The notes beneath the pieces are model-generated. The model worked only from the letters and a program-made list of their open reading frames with translations, was not told the DNA's origin and did not search any database. The translations under genes and the position numbers were made by a program. This document shows, one piece after another, positions 1 to 47,529 of a stretch of DNA of 47,529 nt. The stretch covers positions 1 through 47,529 of the forward strand of contig JAKFVB010000037.1 of NCBI GenBank assembly GCA_021732405.1, read 5' to 3'. The stretch is from Methylotenera sp. (lineage in GTDB: Bacteria; Pseudomonadota; Gammaproteobacteria; Burkholderiales; Methylophilaceae). Positions within the stretch are counted from its first letter, which is position 1, and each line of letters starts with the position of its first letter.

Positions 1-48
1 GTACAAATAGCGTTTACACAAACTTATTTACACCCTTTATCTACAAGC

Positions 49-1425
49 TCAAATTTTCAGTTTTGAATTCGTTTGTTGATTTCCAACAGCTACTTTAGCT
101 TCATGTAATTGAATATTTAAAGTCCTCTCTAGTTCAAGCAACTCCCTCAATCTCTGCTCTGCGATTATTATATCTTTCGGCTCTCTAGCATTTGCTAGGT
201 CTGCAATTGCGTCTTGAATACTCATTTTTACTTGGCCGATAGTGTCTATTAAGCTAACAATTGCGCCGTTTGAAACTGGTGGATTCTTTCTGACACTTGG
301 ATAGGCTTTCTCTCTAATTTCATTTTTTCGTTCTTGTAATTGCTTAATATTAGGTAATTTCGGAGCAAGCTTCTTATCAGGTTTGCCAGTTTGCATAGTT
401 ATTAACGCTTGTTCTATTATTTTTTTGATATCTGTATTGTTTGCCATGGATGGAATCTCCTTCATTATTGTTGTAATTGGCGTTGGTTTTGAACTTGATT
501 TATAGCTTGGTGCTGGCCCGCCAAGTCTGACAGGGCGAGCATTTGAATAAACAGAACTATTGAATGCGGCTCTTTCATTCGTGAGTTCTGTGAGTATCTT
601 CTTTTGATGTTGATATTCTGTATCTGTCAATTTGACGGATACTTTTGCTTTGCGAGAAGCTGCAAGCATGTCGCGGTAGTTTGCATTTTCTTCAAACATT
701 GGTCCTCTTAAGCGTCTGCTTTTTTGATCCCCAGGCAATCTGATTGATATGTAATCTTTACCCTGTCTGTGAATTGAAACGCCAAGCTCTTCATCTAAAA
801 ATTTGCAGAGTTGGGTTCTGTTCTCAATTTTTCCTGAAACGATTGCTTTTTTAACTTCCTTTTCTAACAGTATATTTTTGCGCTGGTCATCCTTGAATTC
901 TGGTGATTTAAGTTTATGGCTAGGTAAAGCAATTTTTAAATTATCTTGCAATACGTGTGCATAGCCCATTTCGTAATTAATCACGCTTGTGAAGCTTTTG
1001 TAAAAATTAATGTTTTTAGTGCCTGGCGGATGAATATTTAGCTGTTTACCCGTGGTTAATTCAACCATTGGGACCACAAAGTGAATCTCTAGATTATCTT
1101 TATCTCTGTGCAAAACAAAAAGAATATTGTATTGATTAATATTCAAGCCTGCAAAAAATGTCTGTTTGAATCTATCAATCAACTTCAGTATTTGCTCTTG
1201 AGTTGGCTGCTCTTCATTCCTGAATGCAATTGCACCTGATACATATTTCCAATCTCTATCAATTGAGTTGATAATATCAATCGTGGTTTTTGGATTGCCT
1301 AAAGCTTCAGGTTTAACAGAACGTAACGCGCCTGTGTGGTCGTAATCATTTAGCAGATAGTTGACTGGGCCTTCGCCACTTGATTTCCCACTTGACTTCC
1401 CAGTTGAAAAGATACGGACTATCAT
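49..1425 (-). CDS. Relaxase / mobilization nuclease (MobA/VirD2-type)
   Basis: Predicted DNA-nicking relaxase that would cut the element's transfer origin and lead the strand into a recipient. The N-terminus has a glycine/serine-rich start followed by PVNYLL, and Tyr23 there is the likely nucleophile. The metal-binding histidine motif is visible as H106-R-D108 with H115 in an IHFVV strand. The C-terminal half (about residues 260-458) is charged and helical, without a recognisable domain. The start overlaps the stop of the mobC-like gene by 4 bases (ATGA), so the two are probably translationally coupled. The serine/glycine/lysine stretch at residues 9-18 is a short tandem repeat (TGKSSGKSSG). 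The family call is firm and the exact MOB class is not. Confidence 0.85.
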   Translation of the reverse strand: MIVRIFSTGKSSGKSSGEGPVNYLLNDYDHTGALRSVKPEALGNPKTTIDIINSIDRDWKYVSGAIAFRNEEQPTQEQILKLIDRFKQTFFAGLNINQYNILFVLHRDKDNLEIHFVVPMVELTTGKQLNIHPPGTKNINFYKSFTSVINYEMGYAHVLQDNLKIALPSHKLKSPEFKDDQRKNILLEKEVKKAIVSGKIENRTQLCKFLDEELGVSIHRQGKDYISIRLPGDQKSRRLRGPMFEENANYRDMLAASRKAKVSVKLTDTEYQHQKKILTELTNERAAFNSSVYSNARPVRLGGPAPSYKSSSKPTPITTIMKEIPSMANNTDIKKIIEQALITMQTGKPDKKLAPKLPNIKQLQERKNEIREKAYPSVRKNPPVSNGAIVSLIDTIGQVKMSIQDAIADLANAREPKDIIIAEQRLRELLELERTLNIQLHEAKVAVGNQQTNSKLKI

Positions 1426-1808
1426 TTAGCCCCCTTTGCAGATTGATATGTATTTTCTGCAAGCTCTTTAATTTGCATAAGCACGAGCAAAGCTTCTTCA
1501 GTAAATGGCTCATTTGTTTTTGAATTAAGGTGACGACTAAATTCATTAAGATTGTTGTCAATTTTATTAAGCTCAAACTGACAAAGCCTGATTGCTTCCA
1601 TGCGCTTGGTCTTTGAATGAATTTCTTTACCACTCAAACCAATTTCACGCATATATTGAGCTAAGTTTGTATAACCAGATCTGTGAGCCAACTCTCTCAA
1701 CTCAACATATTCTTGGTTGCTGGCTTTGATTTCAATCCTTTTTAAACGTCTGAACTCATTACCGTCTGAACCGCATTGACCGTGAGCTAATTTCTTTATG
1801 TCTTCCAT
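1422..1808 (-). CDS. MobC-like relaxosome accessory protein
   Basis: A 128-residue protein with an RLKRIEIKASNQEYVELRE segment typical of ribbon-helix-helix type MobC/MbeC accessory proteins. Such proteins bind near oriT and help the relaxase melt the nic region. The reading frame is open further upstream to 1964. The ATG at 1808 is preferred because it follows a strong AGGAGTG ribosome site at a normal distance, and the upstream residues do not look like protein. It lies directly upstream of the relaxase with a 4-base ATGA overlap. The function rests on position plus general family resemblance. Confidence 0.7.
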   Translation of the reverse strand: MEDIKKLAHGQCGSDGNEFRRLKRIEIKASNQEYVELRELAHRSGYTNLAQYMREIGLSGKEIHSKTKRMEAIRLCQFELNKIDNNLNEFSRHLNSKTNEPFTEEALLVLMQIKELAENTYQSAKGAK

Positions 1809-1849
1809 AACCACTCCTTTATTTTTGCTTTTATAGAGTTGGCATGTAT

Positions 1850-1920
1850 TCCAGGGGCATGGGGAAACCCCCATAATATTATTTACCAAGTTTAGGGATA
1901 AAAATGCGCTTTCCCATTTT
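1850..1920. other. Candidate oriT region upstream of mobC
   Basis: This non-coding stretch just upstream of the mob genes has a tight hairpin, ATGGGG-AAAC-CCCCAT at 1859-1874. About 27 bases further on is the segment AAAATGCGCTTTCCC (1901-1915). That segment resembles the nic core of RSF1010/pSC101-type origins (TAAATGCGCCCTCC) as I remember it. Position next to mobC and the hairpin-plus-core layout are what is expected of an oriT. The nick site itself is inference. Confidence 0.3.
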
Positions 1921-2137
1921 TGAACCCGTATAAAACTTGTTAAATATTGACCTTGCTTTACCAATTCTTATCTTTTAATAAAGCAGAAAATTTCAGCATG
2001 TCAACGCTGTTGTGAATATTATTTTGTTGAGACGTGCCAACTTATTTCTGTTGATTGGATTTAATTCTTTTGAGTGTTACTGATTGAGTGATGTGTTTAC
2101 CTATTGTATTTATTAGATGTATTTATCTATAAACTCA

Positions 2138-2583
2138 CTGAAGGACTTGTTTCACTGCCTTTGCCTTTCCGTGCTTCACACGGTTTCGGCAAAGTCTTAC
2201 CCTAAGGAAATCAATATAAAAAAATTGATTTCACCCGGACTTTACCAAAATGCTAATCACATAGCATCGGACAGAAATAATATTAGTTTTTCTGTTTCGC
2301 AGTTCGTGCGCTAATACGCACAGTTGGAACGGTCTGCTGATTGTCTTCGTTGTGGTTTTCCAACTTAACCCTCCATATATGCTCCGCATATATGGGCATT
2401 CATAGCCACTTTCACCTATCGTCATACCTGTCATCAGGTTTCACTATTTCAGTCGGTGTGCAAACTTTCCTATTGAGCATATCTTCGGCAATTAAATCCT
2501 CAGAGTTTTTGCTACTTATATAAGCTACTGCTGTAACAGCCGAATCGGGAAGATATGGTGATTTACTGAAACAAGTCCTCAGA
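2138..2583. ncRNA. Large structured RNA candidate closed by a long-range helix
   Basis: No convincing protein is encoded here. CTGA-A-GGACTTGTTTCA at 2138-2154 pairs with TGAAACAAGTCCTCAG at 2567-2582: 16 base pairs with one bulged A, enclosing about 412 bases. Inside, many local hairpins are intact. They include CTTTGCC/GGCAAAG with an inner CCGTG/CACGG (about 2158-2195), ATTGATTT-type arms near 2209-2235, ATGCTA/TAGCAT, ACAGAAA/TTTCTGT, GTGCG/CGCAC, CCATATATG/CATATATGG and ACCTG/CAGGT. On the minus strand the loops are A-rich (GTGAAA, GGAAAACC, GGAGGGTTAA), which suggests that strand is the RNA and recalls group II intron domain I. A strong plus-strand terminator at 2669-2696 argues for the opposite strand. 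No domain V, reverse transcriptase or maturase is visible. Confidence 0.55.
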
Positions 2584-2668
2584 AGAAAGGTAAATCAATC
2601 TTGACGCATAAGCCATTCAAGTAAGAGTTAATAAATAAAAATTGAAACGTCAACCCCTAAAAATGCAG

Positions 2669-2696
2669 AAGGGGCAAATTTGCCCCTTTTTCTTTT
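2669..2696 (+). terminator. Intrinsic terminator
   Basis: A perfect 20-base palindrome of AAGGGGCAAA and its complement is followed on the plus strand by TTTTTCTTTT. On the minus strand the T-run is interrupted, so it would work less well there. It lies between the structured stretch and the convergent end of the DUF4116 gene. Confidence 0.75.
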
Positions 2697-2744
2697 ACAC
2701 ACCTTATCGCTCCTATTGGTAAACAGATTGGCGTTATAGCGAAA

Positions 2745-3479
2745 CTATAATTTTATTCTATTGCTCAATGGAGGGTTAAGATTTTTTGATATTCCATACG
2801 CTAATAGTCTGCCTAGCGAGGCTTGCGAAGTATATGCTGTACCAATTTTTTTGATAAGATCTGCTGAGTATCCATTCACATTCAACTCCTCAAGTGTCTT
2901 TTTTTCCTCCCCAAGATATTTAAGTACTATCTCCCAGTCGTTTTGAAGCTTTTCACTTAAATGGGAAAATAACTTAGTTGAATGCGCGAATGCCTTTCTC
3001 CCAATAGAGTCATCATTCTTCTGAGTAGGAGTGAAATGTTCAAATACATAAGGACTCCAGGCGAATGCTAAATCTCTAATCCATTTTCTTTGACGAAGGC
3101 GACCAGAAACGGCTGACCAAAATAATGCATTTAATTTGCTAGGCTCTGTGGTCAAACAAGCACGAACAATTTTATCGTCATCGCGATGTTTATAATTAAA
3201 ATGTCTAAATGCTAGTGGATTTTTTCTAGCAATATCAAGACAAATTGCAGAGTCGTCTTGAACGTGCTGCGGTAAAGATTCGTAGGTGCGAGGATTGTAT
3301 GCCACGCTATCTACAATAAATTTACGTGCGGTGATGTTGTCATATAACGATGGGCGAATTAAATCAGAGTTTATTTCTTTAATTCTATTTTCATGGTTAT
3401 ATGGTTGAGCCGTAAAGTAAGTTGAATTAGATAGTATTTGGTTGTAATTCTTTGTTACGTATTGGTGTTTAAACTGCAT
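2745..3479 (-). CDS. DUF4116-like protein
   Basis: A 244-residue protein whose middle (about residues 45-150) has the repeated pattern of DUF4116 modules: short helical units such as FIVDSVAYNPRTYESLPQH and ICLDIARKNPLAFRHF, each pairing one day's-length helix with a conserved aromatic. No catalytic motif is visible and the function is unknown. AGGAGAATAAAA precedes the ATG, so the start is well supported. It is transcribed in the same direction as the mob genes but lies beyond the structured stretch. Its upstream region carries the first copy of a motif that also precedes the genes at 4171 and 4315. Confidence 0.6.
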   Translation of the reverse strand: MQFKHQYVTKNYNQILSNSTYFTAQPYNHENRIKEINSDLIRPSLYDNITARKFIVDSVAYNPRTYESLPQHVQDDSAICLDIARKNPLAFRHFNYKHRDDDKIVRACLTTEPSKLNALFWSAVSGRLRQRKWIRDLAFAWSPYVFEHFTPTQKNDDSIGRKAFAHSTKLFSHLSEKLQNDWEIVLKYLGEEKKTLEELNVNGYSADLIKKIGTAYTSQASLGRLLAYGISKNLNPPLSNRIKL

Positions 3480-3546
3480 TTTTATTCTCCTATTTATTTA
3501 TTTTTTATCAATTGCTTGATTCTGTTATTAAACCATTTCGCAATTA

Positions 3547-3581
3547 GTGTTTCATGGATGGAAACACCGAAGTTTATGGCG
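3547..3581 (+). promoter_or_regulatory. Repeated regulatory-type motif, copy 1
   Basis: GTGTTTC-ATGGATG-GAAACAC is an inverted repeat with 7-base arms, followed by CGAAGTTTATGGCG. A sequence matching it at about four of five positions recurs at 4248-4281. This copy lies about 70 bases upstream of the DUF4116 gene. A binding site for an element-encoded regulator is the simplest reading. Confidence 0.45.
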
Positions 3582-3655
3582 CTCGGGACTTAATTTAAAA
3601 ATATCCCAAAACCATGCATGCAACGATGTTTGAACCATTCAAATGTCAGTTTGAT

Positions 3656-4171
3656 TTAATCAAAATCGGGACTTTCCCATCCGATTAACAGGAACTCATT
3701 TTTGCAAGCCTGTGGATCCGTTAATAATCTATCAATCTCTTTTTTTGCTTTTTTGGATATGCCCTTATTTTTGCGGGCTATCTTCAATTCCTGAATAAGC
3801 CAAGCAAGCTTGTTTGTACTATCGGGATTAAGAAGACTGCGACTAAAGCAAATTATGTGCTCGTCAAAAATTAGCTTAATAGTTAGCACGTTTTCATCTA
3901 GCTCTTTCCCAAGAGGTATAAAACCGATCTCTAAAAATGCTAATAAAATTTTTTGTAAAGATGGTCCATCTATGTAAGAAATTGAAATAAATTTCTCACT
4001 TAATTTTAGATCCAAGGGAATTTCTTCAAACAACTCCTCAATGCAGACAAGTGAATCTACAAGTACTTCAATTTTGTATGGATTTTCCTCATCCCCAAAC
4101 CAAGTTTTTTCAAGTACATTCTCAACCTCAATCATTTGATTAAGCATTTCATGCGTGTTTTTTTCTGTCAT
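3656..4171 (-). CDS. Hypothetical acidic protein
   Basis: A 171-residue acidic, mostly helical protein that I do not recognise. No signal peptide, membrane segment, metal motif or nuclease motif is visible. A basic patch (ARKNKGISKKAKKE, about residues 131-145) stands out near the C-terminus. AAAGGATTATAT before the ATG supports the start. It is divergent from the gene at 4315, and their shared intergenic region carries an inverted repeat and the second copy of the TTTCATGGAT motif, so the two are probably co-regulated. Confidence 0.55.
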   Translation of the reverse strand: MTEKNTHEMLNQMIEVENVLEKTWFGDEENPYKIEVLVDSLVCIEELFEEIPLDLKLSEKFISISYIDGPSLQKILLAFLEIGFIPLGKELDENVLTIKLIFDEHIICFSRSLLNPDSTNKLAWLIQELKIARKNKGISKKAKKEIDRLLTDPQACKNEFLLIGWESPDFD

Positions 4172-4196
4172 ATATAATCCTTTATAAAGTTAGTAA

Positions 4197-4223
4197 AACA
4201 ACAATCAGTAATTAATTGTTGTT
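4197..4223. promoter_or_regulatory. Inverted repeat between divergent genes
   Basis: AACAACAAT and ATTGTTGTT form 9-base arms around a 9-base spacer, directly upstream of the minus-strand gene at 4171. The layout fits an operator for a dimeric regulator. No regulator has been assigned. Confidence 0.4.
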
Positions 4224-4247
4224 TTGATTTTCCTTTAATGAGGTATT

Positions 4248-4281
4248 TTTTTCATGGATTGAAACCTAACGGTTAATGGCG
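4248..4281 (+). promoter_or_regulatory. Repeated regulatory-type motif, copy 2
   Basis: TTTCATGGATTGAAAC followed by GGTTAATGGCG matches the copy at 3547-3581. It lies about 34 bases upstream of the plus-strand gene at 4315 and about 77 bases upstream of the minus-strand gene at 4171. That is close to the 70-base distance seen for copy 1. Confidence 0.45.
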
Positions 4282-4314
4282 GGAAAATTTTAGTGTTTGG
4301 AAGGCGGGATTGTT

Positions 4315-5139
4315 TTGGAAGAAGTTAAGAAAAATAAAGGTGGACGACCACCAAATACGCTTTTAGATTTTATGCGTATAAAAGCTTGGTTAGCTTTTAT
4401 TATGATTAAGTTAAACGTAGAAAAGTATGAAGAAATCAAAGAAAATATATTGGGACCAATTCCCGCAGGAATGCCTTTATCCAAATATGTAGTTTTTGAC
4501 GATTATGTTCAAAATGTGAGATGGGATCGCCATATAGACCTTAAATCGGGTCCAAATGATACTTATTTGAAATTAATAGAACAGCTACCTAAGGCTGTTG
4601 GGTCATTATCTGTGTACAAAGTCGGGCCTTATGACAATCAGGAAAAAATTCCGCTATGGACAGTATTTGAACAGGATTTTGAGGTAATGCGAGAGTTTTT
4701 AGAATCTCAAATTCCTCAGATGAAAGGTTTGAGAAAAAGCGGTGCTCCACTTACAGTAAAAATGGACTTGGTCATCAATTTATTTGTACCGCTAGAGCAA
4801 TGGAAAAAGTTGAGTTTTAAAGATCCTGATAAGCATCCCGAAAAGCACATTATTATAGAGTCATATAGAAGTGGATACTTTCAGCCCTCTTTCAAATTAC
4901 TCACTGTTGCAATGGCTATGTATAGAATTGTTTTAAATGCTGGTGAAAGTATGGCTCAAATGGAGTATTTGATGCGCGGTTTGTTAGCTGAACCGATGTC
5001 AGAGCTACTTTCAAAATACAATATTTATGAAGAGTTTACTGCTGCATTTAACCAGCTGGAAATAAACGATTTAATGCAGCGTGGAGAGATTGAATTGGCA
5101 AAAAAATTATTTTCTAAAATGTCAGGAATTAAATTTTAG
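4315..5139 (+). CDS. Hypothetical protein with N-terminal AT-hook-like motif
   Basis: About 274 residues, not recognised. The N-terminus has KKNKGGRPPN, an AT-hook-like GRP core that could touch the DNA minor groove. The rest is mixed alpha/beta and helical. There is no ATG near the start. TTG at 4315 follows AAGGCGGG at a good distance and is preferred, while an in-frame TTG at 4297 gives six more residues. The gene is convergent with the excisionase-like gene and overlaps its 3' end by 4 bases. It sits between the mobilization genes and the integrase, so a role in element maintenance is possible but is only inference. Confidence 0.5.
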   Translation: MEEVKKNKGGRPPNTLLDFMRIKAWLAFIMIKLNVEKYEEIKENILGPIPAGMPLSKYVVFDDYVQNVRWDRHIDLKSGPNDTYLKLIEQLPKAVGSLSVYKVGPYDNQEKIPLWTVFEQDFEVMREFLESQIPQMKGLRKSGAPLTVKMDLVINLFVPLEQWKKLSFKDPDKHPEKHIIIESYRSGYFQPSFKLLTVAMAMYRIVLNAGESMAQMEYLMRGLLAEPMSELLSKYNIYEEFTAAFNQLEINDLMQRGEIELAKKLFSKMSGIKF

Positions 5140-6320
5140 TTTTTCGGGATTGATTGAGACAGCTTTTCAAAAAGCTCTCGTTTGTTCAGTACTGATATAA
5201 ATATGCTTGCGTCTGCTCCGTCAGCTTCAACGACTAATTTCCCCATTTCCCTAGCAGTTAATCCTTTTACCTCATGATTGAGTAAGTCAACATCAAGTCC
5301 TAGTGTAATGAGTTCATTTACTAGGCTTCCCATTGCTTGGTAGTCATTTGTTAGTTCTGCGATAGCAAAAAACTTATGATTCGCGTTCGCTAATAAGTGC
5401 GCCAATGTTCCACTGAATATAATCTGATTAGATTTATCTAATAGTTCAAAATCTAAATTGATATTTATACCAATAGAAACTAGATACTTAAAAGCCCATT
5501 GGAGGTCTAACTCTTCAAGCGTCTCTGATTTATGCTTAGTAAGAGTGTCCAGTAGCCAAGAAGCAGGGTTGAATTCCCGGGTCAAAAAATGATTAGGAAA
5601 TTCAAGGCTAATTTCTTTAGCTAGGTCTAAATCAAATGCTAATGCAGTATCAAAGTATCCTAATCGTTGATTTTCAGTCACACGACTTTTCCAGTCACCA
5701 TAAATTTCACGTGCTAACTTTGGATTTTTTACGATTGTCCTATTGAATTCATCCAGTGCGTCCAATAGTTTTTCTGCTTCATCTCTAATTTCATCTGAAA
5801 GTACTGGGCGTCTCAATGGGGAATTAGATTTTATGCATAAGATGGTATGGCCATTAATATCCAATTCATCATCAAAGCTATTAAAGAAGCTCACTAACTT
5901 GTTTTCCACAATCATCATTGGGAAATTGATTGTCTCAGAATTTGTATTGTTTAAATTATTAAGCGTTTCAAGCTTGCTTAATCCTTTTGAGTAAGATTCA
6001 TTTGTTGATTTGACGGTTCTTGAGTCAATCCAATCTCTAACTGCACCTACTGAGTATCTAACTGATTTTGGGCCTCTAACGTAGTTTGGACCACCGCCCT
6101 TGACTCTCCATTTTTGTAATGTTGAGTTTGACTCATCAAGCCAATCCGCCAGCATGTCTTCATTAATTAGCTTGGAGTTTGGCAATGAATCAAAATCAAT
6201 ACCTGAGGCTTTATCAATTAGCGATGCAACAGTGTCCAGAATTGCAACTATGTGATTTGCAGTTATTGGAGTATCAGCAGGTAGCTGTTTTAGTTTATAA
6301 AGAAATTCAGGTTGAATCAT
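5136..6320 (-). CDS. Excisionase-type HTH protein with ankyrin-like C-terminus
   Basis: Residues about 51-104 form a helix-turn-helix of the excisionase/AlpA type: INEDMLADWLDES, then TLQKWRVKGGGPNYVR, then the wing VRYSVGAVRDWIDSR. Free-standing excisionases are usually 60-100 residues, so 394 residues is unusual. The remaining 290 residues are helical and end in units resembling ankyrin repeats (GTLAHLLANANHKFFAIAEL and the following segment). The start overlaps the integrase stop by 4 bases (ATGA), so it is co-expressed with int. It is probably the directionality or control factor for excision. The ankyrin call is weak. Confidence 0.6.
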   Translation of the reverse strand: MIQPEFLYKLKQLPADTPITANHIVAILDTVASLIDKASGIDFDSLPNSKLINEDMLADWLDESNSTLQKWRVKGGGPNYVRGPKSVRYSVGAVRDWIDSRTVKSTNESYSKGLSKLETLNNLNNTNSETINFPMMIVENKLVSFFNSFDDELDINGHTILCIKSNSPLRRPVLSDEIRDEAEKLLDALDEFNRTIVKNPKLAREIYGDWKSRVTENQRLGYFDTALAFDLDLAKEISLEFPNHFLTREFNPASWLLDTLTKHKSETLEELDLQWAFKYLVSIGININLDFELLDKSNQIIFSGTLAHLLANANHKFFAIAELTNDYQAMGSLVNELITLGLDVDLLNHEVKGLTAREMGKLVVEADGADASIFISVLNKRELFEKLSQSIPKN

Positions 6321-7672
6321 TGATTAGTCTCAAAAGTTGCAACTTGTGCCAAAAGGAAATCTTCTACATCCTGCAATGCCTTGTGGATTTTAGGAGCATT
6401 TCGCATAAAGTAATGCGCATTTACATCTTGAATAGTATGCTTAAGGCAATAATTTATTATACGTTCGTTAATGTCTAAATGTAGTGCAGCAGTTCCCCAA
6501 GTTCGTCTTAAATCGTGATGTGAAATAAGTTTACCAGACATTTCATACAGGTTTTGGAAGTGAGCTTTTGCATCAGTAGGGATATGACCTGTCTTGCTGT
6601 CTTTATAGTGAAACACAAAGTCGCTTTCTTGTTGATCAAGTTTTCGCCTTTCAAGAATCTCCAAAGCCATTTTAGAAATGGGGAAAGTGTAATCCTCTCC
6701 GTTTTTAGTGTATGTGTAATAAATTTGATTTAATTTAAAATCAACCTGACTCCACTTAAGAGTTGAAATTTCGCTTGACCTTCCAATTTGCAATAAGCTA
6801 AATAAGATGTAATCAGAGGCTACTGGATTAACTTTTTGGTATTCAATTAAAGATTTCCACCAGTGATTAATTTCTGGTTTTTGGAAATCAACCATTCTGG
6901 TCTTAATGTTGGACTTTTTCCAGCGAGCGTATGATGTCAAAACGTCTAAGGGGTTGCGAAAGTCTTCTTCTTTATCTAACTCATCGCGACTAATAATAAA
7001 GTTGTAAGCAGAATTGAGAAATTTAAAAGCAATTTGATGAGTGCGTGCCATTGGTTTTAACTTATCTAAATCAATCCTGGTTGGTTTGGTAATACTGAAT
7101 AAATCAAATCTGCTAAGTACCTCTTGACGAGTAATGCTTCTGAATGGACGTGCAAGCCAATCTTCAAGCAATACTTCTTCTTGAATTGCCCATTTCCCTT
7201 CAACTTTTTTCAGGGGGGTGATTGCTCTAGAATTAAAAAACTTAAAAGCATCGTTAACAGACCGTATAGTGCCGGGCCTACCACCTTTTTGCTTTATAAT
7301 TTTTTCGCTAAGGTACTCTTTCAATAGCCAATCTATAGTTTCAGTATCTGCCTGAATTACTTTTTCTTTGAGAGCTTTTGCTTTCTTGTGTTCTGCATTT
7401 TGATCAATGCCATGAGTTAAATTGCTTAACTCCTTCAATGCTAATTTTCTAGCCTCGTCCAAAGTAAGTGCATTAACTTTCCCAAGCGTTATTCTCTTTG
7501 GTGCTCCGCGATTGATTCGTTTGTAGACTATAAAAGTCTTGGATGTTGCACCGACTCTTAATGCAAACCCTTTTAACTCTGTGTCATAGAAAGTTATCTG
7601 CTTTCCTACATCTGCGTAAGGTAGGTTTTTAATTGAGCTTACAGAGAACTTGAATTGTGTTGTAGTAGCCAT
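6317..7672 (-). CDS. P4-type tyrosine recombinase (integrase)
   Basis: A site-specific recombinase of 451 residues. An N-terminal arm-binding domain of the DUF4102 type spans about residues 10-90 (ITFYDTELKGFALRV, then IVYKRINRGAPKRITLG). The catalytic domain has Arg298 in GRSSEISTLKW, His386 and Arg389 in HHDLR, His412 in CLKH and the nucleophile Tyr421 in AHYF. All core residues appear intact. Its start lies about 155 bases from a tRNA 3' fragment, the usual layout of an island integrase beside its attachment site. The downstream gene is translationally coupled to it. Confidence 0.92.
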   Translation of the reverse strand: MATTTQFKFSVSSIKNLPYADVGKQITFYDTELKGFALRVGATSKTFIVYKRINRGAPKRITLGKVNALTLDEARKLALKELSNLTHGIDQNAEHKKAKALKEKVIQADTETIDWLLKEYLSEKIIKQKGGRPGTIRSVNDAFKFFNSRAITPLKKVEGKWAIQEEVLLEDWLARPFRSITRQEVLSRFDLFSITKPTRIDLDKLKPMARTHQIAFKFLNSAYNFIISRDELDKEEDFRNPLDVLTSYARWKKSNIKTRMVDFQKPEINHWWKSLIEYQKVNPVASDYILFSLLQIGRSSEISTLKWSQVDFKLNQIYYTYTKNGEDYTFPISKMALEILERRKLDQQESDFVFHYKDSKTGHIPTDAKAHFQNLYEMSGKLISHHDLRRTWGTAALHLDINERIINYCLKHTIQDVNAHYFMRNAPKIHKALQDVEDFLLAQVATFETNQ

Positions 7673-7691
7673 AAGGTCTACAATATCACAA

Positions 7692-7748
7692 AGGCTACAT
7701 ATAGGCTACATTATAGTGGCAAACAACGGCAATTAGCGGCAAGCAACG
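7692..7748. repeat. Short direct repeats between int and the attachment site
   Basis: AGGCTACAT occurs twice 11 bases apart (7692-7700 and 7703-7711). GGCAAACAACG (about 7718) and GGCAAGCAACG (about 7738) are 20 bases apart. Phased repeats next to att are typical binding sites for the integrase arm domain or an excisionase. Confidence 0.45.
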
Positions 7749-7826
7749 AACTTTATAAATATATTAAAAACAGTAAGTTATGTAAATTAACGCCATTTAT
7801 AGCCAGTTAAAAACAATATAACAGAA

Positions 7827-7873
7827 GACTCATAATCCGTTGGTGCTGTGTTCGACTCACAGGGGGGCCACCA
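7827..7873 (+). other. Attachment site: 3' half of a CAU-anticodon tRNA
   Basis: The segment has an anticodon loop CTCATAA (anticodon CAT at 7831-7833), the 3' anticodon stem TCCGT, and a perfect T-arm CTGTG-TTCGACT-CACAG. It ends with the acceptor strand GGGGGCC, discriminator A and an encoded CCA. The 5' half is absent: upstream bases pair with the anticodon stem for only two positions and there is no D-arm. It is therefore a tRNA remnant generated by integration. The GGGGGCC acceptor favours tRNA-Ile2 (CAU) over tRNA-Met. The intact tRNA should lie at the other end of the element, to the left of the window. Confidence 0.85.
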
Positions 7874-7906
7874 ACACACAACATCACAAAGCATCGTGAT
7901 GCCTCT

Positions 7907-7940
7907 AAAGCCTAATTTCCACGTGGTATTAGGCTTTTTT
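7907..7940 (+). terminator. Terminator of the tRNA transcript
   Basis: AAGCCTAAT and ATTAGGCTT form a 9-base stem with an 11-base loop, followed by a T-run. It is the original terminator of the tRNA now split by the element, and so marks resumption of host sequence. Confidence 0.85.
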
Positions 7941-8108
7941 ACTGTATCAATTCATATCTTCAAATTACTAAATATACGCCCCTTAATTGGTGTCAGCTTT
8001 TAGGGTCGCATGTTTATGGGTTTATCGTTATAGAAGTTAAACCCTTTCTGAACTTAACTGGCTTTTATGTTATCTTTAATTAATAGCCCGCGATTGTTAA
8101 GGAATTGA

Positions 8109-8627
8109 ATGCGTAAACTTTTTGCAACACCTGCCTTTATCTTACTAGCATCAACCGTATACGGCGATGAGATAAATTTACGGCCTGGATTATGGGAAAT
8201 CGCTACCACGTCCGATTTATTGCTATTAGTGCCGCATATTCCCGCAGACCAAATGCAAGCCATTAAAGATTTAGCCAGTGAATATGGGTTTGAAGTGCCT
8301 CCAATTGAAAACGGTGCAGCAATATCCAAAGCCTGCATTACGCAAGAAATGGCAAGCCAAAAATCATTACCGATTTTTGCGCAAAGTCAATTAGGCTGCG
8401 TCACCAAAAACGCGACGCGCACTGGCAACAACTACAAAATGGATTTTGTATGCGATAGCGCCGATTTAAAAGGCACAGGAACTGCAGAAGGTACAATTAT
8501 TAGCGCAGAAAGCTTTACAGCAAAAACCAAATTCAACGGCACTGCGCAAGGCAATGCTGTGAATGAGCAAGCGGATGTAAACGGCAAGTGGATAGGTGCA
8601 AATTGTGGCGATGTAAAGCCGCTATAA
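8109..8627 (+). CDS. DUF3617 secreted protein
   Basis: A 172-residue protein with an N-terminal signal peptide (MRKLFATPAFILLASTVYG), predicted to act in the periplasm. After it comes the DUF3617 signature RPGLWE, followed by two cysteine-bearing strands (KACIT and LGCVTK) and a late VCDS/ANCG pair, probably disulfide-linked. DUF3617 proteins are common in Proteobacteria and their role is unknown. AAGGAATTGA precedes the ATG. It is the first host gene after the integrated element. Confidence 0.8.
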   Translation: MRKLFATPAFILLASTVYGDEINLRPGLWEIATTSDLLLLVPHIPADQMQAIKDLASEYGFEVPPIENGAAISKACITQEMASQKSLPIFAQSQLGCVTKNATRTGNNYKMDFVCDSADLKGTGTAEGTIISAESFTAKTKFNGTAQGNAVNEQADVNGKWIGANCGDVKPL

Positions 8628-8656
8628 TAACAATTCATTAAAAGGAGTGAACAGCC

Positions 8657-8854
8657 ATGGCCGAACCTGACTTAATAAAACCAGAACTAAAAAAGATTAA
8701 GTTTGAACAACATGTAGACGCGATTGAAAAACACAAAGCATTGTTAGAAAAACTGCATCTTGATTCAAACACGCATCTGGATGAAGTGAATAACTCGTTA
8801 CAGCAACTTACCCTTACACTTGAGGAATATCTTAAAGTGATAGGCATTCCATAA
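8657..8854 (+). CDS. Small coiled-coil hypothetical protein
   Basis: A 65-residue, charged, almost wholly helical protein with heptad-like spacing (VDAIEKHKALLEKLHLDS and following). It has no signal peptide or membrane segment. AAAGGAGTG before the ATG supports expression. It lies 29 bases after the DUF3617 gene on the same strand, so an operon is possible. Function unknown. Confidence 0.6.
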   Translation: MAEPDLIKPELKKIKFEQHVDAIEKHKALLEKLHLDSNTHLDEVNNSLQQLTLTLEEYLKVIGIP

Positions 8855-9028
8855 CGGATAACTGTTGAAATAATGCGCATTGCAAGCAGCACACCTTACT
8901 TGAGCGCCCCGTTAACTGTTGTTTAAAAATTTAACTCATCTTTTTATAAGTAACCAGCTTAGAGTAATCCATAATATGGATATTCCTGCCATGATAAACT
9001 TGCTTCAAATTCTCAACACACATCACAA

Positions 9029-9892
9029 ATGATTCAATACAACCCAAAAGACTGGATTACTTTTATCTTCCGTTTTCACGAATCGGATACCTTCAGACAG
9101 CTTATTCCGATGATGATTTTCATTGCATTATATGCAGGCGGCATTGCCTATTTGGAAATAGAATTTTGGCAACTTTCCGAACAAAGTCATGTGAAAAATA
9201 TCCCCTTAATGCATTCTACAGTCGGATTTGTATTGTCATTATTATTGGCTTACAGAACCAACACCGCCTATGAGCGCTGGTGGGAAGGCCGAAAATTATG
9301 GGGCGCGCTAGTGAACAACAGTCGCAACTTGGCGATTAAACTTTCTGCTTACTTAACACATGAAACCGACCGAAATTTTTTTAGAAAAGTCATACCAGCA
9401 TACGCATCGGTACTTTCTAAACATTTGTTAAATGAAGAAGTCGGCCAAGTGTTGTTTGAAGGCTTAGATTTAGAAATCGACCACCACAAACATAACCCCA
9501 ATCAAGTGGCTAAACTACTGTTTCAAAAAGCGAACGAGCTATATACATCTGGCAAAATCACTGGCGACCAGTTTTATATTATCAACGCCGAACTACAATC
9601 ATTTACCGATATTTGTGGCGCCTGCGAACGCATTAAAAATACGCCAATTCCCTATTCATACAGCGCATTTATTAAAAAATTCATCTTCTTTTACATCATG
9701 ACATTGCCGTTTGGCTATGTATTTAGCTTGGGCTACTACGTCATTCCAATCGTGGTGTTTATTTTTTATGTGCTAGCCAGCTTAGAACTGATTGCTGAAG
9801 AAATTGAAGACCCTTTTGGCGGGGATGATAACGATTTACCAACTAAAAAAATTGCGGCGAATATTAAAAAACATGTAGAAGAATTGCTTTAA
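9029..9892 (+). CDS. Bestrophin-family (UPF0187) anion channel
   Basis: A 287-residue inner-membrane protein of the bacterial bestrophin family, homologous to pentameric chloride channels. The hallmark segment RTNTAYERWWEGRKLWGALV (about residues 75-95) is present, after two N-terminal membrane helices. A second hydrophobic pair (FFYIMTLPFGYVFSLGYYVI and following) sits before the acidic ELIAEEIEDPFGGDDNDLP stretch, which matches the conserved calcium-clasp region of eukaryotic members. The gene stands alone between the coiled-coil gene and a repeat. The substrate in this organism is not known. Confidence 0.88.
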   Translation: MIQYNPKDWITFIFRFHESDTFRQLIPMMIFIALYAGGIAYLEIEFWQLSEQSHVKNIPLMHSTVGFVLSLLLAYRTNTAYERWWEGRKLWGALVNNSRNLAIKLSAYLTHETDRNFFRKVIPAYASVLSKHLLNEEVGQVLFEGLDLEIDHHKHNPNQVAKLLFQKANELYTSGKITGDQFYIINAELQSFTDICGACERIKNTPIPYSYSAFIKKFIFFYIMTLPFGYVFSLGYYVIPIVVFIFYVLASLELIAEEIEDPFGGDDNDLPTKKIAANIKKHVEELL

Positions 9893-9974
9893 CTCCGCTT
9901 TTTCAATAAAAAAGTCAGTTAAACAGCTATTAACACTTAAGCGGAAATGATGGTGCCGAAATGGTTTTGACTTT

Positions 9975-10170
9975 CAATCCCCTTTGCCGCGCCTTCGGCT
10001 TGAGCGGCAGATGCACGGTGACGAGGACTGTTTGAGCGCTGAAAGCGTGAGTCCGCAGTCACCACGCAGATGCGGCGCTAAGACCGAAGGAAACAAGCGG
10101 CAGTGGGATGCCCTTTTATTTGGTTACTTTGTTTTGGGCAAGCAAAATAAAGTAACTCGCTTGAAGGCGA
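9975..10170 (+). repeat. Dispersed repeat of the GGTTACTTT...AAAGTAAC type
   Basis: The end is an interrupted hairpin, GTTACTTTGTTTTG paired with CAAAATAAAGTAAC across GGCAAG (10123-10156), followed by TCGCTTGAAGGCGAAA. The preceding GC-rich part has nested inverted segments. I recognise this from many beta- and gammaproteobacterial genomes as a dispersed repeat often mis-called as a short protein. No gene is supported between 9893 and 10193. Confidence 0.6.
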
Positions 10171-10193
10171 AATGTGAAGTTTTGAATTACACA

Positions 10194-10931
10194 CTAATTT
10201 ACTCGTCGACTATCAACTATTCTTAACAGATGGCTTGCTAAAACAACCATTTCTTGAGCTTCTGTAGGGTCGTTAATAACTACAGTCCGATGTGAGTGAG
10301 GATTTTTATATGAGCCAATTGCTCCAGCAAATAACTGCTTTAGTGCATCTCGTTCACTTACAGGCTGCTCTTGATTCGCCAACGGCCCATTATTCTCGTC
10401 AAATGCTTTTCGCATCAATGTAACACCCAGAACTGTGTCATCAAAACCTCCTGCTTCACGTACAGCGATTTCGACAGCCCTAAATGCCTTAAAAACAGCA
10501 GTCTCCAAGTCTCCACTAGCTAAATCAATCCAAACTTCTTCAGCAATAATTGGGTGTAACAAAGTTTTTGGGAAATTTATGCTACGAGCATAGCTTTTGA
10601 AAACCGCTTCATTGAGTAAATCCACTACTTTGCGAGAAAATCTCAGATAGCCGTTATTTCCATTAATACCTGGGTCTGGAATTAGTAAACCTTGTACAGC
10701 AAGCCAATTCCACGCTTCGCTAAAAGCAAGTTCAGCTTCTTGTCTTTTATTTTGTGGGTAGCCTTCCGACCTTCCAGAAATACCATTAATGTGACTAATT
10801 AAGCTCTGTATGTGGATAATATTATTTTGTTTATGCTCATACGCCAGTCGAAGCAATAAAAAAGCCAGCTCTTCTGTTGATAAAGCTAATAAGACTTCTA
10901 CATCTGGAATAATCTCTGTTAAAAGTGGCAT
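10194..10931 (-). CDS. TIGR02391 (Ymh) family protein
   Basis: A 245-residue protein. The C-terminal half (about residues 120-240) matches the Ymh signature: LHPIIAEEVW, then TAVFKAFRAVEIAVREAGG, then LMRKAF, then LKQLFAGAIGSYKNPHSHR, then EAQEMVVLASHLLRIVD. This domain is often found in phage-related and defence loci, and its KNPxSHR segment resembles the active region of HEPN-type nucleases. The N-terminal half is helical and unassigned. The gene ends 7 bases after the nrdJb stop region on the same strand, yet looks functionally unrelated to it. Confidence 0.8.
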   Translation of the reverse strand: MPLLTEIIPDVEVLLALSTEELAFLLLRLAYEHKQNNIIHIQSLISHINGISGRSEGYPQNKRQEAELAFSEAWNWLAVQGLLIPDPGINGNNGYLRFSRKVVDLLNEAVFKSYARSINFPKTLLHPIIAEEVWIDLASGDLETAVFKAFRAVEIAVREAGGFDDTVLGVTLMRKAFDENNGPLANQEQPVSERDALKQLFAGAIGSYKNPHSHRTVVINDPTEAQEMVVLASHLLRIVDSRRVN

Positions 10932-10938
10932 TCAAAAG

Positions 10939-11643
10939 TTACCCACACTTACTCTCACCACAATTCAAACAAGTCAAACACCCGTCCATAATAATGCTAG
11001 CCTTCACATTACACTTTTTGCAAAGTGATGCGTTTTTTGGAAAGCCTTCTGCGTTCATTTCACCGCCTGCTTTTGCATTTTTATCCAAGTATTCTGCTTT
11101 TTTATCATCTACCAGTTTTTGTTGATGCTCATCTAAGCCTGGTTTTTTAAGCATGCCGATTTCTTGCAAATGTTGTTCTACAACTTCGCCAATCTCTGCC
11201 ACCAAACTAGGGATAAACTTACCGCCTTTTTTAAAGTAGCCGCCGCTTGGTTCAAATACGCTTTTAAGCTCTTCTACCAAAAACGTCACATCGCCACCTT
11301 TGCGGAACACGGCAGACATGACGCGGGTGAGGGCGACTATCCATTGAAAGTGATCCATGTTTTTGGAGTTGATAAAAATCTCAAATGGGCGGCGGTGCTC
11401 TTGCGGTGTGCCTTCGTTCATCACTACATCGTTAATGGTGATGTAAAGCGCGTGCTCTGTCACTGGCGTTTTGACTTTATACGTACTGCCTGTGATTTTT
11501 TCTGGGCGGTCTAGCGGCTCGCCAATTTGCACGATTTTTGCATTTAAGTCTTTTAATTCAGTGGCTTTTGCCGCTGCGTCGATTTTGTCTTGCTCGTTTA
11601 CTAGCGCGTAGCCTGTAATTTTCTTTTCAATTTTCACTGCCAT
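10939..11643 (-). CDS. nrdJb: Class II ribonucleotide reductase subunit NrdJb (TSCPD domain)
   Basis: The small half of a split B12-dependent ribonucleotide reductase, as in Pseudomonas NrdJa/NrdJb. Diagnostic stretches are LDRPEKITGSTYKVKTPV, EHALYITINDVV, RRPFEIFINSKNMDHFQW and VFRKGGDVTFLVEELKSVF. The C-terminus has the paired cysteines CKKC...CLTCLNCGESKCG that re-reduce the active site. AGGAGAAACAAA precedes the ATG. The catalytic partner NrdJa is not adjacent: upstream there is only a repeat, about 330 AT-rich bases and the SPARTA genes. The partner must be encoded elsewhere or have been separated by insertion. Confidence 0.85.
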   Translation of the reverse strand: MAVKIEKKITGYALVNEQDKIDAAAKATELKDLNAKIVQIGEPLDRPEKITGSTYKVKTPVTEHALYITINDVVMNEGTPQEHRRPFEIFINSKNMDHFQWIVALTRVMSAVFRKGGDVTFLVEELKSVFEPSGGYFKKGGKFIPSLVAEIGEVVEQHLQEIGMLKKPGLDEHQQKLVDDKKAEYLDKNAKAGGEMNAEGFPKNASLCKKCNVKASIIMDGCLTCLNCGESKCG

Positions 11644-11681
11644 TTTGTTTCTCCTATTTGGGCTTAAGTTTGAGAGGCTTA

Positions 11682-11718
11682 CCCCTCACCCTAGCCCTCT
11701 CCCGCAAGGGGCGAGGGG
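11682..11718. repeat. REP-like palindromic repeat
   Basis: CCCCTCACC...CCCGCAAGGGGCGAGGGG is a GC-rich imperfect palindrome of a type scattered through many proteobacterial genomes. It lies just upstream of nrdJb, where it could affect mRNA structure. Confidence 0.6.
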
Positions 11719-12049
11719 ATTAATCCGTTCTAAAATTTGCCATAGTTTATATTAACTATTAAATGTCTAACACTATTAAAAACCCAACAATCAATTCATT
11801 TAACTAAGTGTTCAACATTCAAGTAATAAAAAAGTGTCTAATATTTAGTTTAATCAATTTATTACGTTTATCCATCATAAACCACATTATATGGTCTTAC
11901 AACAATAATTTAACACACCATATTGTGTTTTTATAACATAAATATCTTATCATTTAATCTCTATTGATTAGACAAATTATCACTGTATTTTTTGTTCATC
12001 TAAATGTAAGTTTTAATTTGATTACAAAATACAATAAGGCATTGTTTAC
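11719..12049. other. AT-rich intergenic stretch
   Basis: About 330 bases of very AT-rich sequence with no credible reading frame on either strand. It separates nrdJb from the end of the SPARTA pair. I see no clear terminator or mobile-element end. Confidence 0.5.
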
Positions 12050-13585
12050 TCAAATATAATGTTTAAAGGGGAGTGGCGGCTGTTCTCTATCTGAAGGGCC
12101 TGCAGTTAATATTTCACCCACTGCATCAGCAAATCTTAAAGTAACAGGTATTCCATCTCCATAAATGCAAGCATTAAAGTTTAACTTAGTTAAAGCCATA
12201 ATATCTTTCATAACGGTTAACAAATCCGCCTCACCTCGAACGATATCTATTTTTATAGGATTAGGTGTTTCACGTCCTGGGTAAGTATTTAAATAGGGTA
12301 TAAATCCTTTTGTCCAAAGAAACCCATTACGTTCGGTTAAACGTATTGCCGTACCCCTAATAACAGGATGACTACCAGGCCTGAACAATTTAATGCTGTT
12401 CGATTGCCTTATTCTGACACCTATAAGCTTTGTGTTTTCTGGCAAAGCATCAGTAAATCCGTCCCATTCATCACTACTAAATGCTGTTTTCCCATGCAAA
12501 AATAGTTCTGATGGATAAACTCCTTCTTTAGCCTTGTAGGCATCTAAAACCATTGTAAGTAAGGCGCGTGCAGTTAATCTATCAAGATGAAATTCTTTAG
12601 TTTCTGATGATTTCCACCTGCCTATAAGGCCTTTAAATACAAGCCCATCACCTGAATCAAGAAACATTTGTGCACCACAACAAGCACTACCTTCTTCCGC
12701 ATTCATAAGCTGTTTAAACACTAAACCAACATAACAGACTTGATTACGAATTTGGGCTAGCTGCCAAGGGCGTCTTCCACTCTTGAAATAGGCTGTTGTG
12801 GCCAAGTTCCAGGCTACAGTTGCAGGATCTTGAATTTGTCTTAAAGGCATACCATTACTTTTTACAAACTCTTCTGGAGCGATTGCAGTTTCTCTTAAAA
12901 TTTGGACTACAGCACGATTAGTACCTTCTAATAAGCGCGCTTTTAATTGGTTATGGAAATTCACCTCGTAAAGATATGGTTCTGTGGCCTCGTTGTCGGC
13001 ATCAAATAATGAAGGTTCTTTTATTAGCTCTTTCGCTAATGTCTTGTTCATCAAATTTTTAGTTTTAAGCCGTAGGTCTGCTGGAATGACTGACTTAGGT
13101 CTGCCATATTGGTAGATTCTTTCTGGAATGACGACAAACCACAAATCAACCGGAGTCTCTTCTTCATTTAAATAGCGTTGAATAGCATTTGAAAATACCT
13201 CTACAGTTTTAAAGATTGCCACATGACGATCGCTAATCAGTAGCGCCTGATCAATTTCTTGATTTGTAATAACAATCTCACACTCGGATTTGTTAGGTAA
13301 GTTCAAGCCAAAAACAGCAGAAAATCCGGGAAATATACGATGCTGCGGTGAGTCTGATTCTTTTGCAGGTATAACCCCATTTATTTTAGACAGCCATTGA
13401 TTGAATATTCTTAAACCATCACTTGTCCCAACTACACCTATTCTCAATGTGGCAGACTTAGTATTATTTTTTAGTGGGCCAAAAAGATATAAGCCGTCTT
13501 TAGGTGAGGCAAGTTTCTGACCACTACCAAAAACTAGTTCTGGTTCATCAATGTAGTCAATTTGTTGAATAACTACATTCCTCAT
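12050..13585 (-). CDS. Short prokaryotic Argonaute (SPARTA, MID-PIWI-like)
   Basis: A 511-residue protein matching the short pAgo subunit of SPARTA systems in length, partner and order. The MID-like region covers roughly residues 120-280 (DLWFVVIPERIYQYGRP, with the nucleic-acid 5' end pocket expected here). The PIWI-like region follows (TAYFKSGRRPWQLAQIR, then CYVGLVFKQL, then PSELFLHGKTAFS). Known short pAgos lack the slicer tetrad and act as guide-directed sensors, which I infer applies here too. The start overlaps the TIR-APAZ stop by 4 bases (ATGA), so the subunits are co-translated. In characterised systems guide RNA bound to target DNA drives oligomerisation and NAD+ loss. Confidence 0.87.
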   Translation of the reverse strand: MRNVVIQQIDYIDEPELVFGSGQKLASPKDGLYLFGPLKNNTKSATLRIGVVGTSDGLRIFNQWLSKINGVIPAKESDSPQHRIFPGFSAVFGLNLPNKSECEIVITNQEIDQALLISDRHVAIFKTVEVFSNAIQRYLNEEETPVDLWFVVIPERIYQYGRPKSVIPADLRLKTKNLMNKTLAKELIKEPSLFDADNEATEPYLYEVNFHNQLKARLLEGTNRAVVQILRETAIAPEEFVKSNGMPLRQIQDPATVAWNLATTAYFKSGRRPWQLAQIRNQVCYVGLVFKQLMNAEEGSACCGAQMFLDSGDGLVFKGLIGRWKSSETKEFHLDRLTARALLTMVLDAYKAKEGVYPSELFLHGKTAFSSDEWDGFTDALPENTKLIGVRIRQSNSIKLFRPGSHPVIRGTAIRLTERNGFLWTKGFIPYLNTYPGRETPNPIKIDIVRGEADLLTVMKDIMALTKLNFNACIYGDGIPVTLRFADAVGEILTAGPSDREQPPLPFKHYI

Positions 13586-14994
13586 TGTTCTTCCTCTTCT
13601 TCTAATTGATATAAATAACTGTCATCTTTATCATCAAACAGAAGGTCTGCATCTTCTAGGTCTTCCACTGCTGTATCTTTTATTTTATTTTCAAGAATTT
13701 TTACTGATGCCATATAGGTTAAGGGAAATGCTTCAATTTCTATATTTCGATTAGGTGAAACAGGTATTGTTATTCTCTCTTCGCCTTTGGCTAATTCACT
13801 TAAATATGCTGAGGATAAATCTCTCCAACGGTCTTGCCACCAAGACTTACAAAACCTGCGCCTTAATCTATGCATTTGAGCTGAGTCACCAATAGGTGTA
13901 ACTCCATCGGACGTGAAAACTACATGTGGGAGTAGCGTGAAGCGACTGGTTTTGCCTACCGTTGGAACAGCTTCAATAGCAAAGTGCCAGAAAGCTTTTA
14001 ATTTTTTACTTTCGCCCAATAAAGCTCTGCTGCCAGAATTGCCTAAAGCATCAATGAACTTAGTTCTTTCTATTTTTGATTCAGCCTTAGATCGGTACCA
14101 GCACAGTTTATTATTGGCTAATGCAAATCCAAGCAATCCCTCCTTAGCTGCGAAACGTTCCCAACTTTGACGAATTAAATCAGTAACTATATTAGATCTA
14201 TCTTGATAAGAAAGCTGAGGTAAGTTGTTACTGCCACTTTGTAGAAATGAAGTGGTTTCAATTGCACTAAGATTTTTTAAAGCACTAGGGGCATCTAATG
14301 TATTGAAATCCTTTGCATCAGCAAAGCTAATGATGTACCTATCAACTTGTCGGCATGGCCACTGTATTTTTAAAGGTTCAATGTTCTTGGGTGCAGATTC
14401 AAAATAAGAGATTTTAATTGCGGCTGGAACTTCTAATATAGGAAGCCAATTTGACATTACTTCTTCATTTTTTCGTTCGAGTAACTTATCTAACTCTAAA
14501 AAGTTTTTAGCCCAATTAGATAATACATTTTCAGTACTTTGGTGCCGAGGAACTTGGTCTTTTTCAAGTTTCTCCAATAGTCGTGCCAGTCCTAGATGCC
14601 AACCCTTTGTAAAGTCTACTACGTTTTTATTGTGGATATGAATTGGGATTTCATCATATGGAATCTCACCTATGCGCACCGGAATAATGAAGTCCCCTAA
14701 ATCTCCTTTCGCTTCAATTGAATCTGCAACACTCAGCTCCTTTTGAAATCCCCTTTTAGTTACAGACACTGGAGATAAAACACTGATAAATTTAATAGTG
14801 TATTGACGAAGCGACTCATCAATATCTTTCCAAAAAACCTCCCCACCCACAAGATGGGTCAAGTCAGACCAAACTTCATAACCATCAGACGCAAGACGTG
14901 CGCTGAGCCATGCGGTGAAATCATTATCATTAGGATTGGCGTGACTTATAAAAATGAGCTTTTTAGATTTAGTCAGATCTGCATCTTTAATCAT
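13582..14994 (-). CDS. TIR-APAZ effector subunit of SPARTA
   Basis: A 470-residue protein. Residues about 10-145 form a TIR domain: KLIFISHANPNDNDFTAWLS, EVWSDL, SVLSPVSVTKRGFQKELSVAD. Glu86 in KELS is the probable NADase glutamate. The remainder (about 160-470) is an APAZ domain, the piece that docks onto short Argonautes, ending in a strongly acidic tail (DLEDADLLFDDKDD and EEEEE). It is the first gene of the SPARTA operon. Established SPARTA work shows that this subunit destroys NAD(P)+ once the complex detects invader nucleic acid. No SPARTA gene was found truncated. Confidence 0.9.
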   Translation of the reverse strand: MIKDADLTKSKKLIFISHANPNDNDFTAWLSARLASDGYEVWSDLTHLVGGEVFWKDIDESLRQYTIKFISVLSPVSVTKRGFQKELSVADSIEAKGDLGDFIIPVRIGEIPYDEIPIHIHNKNVVDFTKGWHLGLARLLEKLEKDQVPRHQSTENVLSNWAKNFLELDKLLERKNEEVMSNWLPILEVPAAIKISYFESAPKNIEPLKIQWPCRQVDRYIISFADAKDFNTLDAPSALKNLSAIETTSFLQSGSNNLPQLSYQDRSNIVTDLIRQSWERFAAKEGLLGFALANNKLCWYRSKAESKIERTKFIDALGNSGSRALLGESKKLKAFWHFAIEAVPTVGKTSRFTLLPHVVFTSDGVTPIGDSAQMHRLRRRFCKSWWQDRWRDLSSAYLSELAKGEERITIPVSPNRNIEIEAFPLTYMASVKILENKIKDTAVEDLEDADLLFDDKDDSYLYQLEEEEEQ

Positions 14995-15244
14995 ATGGGA
15001 CCTAAAATTTTTGCTATTAATTAATCATTATTATTATCTATTTAGCTTAGCCGAAAAGTTTATTTTCATATTTAATGTTTGTACTCAAGTAGATATTTGT
15101 TGTTGCTTAATCAATTATAATTATCTATCTAATTTATTTCAGTTCAGAAATTATGATACGTCTATTGAAGCCGTTTAAGTCCAAAGGACAGGGCAACACA
15201 GAGTATCGTAACCACTTAATAAAGATTTTAAAAATTAACCAAAA

Positions 15245-15883
15245 ATGTGTGCCAATTTCCAACCAATTAAGTACCACAATGCCGGCTGGGTGAAGGAGCA
15301 CTTTGACTGCGAATTGCCACCCGAGCCTTGGCGAGAAGAGGCTTACCCTACCCACCCAGCTCCATTCGTTTATCTAAAAGATGGCAAGGCACATTGTGAG
15401 CTGGCTAAATTTGGCATGGTCCCTATCTGGGCACCCGACAAGAAGAAATACGGCCTACGCACCTATAACGCCAGATCTGAAACGGTTCACGAAAAACCAA
15501 CCTATAAGAATGCTTGGCGTGAGCGGCGATTTGGCTTAATCCTGATGGAAAGCTTTTATGAGCCTAATTGGGAATCAGGTAAAGCAGTACGCTGGGGAAT
15601 CCAACGAGCTGATGGCCAACCATGTGCTGCTGCAAGCATCTGGGAGCGTATCGTTGACAAGGAAACTGGTGAGGTAATCATGTCATTTTCAATGTTGACT
15701 ATAAATGCTGATGGCCATGAAGTGATGAAGCATTTTCATCGGCCTGAGGATGAAAAGCGGTCAATTGTGGTGCTGGAGGATATGGATTACATCGGGTGGC
15801 TAAATGCGGATCATGAAGAAGCTAGAGAGTTGTTGAAGTTGGCCGAGAGTGGCTTTCTTAAAAGTGAGCCGTTTCCTAGATAA
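15245..15883 (+). CDS. SRAP-domain protein (YedK/HMCES family)
   Basis: A 212-residue protein that in known homologues forms a covalent crosslink with abasic sites in single-stranded DNA and shields them. Cys2 directly after the start methionine (MCANF) is the expected nucleophile once Met is removed. The other active-site elements are visible: Asn in YNARSET, Glu in ESFYEP, and His in NADGHEVMKHFHRP. It lies between SPARTA and the RelA/SpoT-like gene. No clear LexA-type box was seen upstream, although it is near the SOS cassette. It could be a host repair gene or cargo of the defence region. Confidence 0.88.
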   Translation: MCANFQPIKYHNAGWVKEHFDCELPPEPWREEAYPTHPAPFVYLKDGKAHCELAKFGMVPIWAPDKKKYGLRTYNARSETVHEKPTYKNAWRERRFGLILMESFYEPNWESGKAVRWGIQRADGQPCAAASIWERIVDKETGEVIMSFSMLTINADGHEVMKHFHRPEDEKRSIVVLEDMDYIGWLNADHEEARELLKLAESGFLKSEPFPR

Positions 15884-15996
15884 TAATTATGTAGATTAGC
15901 AGTCTACTGGGCCAACTAAAAGTTCAAGCATTCTAATTTCCTGAAAATGAGACCCATCATTTACAATTAAGTATAGGAAATATATAAAGTTATTAA

Positions 15997-18900
15997 ATGA
16001 ACTTCGAAGAATATGAGCGTGAAGGTCGGGCAAAATATGCCGCACTTGCAACGACGGTTGCCAAAATTCTGACGGCCGCTATCAATGCTGAGGAAGGTTA
16101 TCGGCTCCAGCAAGTAAACGAACGTGCGAAGCAGCCCATTTCATTGCGCAAGAAGATTGAAGAACGAGGAATAACAGCATCGATAATTTTAGAGAATGAC
16201 ATCAAGGATCTCGCTGGCTGTCGTGTCATCTTTTATACAAATGGAGATGTAACACGATTCATTAACTCTGGCATCATTAATCAAAATTTCGAGGTTCTTG
16301 AGACAAAACTCCACCATCCCGGGCGTGATGTCGATTATGCGACTGAACTGTACATTTCCAATCATTACCTTGTTACGCTTCGTGCTGACAGAATCGCTAT
16401 GCCAGAATATGCTCCCTTTGCTGGTATGAGGTGCGAGATACAAATACAAACCATACTGAATCATGCTTGGGCTGAGATGGCACATGACACCATCTATAAG
16501 GCGCCAGCCCTCGGAGACTTCGGCGGAAGGGAGTTTAAAGGCATCAATGAACGGATGAAGAAGGTAGCACGTAAATATCTTTTACCAGCGGGCTATGAAT
16601 TTCAGAAGATTGCCAGTGATTTCCAACGGCTTGTAGAAGGAAAAGCACTCTTTGATGGTGATGCTTTGGAAGCGATTGTTGAGGCAGAGGACAATAATGT
16701 TCGTGCAGAGGCCTTGGAGACATTTGCGGAGAATGTACTCCCCTTATATGATGATTTGCAGGCGGTCTATCCTGAAATAGTAACGCGACTGGTTGAGGCT
16801 GCAGATCGCGCCCGAACAACACCGGCGATTGTGATCGAGACTCCCTATGGCACACTCCCAGCAAAAACCTACAGTGAAATTATTAAGGCTATAGCAGATA
16901 TACTCAAGCGCTATCGATATCTAGATATAGAGGCCACATTCGAAGCGCTTTGTAAGCTATATGCCTGCTCTGGGAATGAGGGTGAGCAAAAGCCACTATT
17001 AGAATTGGGCAAAGCACTTGCAAAACACCAATTACACGTATGGCGTCAATATGGTCCAATCGCACAAGAGATATTGGTCAATCAGATCGATACGTTCGAC
17101 GATGATGAGTGTCTCAGCATGCAGCCATTGCTGACTTCGTTATTAGGTGAAACTCTGGGTGCAGAGATAACTGGGACAACAAATAATTCCAATTCATTGA
17201 CGTTGCATCGAGGAGCTGTGGTTGCTTCCGATATGCTTAGCGCTGTTCGTAAAAAAGCAATCAGTCTATTAAAGCGCCTGTTTTCATTAGCCGAAAGTGA
17301 TCAAGACCGCCGCGCCATTCTACTAGCACTTCAAACTGCGACGAGCGGCCCTTTCAGCGGGGAGTATAGCAACGAGCTTGCACGACTGATAATGGACAAT
17401 ATATGCGCGATTCTTGAATTCCAAATGGAAATTGCGCCAAGCTTATCTCTTCAACTATTGCAGACGACAGAGGAAAGAGTTCACCGCATTTACTGGAGGT
17501 ATAAAGAACTTCCTGAATCAATGCGTGATGATCCAGATCTCGTCGCGGCCAGAGTAAAAGTCGAGTCAACTGCACTTGCATTCCGCGATTTAGTCAACAC
17601 TAATTCTGACTTCGTAATCTATAAAACTTTAGTTGGGTACAACTCAGTATTTGCACCGGCTTGGAGAAGTAAAGATTTTAATTATGAACAGGTAAAAGCT
17701 TACAGGTCTCAACAAGTCGACATACTGCTTGCCTCAGTTAATGATGTTAACGCAGATATTTGGTTTGAAAGACTGAATCGCTATGCACAGACAAATTCTA
17801 ATGATGCAGCCACATTTCCGGTGTTCGGCAATTTTCTAGAAAAGCTGACAGAAGCTCAACCGGATATTGCTTTCGGCTATCTTGAACGTCTCGAACAACC
17901 CTTAGCAGGCTTTTTGCCAGGTTTGCTCGCTGGACTGATGCGTAGTAAAGGGAATGCAAAGGCTCTCACAAAGATTGATGAATGGCTCAATGCGGGACAG
18001 TATATCGCGCAAATTGCTTTGTATCTTCGGTTCGCAGACCACTTCGATGAATCCTTGTTTATTAGAGTCTTGGAAAGCGCGATAAAGTATGACGACAAGC
18101 ACGCTGTGCGCAATGTCTTAATTTCGGCTATTACCCAGTTTGAAAATCATCCTGGCACACTTATTGAAGCCATATTCCTACCAGCACTTAATTACCTCAA
18201 TGCAGCCGATGACTATAGTTGGGTCCAGATGCCTTGGTTCTCTTGGCTAGGTAGCCCGATTATCCATGCGCTTGACGAAGACCAAGCAAATATCGTCCTA
18301 GATGCGTTAGTATCCTATCCCAATCTTGAAGATGGAGCTGAATATATTGCAGCCGCCATTGCCGAGAGATGGCCAGCTATTGTCATTAGTTTTATCGGGA
18401 AGAGGCAGGAATTAGCGCGCACAGATAAAGCACCCCCACGCTACGATGCAGTACCTTTTGAAGTGTACCAGCTCCGGGCACCACTTGCCGCTGCGCCTGA
18501 TGTAATGCTTAACGGCGCGCGTACTTGGTTCAATAGCAACCCCTTACATTTTCCCTATGACGGCGGCAGACTGCTTGCTTCAGTATTCCCAGATCTATCG
18601 AACGGCTTTCAAGAGCAACTGGTGGCATTGATTACGGATGGCAACGAACAGGATATGGAGTTTGTACTAGCCATCCTATCTGCCTGCGAAGGAAAAGCTT
18701 GCATCTATGAGCTTGTGCGTTCGATTGTAGCTAAACTGAATCTTGGTAATCCATTATTACTGAATGCCCAATCAGTATTGCGTCAATCAGGAGTTGTGTC
18801 TGGTGAGTTTGGCTTTGCAGAACTTCACGCCAAACGCAAAACATTGATTGCGGAATGGCTTACTGATCAGAGCGAGATTGTACGGACATTTGCCACAGAA

Positions 18901-19014
18901 GAGATTCGTGATCTTGATAGATGGATCGCAATAGAGAATCGATCTGCAGAAGCGTCAATCGCGCAACGCAAACTTGACTATGACGAGGAACTAGATGTGA
19001 CCGAGGCCAAATAA
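15997..19014 (+). CDS. RelA/SpoT-domain protein with long helical C-terminus
   Basis: A 1005-residue protein. The N-terminal 210 residues carry a RelA/SpoT nucleotidyltransferase domain: DIKDLAGCR at 68-76, YISNHYLVTL at 119-128, and the catalytic-strand block EIQIQTILNHAWAEMAHD at 147-164. The synthetase signature looks complete and no hydrolase (HD) domain precedes it. The remaining 800 residues are helical and HEAT/ARM-like, ending in a WLTDQSEIVRTFATEEIRD unit. It lacks the TGS and ACT domains of housekeeping Rel enzymes. In some defence and toxin systems such domains make toxic (p)ppApp-type nucleotides or pyrophosphorylate tRNA. Which reaction applies here is unknown. It starts 113 bases after the SRAP gene. 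Confidence 0.75.
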   Translation: MNFEEYEREGRAKYAALATTVAKILTAAINAEEGYRLQQVNERAKQPISLRKKIEERGITASIILENDIKDLAGCRVIFYTNGDVTRFINSGIINQNFEVLETKLHHPGRDVDYATELYISNHYLVTLRADRIAMPEYAPFAGMRCEIQIQTILNHAWAEMAHDTIYKAPALGDFGGREFKGINERMKKVARKYLLPAGYEFQKIASDFQRLVEGKALFDGDALEAIVEAEDNNVRAEALETFAENVLPLYDDLQAVYPEIVTRLVEAADRARTTPAIVIETPYGTLPAKTYSEIIKAIADILKRYRYLDIEATFEALCKLYACSGNEGEQKPLLELGKALAKHQLHVWRQYGPIAQEILVNQIDTFDDDECLSMQPLLTSLLGETLGAEITGTTNNSNSLTLHRGAVVASDMLSAVRKKAISLLKRLFSLAESDQDRRAILLALQTATSGPFSGEYSNELARLIMDNICAILEFQMEIAPSLSLQLLQTTEERVHRIYWRYKELPESMRDDPDLVAARVKVESTALAFRDLVNTNSDFVIYKTLVGYNSVFAPAWRSKDFNYEQVKAYRSQQVDILLASVNDVNADIWFERLNRYAQTNSNDAATFPVFGNFLEKLTEAQPDIAFGYLERLEQPLAGFLPGLLAGLMRSKGNAKALTKIDEWLNAGQYIAQIALYLRFADHFDESLFIRVLESAIKYDDKHAVRNVLISAITQFENHPGTLIEAIFLPALNYLNAADDYSWVQMPWFSWLGSPIIHALDEDQANIVLDALVSYPNLEDGAEYIAAAIAERWPAIVISFIGKRQELARTDKAPPRYDAVPFEVYQLRAPLAAAPDVMLNGARTWFNSNPLHFPYDGGRLLASVFPDLSNGFQEQLVALITDGNEQDMEFVLAILSACEGKACIYELVRSIVAKLNLGNPLLLNAQSVLRQSGVVSGEFGFAELHAKRKTLIAEWLTDQSEIVRTFATEEIRDLDRWIAIENRSAEASIAQRKLDYDEELDVTEAK

Positions 19015-19084
19015 TTTCCTATTGTAAAATCGACTCACGAATAATTAATGGCTCCAAGCAAATATAATCTAGACTTAAGCCGCT

Positions 19085-20398
19085 TTAAGACGCTTTCGGC
19101 ACATCCTCCCACTTTGTCGTATAACTGGGACTCTTGTTCTCCTGTTTCATCTTCCACGGCTTCCTAAAACCCTCGCTTGCAAGCTTGATTGAGCCCTTTC
19201 CCATTTTGCAATTGATCTGATCAATCGCGGCCATCAATTCGTCTGATTTCAATGTAACTTGTCCGTTGCTAAACAAGTCAACCTGGACCCCCTCTGATGG
19301 GACTAACTCACTCAGCATAATGCCTGCCTTCGCATAATTGAAGTTAGCCTTGTAGATATGTTTTAAGCCCCATAGCGCCACGTTTACGAGCTGCCTCGTG
19401 TCATCGGTAGGCGACGGCATTGGAATCGTCATGCCGTTGCTGTAAAAGGGATCATCGGGCCTAAAGGGTGATGTTCTAATGTAGACATAAATGCTGCCAG
19501 CAAATGATTTCTGCTTGCGTAACTTTTCCGCTGCTCGGCTTACATACATAGTAATCGACTCAGCTAGGCTGTTGTAGTCAGTTACTGGATGGCCAAAGCT
19601 GCGTGAGCTTAGTATCTGTTTTTTAGGTGGCGTTACTTCTTCTAGTTCGATACAGACGATGTCATTCAATTCATGAATGGTTTTTTGCATCACCACGCTG
19701 AATTGCTTGCGCATAGCGGCTGAGTTGGCTCGTTTCAAGTCCAGAACTGTCTTATAACCCATTGCTTCAAGCCTTGGTGCTAGTTTCCGCCCAACACCCC
19801 AGATTTCACTTACAGAGATGTCATTCAGCAAAGCATCCAAATCTGCAGTATGCATGTCGTTGAAGTTACATACGCCTTTAAATTGTGACCGCTTCTTGGC
19901 ACAGTGATTGGCCAGTTTAGCCAAGGTCTTGGTTGACCCGACACCCACGCAGACGGGTAGGCCTACCCATTTTAATATTCGTGAACGCATTTGTTGGCAG
20001 TACTCAACCAAGTTTCTGCTTTGAAATGCCGAAAGGTCTAAAAATGACTCATCAATCGAGTAGATTTCTTGGTCAGGGCTAAACATACTCAAGATGCTCA
20101 TCACACGATTACTCATATCAGCATAAAGTGGGTAGTTGCTGGATAAAATAATGATGCCGAATTGCTTGATCAGCTGTTTCATCTTAAATACAGGCTCACC
20201 CATCTTTACGCCCAAGGCTTTCAATTCGTCACTACGGGCAACCACACATCCATCATTGTTAGAAGCAACGCCAACTGGCTTGCCTATCAATAAAGGATTG
20301 AACACACGCTCGCAGCTCACATAGAAGTTGTTTACGTCAATTAGGGCGATAGCACGCTTGAGTGGTTTAACTTGGGAAGTGTGAACTGTATTATTCAA
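19085..20398 (-). CDS. umuC: Y-family DNA polymerase V subunit UmuC
   Basis: A translesion polymerase of 437 residues, close to the usual UmuC length. The metal-binding residues are Asp21 in [12 protein letters not shown] and Asp116-Glu117 in [11 protein letters not shown] helix-hairpin-helix segment ([21 protein letters not shown]) and the little-finger region follow. The start is a TTG at 20398 after AGGTAAG. It is probably in the same SOS unit as umuD at 20662-21192. The two are separated by a 260-base gap that holds pqqA on the opposite strand, so the umuDC pair is interrupted and not tightly linked. No terminator facing umuC from umuD other than the pqqA hairpin is seen. Confidence 0.9.
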
Positions 20399-20538
20399 GA
20401 TTACTTACCTGTGCTTCATGAATTTACGTAAGCATTGTTCATGGTGTCATATAGAGTATTAAATTTAGCTAGGCGCATAATGCATACATACGAACAAGAC
20501 ACAACGTCAGTTCAAAACCAACACTTAGGAGAATTATT

Positions 20539-20610
20539 ATGTGGACAACACCAGCAGCTACAGAAATGCGTTTTGGCTTTGAAGTAACCATGTACGTAAT
20601 GAACAAATAG
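20539..20610 (+). CDS. pqqA: PQQ precursor peptide PqqA
   Basis: A 23-residue peptide, MWTTPAATEMRFGFEVTMY followed by VMNK. Glu15 and Tyr19 in EVTMY are exactly the residues that PqqE crosslinks to build pyrroloquinoline quinone. Length and N-terminus (MWT-P) also match the family. AGGAGAATTATT precedes the ATG, and a terminator follows at once. No pqqBCDE genes are in the window, so this is a solitary copy working in trans with a pqq operon elsewhere. It lies on the strand opposite to umuC and umuD, between them. PQQ is the cofactor of methanol dehydrogenases, which fits a methylotroph. Confidence 0.9.
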   Translation: MWTTPAATEMRFGFEVTMYVMNK

Positions 20611-20636
20611 TTATTCGTTCACCGACCGACTGATAG

Positions 20637-20666
20637 AAAGCCTCGCTAATGCGGGGCTTTTTTATT
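20637..20666 (+). terminator. Terminator of pqqA
   Basis: AAAGCCTCGC-TAAT-GCGGGGCTTTTTT forms a GC-rich stem with one wobble pair and a T-run. It also overlaps the last codon of umuD on the other strand and may terminate in both directions. Confidence 0.8.
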
Positions 20667-21192
20667 TGTACTGTTGCCTGAAACGCCTGAACGAACTGAT
20701 CACTACACCCAGTATCTGAAAGTCATCAAACTCATTGATTTCAATAACTGGGAACTCATCTTCAGAATTTGCTGGAATGAGTCTTGGGTTGTTTTTTTTA
20801 CCCAACCCTAGTGTTTTGACTGTGTACCCACCATTCACTAAGGCTAGCACTACGTCATTGATTCGGGCATCCTTGGAACGATCTAAAGTCAGCTTGTCAC
20901 CAGGCAGCAGTCCCAAATTAACCATCGAGTAGCCTTCCATCGTATAAAAGAAGGTACATATTTCGTTGTCGACCAAATATTTGTTGGGGTCCAATCGCTG
21001 TTCAATATGGTCATCTGCAGGAGACGGAAAACCAGCATAGACTTTACTCAAAAATAGCGGCCTATTAACTGGCAGATGCTCAGCTACTGGATACTCGATT
21101 AAGCAATTCTGATCGAAAGTGACAAGCTTTAGCCTAGGCCTATTTTCAGCAGGACTTTCAATCAATGGTTCTTGGATGGCTAAGTTTTGCAT
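20662..21192 (-). CDS. umuD: UmuD-like S24 autoprotease
   Basis: A 176-residue S24-family protein. The Ala53-Gly54 cleavage site is in KVYAGFPSP, the nucleophile Ser89 in EGYSMVNLG and the general-base Lys126 in GYTVKTLG. After RecA-stimulated self-cleavage it would join UmuC as polymerase V. The N-terminus (about 50 residues) is longer than in E. coli UmuD. It is divergent from the LexA-like gene, and the intergenic region carries a 24-base near-palindrome, so both are probably controlled by the same repressor. Confidence 0.87.
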   Translation of the reverse strand: MQNLAIQEPLIESPAENRPRLKLVTFDQNCLIEYPVAEHLPVNRPLFLSKVYAGFPSPADDHIEQRLDPNKYLVDNEICTFFYTMEGYSMVNLGLLPGDKLTLDRSKDARINDVVLALVNGGYTVKTLGLGKKNNPRLIPANSEDEFPVIEINEFDDFQILGVVISSFRRFRQQYK

Positions 21193-21266
21193 GATTAGAT
21201 ACTAAGTTGCGTTATTCCAGGGTATACGGGCTAAGTTGCTTGTAATCAATTTAAATTAGATTGATA

Positions 21267-21290
21267 ATACAAACGAACGTTTGTTTGTAT
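21267..21290. promoter_or_regulatory. Operator palindrome between umuD and the LexA-like gene
   Basis: Half-sites ATACAAACGAAC and GTTTGTTTGTAT are complementary at 11 of 12 positions. The site is central in the 113-base divergent intergenic region and overlaps likely promoter elements. It differs from the E. coli SOS box (CTGT-N8-ACAG). It is a likely binding site for the adjacent LexA-like repressor. Confidence 0.7.
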
Positions 21291-21305
21291 CATATATAGA
21301 ATAAA

Positions 21306-21920
21306 ATGGGATGTCTAGACATGGATGATTTTAATCAAGTGCAGGAATCGGATTTTGAGAAGCTGGGAAAATTGCGAGACTATTTCGCAAGTCATCACAC
21401 GCTACCTAGCTACAGCTACATGCAGCAACTATTAAATTTACGATCGAAAGAAACGATTTATAAACTGATAGCTAGATTGAAGTTGATGGGTTTTTTGGAT
21501 ACAGCACCTGATAACAAATTAAGTCCTGGCAAACGTTTCTTTGAGCGCCATATTTCTCATGCAACAGTGCAAGCTGGTGCATTGACTAATGCATATGCTG
21601 AAGGTGGCGACTATATCAATATTGATGAGCGGCTCGTTAAGAAACCATCAATTACAGAGCTTGTACCTGTTAAAGGTGACTCAATGAAAGACCTTGGCAT
21701 CTTAGAAGGTGATACTGTAGTTGTTCAAAAAAGGCCAGTTGCTAATGAAGGCGACGTTGTCGTTGCAATTATTGATAACAAGTTCACAATCAAAACGCTA
21801 GGTAAAGAAAATGGTAAATTTGTTTTAATTCCAGCTAACCCTGATTTCGAAGTCATACGTCCAAAGGAAATGTTTGAAATTTACGGTGTGGTTGTTGGGC
21901 TGTTTCGTGAAACCGTTTAA
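21306..21920 (+). CDS. LexA-like repressor
   Basis: A 204-residue protein with an N-terminal winged-helix region (about residues 15-65: LRDYFASHHTLPSYSYMQQL, then SKETIYKLIARLKLMGFL) and a C-terminal S24 peptidase. The cleavage site Ala90-Gly91 is in VQAGALT, Ser126 in KGDSMKDLG and Lys163 in FTIKTLG. All autoproteolysis residues are present. Two starts are possible, ATG 21306 or ATG 21321, and neither has a strong ribosome site. It probably represses itself and umuD through the palindrome at 21267-21290 and is inactivated by RecA on DNA damage. It may be an element-specific copy rather than the host's main LexA. Confidence 0.83.
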   Translation: MGCLDMDDFNQVQESDFEKLGKLRDYFASHHTLPSYSYMQQLLNLRSKETIYKLIARLKLMGFLDTAPDNKLSPGKRFFERHISHATVQAGALTNAYAEGGDYINIDERLVKKPSITELVPVKGDSMKDLGILEGDTVVVQKRPVANEGDVVVAIIDNKFTIKTLGKENGKFVLIPANPDFEVIRPKEMFEIYGVVVGLFRETV

Positions 21921-21987
21921 AAATGCATTGGCTACCTAATCTTAATCTCTTGGACATCGAAACCACAGTGGGCTCGCATGTGCGCGC

Positions 21988-22037
21988 TATTTTGGGCCGA
22001 CAGCGACGATATCAAAAGGCCCAATGCAGACGGTCAT
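21988..22037. repeat. TTTGGGCCG palindromic repeat, copy a
   Basis: TTTTGGGCCGACAGCGACGA followed by TATCAAAAGGCCCAATGCAGAC. It shares the GGGCCGAnAGCGACGA core and inverted ends with copies at 33029 and 39231. This copy lies 3' of the LexA-like gene. Confidence 0.6.
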
Positions 22038-22219
22038 GCGTGTTAACTTCCTATAAATATGTTCTTCAATTACAATTAAATTACTCAATGCCCTGTCTTT
22101 ATATTGATATTTTCAATATAGAAACGCCGAAACAATAAAAGCTAGAAAAGACAAGGGATTCCAGCCATGTATTTAGAAAATTCAATTATTATATTCACAA
22201 CAAAGAGGGGTTATTAAAA

Positions 22220-22396
22220 ATGCCACAATTTCGTGTAGAAACAGTTGTAGATGCTGCAACCGGTAAAATTTATGCAGAGCTGTACTATCCAGAAAACGAA
22301 ATAACTCCACTTGCACAGACTTCACCAATATATTCTAGTCATGAGCAAGCAGAGCAAGAAGTATTGAAAATTTTCAACGAAGGATTCAACAAGTAG
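22220..22396 (+). CDS. Small hypothetical protein (58 residues)
   Basis: A 58-residue protein (MPQFRVETVVDAATGKIYAE and so on). AGAGGGGTTATTAAAA precedes the ATG. Two short strands and a C-terminal helix (HEQAEQEVLKIFNEGF) are predictable by eye. It ends 18 bases before the next small gene and both look like one transcript. Its layout (strand, strand, helix starting SxHEQAEQ) resembles that of the following protein (FHEAEKLEKEM), so they may be distant paralogues. Function unknown. Confidence 0.5.
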   Translation: MPQFRVETVVDAATGKIYAELYYPENEITPLAQTSPIYSSHEQAEQEVLKIFNEGFNK

Positions 22397-22414
22397 CTCA
22401 CTGGAGTTTTAATA

Positions 22415-22645
22415 ATGCCTTACTACGTGTATGCAATACACACTGATTCGAATGTGAATCGGTTATATGAATCATTTGATAATTTTCATGAAGCAGAAAA
22501 ACTGGAAAAAGAAATGAAAAAAGGCCGGTATTTTAGTGATAATTATGTGGTTAAGATGATTCATGCTGATAATGATGAGCATGTAATACAAAAAATTCAA
22601 GAAATCAGAAAAGAACGTCAATGGCCTTTAAACAAAAAAATATAA
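22415..22645 (+). CDS. Small hypothetical protein (76 residues), last gene of an integron cassette
   Basis: A 76-residue, lysine-rich protein starting MPYYVYAIHTDSNVNRLYES. I recall similar short proteins in other proteobacteria, but no function is known. GGAGTTTTAATA precedes the ATG. Its stop codon falls inside the first conserved box of attC1, the usual arrangement for a gene cassette. GC content is lower than in the cassettes that follow. Confidence 0.6.
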   Translation: MPYYVYAIHTDSNVNRLYESFDNFHEAEKLEKEMKKGRYFSDNYVVKMIHADNDEHVIQKIQEIRKERQWPLNKKI

Positions 22646-22702
22646 CAATTCCCTCAAGCGGGACCACGCAAAAGCGTGCGGCTCCTTAGCTCCGCGTTAG
22701 AT
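22640..22702 (+). other. Integron attC site 1
   Basis: Left box TATAACAATTCCCTCAAGC and right box GCTCCTTAGCTCCGCGTTAG-AT flank a CACGC-AAAA-GCGTG hairpin. The TAACAATTC...CTCAAG and GCGTTAGAT ends match classical 59-base elements. The cassette gene's stop codon lies within the left box. Confidence 0.85.
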
Positions 22703-22705
22703 CCC

Positions 22706-23281
22706 ATGAACGAAGAAGAACTCGCACCACACCAGTTCACCATGAAAGATGGTGGCTACCGTCTTGACGACACGAGATTCGCACGGCTAAAGCAATGGCA
22801 CGGAGTTCTGTTTCAGCTCACTACCGCAAAGTACTACCTTGATCAGCTGAAAGGTCGGAGGCCAATCCCTGGCAAGCTAGAGGACTCCTATGAGGTAATG
22901 GCGTTGTTGTCAGCGTTCATACTCCAGTACAGCAAGTGCTTTACGAGCGGAGGAAAAGGTCAGGTCACGCTTGACGATCACAAAGTGTTTGTCCCAGGTA
23001 GCGGAGCACTGGTGGCACACAAGCGCATCCTAGACATAAGACACAACTTGGTTGCTCACAACGGCAACTGTGATCTCGTACTGCCGGACATCGGCGTAAA
23101 GGAGAAAGATGATCGCTTTGTGATCAAGCACTTCCTGACGTTCTCCATTCCAATGAATGAGCTAGACGCATTCGGAGAGGCGCTTGGGACTACGCTTAGT
23201 TATTCTGTCCAAGCCATAAACAAGCATCTAGACAGCATTGGTGAGAAGCTTGGAAAGATCGTACTACTTGATGAGACCTAA
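22706..23281 (+). CDS. Integron cassette protein with HEPN-like motif
   Basis: A 191-residue helical protein starting 4 bases after the attC1 right box, without a ribosome site, as is common for cassette genes. An upstream in-frame GTG at 22676 lies inside attC1 and is not preferred. Residues 112-118 read RHNLVAH, an R-x5-H arrangement typical of HEPN RNase domains, set in a helix (KRILDIRHNLVAHNG). HEPN proteins act as RNA-cutting toxins or defence effectors, and that role here is inference. The stop codon lies in attC2. The region is clearly more GC-rich than the small genes to its left. Confidence 0.6.
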   Translation: MNEEELAPHQFTMKDGGYRLDDTRFARLKQWHGVLFQLTTAKYYLDQLKGRRPIPGKLEDSYEVMALLSAFILQYSKCFTSGGKGQVTLDDHKVFVPGSGALVAHKRILDIRHNLVAHNGNCDLVLPDIGVKEKDDRFVIKHFLTFSIPMNELDAFGEALGTTLSYSVQAINKHLDSIGEKLGKIVLLDET

Positions 23282-23316
23282 CCCTTCCATCGAGAGGCAT
23301 ACCTCTCATGTAGACC
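23276..23316 (+). other. Integron attC site 2 (short or degenerate)
   Basis: ACCTAACCCTTCCATC is followed by the hairpin GAGAGG-CATA-CCTCTC and ATG-TAGACC. The left box is canonical and matches attC sites of the CCTAACCCTTCCATC type. The right box should be GTTAGACC and appears to have lost a T. It is about 41 bases, shorter than usual. Confidence 0.65.
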
Positions 23317-23337
23317 TTTAGATATCTTGAGCCCATT

Positions 23338-24105
23338 ATGTTCACGCCTTTCGATCGTAGCTGCAAAGAGTTGCTGGATTTGTCGCCAAAGCGGCATTCT
23401 CGAAGCTGTTACAGATCGGCGCTCCATCACTTGGAGATGGCAGAGCGACTCTTAGAAATTGATTCTGCGATGGCAGCGTTCCGGGGTTTAACAGCAGAAG
23501 AGGAGGCTGCATCCGGTTTCATGCACTGCCTGAAAGAGCGCGGCTACCAGAATGCTGAAAAACTGAAGCCTCGGGATCACGTTCATAAAAACGCCATTGC
23601 GCCATTCTTAGACTGTCTTGGCCTCTTCTTCGCTGAGACTATCGCGGCACACATTAAGCAGCCGGCATTGATGCTTCAAGGAGAAGGCGAAGATCGGAGG
23701 CTGATGTTGGGTTTGCTCATTAATGTGAACGGGCAAGACCAGTGGGCGCACCCAATTCCTCCTCTGAACTTCACTGTTACCACCGATGCCATGCGACTAT
23801 CCTTTCGAAGACAGATGGAGTTCTTGGCAGATCACCGAGGAGCAACAAGTATTTCGGCATACATCAAAGACCAAGCAAACACGCGGAATCGGTTACTGTA
23901 CGCAGGACCAGACGGTTACCCTCATAAGGTCGAATTGAACCCTGATTACCTCGCCACAAGAACCGTTCGGGTAATGGCTCTTGTAAGGGCGTATCTCTTA
24001 GTTCAGCCTTACAAAGAACACTTAACGTTTGTTCAAGATTCGCTCGATGCATTTCTCGCAATGCTTGGTGAACTGAAAGAGCATGATCTACATGAAAACG
24101 TCTAG
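23338..24105 (+). CDS. Integron cassette hypothetical protein (255 residues)
   Basis: A predominantly helical protein that I do not recognise. It begins 22 bases after attC2 and its stop codon lies in the left box of attC3, so it fills one cassette. There is no signal peptide or membrane segment. Helical segments such as YRSALHHLEMAERLLEIDSA and VRVMALVRAYLLVQPYKEHL are visible. Codon use and GC content match the HEPN cassette before it. With an upstream HEPN-like gene the two could form a toxin-antitoxin or defence pair, but each lies in its own cassette, which argues for independence. Confidence 0.55.
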   Translation: MFTPFDRSCKELLDLSPKRHSRSCYRSALHHLEMAERLLEIDSAMAAFRGLTAEEEAASGFMHCLKERGYQNAEKLKPRDHVHKNAIAPFLDCLGLFFAETIAAHIKQPALMLQGEGEDRRLMLGLLINVNGQDQWAHPIPPLNFTVTTDAMRLSFRRQMEFLADHRGATSISAYIKDQANTRNRLLYAGPDGYPHKVELNPDYLATRTVRVMALVRAYLLVQPYKEHLTFVQDSLDAFLAMLGELKEHDLHENV

Positions 24106-24154
24106 CTCATCACTCAAGCAGTACTGGCTAAAGCGCTTATTTCAAACGTTGGAT
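24100..24154 (+). other. Integron attC site 3
   Basis: The left box GTCTAGCTCATCACTCAAGC and the right end GCTTATTTCAAACGTTGGAT fit RYYYAAC/GTTRRRY with one mismatch in the left box. The cassette stop codon (TAG) lies in the left box. The right end merges into arm b of the TTTGGGCCG repeat. Confidence 0.7.
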
Positions 24155-24170
24155 GACCACTTTGGGCCGT
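24150..24170 (+). repeat. TTTGGGCCG repeat, arm b
   Basis: TGGATGACCACTTTGGGCCG is a single left arm of the palindromic repeat seen complete at 33029 and 39231. Its partner arm lies about 930 bases away at 25102-25122, in inverted orientation, with one gene between. Confidence 0.6.
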
Positions 24171-24304
24171 TTAATAGAAATATCCAAAATTAGGAATAAA
24201 CCTAACTTTGATAACAAGTATCCAGTTAAAAATATAACTTCCCTCGAAAGATGCAATTAAGTAAAGCCTAACAATTCGGGCTTTATTAATTTCTACTGGA
24301 ATCA

Positions 24305-25039
24305 TTACCAACGAACTGTTTGGAATAAATGCGGCTCAGCGGTTAGCAAAGCATTTACAGATTTAATTAAAGTATCTGACATTATATTATTGCGCACTCC
24401 TCTACGTTCTTCTCCGATTGTGTTCCCGCAGAATCGCTCCCCATCCTTGGAGAGGGTCATCGCGATGACCCTGTACCCGACCTCTTTTGGCAAGTCCAAA
24501 GCAACCACTCGACCTTCTTGTCGCGTGGCACTCAGGACTGGGAAAGGATCGACCATACTGTATTCGCCTGTTTCCAGTAGTTCACCATTCGGTCCAAGAT
24601 TGTTAGAGATATGCTGAATCTTCCAATGCATTTGTGTGGGTAAAGGCTCGGGCACAGAGATATGTACTAAACCCACAAATGGGAACCCATCACGGATTAA
24701 CCCAGCGGCTTGTGTTCGACCCATTGTATTTGTATTGCGACCAGGATTGATAACTGATGGGCGTACGACCTTTGCTTCAATAGCAATCATTCGTTCAAAT
24801 AGGATTTCATTTTTTGAGAACGGAATGATCAAGTAGTCAATATCTCCAGGCCGCTGGTCTGGTGCAAGCTGCAACTTAACTCGTGAAATGTTAATTCCTA
24901 CATACACATCCTGAGCGAAGGCATGTTCTGGATAAGGAAACGCAGAATCAAGCGCAAAATGAATTGTGTTGGCGAGTGTTTGTCGATTAGACACGATGCG
25001 CTTAAGAATCTCTGCTTCGGATTTAAGCCAGTTGAGCAT
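24305..25039 (-). CDS. PD-(D/E)XK nuclease-like protein
   Basis: A 244-residue protein with a plausible PD-(D/E)XK core: RPGDIDYLIIPF (Asp66/Asp68), then a strand with Glu88-Ala-Lys90 in RMIAIEAKVV, and a downstream helix with NPGRNTNTMGRTQAAGLIRDG. This is the layout of restriction-type nucleases. No helicase or methylase neighbour is present, so the biological role is open. The gene stands alone in inverted orientation to the cassettes, flanked by the two arms of the TTTGGGCCG repeat. About 130 bases on its 3' side (24172-24304) hold no gene. Confidence 0.6.
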   Translation of the reverse strand: MLNWLKSEAEILKRIVSNRQTLANTIHFALDSAFPYPEHAFAQDVYVGINISRVKLQLAPDQRPGDIDYLIIPFSKNEILFERMIAIEAKVVRPSVINPGRNTNTMGRTQAAGLIRDGFPFVGLVHISVPEPLPTQMHWKIQHISNNLGPNGELLETGEYSMVDPFPVLSATRQEGRVVALDLPKEVGYRVIAMTLSKDGERFCGNTIGEERRGVRNNIMSDTLIKSVNALLTAEPHLFQTVRW

Positions 25040-25101
25040 AATGGATTATACCTAATAGTAATCTAAGGGCCGCTAGATGTTGATTATGAAAGTGCAATGT
25101 T

Positions 25102-25122
25102 CGGCCCAAAGCAGTCATTCAA
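25102..25122 (-). repeat. TTTGGGCCG repeat, arm c
   Basis: CGGCCCAAAGCAGTCATTCA is the right-hand arm, inverted relative to arm b. It runs into the 3' end of the sensor kinase gene. Position may be off by one base. Confidence 0.6.
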
Positions 25123-26447
25123 TTAAAAAATTTAACCCTGAAAGAAAGACCAGGATTTAGATTAGTGAGCTCAATATCTGCCGAATGTTGTGTAGCAATT
25201 TCTTTAACAATAGAAAGCCCAAGGCCTGAACCATTAATATCTTTGTTGTCACCTCTATAAAACCTTTCAAAAACGCGCTCAAAATCGTCATTTCTAATAC
25301 CCGGCCCAGTATCACGCACTTCAAAAATGATGTGATTGGAGTTTAGAATTAAAGAAGCATCCACTTTGCCGTCATTTGGGGTGTACCGAATTGCATTATC
25401 TAAAATATTATTGATGAGCACTTTAATCTCGTGTTGTACACCCATTATTTCAGCTTCTTCGCCAATGGTTATACCTAAATCAATGCTTTTTTCATGGGCT
25501 AGGGGTAGCAAGTCTTGGATAGATTCTTTAACCAAGGCAAGCAAATTCAGTGGCTTGAGTTGCCTAATTTGATGGTTTGGTTCTATTCGAGCTAACGTTA
25601 GCAACTGACTAACCAGCTGTTCTGACCTAACAATTCCCGCTTTTAAGTTCTGTATAGCGGATACTCGTTCTTCATTTGAGTTAGCTTTTTCAACTAATGT
25701 GAGTTGCAATTTAAGAGCGGTAATAGGCGTACGTAACTCGTGTGCAGCGTCAGAGGTAAAGCGCTTTAGTAAACTAATTGTGTCAGAAACTTTATCCATA
25801 AAAGTATTCAATGAAAGTACTAAAGGCTTAATCTCAGATGGTATTTTTTCGACAGAAAAAGGACTTAGATTACTGCTTTGACGGCTCTGAACATCACTAG
25901 TTAATGCAGTTAAAGGTGTAAGGGCTTTTCTGATTGCAAAGAATATTAATAACACCAACACTGGTATAAACAACAACTGCGAAGCCATTAAACTAATGGC
26001 CGTTTCTTTAATGGTATTTTTTCTAAGTCTTAAAGATTGTGCGACCTGAATGGTTTCTTGATTCACATTAATTGCAAAAAAACGCCATTGTTTATTTTGA
26101 TATTTTTGCGTGGATAATCCCAACGTGTTTGTAGACGGTACATTAGCGTTTGGATGTGAAACATATAGTGTTGAACCATTATTTGCTAACACGCGTACAT
26201 AAAATTCTTCTTCACCCTCTATTGCTGCACCAGCGCCCACTTGATTATTATTGTACAGATGCGTGATATCTTGAATGGCAAGATGTTGTGCGGCAATAGC
26301 GTTGGCCACTTGTTTTAGATTGGCATCGTATAGCTCATTGAGCTCTTCATTACTAACCCAATAAGCGGCCAAGCTAATGAGTGCATAAATCACAGTAACG
26401 GCAATAGTGATATAAATCAACAAAAAACGTTTAATGGAATAATTCAT
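25119..26447 (-). CDS. Sensor histidine kinase of the efflux locus
   Basis: A membrane sensor kinase of about 442 residues. Membrane helix 1 is at about 8-29, a periplasmic domain at 30-150, helix 2 at about 155-172, then a HAMP-like linker. The phosphoacceptor His236 is in DAAHELRTPITALKLQL, and the ATPase domain has NNILDNAIRYTP, DTGPGIRNDDFERVFERFYRG and SGLGLSIV. It resembles QseC/PmrB-type kinases. The start overlaps the response regulator's stop by 4 bases. Being divergent from the RND pump genes suggests that the pump is its target. The signal is unknown. Confidence 0.9.
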   Translation of the reverse strand: MNYSIKRFLLIYITIAVTVIYALISLAAYWVSNEELNELYDANLKQVANAIAAQHLAIQDITHLYNNNQVGAGAAIEGEEEFYVRVLANNGSTLYVSHPNANVPSTNTLGLSTQKYQNKQWRFFAINVNQETIQVAQSLRLRKNTIKETAISLMASQLLFIPVLVLLIFFAIRKALTPLTALTSDVQSRQSSNLSPFSVEKIPSEIKPLVLSLNTFMDKVSDTISLLKRFTSDAAHELRTPITALKLQLTLVEKANSNEERVSAIQNLKAGIVRSEQLVSQLLTLARIEPNHQIRQLKPLNLLALVKESIQDLLPLAHEKSIDLGITIGEEAEIMGVQHEIKVLINNILDNAIRYTPNDGKVDASLILNSNHIIFEVRDTGPGIRNDDFERVFERFYRGDNKDINGSGLGLSIVKEIATQHSADIELTNLNPGLSFRVKFFN

Positions 26448-27109
26448 TTGCTGGCTTTCTCTTTAGGGAAGGTATAGCCGACACCTCTTACATTTAGAAT
26501 AATCGCTGCCCCAAATTTTCGCCTAATGGTATGAATATGTACTTCAACCGCGTTGCTTTCCACTTCTTCATTCCAGCCATAAATTTTCTCCTCTAATTGG
26601 CTTCTAGAGTAGATAACGCCTGGGTTTTCGAGTAGCGTTTGCATGATATTAAAAGCCTTAACAGAAAGCCTTTCTGTGATGCCTTGATAACTCAAGGTAT
26701 AACTTGCGGGGTTTAAAGTTGCATCGCCATAGCTAATGAGTGGATTATTGCGATCATGTTTACGCCTCAACAATACGCGGATTCTTGCTTCCAACTCCTC
26801 CATGGCAAACGGCTTAAGTAGGTAATCATCCGCACCACAATCAAGGCCTTTTACGCGGTCTTCAACACTATCGCGAGCTGTGATTATTAACACAGGAATC
26901 GTCATGCCTTTTGCACGTAATTGCACCAGATATTCAAGGCCAGACCGTTTTGGTAAACCAAGATCAAGCAAAATTAAATCATAGGCTTCAAGGTTTAAAG
27001 TGTGTTCTGCCGCAAAGGTATCGGTTACCCAGTTTACGGCATGACTCTTCAAAGCCTTTTGTAAGCCCTGACCAATCATCTCATCATCCTCAACTAACAA
27101 AATACGCAC
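26444..27109 (-). CDS. OmpR-family response regulator (QseB/PmrA-like)
   Basis: The receiver domain comes first (RILLVEDDEMIGQGLQ, phosphoacceptor Asp in LILLDLGLPKRSG, Lys in LLKPFAMEELEARI). A winged-helix DNA-binding domain follows (LSVKAFNIMQTLLENPG, then VEVHIHTIRRKFG). The GTG at 27109 is chosen because the product then begins at the canonical (M)RILLVEDD and AAGGGA lies 6 bases upstream. An ATG at 27130 would add seven residues. The upstream intergenic region contains CTTAA-N6-CTTAA repeats of the type bound by this regulator class. It is predicted to control both itself and the efflux operon. Confidence 0.9.
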   Translation of the reverse strand: MRILLVEDDEMIGQGLQKALKSHAVNWVTDTFAAEHTLNLEAYDLILLDLGLPKRSGLEYLVQLRAKGMTIPVLIITARDSVEDRVKGLDCGADDYLLKPFAMEELEARIRVLLRRKHDRNNPLISYGDATLNPASYTLSYQGITERLSVKAFNIMQTLLENPGVIYSRSQLEEKIYGWNEEVESNAVEVHIHTIRRKFGAAIILNVRGVGYTFPKEKASK

Positions 27110-27175
27110 AGTGAATCCCTTGCTGCTCAATTGCGATTAAACATTTACTTTATAAAGCAATATTGCCATTTATTT

Positions 27176-27224
27176 CTTAATGGAAACTTAAGAAAATTGG
27201 TTCATCTGTTAAGTTTCCATTAAG
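27176..27224. promoter_or_regulatory. Regulator boxes in the TCS/efflux intergenic region
   Basis: CTTAATGGAAACTTAA (27176-27191) and its exact reverse complement TTAAGTTTCCATTAAG (27209-27224) form a 16-base inverted repeat with a 17-base spacer. Each arm contains two CTTAA units six bases apart, the direct-repeat pattern bound by OmpR-family PmrA/QseB-type regulators. One arm faces each divergent operon. Confidence 0.7.
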
Positions 27225-27262
27225 TTTAATTCATTACAGTACTAAAAAATTCAATTAAGCCT

Positions 27263-28624
27263 GTGATGCGCATGCCATTTAAGAAGATTAAAAGTACCCA
27301 TTTTTTGATAAACACCAGTTACTTAGTTTTACTTGTTATCAGCTTAGCAAGCGCTGGATGCCAATCAATTCCTCACACAACAGACCAAGCAGGCGTGATT
27401 CGAAAAGTCATTTCTTATGATGAGCAGCTATCTAGCAACACAACTGGTGGTTTACAAACCATAAAAATAAATGAAATTAGCACGCTAAGGGAATCGGATG
27501 CGGTTTTGTATGCATTAAATAATAACGCCGCTTTCAAGTCATTATTGATTAATTTAAAGCTGGCAAAAGCCGATTTAGTAAATGCGGGCTTGCTACCGAA
27601 CCCTGAGCTACTGTTTGCATTCGGTGTCACCAATAAACCCTATCGTTATGCCATTGATTTACCCATAGAAGCACTTTGGCTGCGACCCATTAAATTGCGC
27701 AACATGAAGAATGAAGCCGACGCTACGGCTTATAGGCTAACGCAATCTGGCCTTAATCTTATAAAAGATGTGCGTGTTGCATATGCGCAAGCGGTGCTGG
27801 CACAAGACCGTTTAAAAGTGGCCGAATCGTCGCAACAATTGCGCAAACAAATACATGCGCTATCGATTAAGCGTTTAGAAGCAGGCGATATGAGTGGCAA
27901 AGATATTTTGCTAGTACAGAACGATGCGGCAATTTCTGAACGCGATTGGGAGCTTGCGAAATACGATGTAAGCATAAAAATGCAAGGCCTTCTTTATTTA
28001 TTAGGGATTGGTTATCAACAAAAAAATATGTTGATAGCGGACAGCCTTATACCCGCCTGCAATGCAACAGAGGTTGATGAATTACTCAGCCAATCGCTGA
28101 AACAACGCCCAGATATTGTATCGGCACAATATTCAATTGAAGCGGCAAAAGAGAAAATTAAACTTTCCAAATTAGGTTGGTTAAGGTTTACGGCCACTGC
28201 AGATGCAACAAGCGGTGTAGTAAATGGCCACACACTTGGCCCTTCTATTCGCTCTAGTATTCCGATTGCTAATCAGAATGAGGGCGCTGTCAGTAGTTCA
28301 GAAGCCGAATTAGAAAGGGCGGAGTTGAATCTTGAAGCCATTAAGCAACAGGCTTTGCTGGAATTAAAAACCGCTCATCTGCAATACCAACAAACTTGCC
28401 ACGATTGGAAAGTGCTTAACAGCACATTACTGCCAACGGCCCAGCAAATGATTCAACTGACCAATCAAGCGTATCAAAAAGGCGATATCTCTTATTTACA
28501 AACATTAGAGGCGAATCGACAGTTGGTAGATGTGCAAATGAGGGAAGTGCAATTGAAAGCTGAGCTGGTCACTAAACACGCTGAATTGATGCGCAATATG
28601 ACTAAAAGTGTGGATGTTAGGTAA
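27263..28624 (+). CDS. Outer membrane efflux protein (TolC/CusC-like)
   Basis: A 453-residue outer membrane factor of a tripartite pump. A hydrophobic N-terminal signal ends in LASAGC, so Cys33 is a possible lipidation site though the lipobox is not ideal. The long helical body contains the two OEP repeats (about residues 75-260 and 270-450) with the coiled-coil heptads of the periplasmic tunnel. The start could be GTG 27263, ATG 27266 or ATG 27272. It is the first gene of a pump operon, followed by the fusion protein 75 bases later. Confidence 0.85.
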   Translation: MMRMPFKKIKSTHFLINTSYLVLLVISLASAGCQSIPHTTDQAGVIRKVISYDEQLSSNTTGGLQTIKINEISTLRESDAVLYALNNNAAFKSLLINLKLAKADLVNAGLLPNPELLFAFGVTNKPYRYAIDLPIEALWLRPIKLRNMKNEADATAYRLTQSGLNLIKDVRVAYAQAVLAQDRLKVAESSQQLRKQIHALSIKRLEAGDMSGKDILLVQNDAAISERDWELAKYDVSIKMQGLLYLLGIGYQQKNMLIADSLIPACNATEVDELLSQSLKQRPDIVSAQYSIEAAKEKIKLSKLGWLRFTATADATSGVVNGHTLGPSIRSSIPIANQNEGAVSSSEAELERAELNLEAIKQQALLELKTAHLQYQQTCHDWKVLNSTLLPTAQQMIQLTNQAYQKGDISYLQTLEANRQLVDVQMREVQLKAELVTKHAELMRNMTKSVDVR

Positions 28625-28699
28625 TTGGAATTTAATCAAAAATAACCAGTACTTGTTTTAATTTACGCTTTTTTAATAAACACTTGTTTAAGGAATGGT

Positions 28700-29917
28700 A
28701 TGACAAAGCAAAAAACTTGGATTTTAATAAGCTTGCTTACACTCGCTATATTCATCATTACCATCAAACTGACTGTAATGCTTGACGATGAAATTAAAAC
28801 GCCACTAGAGACTAAACAAACAATTGTGCAAGAAACTGCACTGAATACGGTTTACATTAAGGATGACACTTATCGCAAACTGGGTATTCAATTAGCACCT
28901 ATTAAGCGTCAAGCAACGACAGACAGCAAAACGTATGGTGCTGAGATTGTTGTGCCATCTGGTGGTTTAATCAGCATTTCTGCGCCCATCACAGGCAAGT
29001 TAATTCCAGTAGATAAAACACAATTAACACCAGGCGCGCGCGTTAAATCGGGTCAGTTACTTTATCGCATTCAGCCAATGATTACAGCCGATGCCCGCGC
29101 TAACTTAGTGAATGCTTTAGCGGATGCGGAAAGTTTGGTTAATGTTTCAAAGTCGCAGGTTGAGGCGACAGAAATTGCACTTAATCGCGCAAAAAAACTG
29201 TTACAAGATTTAGTGGGCAGTCAACGTAATGTGGATGATGCCAATGCCGCGCATGAAATTGCACTCAGAAATATGGAAGCGGCTTATGCCAAAAGAAACG
29301 CGTTACGCCAAGTGGTCAATTTAGGGTCTGTTGAGGCTATTGATATCAAGTCACCGCAAGCAGGAATTGTCAGCAATGTATTCGCAGCCTCTAGCCAATT
29401 AGTTTCTGCTGGTAACCCAATTATACAAATTTCTGAACTCGATTCACTTTGGGTGAGAGTGCCCGTGCCATCTAGTGATTTAGGCATGATTGACCAAAAA
29501 GCAGATGCAAGCTTGCAACCATTATCAAGCGCTTCAAAAGAGCCAACTTTGCTTGCAAAACCCATTAATGCACCACCTACGGCAGATCCGCTCACAAGTG
29601 CCACGCATCTTTACTATGTTCTGAAAAATGTTGACTCAACATGGCGGCCTATGCAACGCATCAGTGTCATGCTAAATACGCTGAGTAAAACGGATAACAA
29701 ATTAACAATCCCATATTCAGCAGTTATTTATGATATTTACGGTGGTAGCTGGGTTTACATGCAGCAATCAAAAAATAGTTACGAACGCAAAAGAGTGTTT
29801 TTGGACCATGTAAGCGGCAAACAAGCCATTATCAGTGAAGGACCAGCAGAAAACTCCCAAATTGTAATCAATGGCGCGCTAGAGCTATTTGCCGTTGAAA
29901 CTGGCTTTGCCCATTAA
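28700..29917 (+). CDS. Membrane fusion protein of RND pump (CzcB/HlyD-like)
   Basis: A 405-residue periplasmic adaptor. One N-terminal membrane anchor (WILISLLTLAIFIITIKLTV) is followed by a lipoyl-type half (APITGKLIPV, GARVKSGQLLYRI) and an alpha-helical hairpin (about residues 130-205). The second lipoyl half (IKSPQAGIVSNVFAASSQLV) and beta-barrel/proximal domains follow. It couples the inner-membrane RND pump to the outer channel. There is no histidine/methionine-rich metal segment, so a metal substrate is not evident from this subunit. It ends 16 bases before the pump gene. Confidence 0.87.
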   Translation: MTKQKTWILISLLTLAIFIITIKLTVMLDDEIKTPLETKQTIVQETALNTVYIKDDTYRKLGIQLAPIKRQATTDSKTYGAEIVVPSGGLISISAPITGKLIPVDKTQLTPGARVKSGQLLYRIQPMITADARANLVNALADAESLVNVSKSQVEATEIALNRAKKLLQDLVGSQRNVDDANAAHEIALRNMEAAYAKRNALRQVVNLGSVEAIDIKSPQAGIVSNVFAASSQLVSAGNPIIQISELDSLWVRVPVPSSDLGMIDQKADASLQPLSSASKEPTLLAKPINAPPTADPLTSATHLYYVLKNVDSTWRPMQRISVMLNTLSKTDNKLTIPYSAVIYDIYGGSWVYMQQSKNSYERKRVFLDHVSGKQAIISEGPAENSQIVINGALELFAVETGFAH

Positions 29918-29933
29918 TTAGGCTAATTACAAT

Positions 29934-32900
29934 ATGTTAAGAAAATTGATTACTCATGCGGTAAATGGCCGAATGATTGTGCTGTTTTTATCCTTAACAC
30001 TGATTTTGCTTGGATTAAACACGCTCAGCAAAGCGCCTTTAGATGTCTTTCCTGAATTTGCACCCATAAAGGTAGAAATTCAAACTGAGGCACCAGGATT
30101 ATCCACTGAAGAAACGGAACAGCTGATTAGCATGCCCTTAGAGCAGGCGTTGAACGGCACACCTCAACTTAAAACGTTGCGCTCAAAATCGGTATTGGGT
30201 TTATCTTCCGTTGTCTTGTTATTTGAGGAAGGGACTGACCTTTTTCAGGCAAGGCAATATGTACAAGAACGCCTAACCTTAGCCGCTAGCCGCTTGCCTA
30301 TAATCGCCAAACCGCCTGTGATGATGCCACCACTGTCGTCTTTATCGCGCGTATTAAAGGTGGGCATTACGTCCAAAACACTGTCAAAGATGGAAATAAG
30401 CTCATTGACGATGTGGACAATACGACCTCGCTTGATGGCTATCTCAGGAGTTGCAAACGTAGCGGTGTGGGGGCAGCGCGATAAACAGCTGCAAATAATG
30501 ATTAATCCCGATCATTTACGTGCCAAAGGAGTTACGTTGCAACAGATTTTGGCTGCTACGGGCAATGCCGCCAGTATCGAGTCTGGCGGCTTTGTAGATA
30601 CCCCTAATCAGCGCATTGCTGTGCGCCATAAAAATTTAACAACAAAGCCGGACGAATTAGCAAATACGGTGGTTGATTTTAAAAATGGCGCGCCCATTCG
30701 TTTAGGGGATGTTGCCGATATTAAGATTGGTACGCCACCTGCCATAGGGGACGCGGTTATTAATCGTGGGGATGGCTTATTATTAATTGTAGAAAAGCAT
30801 CCCAATGCCAATACTATCGAAGTCACTAAAAATGTAGAAGCGGCAATTGCAGAACTAAAACCTGCTCTTAAAGAGTTGGAAATTGATTCCTCTATCTTTA
30901 GGCCCGCCACTTTTATTGAGCGTGCGATTGATAATTTACAACATGCACTGCTACTGGGTGCGCTGTTGGTTGCGCTTATTCTCATGGTATTTTTACGCAA
31001 CAAACGTGCCGCGCTAATCAGCATTTGTGCTATTCCACTCTCGCTTATTAGTGCTGTGTTAGTGCTTACCGCCTTTAATGTCAGCATGAATACCATGGTG
31101 ATTGCCGGTTTAGTGATTGCGCTTGGCGAGGTGGTAGACGATGCGATTATTGATGTGGAAAATATCATCCGTCGATTAAAGTTAAATAGGCTATTAGAAA
31201 ACCCTCAATCTAAGCTTAGCGTTATTGTGAATGCATCACTTGAAGTGCGTAGTGCCGTGGTGTATGCCACGATGATTGTGATGGTGGTTTTTCTGCCTGT
31301 ATTCTTTTTAGATGGCATAGCAGGTGCTTTCTTTAAACCGCTAGCAGCGGCCTACTTATTCGCCATTTTAGCTTCATTACTGGTAGCATTAGTAGTCACT
31401 CCAGCGCTGTCTTTTATGTTGCTGAATGCGGATGACGAAGAAAAAGAGATTGCGATTGTTGGTTGGCTACATAGCAAATACGCCACATTATTAGATTCTG
31501 TTCTGGCTAAGCCCAAAAAAACATTCGTTACCACCGCCTTTGTTTTTGTAGCAACAGGGTTAGGCTCATTGTTTTTAGGCTCTGAATTTTTGCCCCAGTT
31601 TAAAGAAACGGATTTTTTGATGCATTTTTTAGAGCGCCCAGGCGCTTCTATTGAGCAAATGAAAAAAATGAGCATTCGCGCAAGTCATGATTTATTAGCC
31701 ATTCCCGGTGTCAGAAATTTTGGCGCGCATATCGGCCGTGCAGAAGCCGCTGATGAAGTGGTAGGCCCAAACTTTACCGAATTATGGGTCAGTATTGATC
31801 CTGATGTGGATTATGCGAAAACCGTGACCGCCATACAACAAACCATGCACGGCTATTCAGGCATATTTACCGATGTGCAAACCTACTTAAAAGAACGCAG
31901 CAAAGAAGTATTATCCGGAACAAGTTCTAGCATCGTTGTCAGACTTTTTGGCGCAGATTTAGCGGTGTTGCGACAGCAAGCAGAAGTGATTAAAAGCACT
32001 ATGCAATCAGTAGATGGCATTGCTGATTTGAAAATTGAACCACAAGTGCTTATTCCTCAAATTGAAATACGCCTAAAACAAGCCGCCGCGCAACGCTACG
32101 GCATTAATACAAATGACATCCGCAAGGTGACAAGTACAGTGCTGAAAGGCACAAAAGTAGGCGAGGTGTATGAGGCACAGCAAAAAGTGGATGTTGTGGT
32201 TATCGGAAGTACTGAAACTAAATTAGATTTATATGCCATTCAACAACTGCCAATAGACTCAGTTTTTGGCCCACAACTTAGAATTAAAGATGTGGCAGAT
32301 GTTTACTTTGTAGGCATGCCCAACGAAATTAAGCGCGAAGCGGTATCAAGACGTATTGATATCGTTGCGAATGCTAAAAATCGTGATTTAGGTTCTGTGG
32401 CAACTGAGATAGAAAACAAAGTGTCTGCTATAGCTTTCCCTAGTGGTTATTACCCACAATTTTTAGGTGAATATACTGCACAAAAAGCGGCCACCCAAAA
32501 ATTACTTAGCCTAACAGTGTTGATGATTTTAGCGATAGTCTTGATTGTGTATGTAGATTTTAAATCGTATCAGTACACTTTGATATTTTTGGCCTCACTG
32601 CCATTTGCGCTTTTGGGCGGTGTAATTGGCGTATTTTTATCAGGCGGTATTATTTCTCTTGGCTCTATTGTGGGCTTTATTGCCGTATTGGGCATAGCCG
32701 CCAGAAACGGAATCCTATTGATTAGCCACTACCGATATTTAATGACGAATGAAGGTTACAAGCATGGCCTAGAGCTAATTAAAAAAGGCTCAAAAGAGCG
32801 TCTTGTGCCTATCCTAATGACCGCGCTAGCCACATCACTTGCTTTAATGCCAATCATATTAAAAGGCCCTATATCGGGCTATGAAATCGAATATCCTTTG

Positions 32901-32990
32901 GCAGTAGTGGTGGTGAGTGGATTGTTTACCTCTACCTTACTCAATCTTGTTTTGCTGCCAAGTATTTTTCTAAAATTTGGAAAAGATTAA
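29934..32990 (+). CDS. RND efflux pump inner-membrane subunit (CzcA/HME-like)
   Basis: A 1018-residue proton-driven pump with 12 membrane helices in the usual 1+5+1+5 arrangement and two large periplasmic loops. The fourth helix carries [18 protein letters not shown] with the proton-relay acidic pair, closer to heavy-metal RND pumps than to AcrB. The porter motif near the N-terminus ([20 protein letters not shown]) also fits that group. Whether it exports metals or organic compounds cannot be told here. It is the last gene of a three-gene operon divergent from its two-component system. A palindromic repeat follows the stop codon. Confidence 0.9.
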
Positions 32991-33028
32991 CTTAATAAAT
33001 TATTTATTCAACAAGTGAATCAAAGCAT

Positions 33029-33083
33029 GAGTGTCTGCTTTGGGCCGAAAGCGACGACATAAAACGGCCCAAAGCAGTCACTT
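33029..33083. repeat. TTTGGGCCG palindromic repeat, copy d (complete)
   Basis: AGTGTCTGCTTTGGGCCG, then AAAGCGACGACATAAAA, then CGGCCCAAAGCAGTCACTT. The arms are near-perfect inverted repeats of about 19 bases around a 17-base centre. It lies between the convergent 3' ends of the RND pump and norB genes. Confidence 0.75.
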
Positions 33084-33102
33084 CGATAACACTCTGTTTG
33101 CG

Positions 33103-35361
33103 TTAAATAGAATTATTATCAAATTTGGGTTTAAGCCATAATCCTAAAACAAACCAGCATAAAGCTATTGCTCCAATGCTAAAAATCACATCTCCAGGTA
33201 CACGCATCCAAACTAAAGTATCAATAATAGGCTGTTGCATAAAATCTGCAGACCGCGCATACCAATACCCATGATCAATAGCAGCTAAGAGTTGTAATGT
33301 ACCGATAGGTAAAAGAGTCAAAACTGCCATTAATGCTAACCCGATATTTAAGGACCAAAAACTTAATTTCAATACTTTTTCGTCCCAAACAAGATCTGGC
33401 TTAATGCCTCTTAAACAATAAAGCACTAAGCCTATACCTAACATTCCATAGACCCCGAATAATGCTGTATGTCCATGTAACGGTGTTAAATTTAAGCCTT
33501 GCATGTAGTACAGAGATAAAGGTGGATTGATAAGAAATCCTAATAAACCTGCTCCAACAACATTCCAAAATGAGACAGCTAAGAAAAACATCACTGGCCA
33601 CCGATATCTTGTCATCCAAGGAGTTGCTGCTCCTAGTTTGTAATAGTGATATGCCTCAAAACCGATATAGGCCAAGGGAACTACTTCAAGTGCTGAAAAG
33701 CTAGCGCCTAATGCGAGAACAGCCATGGGGGTTCCACTAAAATAGAGATGATGCAGTGTGCCTAGCACGCCGCCTGCCATAAAAATAATAGTGGCGAATA
33801 GAACTGCTATGGTGGCCGTCTTAATAGGTAGAAGTCCCAAACGTGTAAATATGACTGCTAGCACCGCTGTTGCAAAAACTTCAAAAAAACCTTCCACCCA
33901 CAAATGTACCAACCACCAACGCCAGTATTCAATCGTGGAAATATGGCTGTGTTCATTTGAAATTAATGCCGCGCCATAGAAAAGTCCTATTGCCACGGTG
34001 GAAAGCATTAGCAATACAACAATAGACTGTGATTCTCCGCCACTACGCAATGTAGGCCAAAGTGCGCGACCTACTAGAATAAGCCATAAGATAAGACCAA
34101 CAAACAGATACCATTGCCAAAAACGACCCATATCTGAATATTCCCAACCTTGGTGCCCAAACCAGAAATTGTATTCCAAGCCCATTTTTTGCATGACTGC
34201 AAACCATTGCCCAGTGAATGATCCAACGACAATTATGATCAAAGATATCCAAAGGAAATTGACGCCTATACGCTGATATTTTGGTTCATGCCCCGATATG
34301 GCTGGGGCTATGTACAGGCCTGTTGCCAACCAAGCCGTGGCAATCCATAACACAGCCAGTTGCGTATGCCATGTCCGAGTAAGCGCATAGGGCAATACAT
34401 TAGAAAGATTAAAGCCGTACTGTTGTTGGCCCTCTATTTGGTAATGTGCGGTAACACTGCCTAACAGAATCTGCAGCAAAAATAAGGCTAGTAATAACCA
34501 AAAGTATTTAGCTGTTGCCCGCATCGAAGGAGTAATTACCAATGAACGTAATGGGTCTTTTTCAGGTAAAACTAATGCTTCTTCACGACGATTTTGAGAA
34601 ACTGCGTGGTGCCAGCCCAATAAAGCAATACCTGCAATTAGGAATATCACACTAAATGCTGACCATACAAATGTACTCGCAGGTGGGCGATTGCCCACTA
34701 AAGGTTCTGCGGGCCAGTTATTGGTATAAGTAATCGCACTGTTAGGCCGTTGGGTAACAGCTGCCCAAGAAGTCCACCAGAAAAATGCAGTGAGGGCATG
34801 CCGATGTGAAGAGTCTGGCACGGTGTTGTTTTTCATAGCATAGGCTTCACGCAGGCCAGCCGTAGAAACCTCATTCCCGAACAAGTGCTGATAATGACTT
34901 GCTACTTGTCCTATAGCATCGGCCCTATCATTGTCCAAGGTGATTGTATCTGTTGTTTTATCAAAGGTGTTCTGACGCATCCGGTTTTGTAGTCGGCCCT
35001 GGAGTTTTGCCTGTTCTTCCTCCGATAAACTTGAATACTGCAATTCACTATCTTTGGCTTTAGTCCAAATATTCAAGAGTGCAATTGATTCGCGATGAAG
35101 CCAGTCAGCACTCCAATCAGGCGCAACATAACTGCCATGGCCCCAAATTGATCCAAGCTGCATGCCTCCAAAAGACTGCCAAACCTGTCGGCCTTTCTGA
35201 ATGTCTGCCAAGGTATAGATGACTTTGCCACTTTGGCTGACTACCTGTTTTGGCATGGGTGGGGCTTCTCGATAGATTTCGGATCCAGTCCAAAGCAAAA
35301 CACTAAAAGATAGAATTAATAATATGCCGAGATATATCCACAATTTCTTCGTGCTGTTCAT
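33103..35361 (-). CDS. norB: Quinol-dependent nitric oxide reductase (qNor)
   Basis: A single-subunit reductase that converts two NO to N2O with electrons from quinol in the inner membrane. At 752 residues it has the N-terminal extension that replaces NorC (TLADIQKGRQVWQSFGGMQLG and HGSYVAPDWSADWLHRE). The heme-copper-type core follows, with about 13-14 helices. Metal-ligand histidines lie in WHTQLAVLWIATAWL and in the WWLVHLWVEGFFEVFA helix, which also has the glutamates of the heme/non-heme iron site. AAGGGATATT precedes the ATG. It probably serves NO detoxification, since no nitrite reductase is in view. Confidence 0.92.
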   Translation of the reverse strand: MNSTKKLWIYLGILLILSFSVLLWTGSEIYREAPPMPKQVVSQSGKVIYTLADIQKGRQVWQSFGGMQLGSIWGHGSYVAPDWSADWLHRESIALLNIWTKAKDSELQYSSLSEEEQAKLQGRLQNRMRQNTFDKTTDTITLDNDRADAIGQVASHYQHLFGNEVSTAGLREAYAMKNNTVPDSSHRHALTAFFWWTSWAAVTQRPNSAITYTNNWPAEPLVGNRPPASTFVWSAFSVIFLIAGIALLGWHHAVSQNRREEALVLPEKDPLRSLVITPSMRATAKYFWLLLALFLLQILLGSVTAHYQIEGQQQYGFNLSNVLPYALTRTWHTQLAVLWIATAWLATGLYIAPAISGHEPKYQRIGVNFLWISLIIIVVGSFTGQWFAVMQKMGLEYNFWFGHQGWEYSDMGRFWQWYLFVGLILWLILVGRALWPTLRSGGESQSIVVLLMLSTVAIGLFYGAALISNEHSHISTIEYWRWWLVHLWVEGFFEVFATAVLAVIFTRLGLLPIKTATIAVLFATIIFMAGGVLGTLHHLYFSGTPMAVLALGASFSALEVVPLAYIGFEAYHYYKLGAATPWMTRYRWPVMFFLAVSFWNVVGAGLLGFLINPPLSLYYMQGLNLTPLHGHTALFGVYGMLGIGLVLYCLRGIKPDLVWDEKVLKLSFWSLNIGLALMAVLTLLPIGTLQLLAAIDHGYWYARSADFMQQPIIDTLVWMRVPGDVIFSIGAIALCWFVLGLWLKPKFDNNSI

Positions 35362-35629
35362 AATATCCCTTTGATGCAGTTCATTCGCTATAGGCTTTTT
35401 AAAGGCAAAAATTACAAAAATAACGAAGCTATATCTAATTCTGCATAATTATCTTGTTCTGTATCGTACATTGTTAATGCGACAATAAGTATTAAATTCA
35501 AGTGGATTGTTGTCTCTTTCAAAATATGTTAGAACCGAACATAAGTTTTGAGATAAAATTGATCCAAACTAGGTCCACTCATTTATATATGTGATTTGCA
35601 TCTAACCTCTATACTTTGGAAGGCACTAC

Positions 35630-35962
35630 TTGTCTATTCCGCACGCAGCATCTGGTGAATTAATTGATATTCTATCGCTTGATGGGAATCCGAGCCAGAC
35701 GACTTCAATCACTCTGGTAAGAGCAGACCACCTTGAGGTTTTTCGATTTGTGTTAACAACAGGCCAAACGACGCCAGAGCATACAGCGGCTGGGGCATGC
35801 ACAATACAATGTTTAGAAGGGTTAGTGGAGATTGAGGCCCATGGTCGAACGCAGACAATGCGGGCAGGAAGCATGGTTTATCTATCTGACGCAGAACCTC
35901 ATTCCGTAAAAGCCATAGAGAACTCATCCCTTCTGGTTACAATTCTGCTGAGGCGCTTATAA
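35630..35962 (+). CDS. Small cupin protein
   Basis: A 110-residue single-domain cupin. The strands TPEHTAAGACTIQCLEGLVEI and AGSMVYLSDAEPHSV match cupin motifs 1 and 2. Motif 1 keeps only one clear histidine (EHTA) and motif 2 keeps EPHSV, so metal binding is possible but not certain. The start is TTG at 35630, six bases after GGAAGG. It is divergent from norB across a 268-base region and tail-to-tail with nnrS. It may be an accessory of the NO block, perhaps an NO-responsive sensor, but that is inference from position. Confidence 0.7.
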   Translation: MSIPHAASGELIDILSLDGNPSQTTSITLVRADHLEVFRFVLTTGQTTPEHTAAGACTIQCLEGLVEIEAHGRTQTMRAGSMVYLSDAEPHSVKAIENSSLLVTILLRRL

Positions 35963-35986
35963 GTATGCTATTCATTCAGATAAACC

Positions 35987-37189
35987 CTAACCAAAAACTC
36001 CATCAGTTCTTGGTTTTAGCAATATTGGTGTATAGATGAGTACGAAAATTGCAAAACTGAATATCCATAAAAATGAAGCAGCTATCACCCAGAACGAATA
36101 AACCTGAGAGGTGAACATCGGGACGATTGCACGCAGTAGTGCGCTTGCAATAAGTGTTGCAAACGCTAGCGCTATCCAATATGAAGGCTTTTTAATGTCT
36201 CGTCCAGTATGGCCTAAAGCCACACGTGACATCATGCTGAGTGTCATTAAGCCGATACCGCCTATAGTAAATAGATGCAAGGTGAGTATGGATAAACTGC
36301 CGTGTTGACTTGGCAACCCATAAAACAAAAATCCTATATTAATCAGCCAAGCCGATACATACAAGCTCCACAACAAAGGCACACGCCATATGCTTGAAAT
36401 ATGCCAATTGGTTAAACGGTAGCCATTTAAAGCAAATAAAGACCACGCAAATAGCGTTGTTAAAAAGGCATTATTGATAAAGATAGCATTTAAGAATAAC
36501 GCCACAAACAGCGTCAATATGCTTAAGTCTAGCCATTGATATTGTTTTAACTGCACTTTAGTTTCGTTGCCCCTTTCAATAAAAAACGGAATGACGCGTC
36601 GTCCTATCATCAAAATTAGGCCAATAAATAATAAAACGGCACCGATAATTGCATATTGCATACCGTTTGTGAGTATGCCGAAGCTACCAAGATAGAAAGC
36701 AATGTTGCCTATCCATAATAGCGTCACTTTACTTACCACAGCGAGTTGCTTCCATTGTTTTGCTTTAACAGTTGGGAGGGTGATAGCAATGATGAGCATC
36801 AGCCCAAACAGTAAGTCTGTAACTGCTACCCAAAGCAAAAATGATGAGCCAAACAAAAATAGCAATCTTGCTACACACCAAAGAAGAAAAAGTAGCATTA
36901 AGGGCCTACCAAATAATGTTGGAATACCTGTCCAATTTTTAACTGCAGTGAGTAAAAATCCTGCAACTACTGCCATGCTATAGCCATACAGCATTTCATG
37001 TGCATGCCATTGACTAACAGAGATATTCTCTATGGCAATGGATACATAGGAAAAGTACACCAGCATCCAAGTTGCAATGGAAATCATCGCAAAAAAACTC
37101 GCCCCTAAAAAGAATGGGCGAAATCCAAGATTAAACAATGCAAACTTTTTGACATCTAATTGATTGGTTTGCTTTATTGGAATCTGCAT
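35987..37189 (-). CDS. nnrS: NnrS family membrane protein
   Basis: A heme- and copper-containing membrane protein of about 12 helices that protects cells against nitrosative stress in known cases. It is 400 residues with the family N-terminus (FALFNLGFRPFFLGASFFAM) and histidine-bearing helices (SQWHAHEMLYGYSMAVVAGFLLTA and GHTGRDIKKP). AAGGGCTGTT precedes the ATG. Its place between norB and hmp and beside nsrR marks it as part of an NO-defence set. No clear NsrR site was found upstream of this gene. Confidence 0.88.
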   Translation of the reverse strand: MQIPIKQTNQLDVKKFALFNLGFRPFFLGASFFAMISIATWMLVYFSYVSIAIENISVSQWHAHEMLYGYSMAVVAGFLLTAVKNWTGIPTLFGRPLMLLFLLWCVARLLFLFGSSFLLWVAVTDLLFGLMLIIAITLPTVKAKQWKQLAVVSKVTLLWIGNIAFYLGSFGILTNGMQYAIIGAVLLFIGLILMIGRRVIPFFIERGNETKVQLKQYQWLDLSILTLFVALFLNAIFINNAFLTTLFAWSLFALNGYRLTNWHISSIWRVPLLWSLYVSAWLINIGFLFYGLPSQHGSLSILTLHLFTIGGIGLMTLSMMSRVALGHTGRDIKKPSYWIALAFATLIASALLRAIVPMFTSQVYSFWVIAASFLWIFSFAIFVLIYTPILLKPRTDGVFG

Positions 37190-37314
37190 AACAGCCCTTC
37201 ATTAGAGTGACAGTGCGACATTGACCTTGTCTTATCTTCAAAAATTACTTAATAAACAATGTTTAGTTAGTACAAATCTACATCTATTTTCTAAGTGTTT
37301 TATTGCCAAGCATG

Positions 37315-38565
37315 TCAAAAAGGGCACTTCATTTTTTCTTTAGGCATTTCTAGTTCCTGACGAGGACCAAAAAACTCAAAATGTACCTGCGAGGCTGGAA
37401 TACCCCAAGTCAATAACTCATGATATATTTTGACCATAAATGGTTGCGGGCCACAGAAATAGTAGTCAGCATCACGTTGAGGCACCTTGGATTCAATGAG
37501 TGCCGCATCAATATATCCTGTATCTACATTCCCATCACTACTAATGTCATTTATAGGGTTACTGTAACGGTAATGAATTTTTAGATTTGAATGTTTTATG
37601 GCAAGATCATCGATCACTTTTTTAAATGCTTGCGATGCTTCATTGAGGCTACCATGAATGAATATAACTTGGCGCCCCGGCATGGCTTCTAACGCACTTA
37701 GCAGCATGCTAAATACCGGTGTGATGCCAACGCCTGCAGCTAACAGTACTAAAGGACGTTCATGTTTCTCAGTGAGATCCAAAAAAAACTCACCGCAGGG
37801 TGCCGCTATTTGAAGTGTAGAACCCACTTCAATTTCATCATGTAAAAAATTAGATACGAATCCATCGGGCGTCCCGGCTTTCAAGTCTATTTCCCGCTTA
37901 ACACTAATCCGGAACCAAACTTGTCCAGGTTTATCTGAAAGGCTGTAATTACGCATGGTGGTATGGCCGCAAGGCGTTTGAACCCTAGTTGTAATATATT
38001 GCCCTGGCTTGAATTTTGGCAATTCACTACCATCTGCGGGCTCAAGATAGAAAGACGTAATAACGTCGCTTTCTCTTTCTTTTTTAGCAACGCGGAATGA
38101 CTTGAATCCTTCCCAACCACCGGGCATATCGGCATGCTCAGTGTAAATTTGTTTTTCTCGGCCAATCATAATATCTGCTAAAAATCCATAAGCCTCTCCC
38201 CACGCACAGACTACTTCGTCAGTTGCGCCTTCACCTAGCACTTCTCTGATGGAAGCAAGTAAGTTTTCTCCCACTATAGGGTAATGTTCAGGCTTAATTT
38301 GTAGAGATACATGCTTCTGTGCAATCAACTCAACTGCGCCGCCTAATACTTCCAGATTGTCGATATTGGCTGCATAGGCACAAATGGCACTAGCCAAAGC
38401 CTTTTGCTGCAGGCCAGCTGCTTGATTAGCGGGATTAAAAAAAGGTGCCACTTCTGGATTATGTGAGAACATCCGTTTATAAAAATGCCTGGTCAGGGTT
38501 TCCCCATTTTCCTGCAAGGTAGGAGCTGTGGATTTAACAATGGCAATGGTTTGTTCGCTTAACAT
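37315..38565 (-). CDS. hmp: Flavohemoprotein nitric oxide dioxygenase Hmp
   Basis: A 416-residue cytoplasmic enzyme that oxidises NO to nitrate with O2 and NADPH. The globin domain (residues about 1-138) has the distal Tyr in LTRHFYKRMF and the proximal His in AQKHVSLQIKPEHYP. The FAD domain shows the RxYS motif in MRNYSLSD. The NAD domain has LLAAGVGITPVFSML and a CGPQPFM strand, and the C-terminal FEFFGP closes the active site. AAGGAAATT precedes the ATG. A candidate NsrR operator lies about 40 bases upstream. Confidence 0.95.
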   Translation of the reverse strand: MLSEQTIAIVKSTAPTLQENGETLTRHFYKRMFSHNPEVAPFFNPANQAAGLQQKALASAICAYAANIDNLEVLGGAVELIAQKHVSLQIKPEHYPIVGENLLASIREVLGEGATDEVVCAWGEAYGFLADIMIGREKQIYTEHADMPGGWEGFKSFRVAKKERESDVITSFYLEPADGSELPKFKPGQYITTRVQTPCGHTTMRNYSLSDKPGQVWFRISVKREIDLKAGTPDGFVSNFLHDEIEVGSTLQIAAPCGEFFLDLTEKHERPLVLLAAGVGITPVFSMLLSALEAMPGRQVIFIHGSLNEASQAFKKVIDDLAIKHSNLKIHYRYSNPINDISSDGNVDTGYIDAALIESKVPQRDADYYFCGPQPFMVKIYHELLTWGIPASQVHFEFFGPRQELEMPKEKMKCPF

Positions 38566-38604
38566 AATTTCCTTTTCGTTTTTGAGTATAGTATTCGCTT
38601 CTTA

Positions 38605-38624
38605 ATAAGCATTATAAATACCAC
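38605..38624 (-). promoter_or_regulatory. Candidate NsrR operator upstream of hmp
   Basis: On the minus strand this reads GTGGTATTTATAATGCTTAT. The same GTGGTATTTAT-ATGC core occurs upstream of nsrR, and its TGGTATTT...AATGC halves resemble the NsrR consensus. Confidence 0.65.
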
Positions 38625-38664
38625 ATTTAAATTAAAATTAAGAGCAGTACAATGGACTGCTCTC

Positions 38665-39135
38665 TTAGTGAACTGTGGAGCTATCTAGATAAATTTGCAT
38701 AAACCCTTTATGCATTTTGACAATCTCTGTAGCTGCTAAGCCATTTGTTACATCTGCTAACGTATGTTGATCTAGGACATTAAAAAAGGCCACATAAGCG
38801 TTGGCAAGTGCTATCTTTAGTTCACATCCAGCTTTAAGTTTACATTGAAGCTTTTCACAATTAATTACTTCGGTATGCCCTTCAAGCACTCTTAATACCT
38901 GACCTATATTGATATTAGAAGGCTCTATGGCTAAACGCAGACCTCCAGATCTTCCTCTAATAGCCTCAATCCAACTATACTTAACCAACTTACCAGCAAC
39001 CTTAGCTAGATGATTCCTTGGAATGTTAAACTGATTTGAGACTTCTGCTAATGTGATAGCAGGTGCTTCTCTTCGCTCGTTAGCGAGATACATCAAAAGA
39101 CGTAAGCCAATATCTGAATACTGAGTGAGCTGCAT
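38665..39135 (-). CDS. nsrR: Rrf2-family NO-sensing repressor NsrR
   Basis: A 156-residue iron-sulfur repressor. The N-terminus MQLTQYSDIGLRLLMYLA is typical of NsrR. The winged helix is at about residues 25-70 (LAEVSNQFNIPRNHLAKVAGKL, then GRSGGLRLA). The cluster cysteines are Cys93, Cys98 and Cys104 (CEKLQCKLKAGC). NO damage to the cluster releases DNA. It is 100 bases upstream of hmp on the same strand. A site like the hmp one lies 20 bases upstream of its start, so autoregulation is likely. A terminator between nsrR and hmp was not seen. Confidence 0.9.
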   Translation of the reverse strand: MQLTQYSDIGLRLLMYLANERREAPAITLAEVSNQFNIPRNHLAKVAGKLVKYSWIEAIRGRSGGLRLAIEPSNINIGQVLRVLEGHTEVINCEKLQCKLKAGCELKIALANAYVAFFNVLDQHTLADVTNGLAATEIVKMHKGFMQIYLDSSTVH

Positions 39136-39154
39136 ATCCAGAAGTATAATATAA

Positions 39155-39174
39155 GTGGTATTTATGATGCAACT
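39155..39174 (+). promoter_or_regulatory. Candidate NsrR operator upstream of nsrR
   Basis: GTGGTATTTATGATGCAACT differs from the hmp-associated site at only a few positions and lies 20 bases from the nsrR start. The same core upstream of two NO genes supports a shared regulator. Confidence 0.65.
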
Positions 39175-39230
39175 TTAAATCATATTTATGGAGGGGCGAG
39201 AACATTCTAGATTAACTTAAATGGGAAATT

Positions 39231-39291
39231 TTTGAATGACGGCTTTGGGCCGAAAGTGCCGACTTGAAACCGCCCATAGCAGTCATTCAAA
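39231..39291. repeat. TTTGGGCCG palindromic repeat, copy e (complete)
   Basis: TTTGAATGACGGCTTTGGGC runs into CGAAAGTGCCGACTTGAAAC, then CGCCCATAGCAGTCATTCAAA. It is about 61 bases with inverted arms of about 21 bases, including an outer TTTGAATGAC/GTCATTCAAA, and lies between nsrR and the ArsR gene. Confidence 0.75.
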
Positions 39292-39348
39292 TTTGAGCTA
39301 ATTTGGTCTATTTGATTGATTAGAGTTCCGCTAGACATAACAACCTCA

Positions 39349-39660
39349 CTATTCACTTAATACTTCACGTAAGGTAGCTAGAACTTGCTCTACCACCGTC
39401 GAGTTACGTTTGTAGTATGTCCATTTACCAACCTTAGTTGATTCGACCAAGTTCGCATCTTGCAACGCTTTCAAACATAATGATGTGGCAGGTTGCGATA
39501 GCCCAACCTTGTCCTGAATCAAGCTTGCACACACCCCATACATCTCGTATGGGTAAAGTTGTGTGTAGTCCTTAAACGCCTCATTAGGATTAGCTAACCA
39601 AGCCAATATTGCACGTCTTGTAGGGTTAGCTAGCATTTTTAATGCTTCATTTAAATCCAT
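39349..39660 (-). CDS. ArsR-family repressor
   Basis: A 103-residue winged-helix regulator. The recognition helix is in VGLSQPATSLCLKALQDANLV and the wing in STKVGKWTYYKRN. The N-terminal ANPTRRAILAWLA is typical of the family. Cys44 (YGVCASL) and Cys62 (SLCLK) could sense thiol-reactive electrophiles or metals. It is 50 bases downstream of the Old Yellow Enzyme gene on the same strand, so it is likely co-transcribed with it. An inverted repeat upstream of that gene is a plausible operator. AAGGTGAG precedes the ATG. Confidence 0.85.
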   Translation of the reverse strand: MDLNEALKMLANPTRRAILAWLANPNEAFKDYTQLYPYEMYGVCASLIQDKVGLSQPATSLCLKALQDANLVESTKVGKWTYYKRNSTVVEQVLATLREVLSE

Positions 39661-39710
39661 CTTACTCTCACCTTATTGCCAGTGGGAAAGCCCACTATTA
39701 AAGTTGATCA

Positions 39711-40832
39711 TTATGTGCTGAATGGATAATCAATGTATCCTGCTTCACCACCACCATAAAGAGTATGATTATGCACTTGATTAAACGATAATCCTTTTAG
39801 AATTCGATACGGTAAATCGGGGTTTGCTATAAATGGTTTACCAAATGCATATAAATCACCGTAGCCTTTTGAATTTACTGTCAGTGCCTTCTCTACGGTA
39901 TAACGACCTGCATAAATTATCGCACCCTCAAATGTTTTACGTAAATCACGTCTAAATGTTTCAGGCAAGTCTGGGCTGTTGTCCCAATCTGCCTCTGCGA
40001 TCGATATGTATGCAATACCAAGATCTTTCAACATTTCAGCAGCACGAATGTAGGTTTCATGAGGGTTACTTTCTACTAGGCCAAGATAAACGCGGTCTTC
40101 TGTAGTGGTGGTAAACAGTGGAGCGAATCTTACACCTACTCGATTACGCCCAAACACGTCGATAACAGCTTCAGTAACCTCTCTTAAAAAGCGAAGTCTA
40201 TTGGTTAGCGAGCCACCGTATTCGTCCGTTCTGTGATTCGTGTGCTCAGAAATGAATTGGTTTAGCAAATAACCGTTTGCGGAATGAAGCTCAACACCGT
40301 CAAATCCAGCCAACTTTGCGTTTTTAGCAGCTTGACGATATACCTTAACCAATTCTTTAACTTCTTCGGTTGTCAGTTCACGAGGCATGCTTGGTTCAAC
40401 CAAAGCACCTTCGCCAGGTCCAGTCTCGATGAATACCTTTACAGACTTAGCTTGAATGGCTGATGGTGCTACTGGTGCATCTCCGTTTGGTTGTAACTCG
40501 CAATGGGATACTCGGCCAACATGCCAAAGTTGGCAAAAAATAATTCCACCACTTTCGTGTACAGCGTTCGTTACTTTCTTCCAACCTTCTATTTGCTCCT
40601 CTGAGTGTATGCCTGGTGTCCAAGCGTAGCCTTGCCCACGTGTTTCAATCTGTGTACCTTCTGTAACCATAAAACCTGCAGTAGAGCGTTGTTTATAGTA
40701 ACTTGCCATTAATTCATTTGGCACATTTCCCGGTTGAGAGCTACGGCAGCGAGTTAATGGCGGTAATACAATTCGATTGGGTAAAAACAAGTCGCCTAAT
40801 TGGACTTTTTCAAATAATGACGATACGTTCAT
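39711..40832 (-). CDS. Old Yellow Enzyme (NemA-like ene-reductase)
   Basis: A 373-residue FMN enzyme that reduces activated C=C bonds and nitro compounds with NAD(P)H. Landmarks are LPNRIVLPPLTRCRS near the N-terminus, CQLWHVGR, the substrate-binding His/Asn pair in ELHSANGYLLNQF, and the family signature SEHTNHRTDEYGGSLTNRLRF. AGAGGCATAT precedes the ATG. It is paired with the ArsR gene downstream. The NemR-like TetR repressor and YqhD-like reductase lie 4-6 kb away on the same strand but have their own operators. E. coli nemA is under nemR, so a split regulatory design is likely here. Confidence 0.9.
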   Translation of the reverse strand: MNVSSLFEKVQLGDLFLPNRIVLPPLTRCRSSQPGNVPNELMASYYKQRSTAGFMVTEGTQIETRGQGYAWTPGIHSEEQIEGWKKVTNAVHESGGIIFCQLWHVGRVSHCELQPNGDAPVAPSAIQAKSVKVFIETGPGEGALVEPSMPRELTTEEVKELVKVYRQAAKNAKLAGFDGVELHSANGYLLNQFISEHTNHRTDEYGGSLTNRLRFLREVTEAVIDVFGRNRVGVRFAPLFTTTTEDRVYLGLVESNPHETYIRAAEMLKDLGIAYISIAEADWDNSPDLPETFRRDLRKTFEGAIIYAGRYTVEKALTVNSKGYGDLYAFGKPFIANPDLPYRILKGLSFNQVHNHTLYGGGEAGYIDYPFST

Positions 40833-40865
40833 ATATGCCTCTTTAATTTAAGTTGCATACATTGT

Positions 40866-40887
40866 CACATTTAAATGCATAAATGTG
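40866..40887. promoter_or_regulatory. Inverted repeat upstream of the Old Yellow Enzyme gene
   Basis: CACATTTA and TAAATGTG are perfect 8-base arms around a 6-base centre, 34 bases upstream of the start. It is a probable operator for the ArsR regulator encoded downstream. Confidence 0.6.
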
Positions 40888-41345
40888 AAGAGTTGTTTTG
40901 AATATATATATGAAGTTCAGCTATGGGTCATATATGCTCATAAATAAAAAGTAGAATTAAGATTGCTGATACAGTCAGAATGTCATCGCGGAATCCATTT
41001 TCGACCTTCATAAAACCCCATCCCGGAATAAAGTTAAAATAGCAGTTCAAATACTCCTAATATCCTTAAACTGAAAGTAGACAGGATTAAGCTGACTTTC
41101 TCTTTAGAATTATATGAGCTGTTAGAATAACCGACTCTAATCGTCCCTTAACTGACCTTCAACAGTTGAATGCATGAGCACCGTCAGGCGTCCCGCTAAA
41201 GGGTTAGGGTGAGCTTGCTAAACAAAATCCACCATTAACGCCCCCAGATTCTATGTTTGTATACTTTCATCGTGGAGGCTTCATTTCGGCACTCAAACGT
41301 GACTGCCCAACCGACTGCAAAGCGCCTATGCAGTTGCTAATAGCG
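40888..41345. other. Intergenic stretch without a supported gene
   Basis: About 460 bases. A short frame at about 41253 on the plus strand begins MFVYFHRGGF, faintly like an alpha/beta-hydrolase oxyanion region, but it stops inside the next gene's end and is not supported. Base composition becomes markedly more GC-rich near 41350, where the oxidoreductase cluster begins. Confidence 0.4.
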
Positions 41346-42335
41346 CTAAACTGTCACCACAATTTTGCCGATCTGCTGGTTGGATTCCATATAGCGGTGT
41401 GCTTCGACAATCTGCGCTAGCGGAAAGGTTTTGGCCACCAGCGGTTTCAGCTTGCCTTCAGTCAACCCTTGCACAATGAAGGCTTTGGCGCGTGCCATGC
41501 GTTCAGGATGAGTGCTGATTTCAAATAGGGTATACCCGCGTATGGTTAATTGCTTGGCGAGCACGGGGAACAGCGGCAATGGCGTCGGCTCTGTACTTAG
41601 CGCGCCATACTGGAAAATAATGCCGCTTTGGGCTGTCGCTTCTGCCAGTTTGCTGATGGTCGGCCCGCCAACCGGATCGAACACCACGCGTGCACCTTTA
41701 TTATTGGTAATGCGGTTCACTTCGGTCACCAGGTCTTGTTCTTCCGTCGCAATCACATGCTTGGCACCGGCCTTGAGCAAAGCCTCGCGCTTGCTGCTGG
41801 TGCGCGTCAAAGCAACAGGAATGGCACCCAGTAGATTGGCAATCTCGATAGCTGCCACACCCACGCTACTGGATGCCGCCGGAATCAGCACAAACTCACC
41901 GACTTTGGTATCGGCAAACTCCACCAATGCGCCGTAGGCAGTCATATATTGCATCCAGATGGCGGAAGCTTCCGGCCAAGAAAGTGATGGTGGATGCTTG
42001 ACCACGGCAAATGCGGGCACATTCGCCAACTCACCATACACGCCATACTGATTCTGCGAAAACGCCGGAACCGTGCTGACCGCATCACCTATCTTGAAAT
42101 CAGTCACATCCTCGCCCACCGCATTGATTATGCCTGCCGCCTCATAGCCGAGCCTCGCTGGCAGTTGCGGTGTTTCCAGATACTGACCATTGCGAAACAT
42201 GACTTCGGCACGATTGAGTCCGATGGCATGCACCTTGATCTGCACCTCACCCTTGCCTGGTGAGGCGACTTGTTCATCTGCTATCTGTAATACTTCTGGC
42301 CCACCGGTTTGGTGGAATCTGACGACACGTGACAT
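41346..42335 (-). CDS. Zinc-type MDR alcohol dehydrogenase / quinone oxidoreductase-like
   Basis: A 329-residue medium-chain reductase. The N-terminal GroES-like half has HAIGLNRAEVMFRNGQY and LPARLGYEAAGIINAVGEDV. The nucleotide-binding half carries VLIPAASSSVGVAAIEIANLLGA. The zinc-ligand cysteine is absent, so it is probably an NADPH-dependent quinone or enone reductase rather than a zinc alcohol dehydrogenase. AGGAGATAAAA precedes the ATG. It is the last gene of the minus-strand cluster and clearly GC-richer than the NO block. The substrate is not known. Confidence 0.85.
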   Translation of the reverse strand: MSRVVRFHQTGGPEVLQIADEQVASPGKGEVQIKVHAIGLNRAEVMFRNGQYLETPQLPARLGYEAAGIINAVGEDVTDFKIGDAVSTVPAFSQNQYGVYGELANVPAFAVVKHPPSLSWPEASAIWMQYMTAYGALVEFADTKVGEFVLIPAASSSVGVAAIEIANLLGAIPVALTRTSSKREALLKAGAKHVIATEEQDLVTEVNRITNNKGARVVFDPVGGPTISKLAEATAQSGIIFQYGALSTEPTPLPLFPVLAKQLTIRGYTLFEISTHPERMARAKAFIVQGLTEGKLKPLVAKTFPLAQIVEAHRYMESNQQIGKIVVTV

Positions 42336-42384
42336 TTTTATCTCCTGATAATGTAAAAAATAGTGTGAAAATACTATTTATAAT

Positions 42385-43407
42385 TTAATGCCAGCCTTTC
42401 AACACGATCTTGCCTATGGTGCCACCTGCTTCGAGCTGAGCGTGCGCCTTACGCAGATTGGTAGCATTGATGGGTGATAGGGTTTCATTGAGCGTGGTCT
42501 TCAGCACACCCTCATCCACCAGTTTGGCAATGCGGTCGAGGATAAGGTGCTGTTCTGTCATGTCGGCGGTCTGAAACATGGAACGTGTAAACATCAGCTC
42601 CCATGCGAAGGTCGCGCTCTTATTCTTGAGCAGATTAAGGTCCACCGGCTGTGCGGTTTCGACAATCGAGCAAATCTTGCCTTGCGGCTTGATGAGCTCG
42701 GCCATGACAGAAAAATAGCCATCGGTATCGTTGCAGCAAAAAATATAATCTGGTTGGGGAATGCCGATTTCGCGCATTTGCGTCACTAGGTCATGCTTAT
42801 GATTGATGACATACTGTGCGCCTAATTCCTGCACCCAGCGTACGGTCTCAGGCCGCGATGCCGTGGCTACCACGGTCAATCCCGCCAGTTTGTTCGCGAG
42901 TTGGATGGCAATCGAACCCACGCCGCCCGCACCGCCTATGATAAGCAGGTTTTTATTGCGGTTCTGCGCTATATCAAGCGCAATGCCCAGGCGGTCGAAC
43001 AGTGATTCCCAAGCTGTCACTGCGGTCAGCGGCAAAGCTGCCGCCTGCTCAAAACTCAAGCTCTGCGGCATGTGCCCGACTATGCGCTCATCTATGAGCT
43101 GGTATTCGGCATTGCAGCCCGAGCGCGTGATGTCACCCGCATAAAACACTTTGTCGCCAGTCTTGAACAGCGTGCAATCTGGCCCGGCTTCGACGACTTC
43201 ACCAGCGGCATCCCAACCTAGAATTTTGGGTGTTATTTCCAGCTTGTCTTTAGGCTTACGCACCTTAGTATCGACAGGGTTGACTGCAATGGCGTGGATC
43301 TTCACCAGAAGATCGCGACCGGTTGCCACGGGTTTGTGCAATTCGACGTCCATCAGTGATTCAGGATCGCTGATAGGTAAATATCTGGTTAATGCAACGG
43401 CTTTCAT
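42385..43407 (-). CDS. MDR oxidoreductase (zinc-binding alcohol dehydrogenase family)
   Basis: A 340-residue medium-chain reductase with GroES-like N-terminus (VKIHAIAVNPVDTKVRKP, then LGWDAAGEVVEAG) and the Rossmann motif LLIIGGAGGVGSIAIQLANKLAG. It is similar in design to the 41346-42335 gene but closer to the yhdH/zeta-crystallin type. The conserved catalytic zinc cysteine is not present. AGGAGACACC precedes the ATG. The 49-base gap to the next gene and the shared strand indicate one transcript. Reduction of reactive carbonyls is a reasonable role by context. Confidence 0.85.
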   Translation of the reverse strand: MKAVALTRYLPISDPESLMDVELHKPVATGRDLLVKIHAIAVNPVDTKVRKPKDKLEITPKILGWDAAGEVVEAGPDCTLFKTGDKVFYAGDITRSGCNAEYQLIDERIVGHMPQSLSFEQAAALPLTAVTAWESLFDRLGIALDIAQNRNKNLLIIGGAGGVGSIAIQLANKLAGLTVVATASRPETVRWVQELGAQYVINHKHDLVTQMREIGIPQPDYIFCCNDTDGYFSVMAELIKPQGKICSIVETAQPVDLNLLKNKSATFAWELMFTRSMFQTADMTEQHLILDRIAKLVDEGVLKTTLNETLSPINATNLRKAHAQLEAGGTIGKIVLKGWH

Positions 43408-43455
43408 GGTGTCTCCTGTTTTAGTGGCGCAGGCATCCTCGCCTGCGCTTATGTG

Positions 43456-44418
43456 TCACATAAATTCTGGCAGCACGAACTCTGCCAGTTCCTGCAGCAC
43501 TTCGTCAGCTGCACGTTTTCCATATTTCAAATTGAATATCAAGTGATCTACACCAATGCGTTTGCTAGCACGCAGATGCATCAGCAAGGCATTCCTGCCG
43601 AGCCGGTGACCCAGATGAATAGGCGTTGCTGCTTCATTCGGGCTGTCGGCAAGATCAATAAAATAAGACTGTGTAAATGGTTTGTATTGTCCTGGTAGTT
43701 CTGCTTCAACGGAATCACGCCAGCGCGCCACCACTTGGGCCTGTGCCTCAATATTGCGAGGGTAGCTCATCCAGCCATCAGCGTTTCGCGCTATCCAAGC
43801 CAAATCCTGCTGGCTGTGGCCAGTAACAAGCAAGGGTACATGCGAAGCGATCGGCTTGGGGATCACATCGGCAGCTTGCAGATCGCCGAAGCTACTACTG
43901 ACTTGCGGAAATAACTCTGACCAATAGATCTTGAGCAACTCGATTTCTTCTCGAAACATCGCACCGCGCGACTCAAAATCTACATTAAAGGCCGGAAACT
44001 CCACCACTCTGTCACCCGTAGCAACACCCATTAATAATCGGCCATTAGACAGACGGTCTATGCTGACGGCGGCTTTGGCGATATGAATCGGGTGACGTAA
44101 CGGCAGAATGATGGACGCCGTTAACAATGCGATTTCTGAGGTTTGCGCGGCCATGTACCCGAGATAGGCCCAGGGGTCGAATATTTGGCCGACATCGCCA
44201 AAATTCGGGTCTTTAAGCGGCACATCACGAAAACCGAGGCTGGCAAAACCGGATTTTTCGGCAAACTGCGCCAGCGCTACCTGGTTGTGCATGGTCGGCT
44301 GGTCGCGCTCGAAGGCCTCGATCGGGAACATGATGCCGAGTGTGAGTTTGCCGCGCTGGAATACACGCTGCCAGCCGCGGTTGGCTGTCGGCGATTGATT
44401 TGGATTAGGTGTATACAT
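43456..44418 (-). CDS. Luciferase-like (LLM class) flavin oxidoreductase
   Basis: A 320-residue flavin-dependent TIM-barrel oxidoreductase of the bacterial luciferase superfamily. Typical segments are LTLGIMFPIEAF, SLGFRDVPLKDP, LLTASIILPLRHPIHIAKAA, DRLSNGRLLMGVATGD and PLLVTGHSQQDLAWIARNADGWM. It probably uses FMNH2 or F420-like cofactors, and the substrate is unknown. The ribosome site (AGAGCAG) is weak. The leader contains a 10-base stem hairpin (44440-44476), a possible control point inside the cluster. Confidence 0.82.
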   Translation of the reverse strand: MYTPNPNQSPTANRGWQRVFQRGKLTLGIMFPIEAFERDQPTMHNQVALAQFAEKSGFASLGFRDVPLKDPNFGDVGQIFDPWAYLGYMAAQTSEIALLTASIILPLRHPIHIAKAAVSIDRLSNGRLLMGVATGDRVVEFPAFNVDFESRGAMFREEIELLKIYWSELFPQVSSSFGDLQAADVIPKPIASHVPLLVTGHSQQDLAWIARNADGWMSYPRNIEAQAQVVARWRDSVEAELPGQYKPFTQSYFIDLADSPNEAATPIHLGHRLGRNALLMHLRASKRIGVDHLIFNLKYGKRAADEVLQELAEFVLPEFM

Positions 44419-44439
44419 TCTGCTCTATAAGAAAAAACG

Positions 44440-44476
44440 CTGGCACATCACAAAAGGGAGGAAAGCGATGTGCCAG
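44440..44476. promoter_or_regulatory. Stem-loop in the leader of the LLM gene
   Basis: CTGGCACATC and GATGTGCCAG form a perfect 10-base stem with a 17-base loop containing AAAGGGAGGAAAG. There is no T-run, so it is not a classical terminator. It may protect the downstream mRNA or mark a processing site. Confidence 0.5.
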
Positions 44477-44528
44477 TGTAGGCCCGAAATAACCAGGGAA
44501 GGAGCTATCTACGTAGCCAAAAACTGAT

Positions 44529-44834
44529 TTATGCCTGGCCTTTGACTGCCAGTAAATCCACGGTTTCGATCACCGGCATCTCGGCCAACAAGTCTGCGGC
44601 ATTCGCCATCAGTGCCTCAGCGATTTTCCCGGTCAAATGCGCTTGTCGGCCATGTTCATCCATAAAGGTGTCAAAAATGCCAAAGGTGGCAGGGCCAAAT
44701 TTGAGTGCGTACCAGGTAGCGGTTTCCGGCTCGTTTTCCACCAGCGGCAGTGCGGATTTCAGAAATGCTTCCAGTGCCGCTTCCTTTCCTGGCTTTGCAT
44801 TCAAACGTACATACAGGGCTAATTTCTTGTTCAT
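44529..44834 (-). CDS. Antibiotic biosynthesis monooxygenase (ABM) domain protein
   Basis: A 101-residue YgiN-like monooxygenase. LALYVRLNAKPGKEAALEAFL, WYALKFGPATFGIFDTFMDE and HLTGKIAEALM give the single ferredoxin-like ABM fold. Such proteins act on quinols and other aromatics without a cofactor. The ATG at 44834 has AGGAGTG seven bases upstream. An ATG at 44858 would add eight hydrophobic residues and is disfavoured. It lies between the yqhD-like and LLM genes on the same strand. Confidence 0.85.
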   Translation of the reverse strand: MNKKLALYVRLNAKPGKEAALEAFLKSALPLVENEPETATWYALKFGPATFGIFDTFMDEHGRQAHLTGKIAEALMANAADLLAEMPVIETVDLLAVKGQA

Positions 44835-44906
44835 GATCACTCCTAATAAAAATAACACGAAGGTTTTGGATATGTGCTGTCACACTTTATCCGCTTTAAT
44901 AATAAT

Positions 44907-46076
44907 CTAAATACTTGCTTCCAGCACCTCCCTGCTCTTATCCAGCGTCACATCCTTGTGTTCACCGAGCTCGACCATGCCATGACTTTCCAGCTGTGAC
45001 AGCATGGCAGGAATGGCATCTGCGCTAATGTCATAGGCAGATAATCGCGTTGGTACATTTAGGCTCTCAAAAAATGATCGGGTATTCTGAATGGCCGCTT
45101 CAATACGCGCATCTTCCGTACCTTCACTGATATGCCAAACGCGTTCGGCATATTGCAGTAGCTTGGCGCGCTTGGCATCGCGACGCAGGCTGAGCATGCT
45201 CGGTAAAATGATAGCTAGCGTTTGTGCGTGATCCAAACCATGCAGTGCGGTGATTTCGTGGCCAATCATGTGCGTCGCCCAATCGCTTGGCACACCAGAG
45301 CCGATCAAGCCATTTAAGGATAGCGTGGCCACCCACATGAAATTGGCTTGCATATCGTAATCTTGTGGGTTTTGAAGAACTTTAGGTCCAACTTCAATCA
45401 GCGTCTGCAACAACCCTTCCGCAAAGCGGTCCTGCACGCGGGCGCCAACGGGGTAGGTCAGGTATTGCTCCATGATATGGGTGTATGCGTCCACCACGCC
45501 ATTAGCCAACTGGCGCGGAGGTAGGGTGAAACTCTTGCTTGGGTCGAGTACGGAGAACTTTGGAAACACATGTTCACTGGTGAAATAGAGTTTATCCTGC
45601 AAACCGGATGAGGTTTCAATGCGTGAGACCACTGAGCCGTCGTTCATTTCAGAGCCTGTAGCAGGCAAGGTCAGCACCGTGCCATAAGGCATGGATTTTT
45701 TAACATTTGCACCGCGCTGGAGCAAAATTTCCCATGGGTCACCCTCGGTATACACCGCAGCTGCGACAAATTTGGTGCCGTCAATCACGGAGCCACCACC
45801 AACTGCCAGAAGGAAATCGAGCTTGTTGGTCTTGACCTGTGCCACAGCTTTCATCATGGTTTCATAGGTTGGATTTGGCTCAACGCCACCAAACATCTCA
45901 AATACGCGGTTACCCAGAGCAGCCTGCACTTCATCAAGTGTTCCATTCTTCTTGGCACTGTTACCGCCGTAAATAATCAAAACGCGAGCCTCAGGTGGCA
46001 CTAACTTGTCGATTTCAGCGACCTTGCCTTTACCGAAAGCGATACGTGTCGGATTATAAAAATCAAAATTCAGCAT
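44907..46076 (-). CDS. yqhD: Iron-type alcohol dehydrogenase, YqhD-like aldehyde reductase
   Basis: A 389-residue NADPH-dependent reductase that removes toxic aldehydes. It has the GGGSVID cofactor turn at residues 93-99. The metal ligands are Asp196, His200, His269 and His283, which correspond to D194/H198/H267/H281 of E. coli YqhD with a two-residue offset. AAGGAGTTTTT precedes the ATG. It is the first gene of the minus-strand cluster, 68 bases from the nemR-like gene. A candidate NemR-type operator lies in the gap. Confidence 0.9.
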   Translation of the reverse strand: MLNFDFYNPTRIAFGKGKVAEIDKLVPPEARVLIIYGGNSAKKNGTLDEVQAALGNRVFEMFGGVEPNPTYETMMKAVAQVKTNKLDFLLAVGGGSVIDGTKFVAAAVYTEGDPWEILLQRGANVKKSMPYGTVLTLPATGSEMNDGSVVSRIETSSGLQDKLYFTSEHVFPKFSVLDPSKSFTLPPRQLANGVVDAYTHIMEQYLTYPVGARVQDRFAEGLLQTLIEVGPKVLQNPQDYDMQANFMWVATLSLNGLIGSGVPSDWATHMIGHEITALHGLDHAQTLAIILPSMLSLRRDAKRAKLLQYAERVWHISEGTEDARIEAAIQNTRSFFESLNVPTRLSAYDISADAIPAMLSQLESHGMVELGEHKDVTLDKSREVLEASI

Positions 46077-46101
46077 AAAAACTCCTTAAACATTAAAATT
46101 A

Positions 46102-46118
46102 TTAGACCAGTCGGCTAG
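46102..46118. promoter_or_regulatory. Candidate NemR-type operator upstream of yqhD
   Basis: TTAGACCAGTCGGCTAG differs at two positions from the palindrome upstream of the TetR gene (46769-46785). It lies 26 bases upstream of yqhD. Confidence 0.7.
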
Positions 46119-46143
46119 TGTTGTGCCAAATAAAAAAGCCAGC

Positions 46144-46749
46144 TTAGTTAAGTCCAAGTCTTATTTTCGTAGCACTCATGGCGCATTCCAAGGCAGCGCG
46201 TGTGCGACTGACCTTGGTCAAAAGTGTTGCACCAACCCACATATAATAGATTTCTGCCGTGACAGCATTTACATCCAGGTTGGCAGGAAACTCACCTTTA
46301 CGAATGCCTTCTTGCAAGCAGTTGGTAAGACACGCGATGACACGATCAGTACCGTTTTTTAACGTAATACGCATAGCTTCGGAGAGATCGGTCACTTCTG
46401 CGCTCAATTTAACAATTAAGCATTTATCTGTTGTGGCGTCGCTAGATTGGGTGTCCAACCATGATTGAAAAAACTTGAGCAGTCGGCTGGAATTTGAACT
46501 GCCGTCATCTTTGAGTAAGTGTTCTAACATCTGCAAATAATCGTCAAAGTAATTTTCCAGCAATGCGTCGCCAAACTGCTCTTTGGATTTGAAATAGTGA
46601 TAGAACGACCCCTTAGGCACCCCTGCAGCAGAGAGTATTTCGTTGAGGCCGACAGCAGCAAAGCCCTTGCCTAGGATGATATCCTTGGCTGTGTCTAAAA
46701 TTTGCTGACGTGTATCACTAGATTTTGTGGTTGGAAGTTTGTTACCCAT
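46144..46749 (-). CDS. nemR: NemR-like TetR repressor
   Basis: A 201-residue TetR protein. The helix-turn-helix is at about residues 14-60 (RQQILDTAKDIILGKGF, VGLNEILSAAGVPKGSFYHYF). The ligand domain contains DKCLIVKLSAEVTDLSEAMR, strongly like E. coli NemR including the reactive cysteine (Cys110 here, Cys106 there). NemR senses hypochlorite, quinones and aldehydes through that cysteine. Its own upstream operator and the copy before yqhD suggest that it controls itself and the aldehyde/quinone cluster. It is on the same strand as that cluster but has no strong ribosome site. Confidence 0.87.
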   Translation of the reverse strand: MGNKLPTTKSSDTRQQILDTAKDIILGKGFAAVGLNEILSAAGVPKGSFYHYFKSKEQFGDALLENYFDDYLQMLEHLLKDDGSSNSSRLLKFFQSWLDTQSSDATTDKCLIVKLSAEVTDLSEAMRITLKNGTDRVIACLTNCLQEGIRKGEFPANLDVNAVTAEIYYMWVGATLLTKVSRTRAALECAMSATKIRLGLN

Positions 46750-46768
46750 AAGCGCATTATTGCATAGA

Positions 46769-46785
46769 TTAGACCAGTCGTCTAA
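46769..46785. promoter_or_regulatory. Candidate NemR-type operator upstream of nemR
   Basis: TTAGACCAGTCGTCTAA is an almost perfect palindrome (TTAGAC/GTCTAA) 20 bases upstream of the TetR gene. The near-identical site before yqhD makes a shared regulon likely. Confidence 0.75.
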
Positions 46786-47163
46786 CTGAAATATAAAAAT
46801 CCGTTTTACTATGCTAAGAATCTAATATGAATTTGTTTGATGACGACGAATGATAAATTTTTAATAACTGAAAATTCAAAATCTGCTATGTTTCTCATGA
46901 GTATGAGATTCTTTGGTTATATAAAATTCTGTAAATTTTTATGAAGATAAGCTTTAAGCCAATTGTAGAAATATTAAAACTTTAAGTGAATGAAAGCTTT
47001 GTCCTCCATTGCTGCTGACCAGCTTTGTTTTTGGTATCACTGCAATGGGCCGTTAACAGTCTTAAATCGGGTGAAGTCCAGAGGTTATATTTTAGAATGC
47101 TTGCGACTTGTAATTATTTGGTTAATCTAAACATGCTTTAAGCATTCATTAATCGTTTAATTT
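46786..47163. other. Intergenic stretch with a repeat remnant
   Basis: About 380 AT-rich bases. A single partial arm of the TTTGGGCCG repeat (CTGCAATGGGCCGTTAACAG, about 47039-47058) lies here. I see no gene, RNA or terminator that I would support. Confidence 0.4.
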
Positions 47164-47304
47164 TTACTGGTCAATTTCAAAGATTCTACGGCCATCTTCC
47201 TCAACGTCTTCAAATTGTCCTCGGTATACTGCCCACCACAGACCACCAAGCACGAATATTGCCATCATTACTGAAAGTGGAATCAATACAAATAAAATAT
47301 CCAT
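47164..47304 (-). CDS. ccoS: cbb3-type oxidase maturation protein CcoS
   Basis: A 46-residue protein, MDILFVLIPLSVMMAIFVLG then GLWWAVYRGQFEDVEEDGRR. One membrane helix is followed by the WWAVxxGQFEDVE motif that defines CcoS, needed to insert cofactors into cbb3 cytochrome oxidase. The usual partners (ccoI, ccoG, ccoNOQP) are not in the window. Upstream on the right lie possible mobile-element repeats, which may have separated it from them. The ribosome site is weak (GAGAACAG). Confidence 0.9.
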   Translation of the reverse strand: MDILFVLIPLSVMMAIFVLGGLWWAVYRGQFEDVEEDGRRIFEIDQ

Positions 47305-47411
47305 TATTCTGTTCTCAAAATATTAACTAAATTTGTTCTTTCAATTTTTTGTTGATCTACTTCTGACTCATCAAATGAGGAAAACTCCGTTAACCGTAGC
47401 GCTGTTAAATT

Positions 47412-47453
47412 GCATCTAAATTTGACCCAGCAAATGCATCGAATATTGACCCA
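47412..47453. repeat. Direct repeats, possible IS21-type element end
   Basis: GCATCTAAATTTGACCCA (47412-47429) and GCATCGAATATTGACCCA (47436-47453) match at 15 of 18 positions, 24 bases apart. Repeated TTGACCCA units are typical of IS21-family termini. The rest of such an element would lie beyond the right edge. Confidence 0.4.
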
Positions 47454-47529
47454 CCCTTGAGTATTTTATTCTAACGCTTAAATTGGGTTTACGTCATTTG
47501 TTTTACTCTCCTTTCTTGAATCTGTTGCG

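What the first reader, a model, noticed from the sequence alone, without database searches (positions are those of the whole stretch)
2138..2583. Large structured non-coding element inside a mobilizable island
A 16-base-pair long-range helix with one bulged A encloses about 412 bases packed with intact local hairpins. No protein is supported. It lies between the mobC/relaxase operon and a DUF4116 gene. On the minus strand the loops are A-rich and segments such as GGAGGGTTAA...GGAAAACC recall group II intron domain I, but no domain V, maturase or reverse transcriptase is seen. A strong plus-strand terminator at 2669-2696 leaves strand polarity open. It could be an ORF-less intron remnant or an undescribed large RNA.
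Basis: partly seen in the sequence, partly recalled or inferred. Interest (0 to 1): 0.75.

Follow-up and report, generated by a model that had tools for sequence, protein, structure and literature searches.

The report
New large RNA in mobilizable islands
A roughly 490-base folded RNA gene with no match among known RNA families sits beside the DNA-transfer genes of a mobile genetic island, and a distant relative with the same folded core sits in the same place in another bacterium's island.

Summary
A 16-bp closing helix with one bulged A encloses 412 hairpin-rich bases; both strands fold far better than shuffles (z -6.8 and -6.5). Rfam gives nothing relevant, no intron model even at E 10. A relaxase search led to a sibling island (G099, locus L044) whose 700-base gap before mobC holds a homologue. 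A covariance model built from the window alone finds it (26.6 bits, E 5e-6). In a sequence-only alignment of the 123-base core, 11 of 11 pairs changed on both sides still pair and L044 forms 23 of 26 pairs. G-U pattern and A-rich loops put the RNA on the minus strand, in mobC direction, settling the polarity left open. No protein frame is conserved. It is an undescribed large structured RNA just before an oriT-like site and mobC, not a demonstrated intron remnant. No further credible member was seen in four overlapping genome draws (399, 369, 187, 349 genomes). Function is inferred only: most likely it assists or times mobilization, as sgm-sRNA does in SGI1. A third island (L014) carries an apparently unrelated ~720-base folded element in the same slot.

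The parts
2130..2618 (-). Large structured RNA gene, estimated extent of the transcript (ends inferred, not measured)
   Evidence: Folding z -6.5 on minus; homologue in L044; ends estimated from the promoter-like site and the closing helix
2567..2582 (-). P1, 5' arm of the closing helix (RNA sense)
2138..2154 (-). P1, 3' arm of the closing helix, with the one bulged base
2245..2367 (-). Core shared with L044:6843-6969: helix around a conserved loop (AACCAC..AACGAAGRC..GACCG), two further hairpins, and a stem closed by CCG/UGG
   Evidence: alignment A6, pair table, the count of structure pairs, script, model R2
2478..2557 (-). P2 long stem (CAUAUCUUC/GAAGAUAUG and CGGC/GCCG); a stem lies at the corresponding place in L044
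   Evidence: the sequence alignment there is poor
2194..2244 (-). AAAGUC/GACUUU around a 9-bp hairpin; L044 has AAGC/GCUU around a 10-bp hairpin at the same place
   Evidence: the sequence alignment there is poor
2625..2653 (-). Promoter-like site TTGACG-N17-TAACTC (good -35, poor -10); L044 has TTGACT-N16-TAACTT at 6620-6647
   Evidence: direct reading; not listed by the promoter scans
2667..2696 (.). Nearly symmetric terminator between the DUF4116 gene and the RNA
1859..1874 (.). GGGG/CCCC hairpin followed on the mobC strand by CCCCTGG: oriT-like, between the RNA and mobC
   Evidence: direct reading; the oriT assignment is inferred
1422..1964 (-). MobC/NikA-like mobilization protein (longest frame; probable start near 1808)
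49..1425 (-). MobA/VirD2-type relaxase
2745..3479 (-). DUF4116 protein gene, neighbouring cargo
6317..7672 (-). Tyrosine recombinase (integrase) of the island

Best explanation
The element is a gene for a large (about 490 nt) structured non-coding RNA, transcribed from the minus strand toward an oriT-like site and mobC of an integrative mobilizable island. It founds a family with two members known here. Shown by computation: the fold, the strand preference, the homologue in the corresponding slot of another island, and the absence of a conserved protein. Inferred: the RNA is an accessory of the mobilization module. It would fold around a multi-branched core with one conserved 28-30 nt loop and act through that loop as a binding site for a protein (relaxosome, coupling or helper-plasmid factor) or as a scaffold or timer of transfer, as the differently built sgm-sRNA does for SGI1. 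I put about 0.85 on 'structured RNA gene on the minus strand, new family' and about 0.3 on the mobilization role.
For: Folding z -6.47 on minus, 0 of 100 shuffles as good. Model R2, built from the window alone, hits L044:6844-6962 at 26.6 bits, E 5.3e-6 in 260 kb (24 sources); the next non-self match is 16.7 bits. In the MAFFT sequence alignment 94.5% of cells pair against 77.5% in shuffles (0 of 500 reach it), 11 pairs changed on both sides, slid structures give 31-43%; L044 forms 23 of 26 pairs, shuffled letters reach 19 at most in 5000 trials. Strand: on the minus reading L044 has 5 G-U pairs, 1 A-C and 2 other mismatches, so the opposite reading would give 19 of 26; unpaired bases of the predicted folds are 45% A (window minus) and 55% A (L044 plus) against 34% and 20% on the other strands. 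Same order and direction, RNA - oriT-like region - mobC - relaxase, in both islands, although the neighbouring cargo differs (DUF4116 in the window, type II restriction-modification in L044).
Against: Only two members, so no family-wide covariation statistic; sequence similarity alone was only suggestive. Three inner pairs of the fourth core stem fail in L044. L044 itself folds less strikingly (z -3.48; -3.15). Of 18 distinct relaxase-relative loci scanned with R1, only the window and L044 carry it, so the RNA is dispensable to the mob module or is cargo; L041 and L042 have only about 310-370 nt before mobC. The closing helix is not shown to be conserved. The promoter-like sites are not listed by the scanner and the L044 terminator is at chance frequency. 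The genome search with R2 did not report the G099 copy. No expression data.
Confidence: 0.5

Rival explanations
1. Cis-acting leader: the fold is the 5' untranslated region of the mobC-relaxase transcript and controls it by attenuation or by binding a regulator.
For: Same direction as mobC in both islands; between the RNA and mobC of the window the scan lists only one weak minus-strand terminator-like site (2009-1994).
Against: An oriT-like region lies between; in L044 a terminator-like site (7143-7160 plus T-run) separates RNA and mobC, though at chance frequency; about 490 nt is long for a leader; sibling modules do without it (L041, L042).
Confidence: 0.22
2. Island cargo unrelated to transfer: an RNA gene, perhaps part of a defence or competition module together with DUF4116 and the 171-aa gene.
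For: Cargo of sibling islands includes defence genes (type II restriction-modification in L044; an SMC/AAA ATPase resembling LmuB/AbiLi proteins in L042).
Against: The RNA recurs while the neighbouring protein genes differ; PADLOC has no match for the DUF4116 protein and only a marginal AbiEi match (E 0.023) for the 171-aa protein.
Confidence: 0.25
3. It works as single-stranded DNA: a folded priming or promoter element (sso/ssi or Frpo type) used when the transferred strand enters the recipient.
For: Position beside the oriT-like site; hairpin-rich; the same strand is folded in both islands.
Against: A-rich loops, about 490 nt and a conserved 28-30 nt loop fit RNA better in my judgement; G-T tolerance would fit either. 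The nic site and the transferred strand were not determined.
Confidence: 0.1
4. Remnant of a group II (or circularly permuted group II) intron.
Against: No Rfam intron model matches window or L044 at E up to 10; no maturase among ten window proteins scanned; CP group II RNAs are about 900 nt with D5-D6 near the 5' end (PMC8637638, sections 8-9 read); a decaying remnant would not be expected to keep 11 compensated pairs.
Confidence: 0.03

Closest known systems
sgm-sRNA of Salmonella genomic island 1 (PMC9299015; abstract and passages seen)
   Same: RNA encoded in the mobilization module of a mobilizable island, between oriT and the gene of the nicking protein; its main promoter is given there as ttgacg-16 bp-taatat
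   Different: [quoted passage not shown] no sequence comparison was made here
GOLLD, ROOL and OLE large RNAs (PMC12286853; abstract and sections 4 and 8 read)
   Same: Large, multi-branched bacterial RNAs of poorly understood function with low sequence conservation and helices supported by covariation
   Different: No Rfam match to any family even at E 10 (that these three are in Rfam is recalled); the present RNA sits beside mobC/relaxase genes
CP group II ribozymes (PMC8637638; abstract and sections 8, 9, 14, 17 read)
   Same: Large RNA without an ORF inside, on bacterial chromosomes and plasmids
   Different: About 900 nt with D5/D6 near the 5' end; no such domains found here
Frpo / ssi single-strand promoters of conjugative plasmids (search listing only; otherwise recalled)
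   Same: Folded non-coding element near oriT
   Different: Act as single-stranded DNA; here the evidence favours an RNA strand

Membership tests
Group II intron (canonical or CP) | Intron domains recognised by Rfam covariance models | tested here: not met
   cmscan at E up to 10 on 1800-2800 and on L044:6400-7400: no intron family among 7 and 3 listed matches
Group II intron (canonical or CP) | Intron-encoded maturase/reverse transcriptase nearby (absent inside CP forms) | tested here: not met
   Pfam scan of ten chosen window proteins between 49 and 10931 shows none
GOLLD / ROOL / OLE / other Rfam large RNAs | Match to the family's covariance model | tested here: not met
   (whole window, gathering scores: 0 matches)
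GOLLD / ROOL / OLE-like ornate RNA (works like) | Homo-oligomeric assembly | not testable with these tools
   needs mass photometry or cryo-EM
sgm-sRNA-like mobilization RNA | Encoded in the mobilization module beside oriT | tested here: inconclusive
   lies before the oriT-like hairpin and mobC in the window and before mobC in L044; oriT itself is inferred
sgm-sRNA-like mobilization RNA | Required in trans for transfer | not testable with these tools
   needs a mating assay
Structured RNA family | Compensatory base changes in homologues | tested here: met
   11 of 11 doubly changed pairs keep pairing in the core; two sequences only
Single-strand initiation element (ssi/sso/Frpo) | Acts as folded transferred-strand DNA | not tested
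   nic site and transferred strand not determined

The most novel reading that the evidence does not exclude
Mobilizable islands of this relaxase type carry, in a fixed slot before oriT-mobC, large structured RNAs of more than one unrelated class (window/L044 family; a ~720-nt folded element in L014) that act in transfer: a class of conjugation-associated ornate RNAs that I did not find described.
Probability: 0.18. Interest if true: 0.85.

Novelty: new variant of a known kind. Interest (0 to 1): 0.6.

Why it matters
Large structured bacterial RNAs are rare and several have turned out to be unusual assemblies. One that recurs in the transfer module of mobile islands would make it directly testable whether RNA takes part in conjugative mobilization beyond the SGI1 case. 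The conserved loop gives a defined target for such a test.

Tried and rejected
Direct DNA homology found nothing: plasmids, phages, 61 genomes of which only the window's own matched. In 187 family genomes 147 gave a match at E up to 1, the listed non-self ones all being short (about 17-41 bases), the best at E 3.2e-4 over the terminator at a contig end (the list is cut); I took them as chance. Rfam gave nothing or sub-threshold matches that I took as chance. The DUF4116 protein has no tblastn match in phages or plasmids, the 171-aa protein none in plasmids. A protein frame in L044 or the window was rejected. The idea that the 13-mer is a guide or exon-binding site was rejected as chance. Conservation of the closing helix in L044 was looked for and not shown. 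A whole-length structure-weighted alignment of window and L044 was poor outside the core; the other helices match only by order and place. Sequence-only comparison of window and L044 was merely suggestive (3, 7 and 30 of 300 shuffles at least as good under three scorings; 20 of 300 under another); the covariance evidence decided it.

Search for more members. Model R1 (window + L044) was run on order 399, class 369, family 187 and phylum 349 genomes, with overlap. Besides G000 and G099 the matches listed scored 15-31 bits: 8 at E up to 0.1, 2 at E up to 5e-4, 1 at E up to 5e-4, 0 at E up to 1e-4. I looked at the reading frames around five of these eleven: L068, L069, L070 and L080 lie in open frames of genes, L081 straddles the end of one; the other six were not followed. 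R2 was run on 7 whole genomes: it did not report the G099 copy and gave one 13.7-bit match in G689, not followed. IMG/VR pattern scans: 17 stretches, 0, 0, 4; by eye none showed the flanking helix. R1 was rerun on 13 of those 17 and on the 4, best 13.0 bits; the four left out (L054, L056, L058, L061) repeat flanks seen in others. A relaxase scan of IMG/VR gave 11 pattern stretches and no relative. The L014 element has no match in plasmids, phages or the 26 relatives searched with its own genome.

Folding z-scores of the corresponding slots are not specific: L013 -4.87, L015 -5.02, L011 -3.94 and L012 -3.26 also fold well, I suspect from terminators and oriT hairpins, while L041, L042, L043, L045, L046 and six coding controls lie between -2.0 and +0.7.

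Full report
What is in the sequence. A coarse scan of the first 8 kb in 450-base windows (12 shuffles each) put this region and its left flank, which holds the oriT-like hairpin, at the top. Rfam at gathering scores gives no hit in the whole window, and with permissive filters up to E 10 seven matches in 1800-2800, the best E 0.07 on the terminator, which I take as chance.

Surroundings. On the left are a NikA/MobC-like protein and a MobA/VirD2 relaxase; on the right a DUF4116 protein, three proteins without a Pfam family, and a tyrosine recombinase. I read this as an integrative mobilizable island whose left end is cut by the contig. An oriT-like GGGG/CCCC hairpin followed by CCCCTGG lies between the RNA and mobC; similar hairpin-plus-CCCC stretches precede mobC in L041/L042, L012 and L011. 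Relaxase relatives were found in 8 of 200 order genomes including the window's own, 6 of 187 family genomes including its own, and 5 loci in GTDB contigs.

The homologue. In the sibling island of G099 (relaxase 43-45% identical over its first 290 residues) the slot before mobC is 700 bases long and holds a hairpin-rich stretch in the mobC direction (z -3.48). Its core aligns by sequence alone with the minus strand of the window element. The pair table shows a conserved loop of 28-30 nt, AACCAC(CA)AACGAAGRC..GACCG, inside a helix with two doubly compensated pairs, then a hairpin with three, a hairpin with four, and a CCG/UGG-closed stem with two. Counted formally: 94.5% of cells pair against a shuffled mean of 77.5% (0 of 500), 11 pairs with changes on both sides, slid controls 31-43%. 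L044 forms 23 of 26 pairs with letters on both sides; random reassignment of its letters reached at most 19 in 5000 trials; all 11 doubly changed pairs still pair. Three inner pairs of the fourth stem do not hold in L044, and three pairs of the first helix fall on gaps. The structure was drawn mainly from the window, but the CCG/UGG pairs and one U-G/U-A pair were noticed by comparing both, so the count is slightly favoured. To avoid circularity I built a model from the window alone: it finds L044 at 26.6 bits, E 5.3e-6 in 260 kb, next non-self match 16.7 bits. E-values of these short calibrations are rough.

Strand. The folded strand is the window's minus strand. In L044 the common structure contains 18 Watson-Crick pairs, 5 G-U pairs, 1 A-C and 2 other mismatches on this reading; unpaired positions of the predicted folds are 45% and 55% A against 34% and 20% on the opposite strands; and both members carry a TTGACN-N16/17-TAACTY promoter-like site at the start, although its -10 part is poor and the consensus scan does not list it. 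The terminator at 2667-2696 is nearly symmetric and probably ends the DUF4116 transcript (inferred).

Further helices. Outside the core, stems occur at corresponding places in both RNAs: a P2 stem, two small hairpins, a P5 hairpin, and an AAG..CUU-closed hairpin at the 3' side (letters checked; placement by eye); the sequence alignments there are poor and I do not count them as covariation. The closing helix has no statistically supported counterpart in L044.

Not a protein, not an intron, not a guide. No frame is conserved; the 110-aa frame in L044 has no family above cut-off and no relative in plasmids. No intron model matches either member. The 13-nt complement to the DUF4116 gene is within chance.

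Distribution. With R1, only the window and L044 match strongly among 18 distinct loci around relaxase relatives (19 sources, two of them the same place; seven of them with 1.5-kb flanks only, two cut by contig ends; the third listed match, L046, has 12.1 bits). A rerun without filters on six of them gave at most 11.1 bits. Four overlapping draws of 399, 369, 187 and 349 genomes gave strong matches only in G000 and G099. These searches use strict filters and a coarse first look, and a run with R2 did not report the known G099 copy, so absence is weak evidence.

A third island. In Andreprevotia chitinilytica (L014) the stretch before mobC holds a ~720-nt element with z -4.84 (20 shuffles; -4.74 with 60 shuffles), a TTGACA-N16-TATAGG promoter-like site at 2700-2727 and a T-run after a stem at the end (read), only sub-threshold Rfam matches and no R1 match inside it even without filters. 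If it is an RNA gene, the slot attracts large RNAs of different descent. This is a lead, not a result: intergenic slots of some other islands also fold well.

Mechanism. The best guess is an RNA that serves mobilization, by analogy of position with SGI1's sgm-sRNA, deletions of which abolish transfer (PMC9299015, abstract and passages seen). The recurrence at the same place beside differing cargo supports a link to the mob module; its absence from L041, L042 and others speaks against necessity. Plain cargo, a cis leader of mobC, or a single-strand DNA element remain possible, in that order.

Literature. Searches for such an RNA beside mobC or relaxase genes (listings of the best 8-15 papers each) showed nothing that describes it; the library lacks most subscription journals.

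Noticed in passing
L014:2700-3500: A ~720-nt A-rich, hairpin-packed stretch without long frames, with promoter- and terminator-like ends, before mobC of an Andreprevotia chitinilytica island; no Rfam family, plasmid, phage or relative-genome match; not detectably related to the window RNA.
   Followed up: partly
window 2601-2653: Inverted TTGACG...CGTCAA arms (2601-2606 and 2648-2653) around the promoter-like site of the RNA, possibly an operator.
   Followed up: no
L042:4071-6728: 884-aa SMC/AAA ATPase-like protein resembling LmuB/AbiLi defence proteins as cargo of a sibling island.
   Followed up: no
L044:4551-6612: Type II cytosine methyltransferase and restriction enzyme as cargo directly before the homologous RNA.
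   Followed up: no
window 3656-4171: 171-aa protein without Pfam or NCBIfam family; marginal PADLOC AbiEi match (E 0.023).
   Followed up: no
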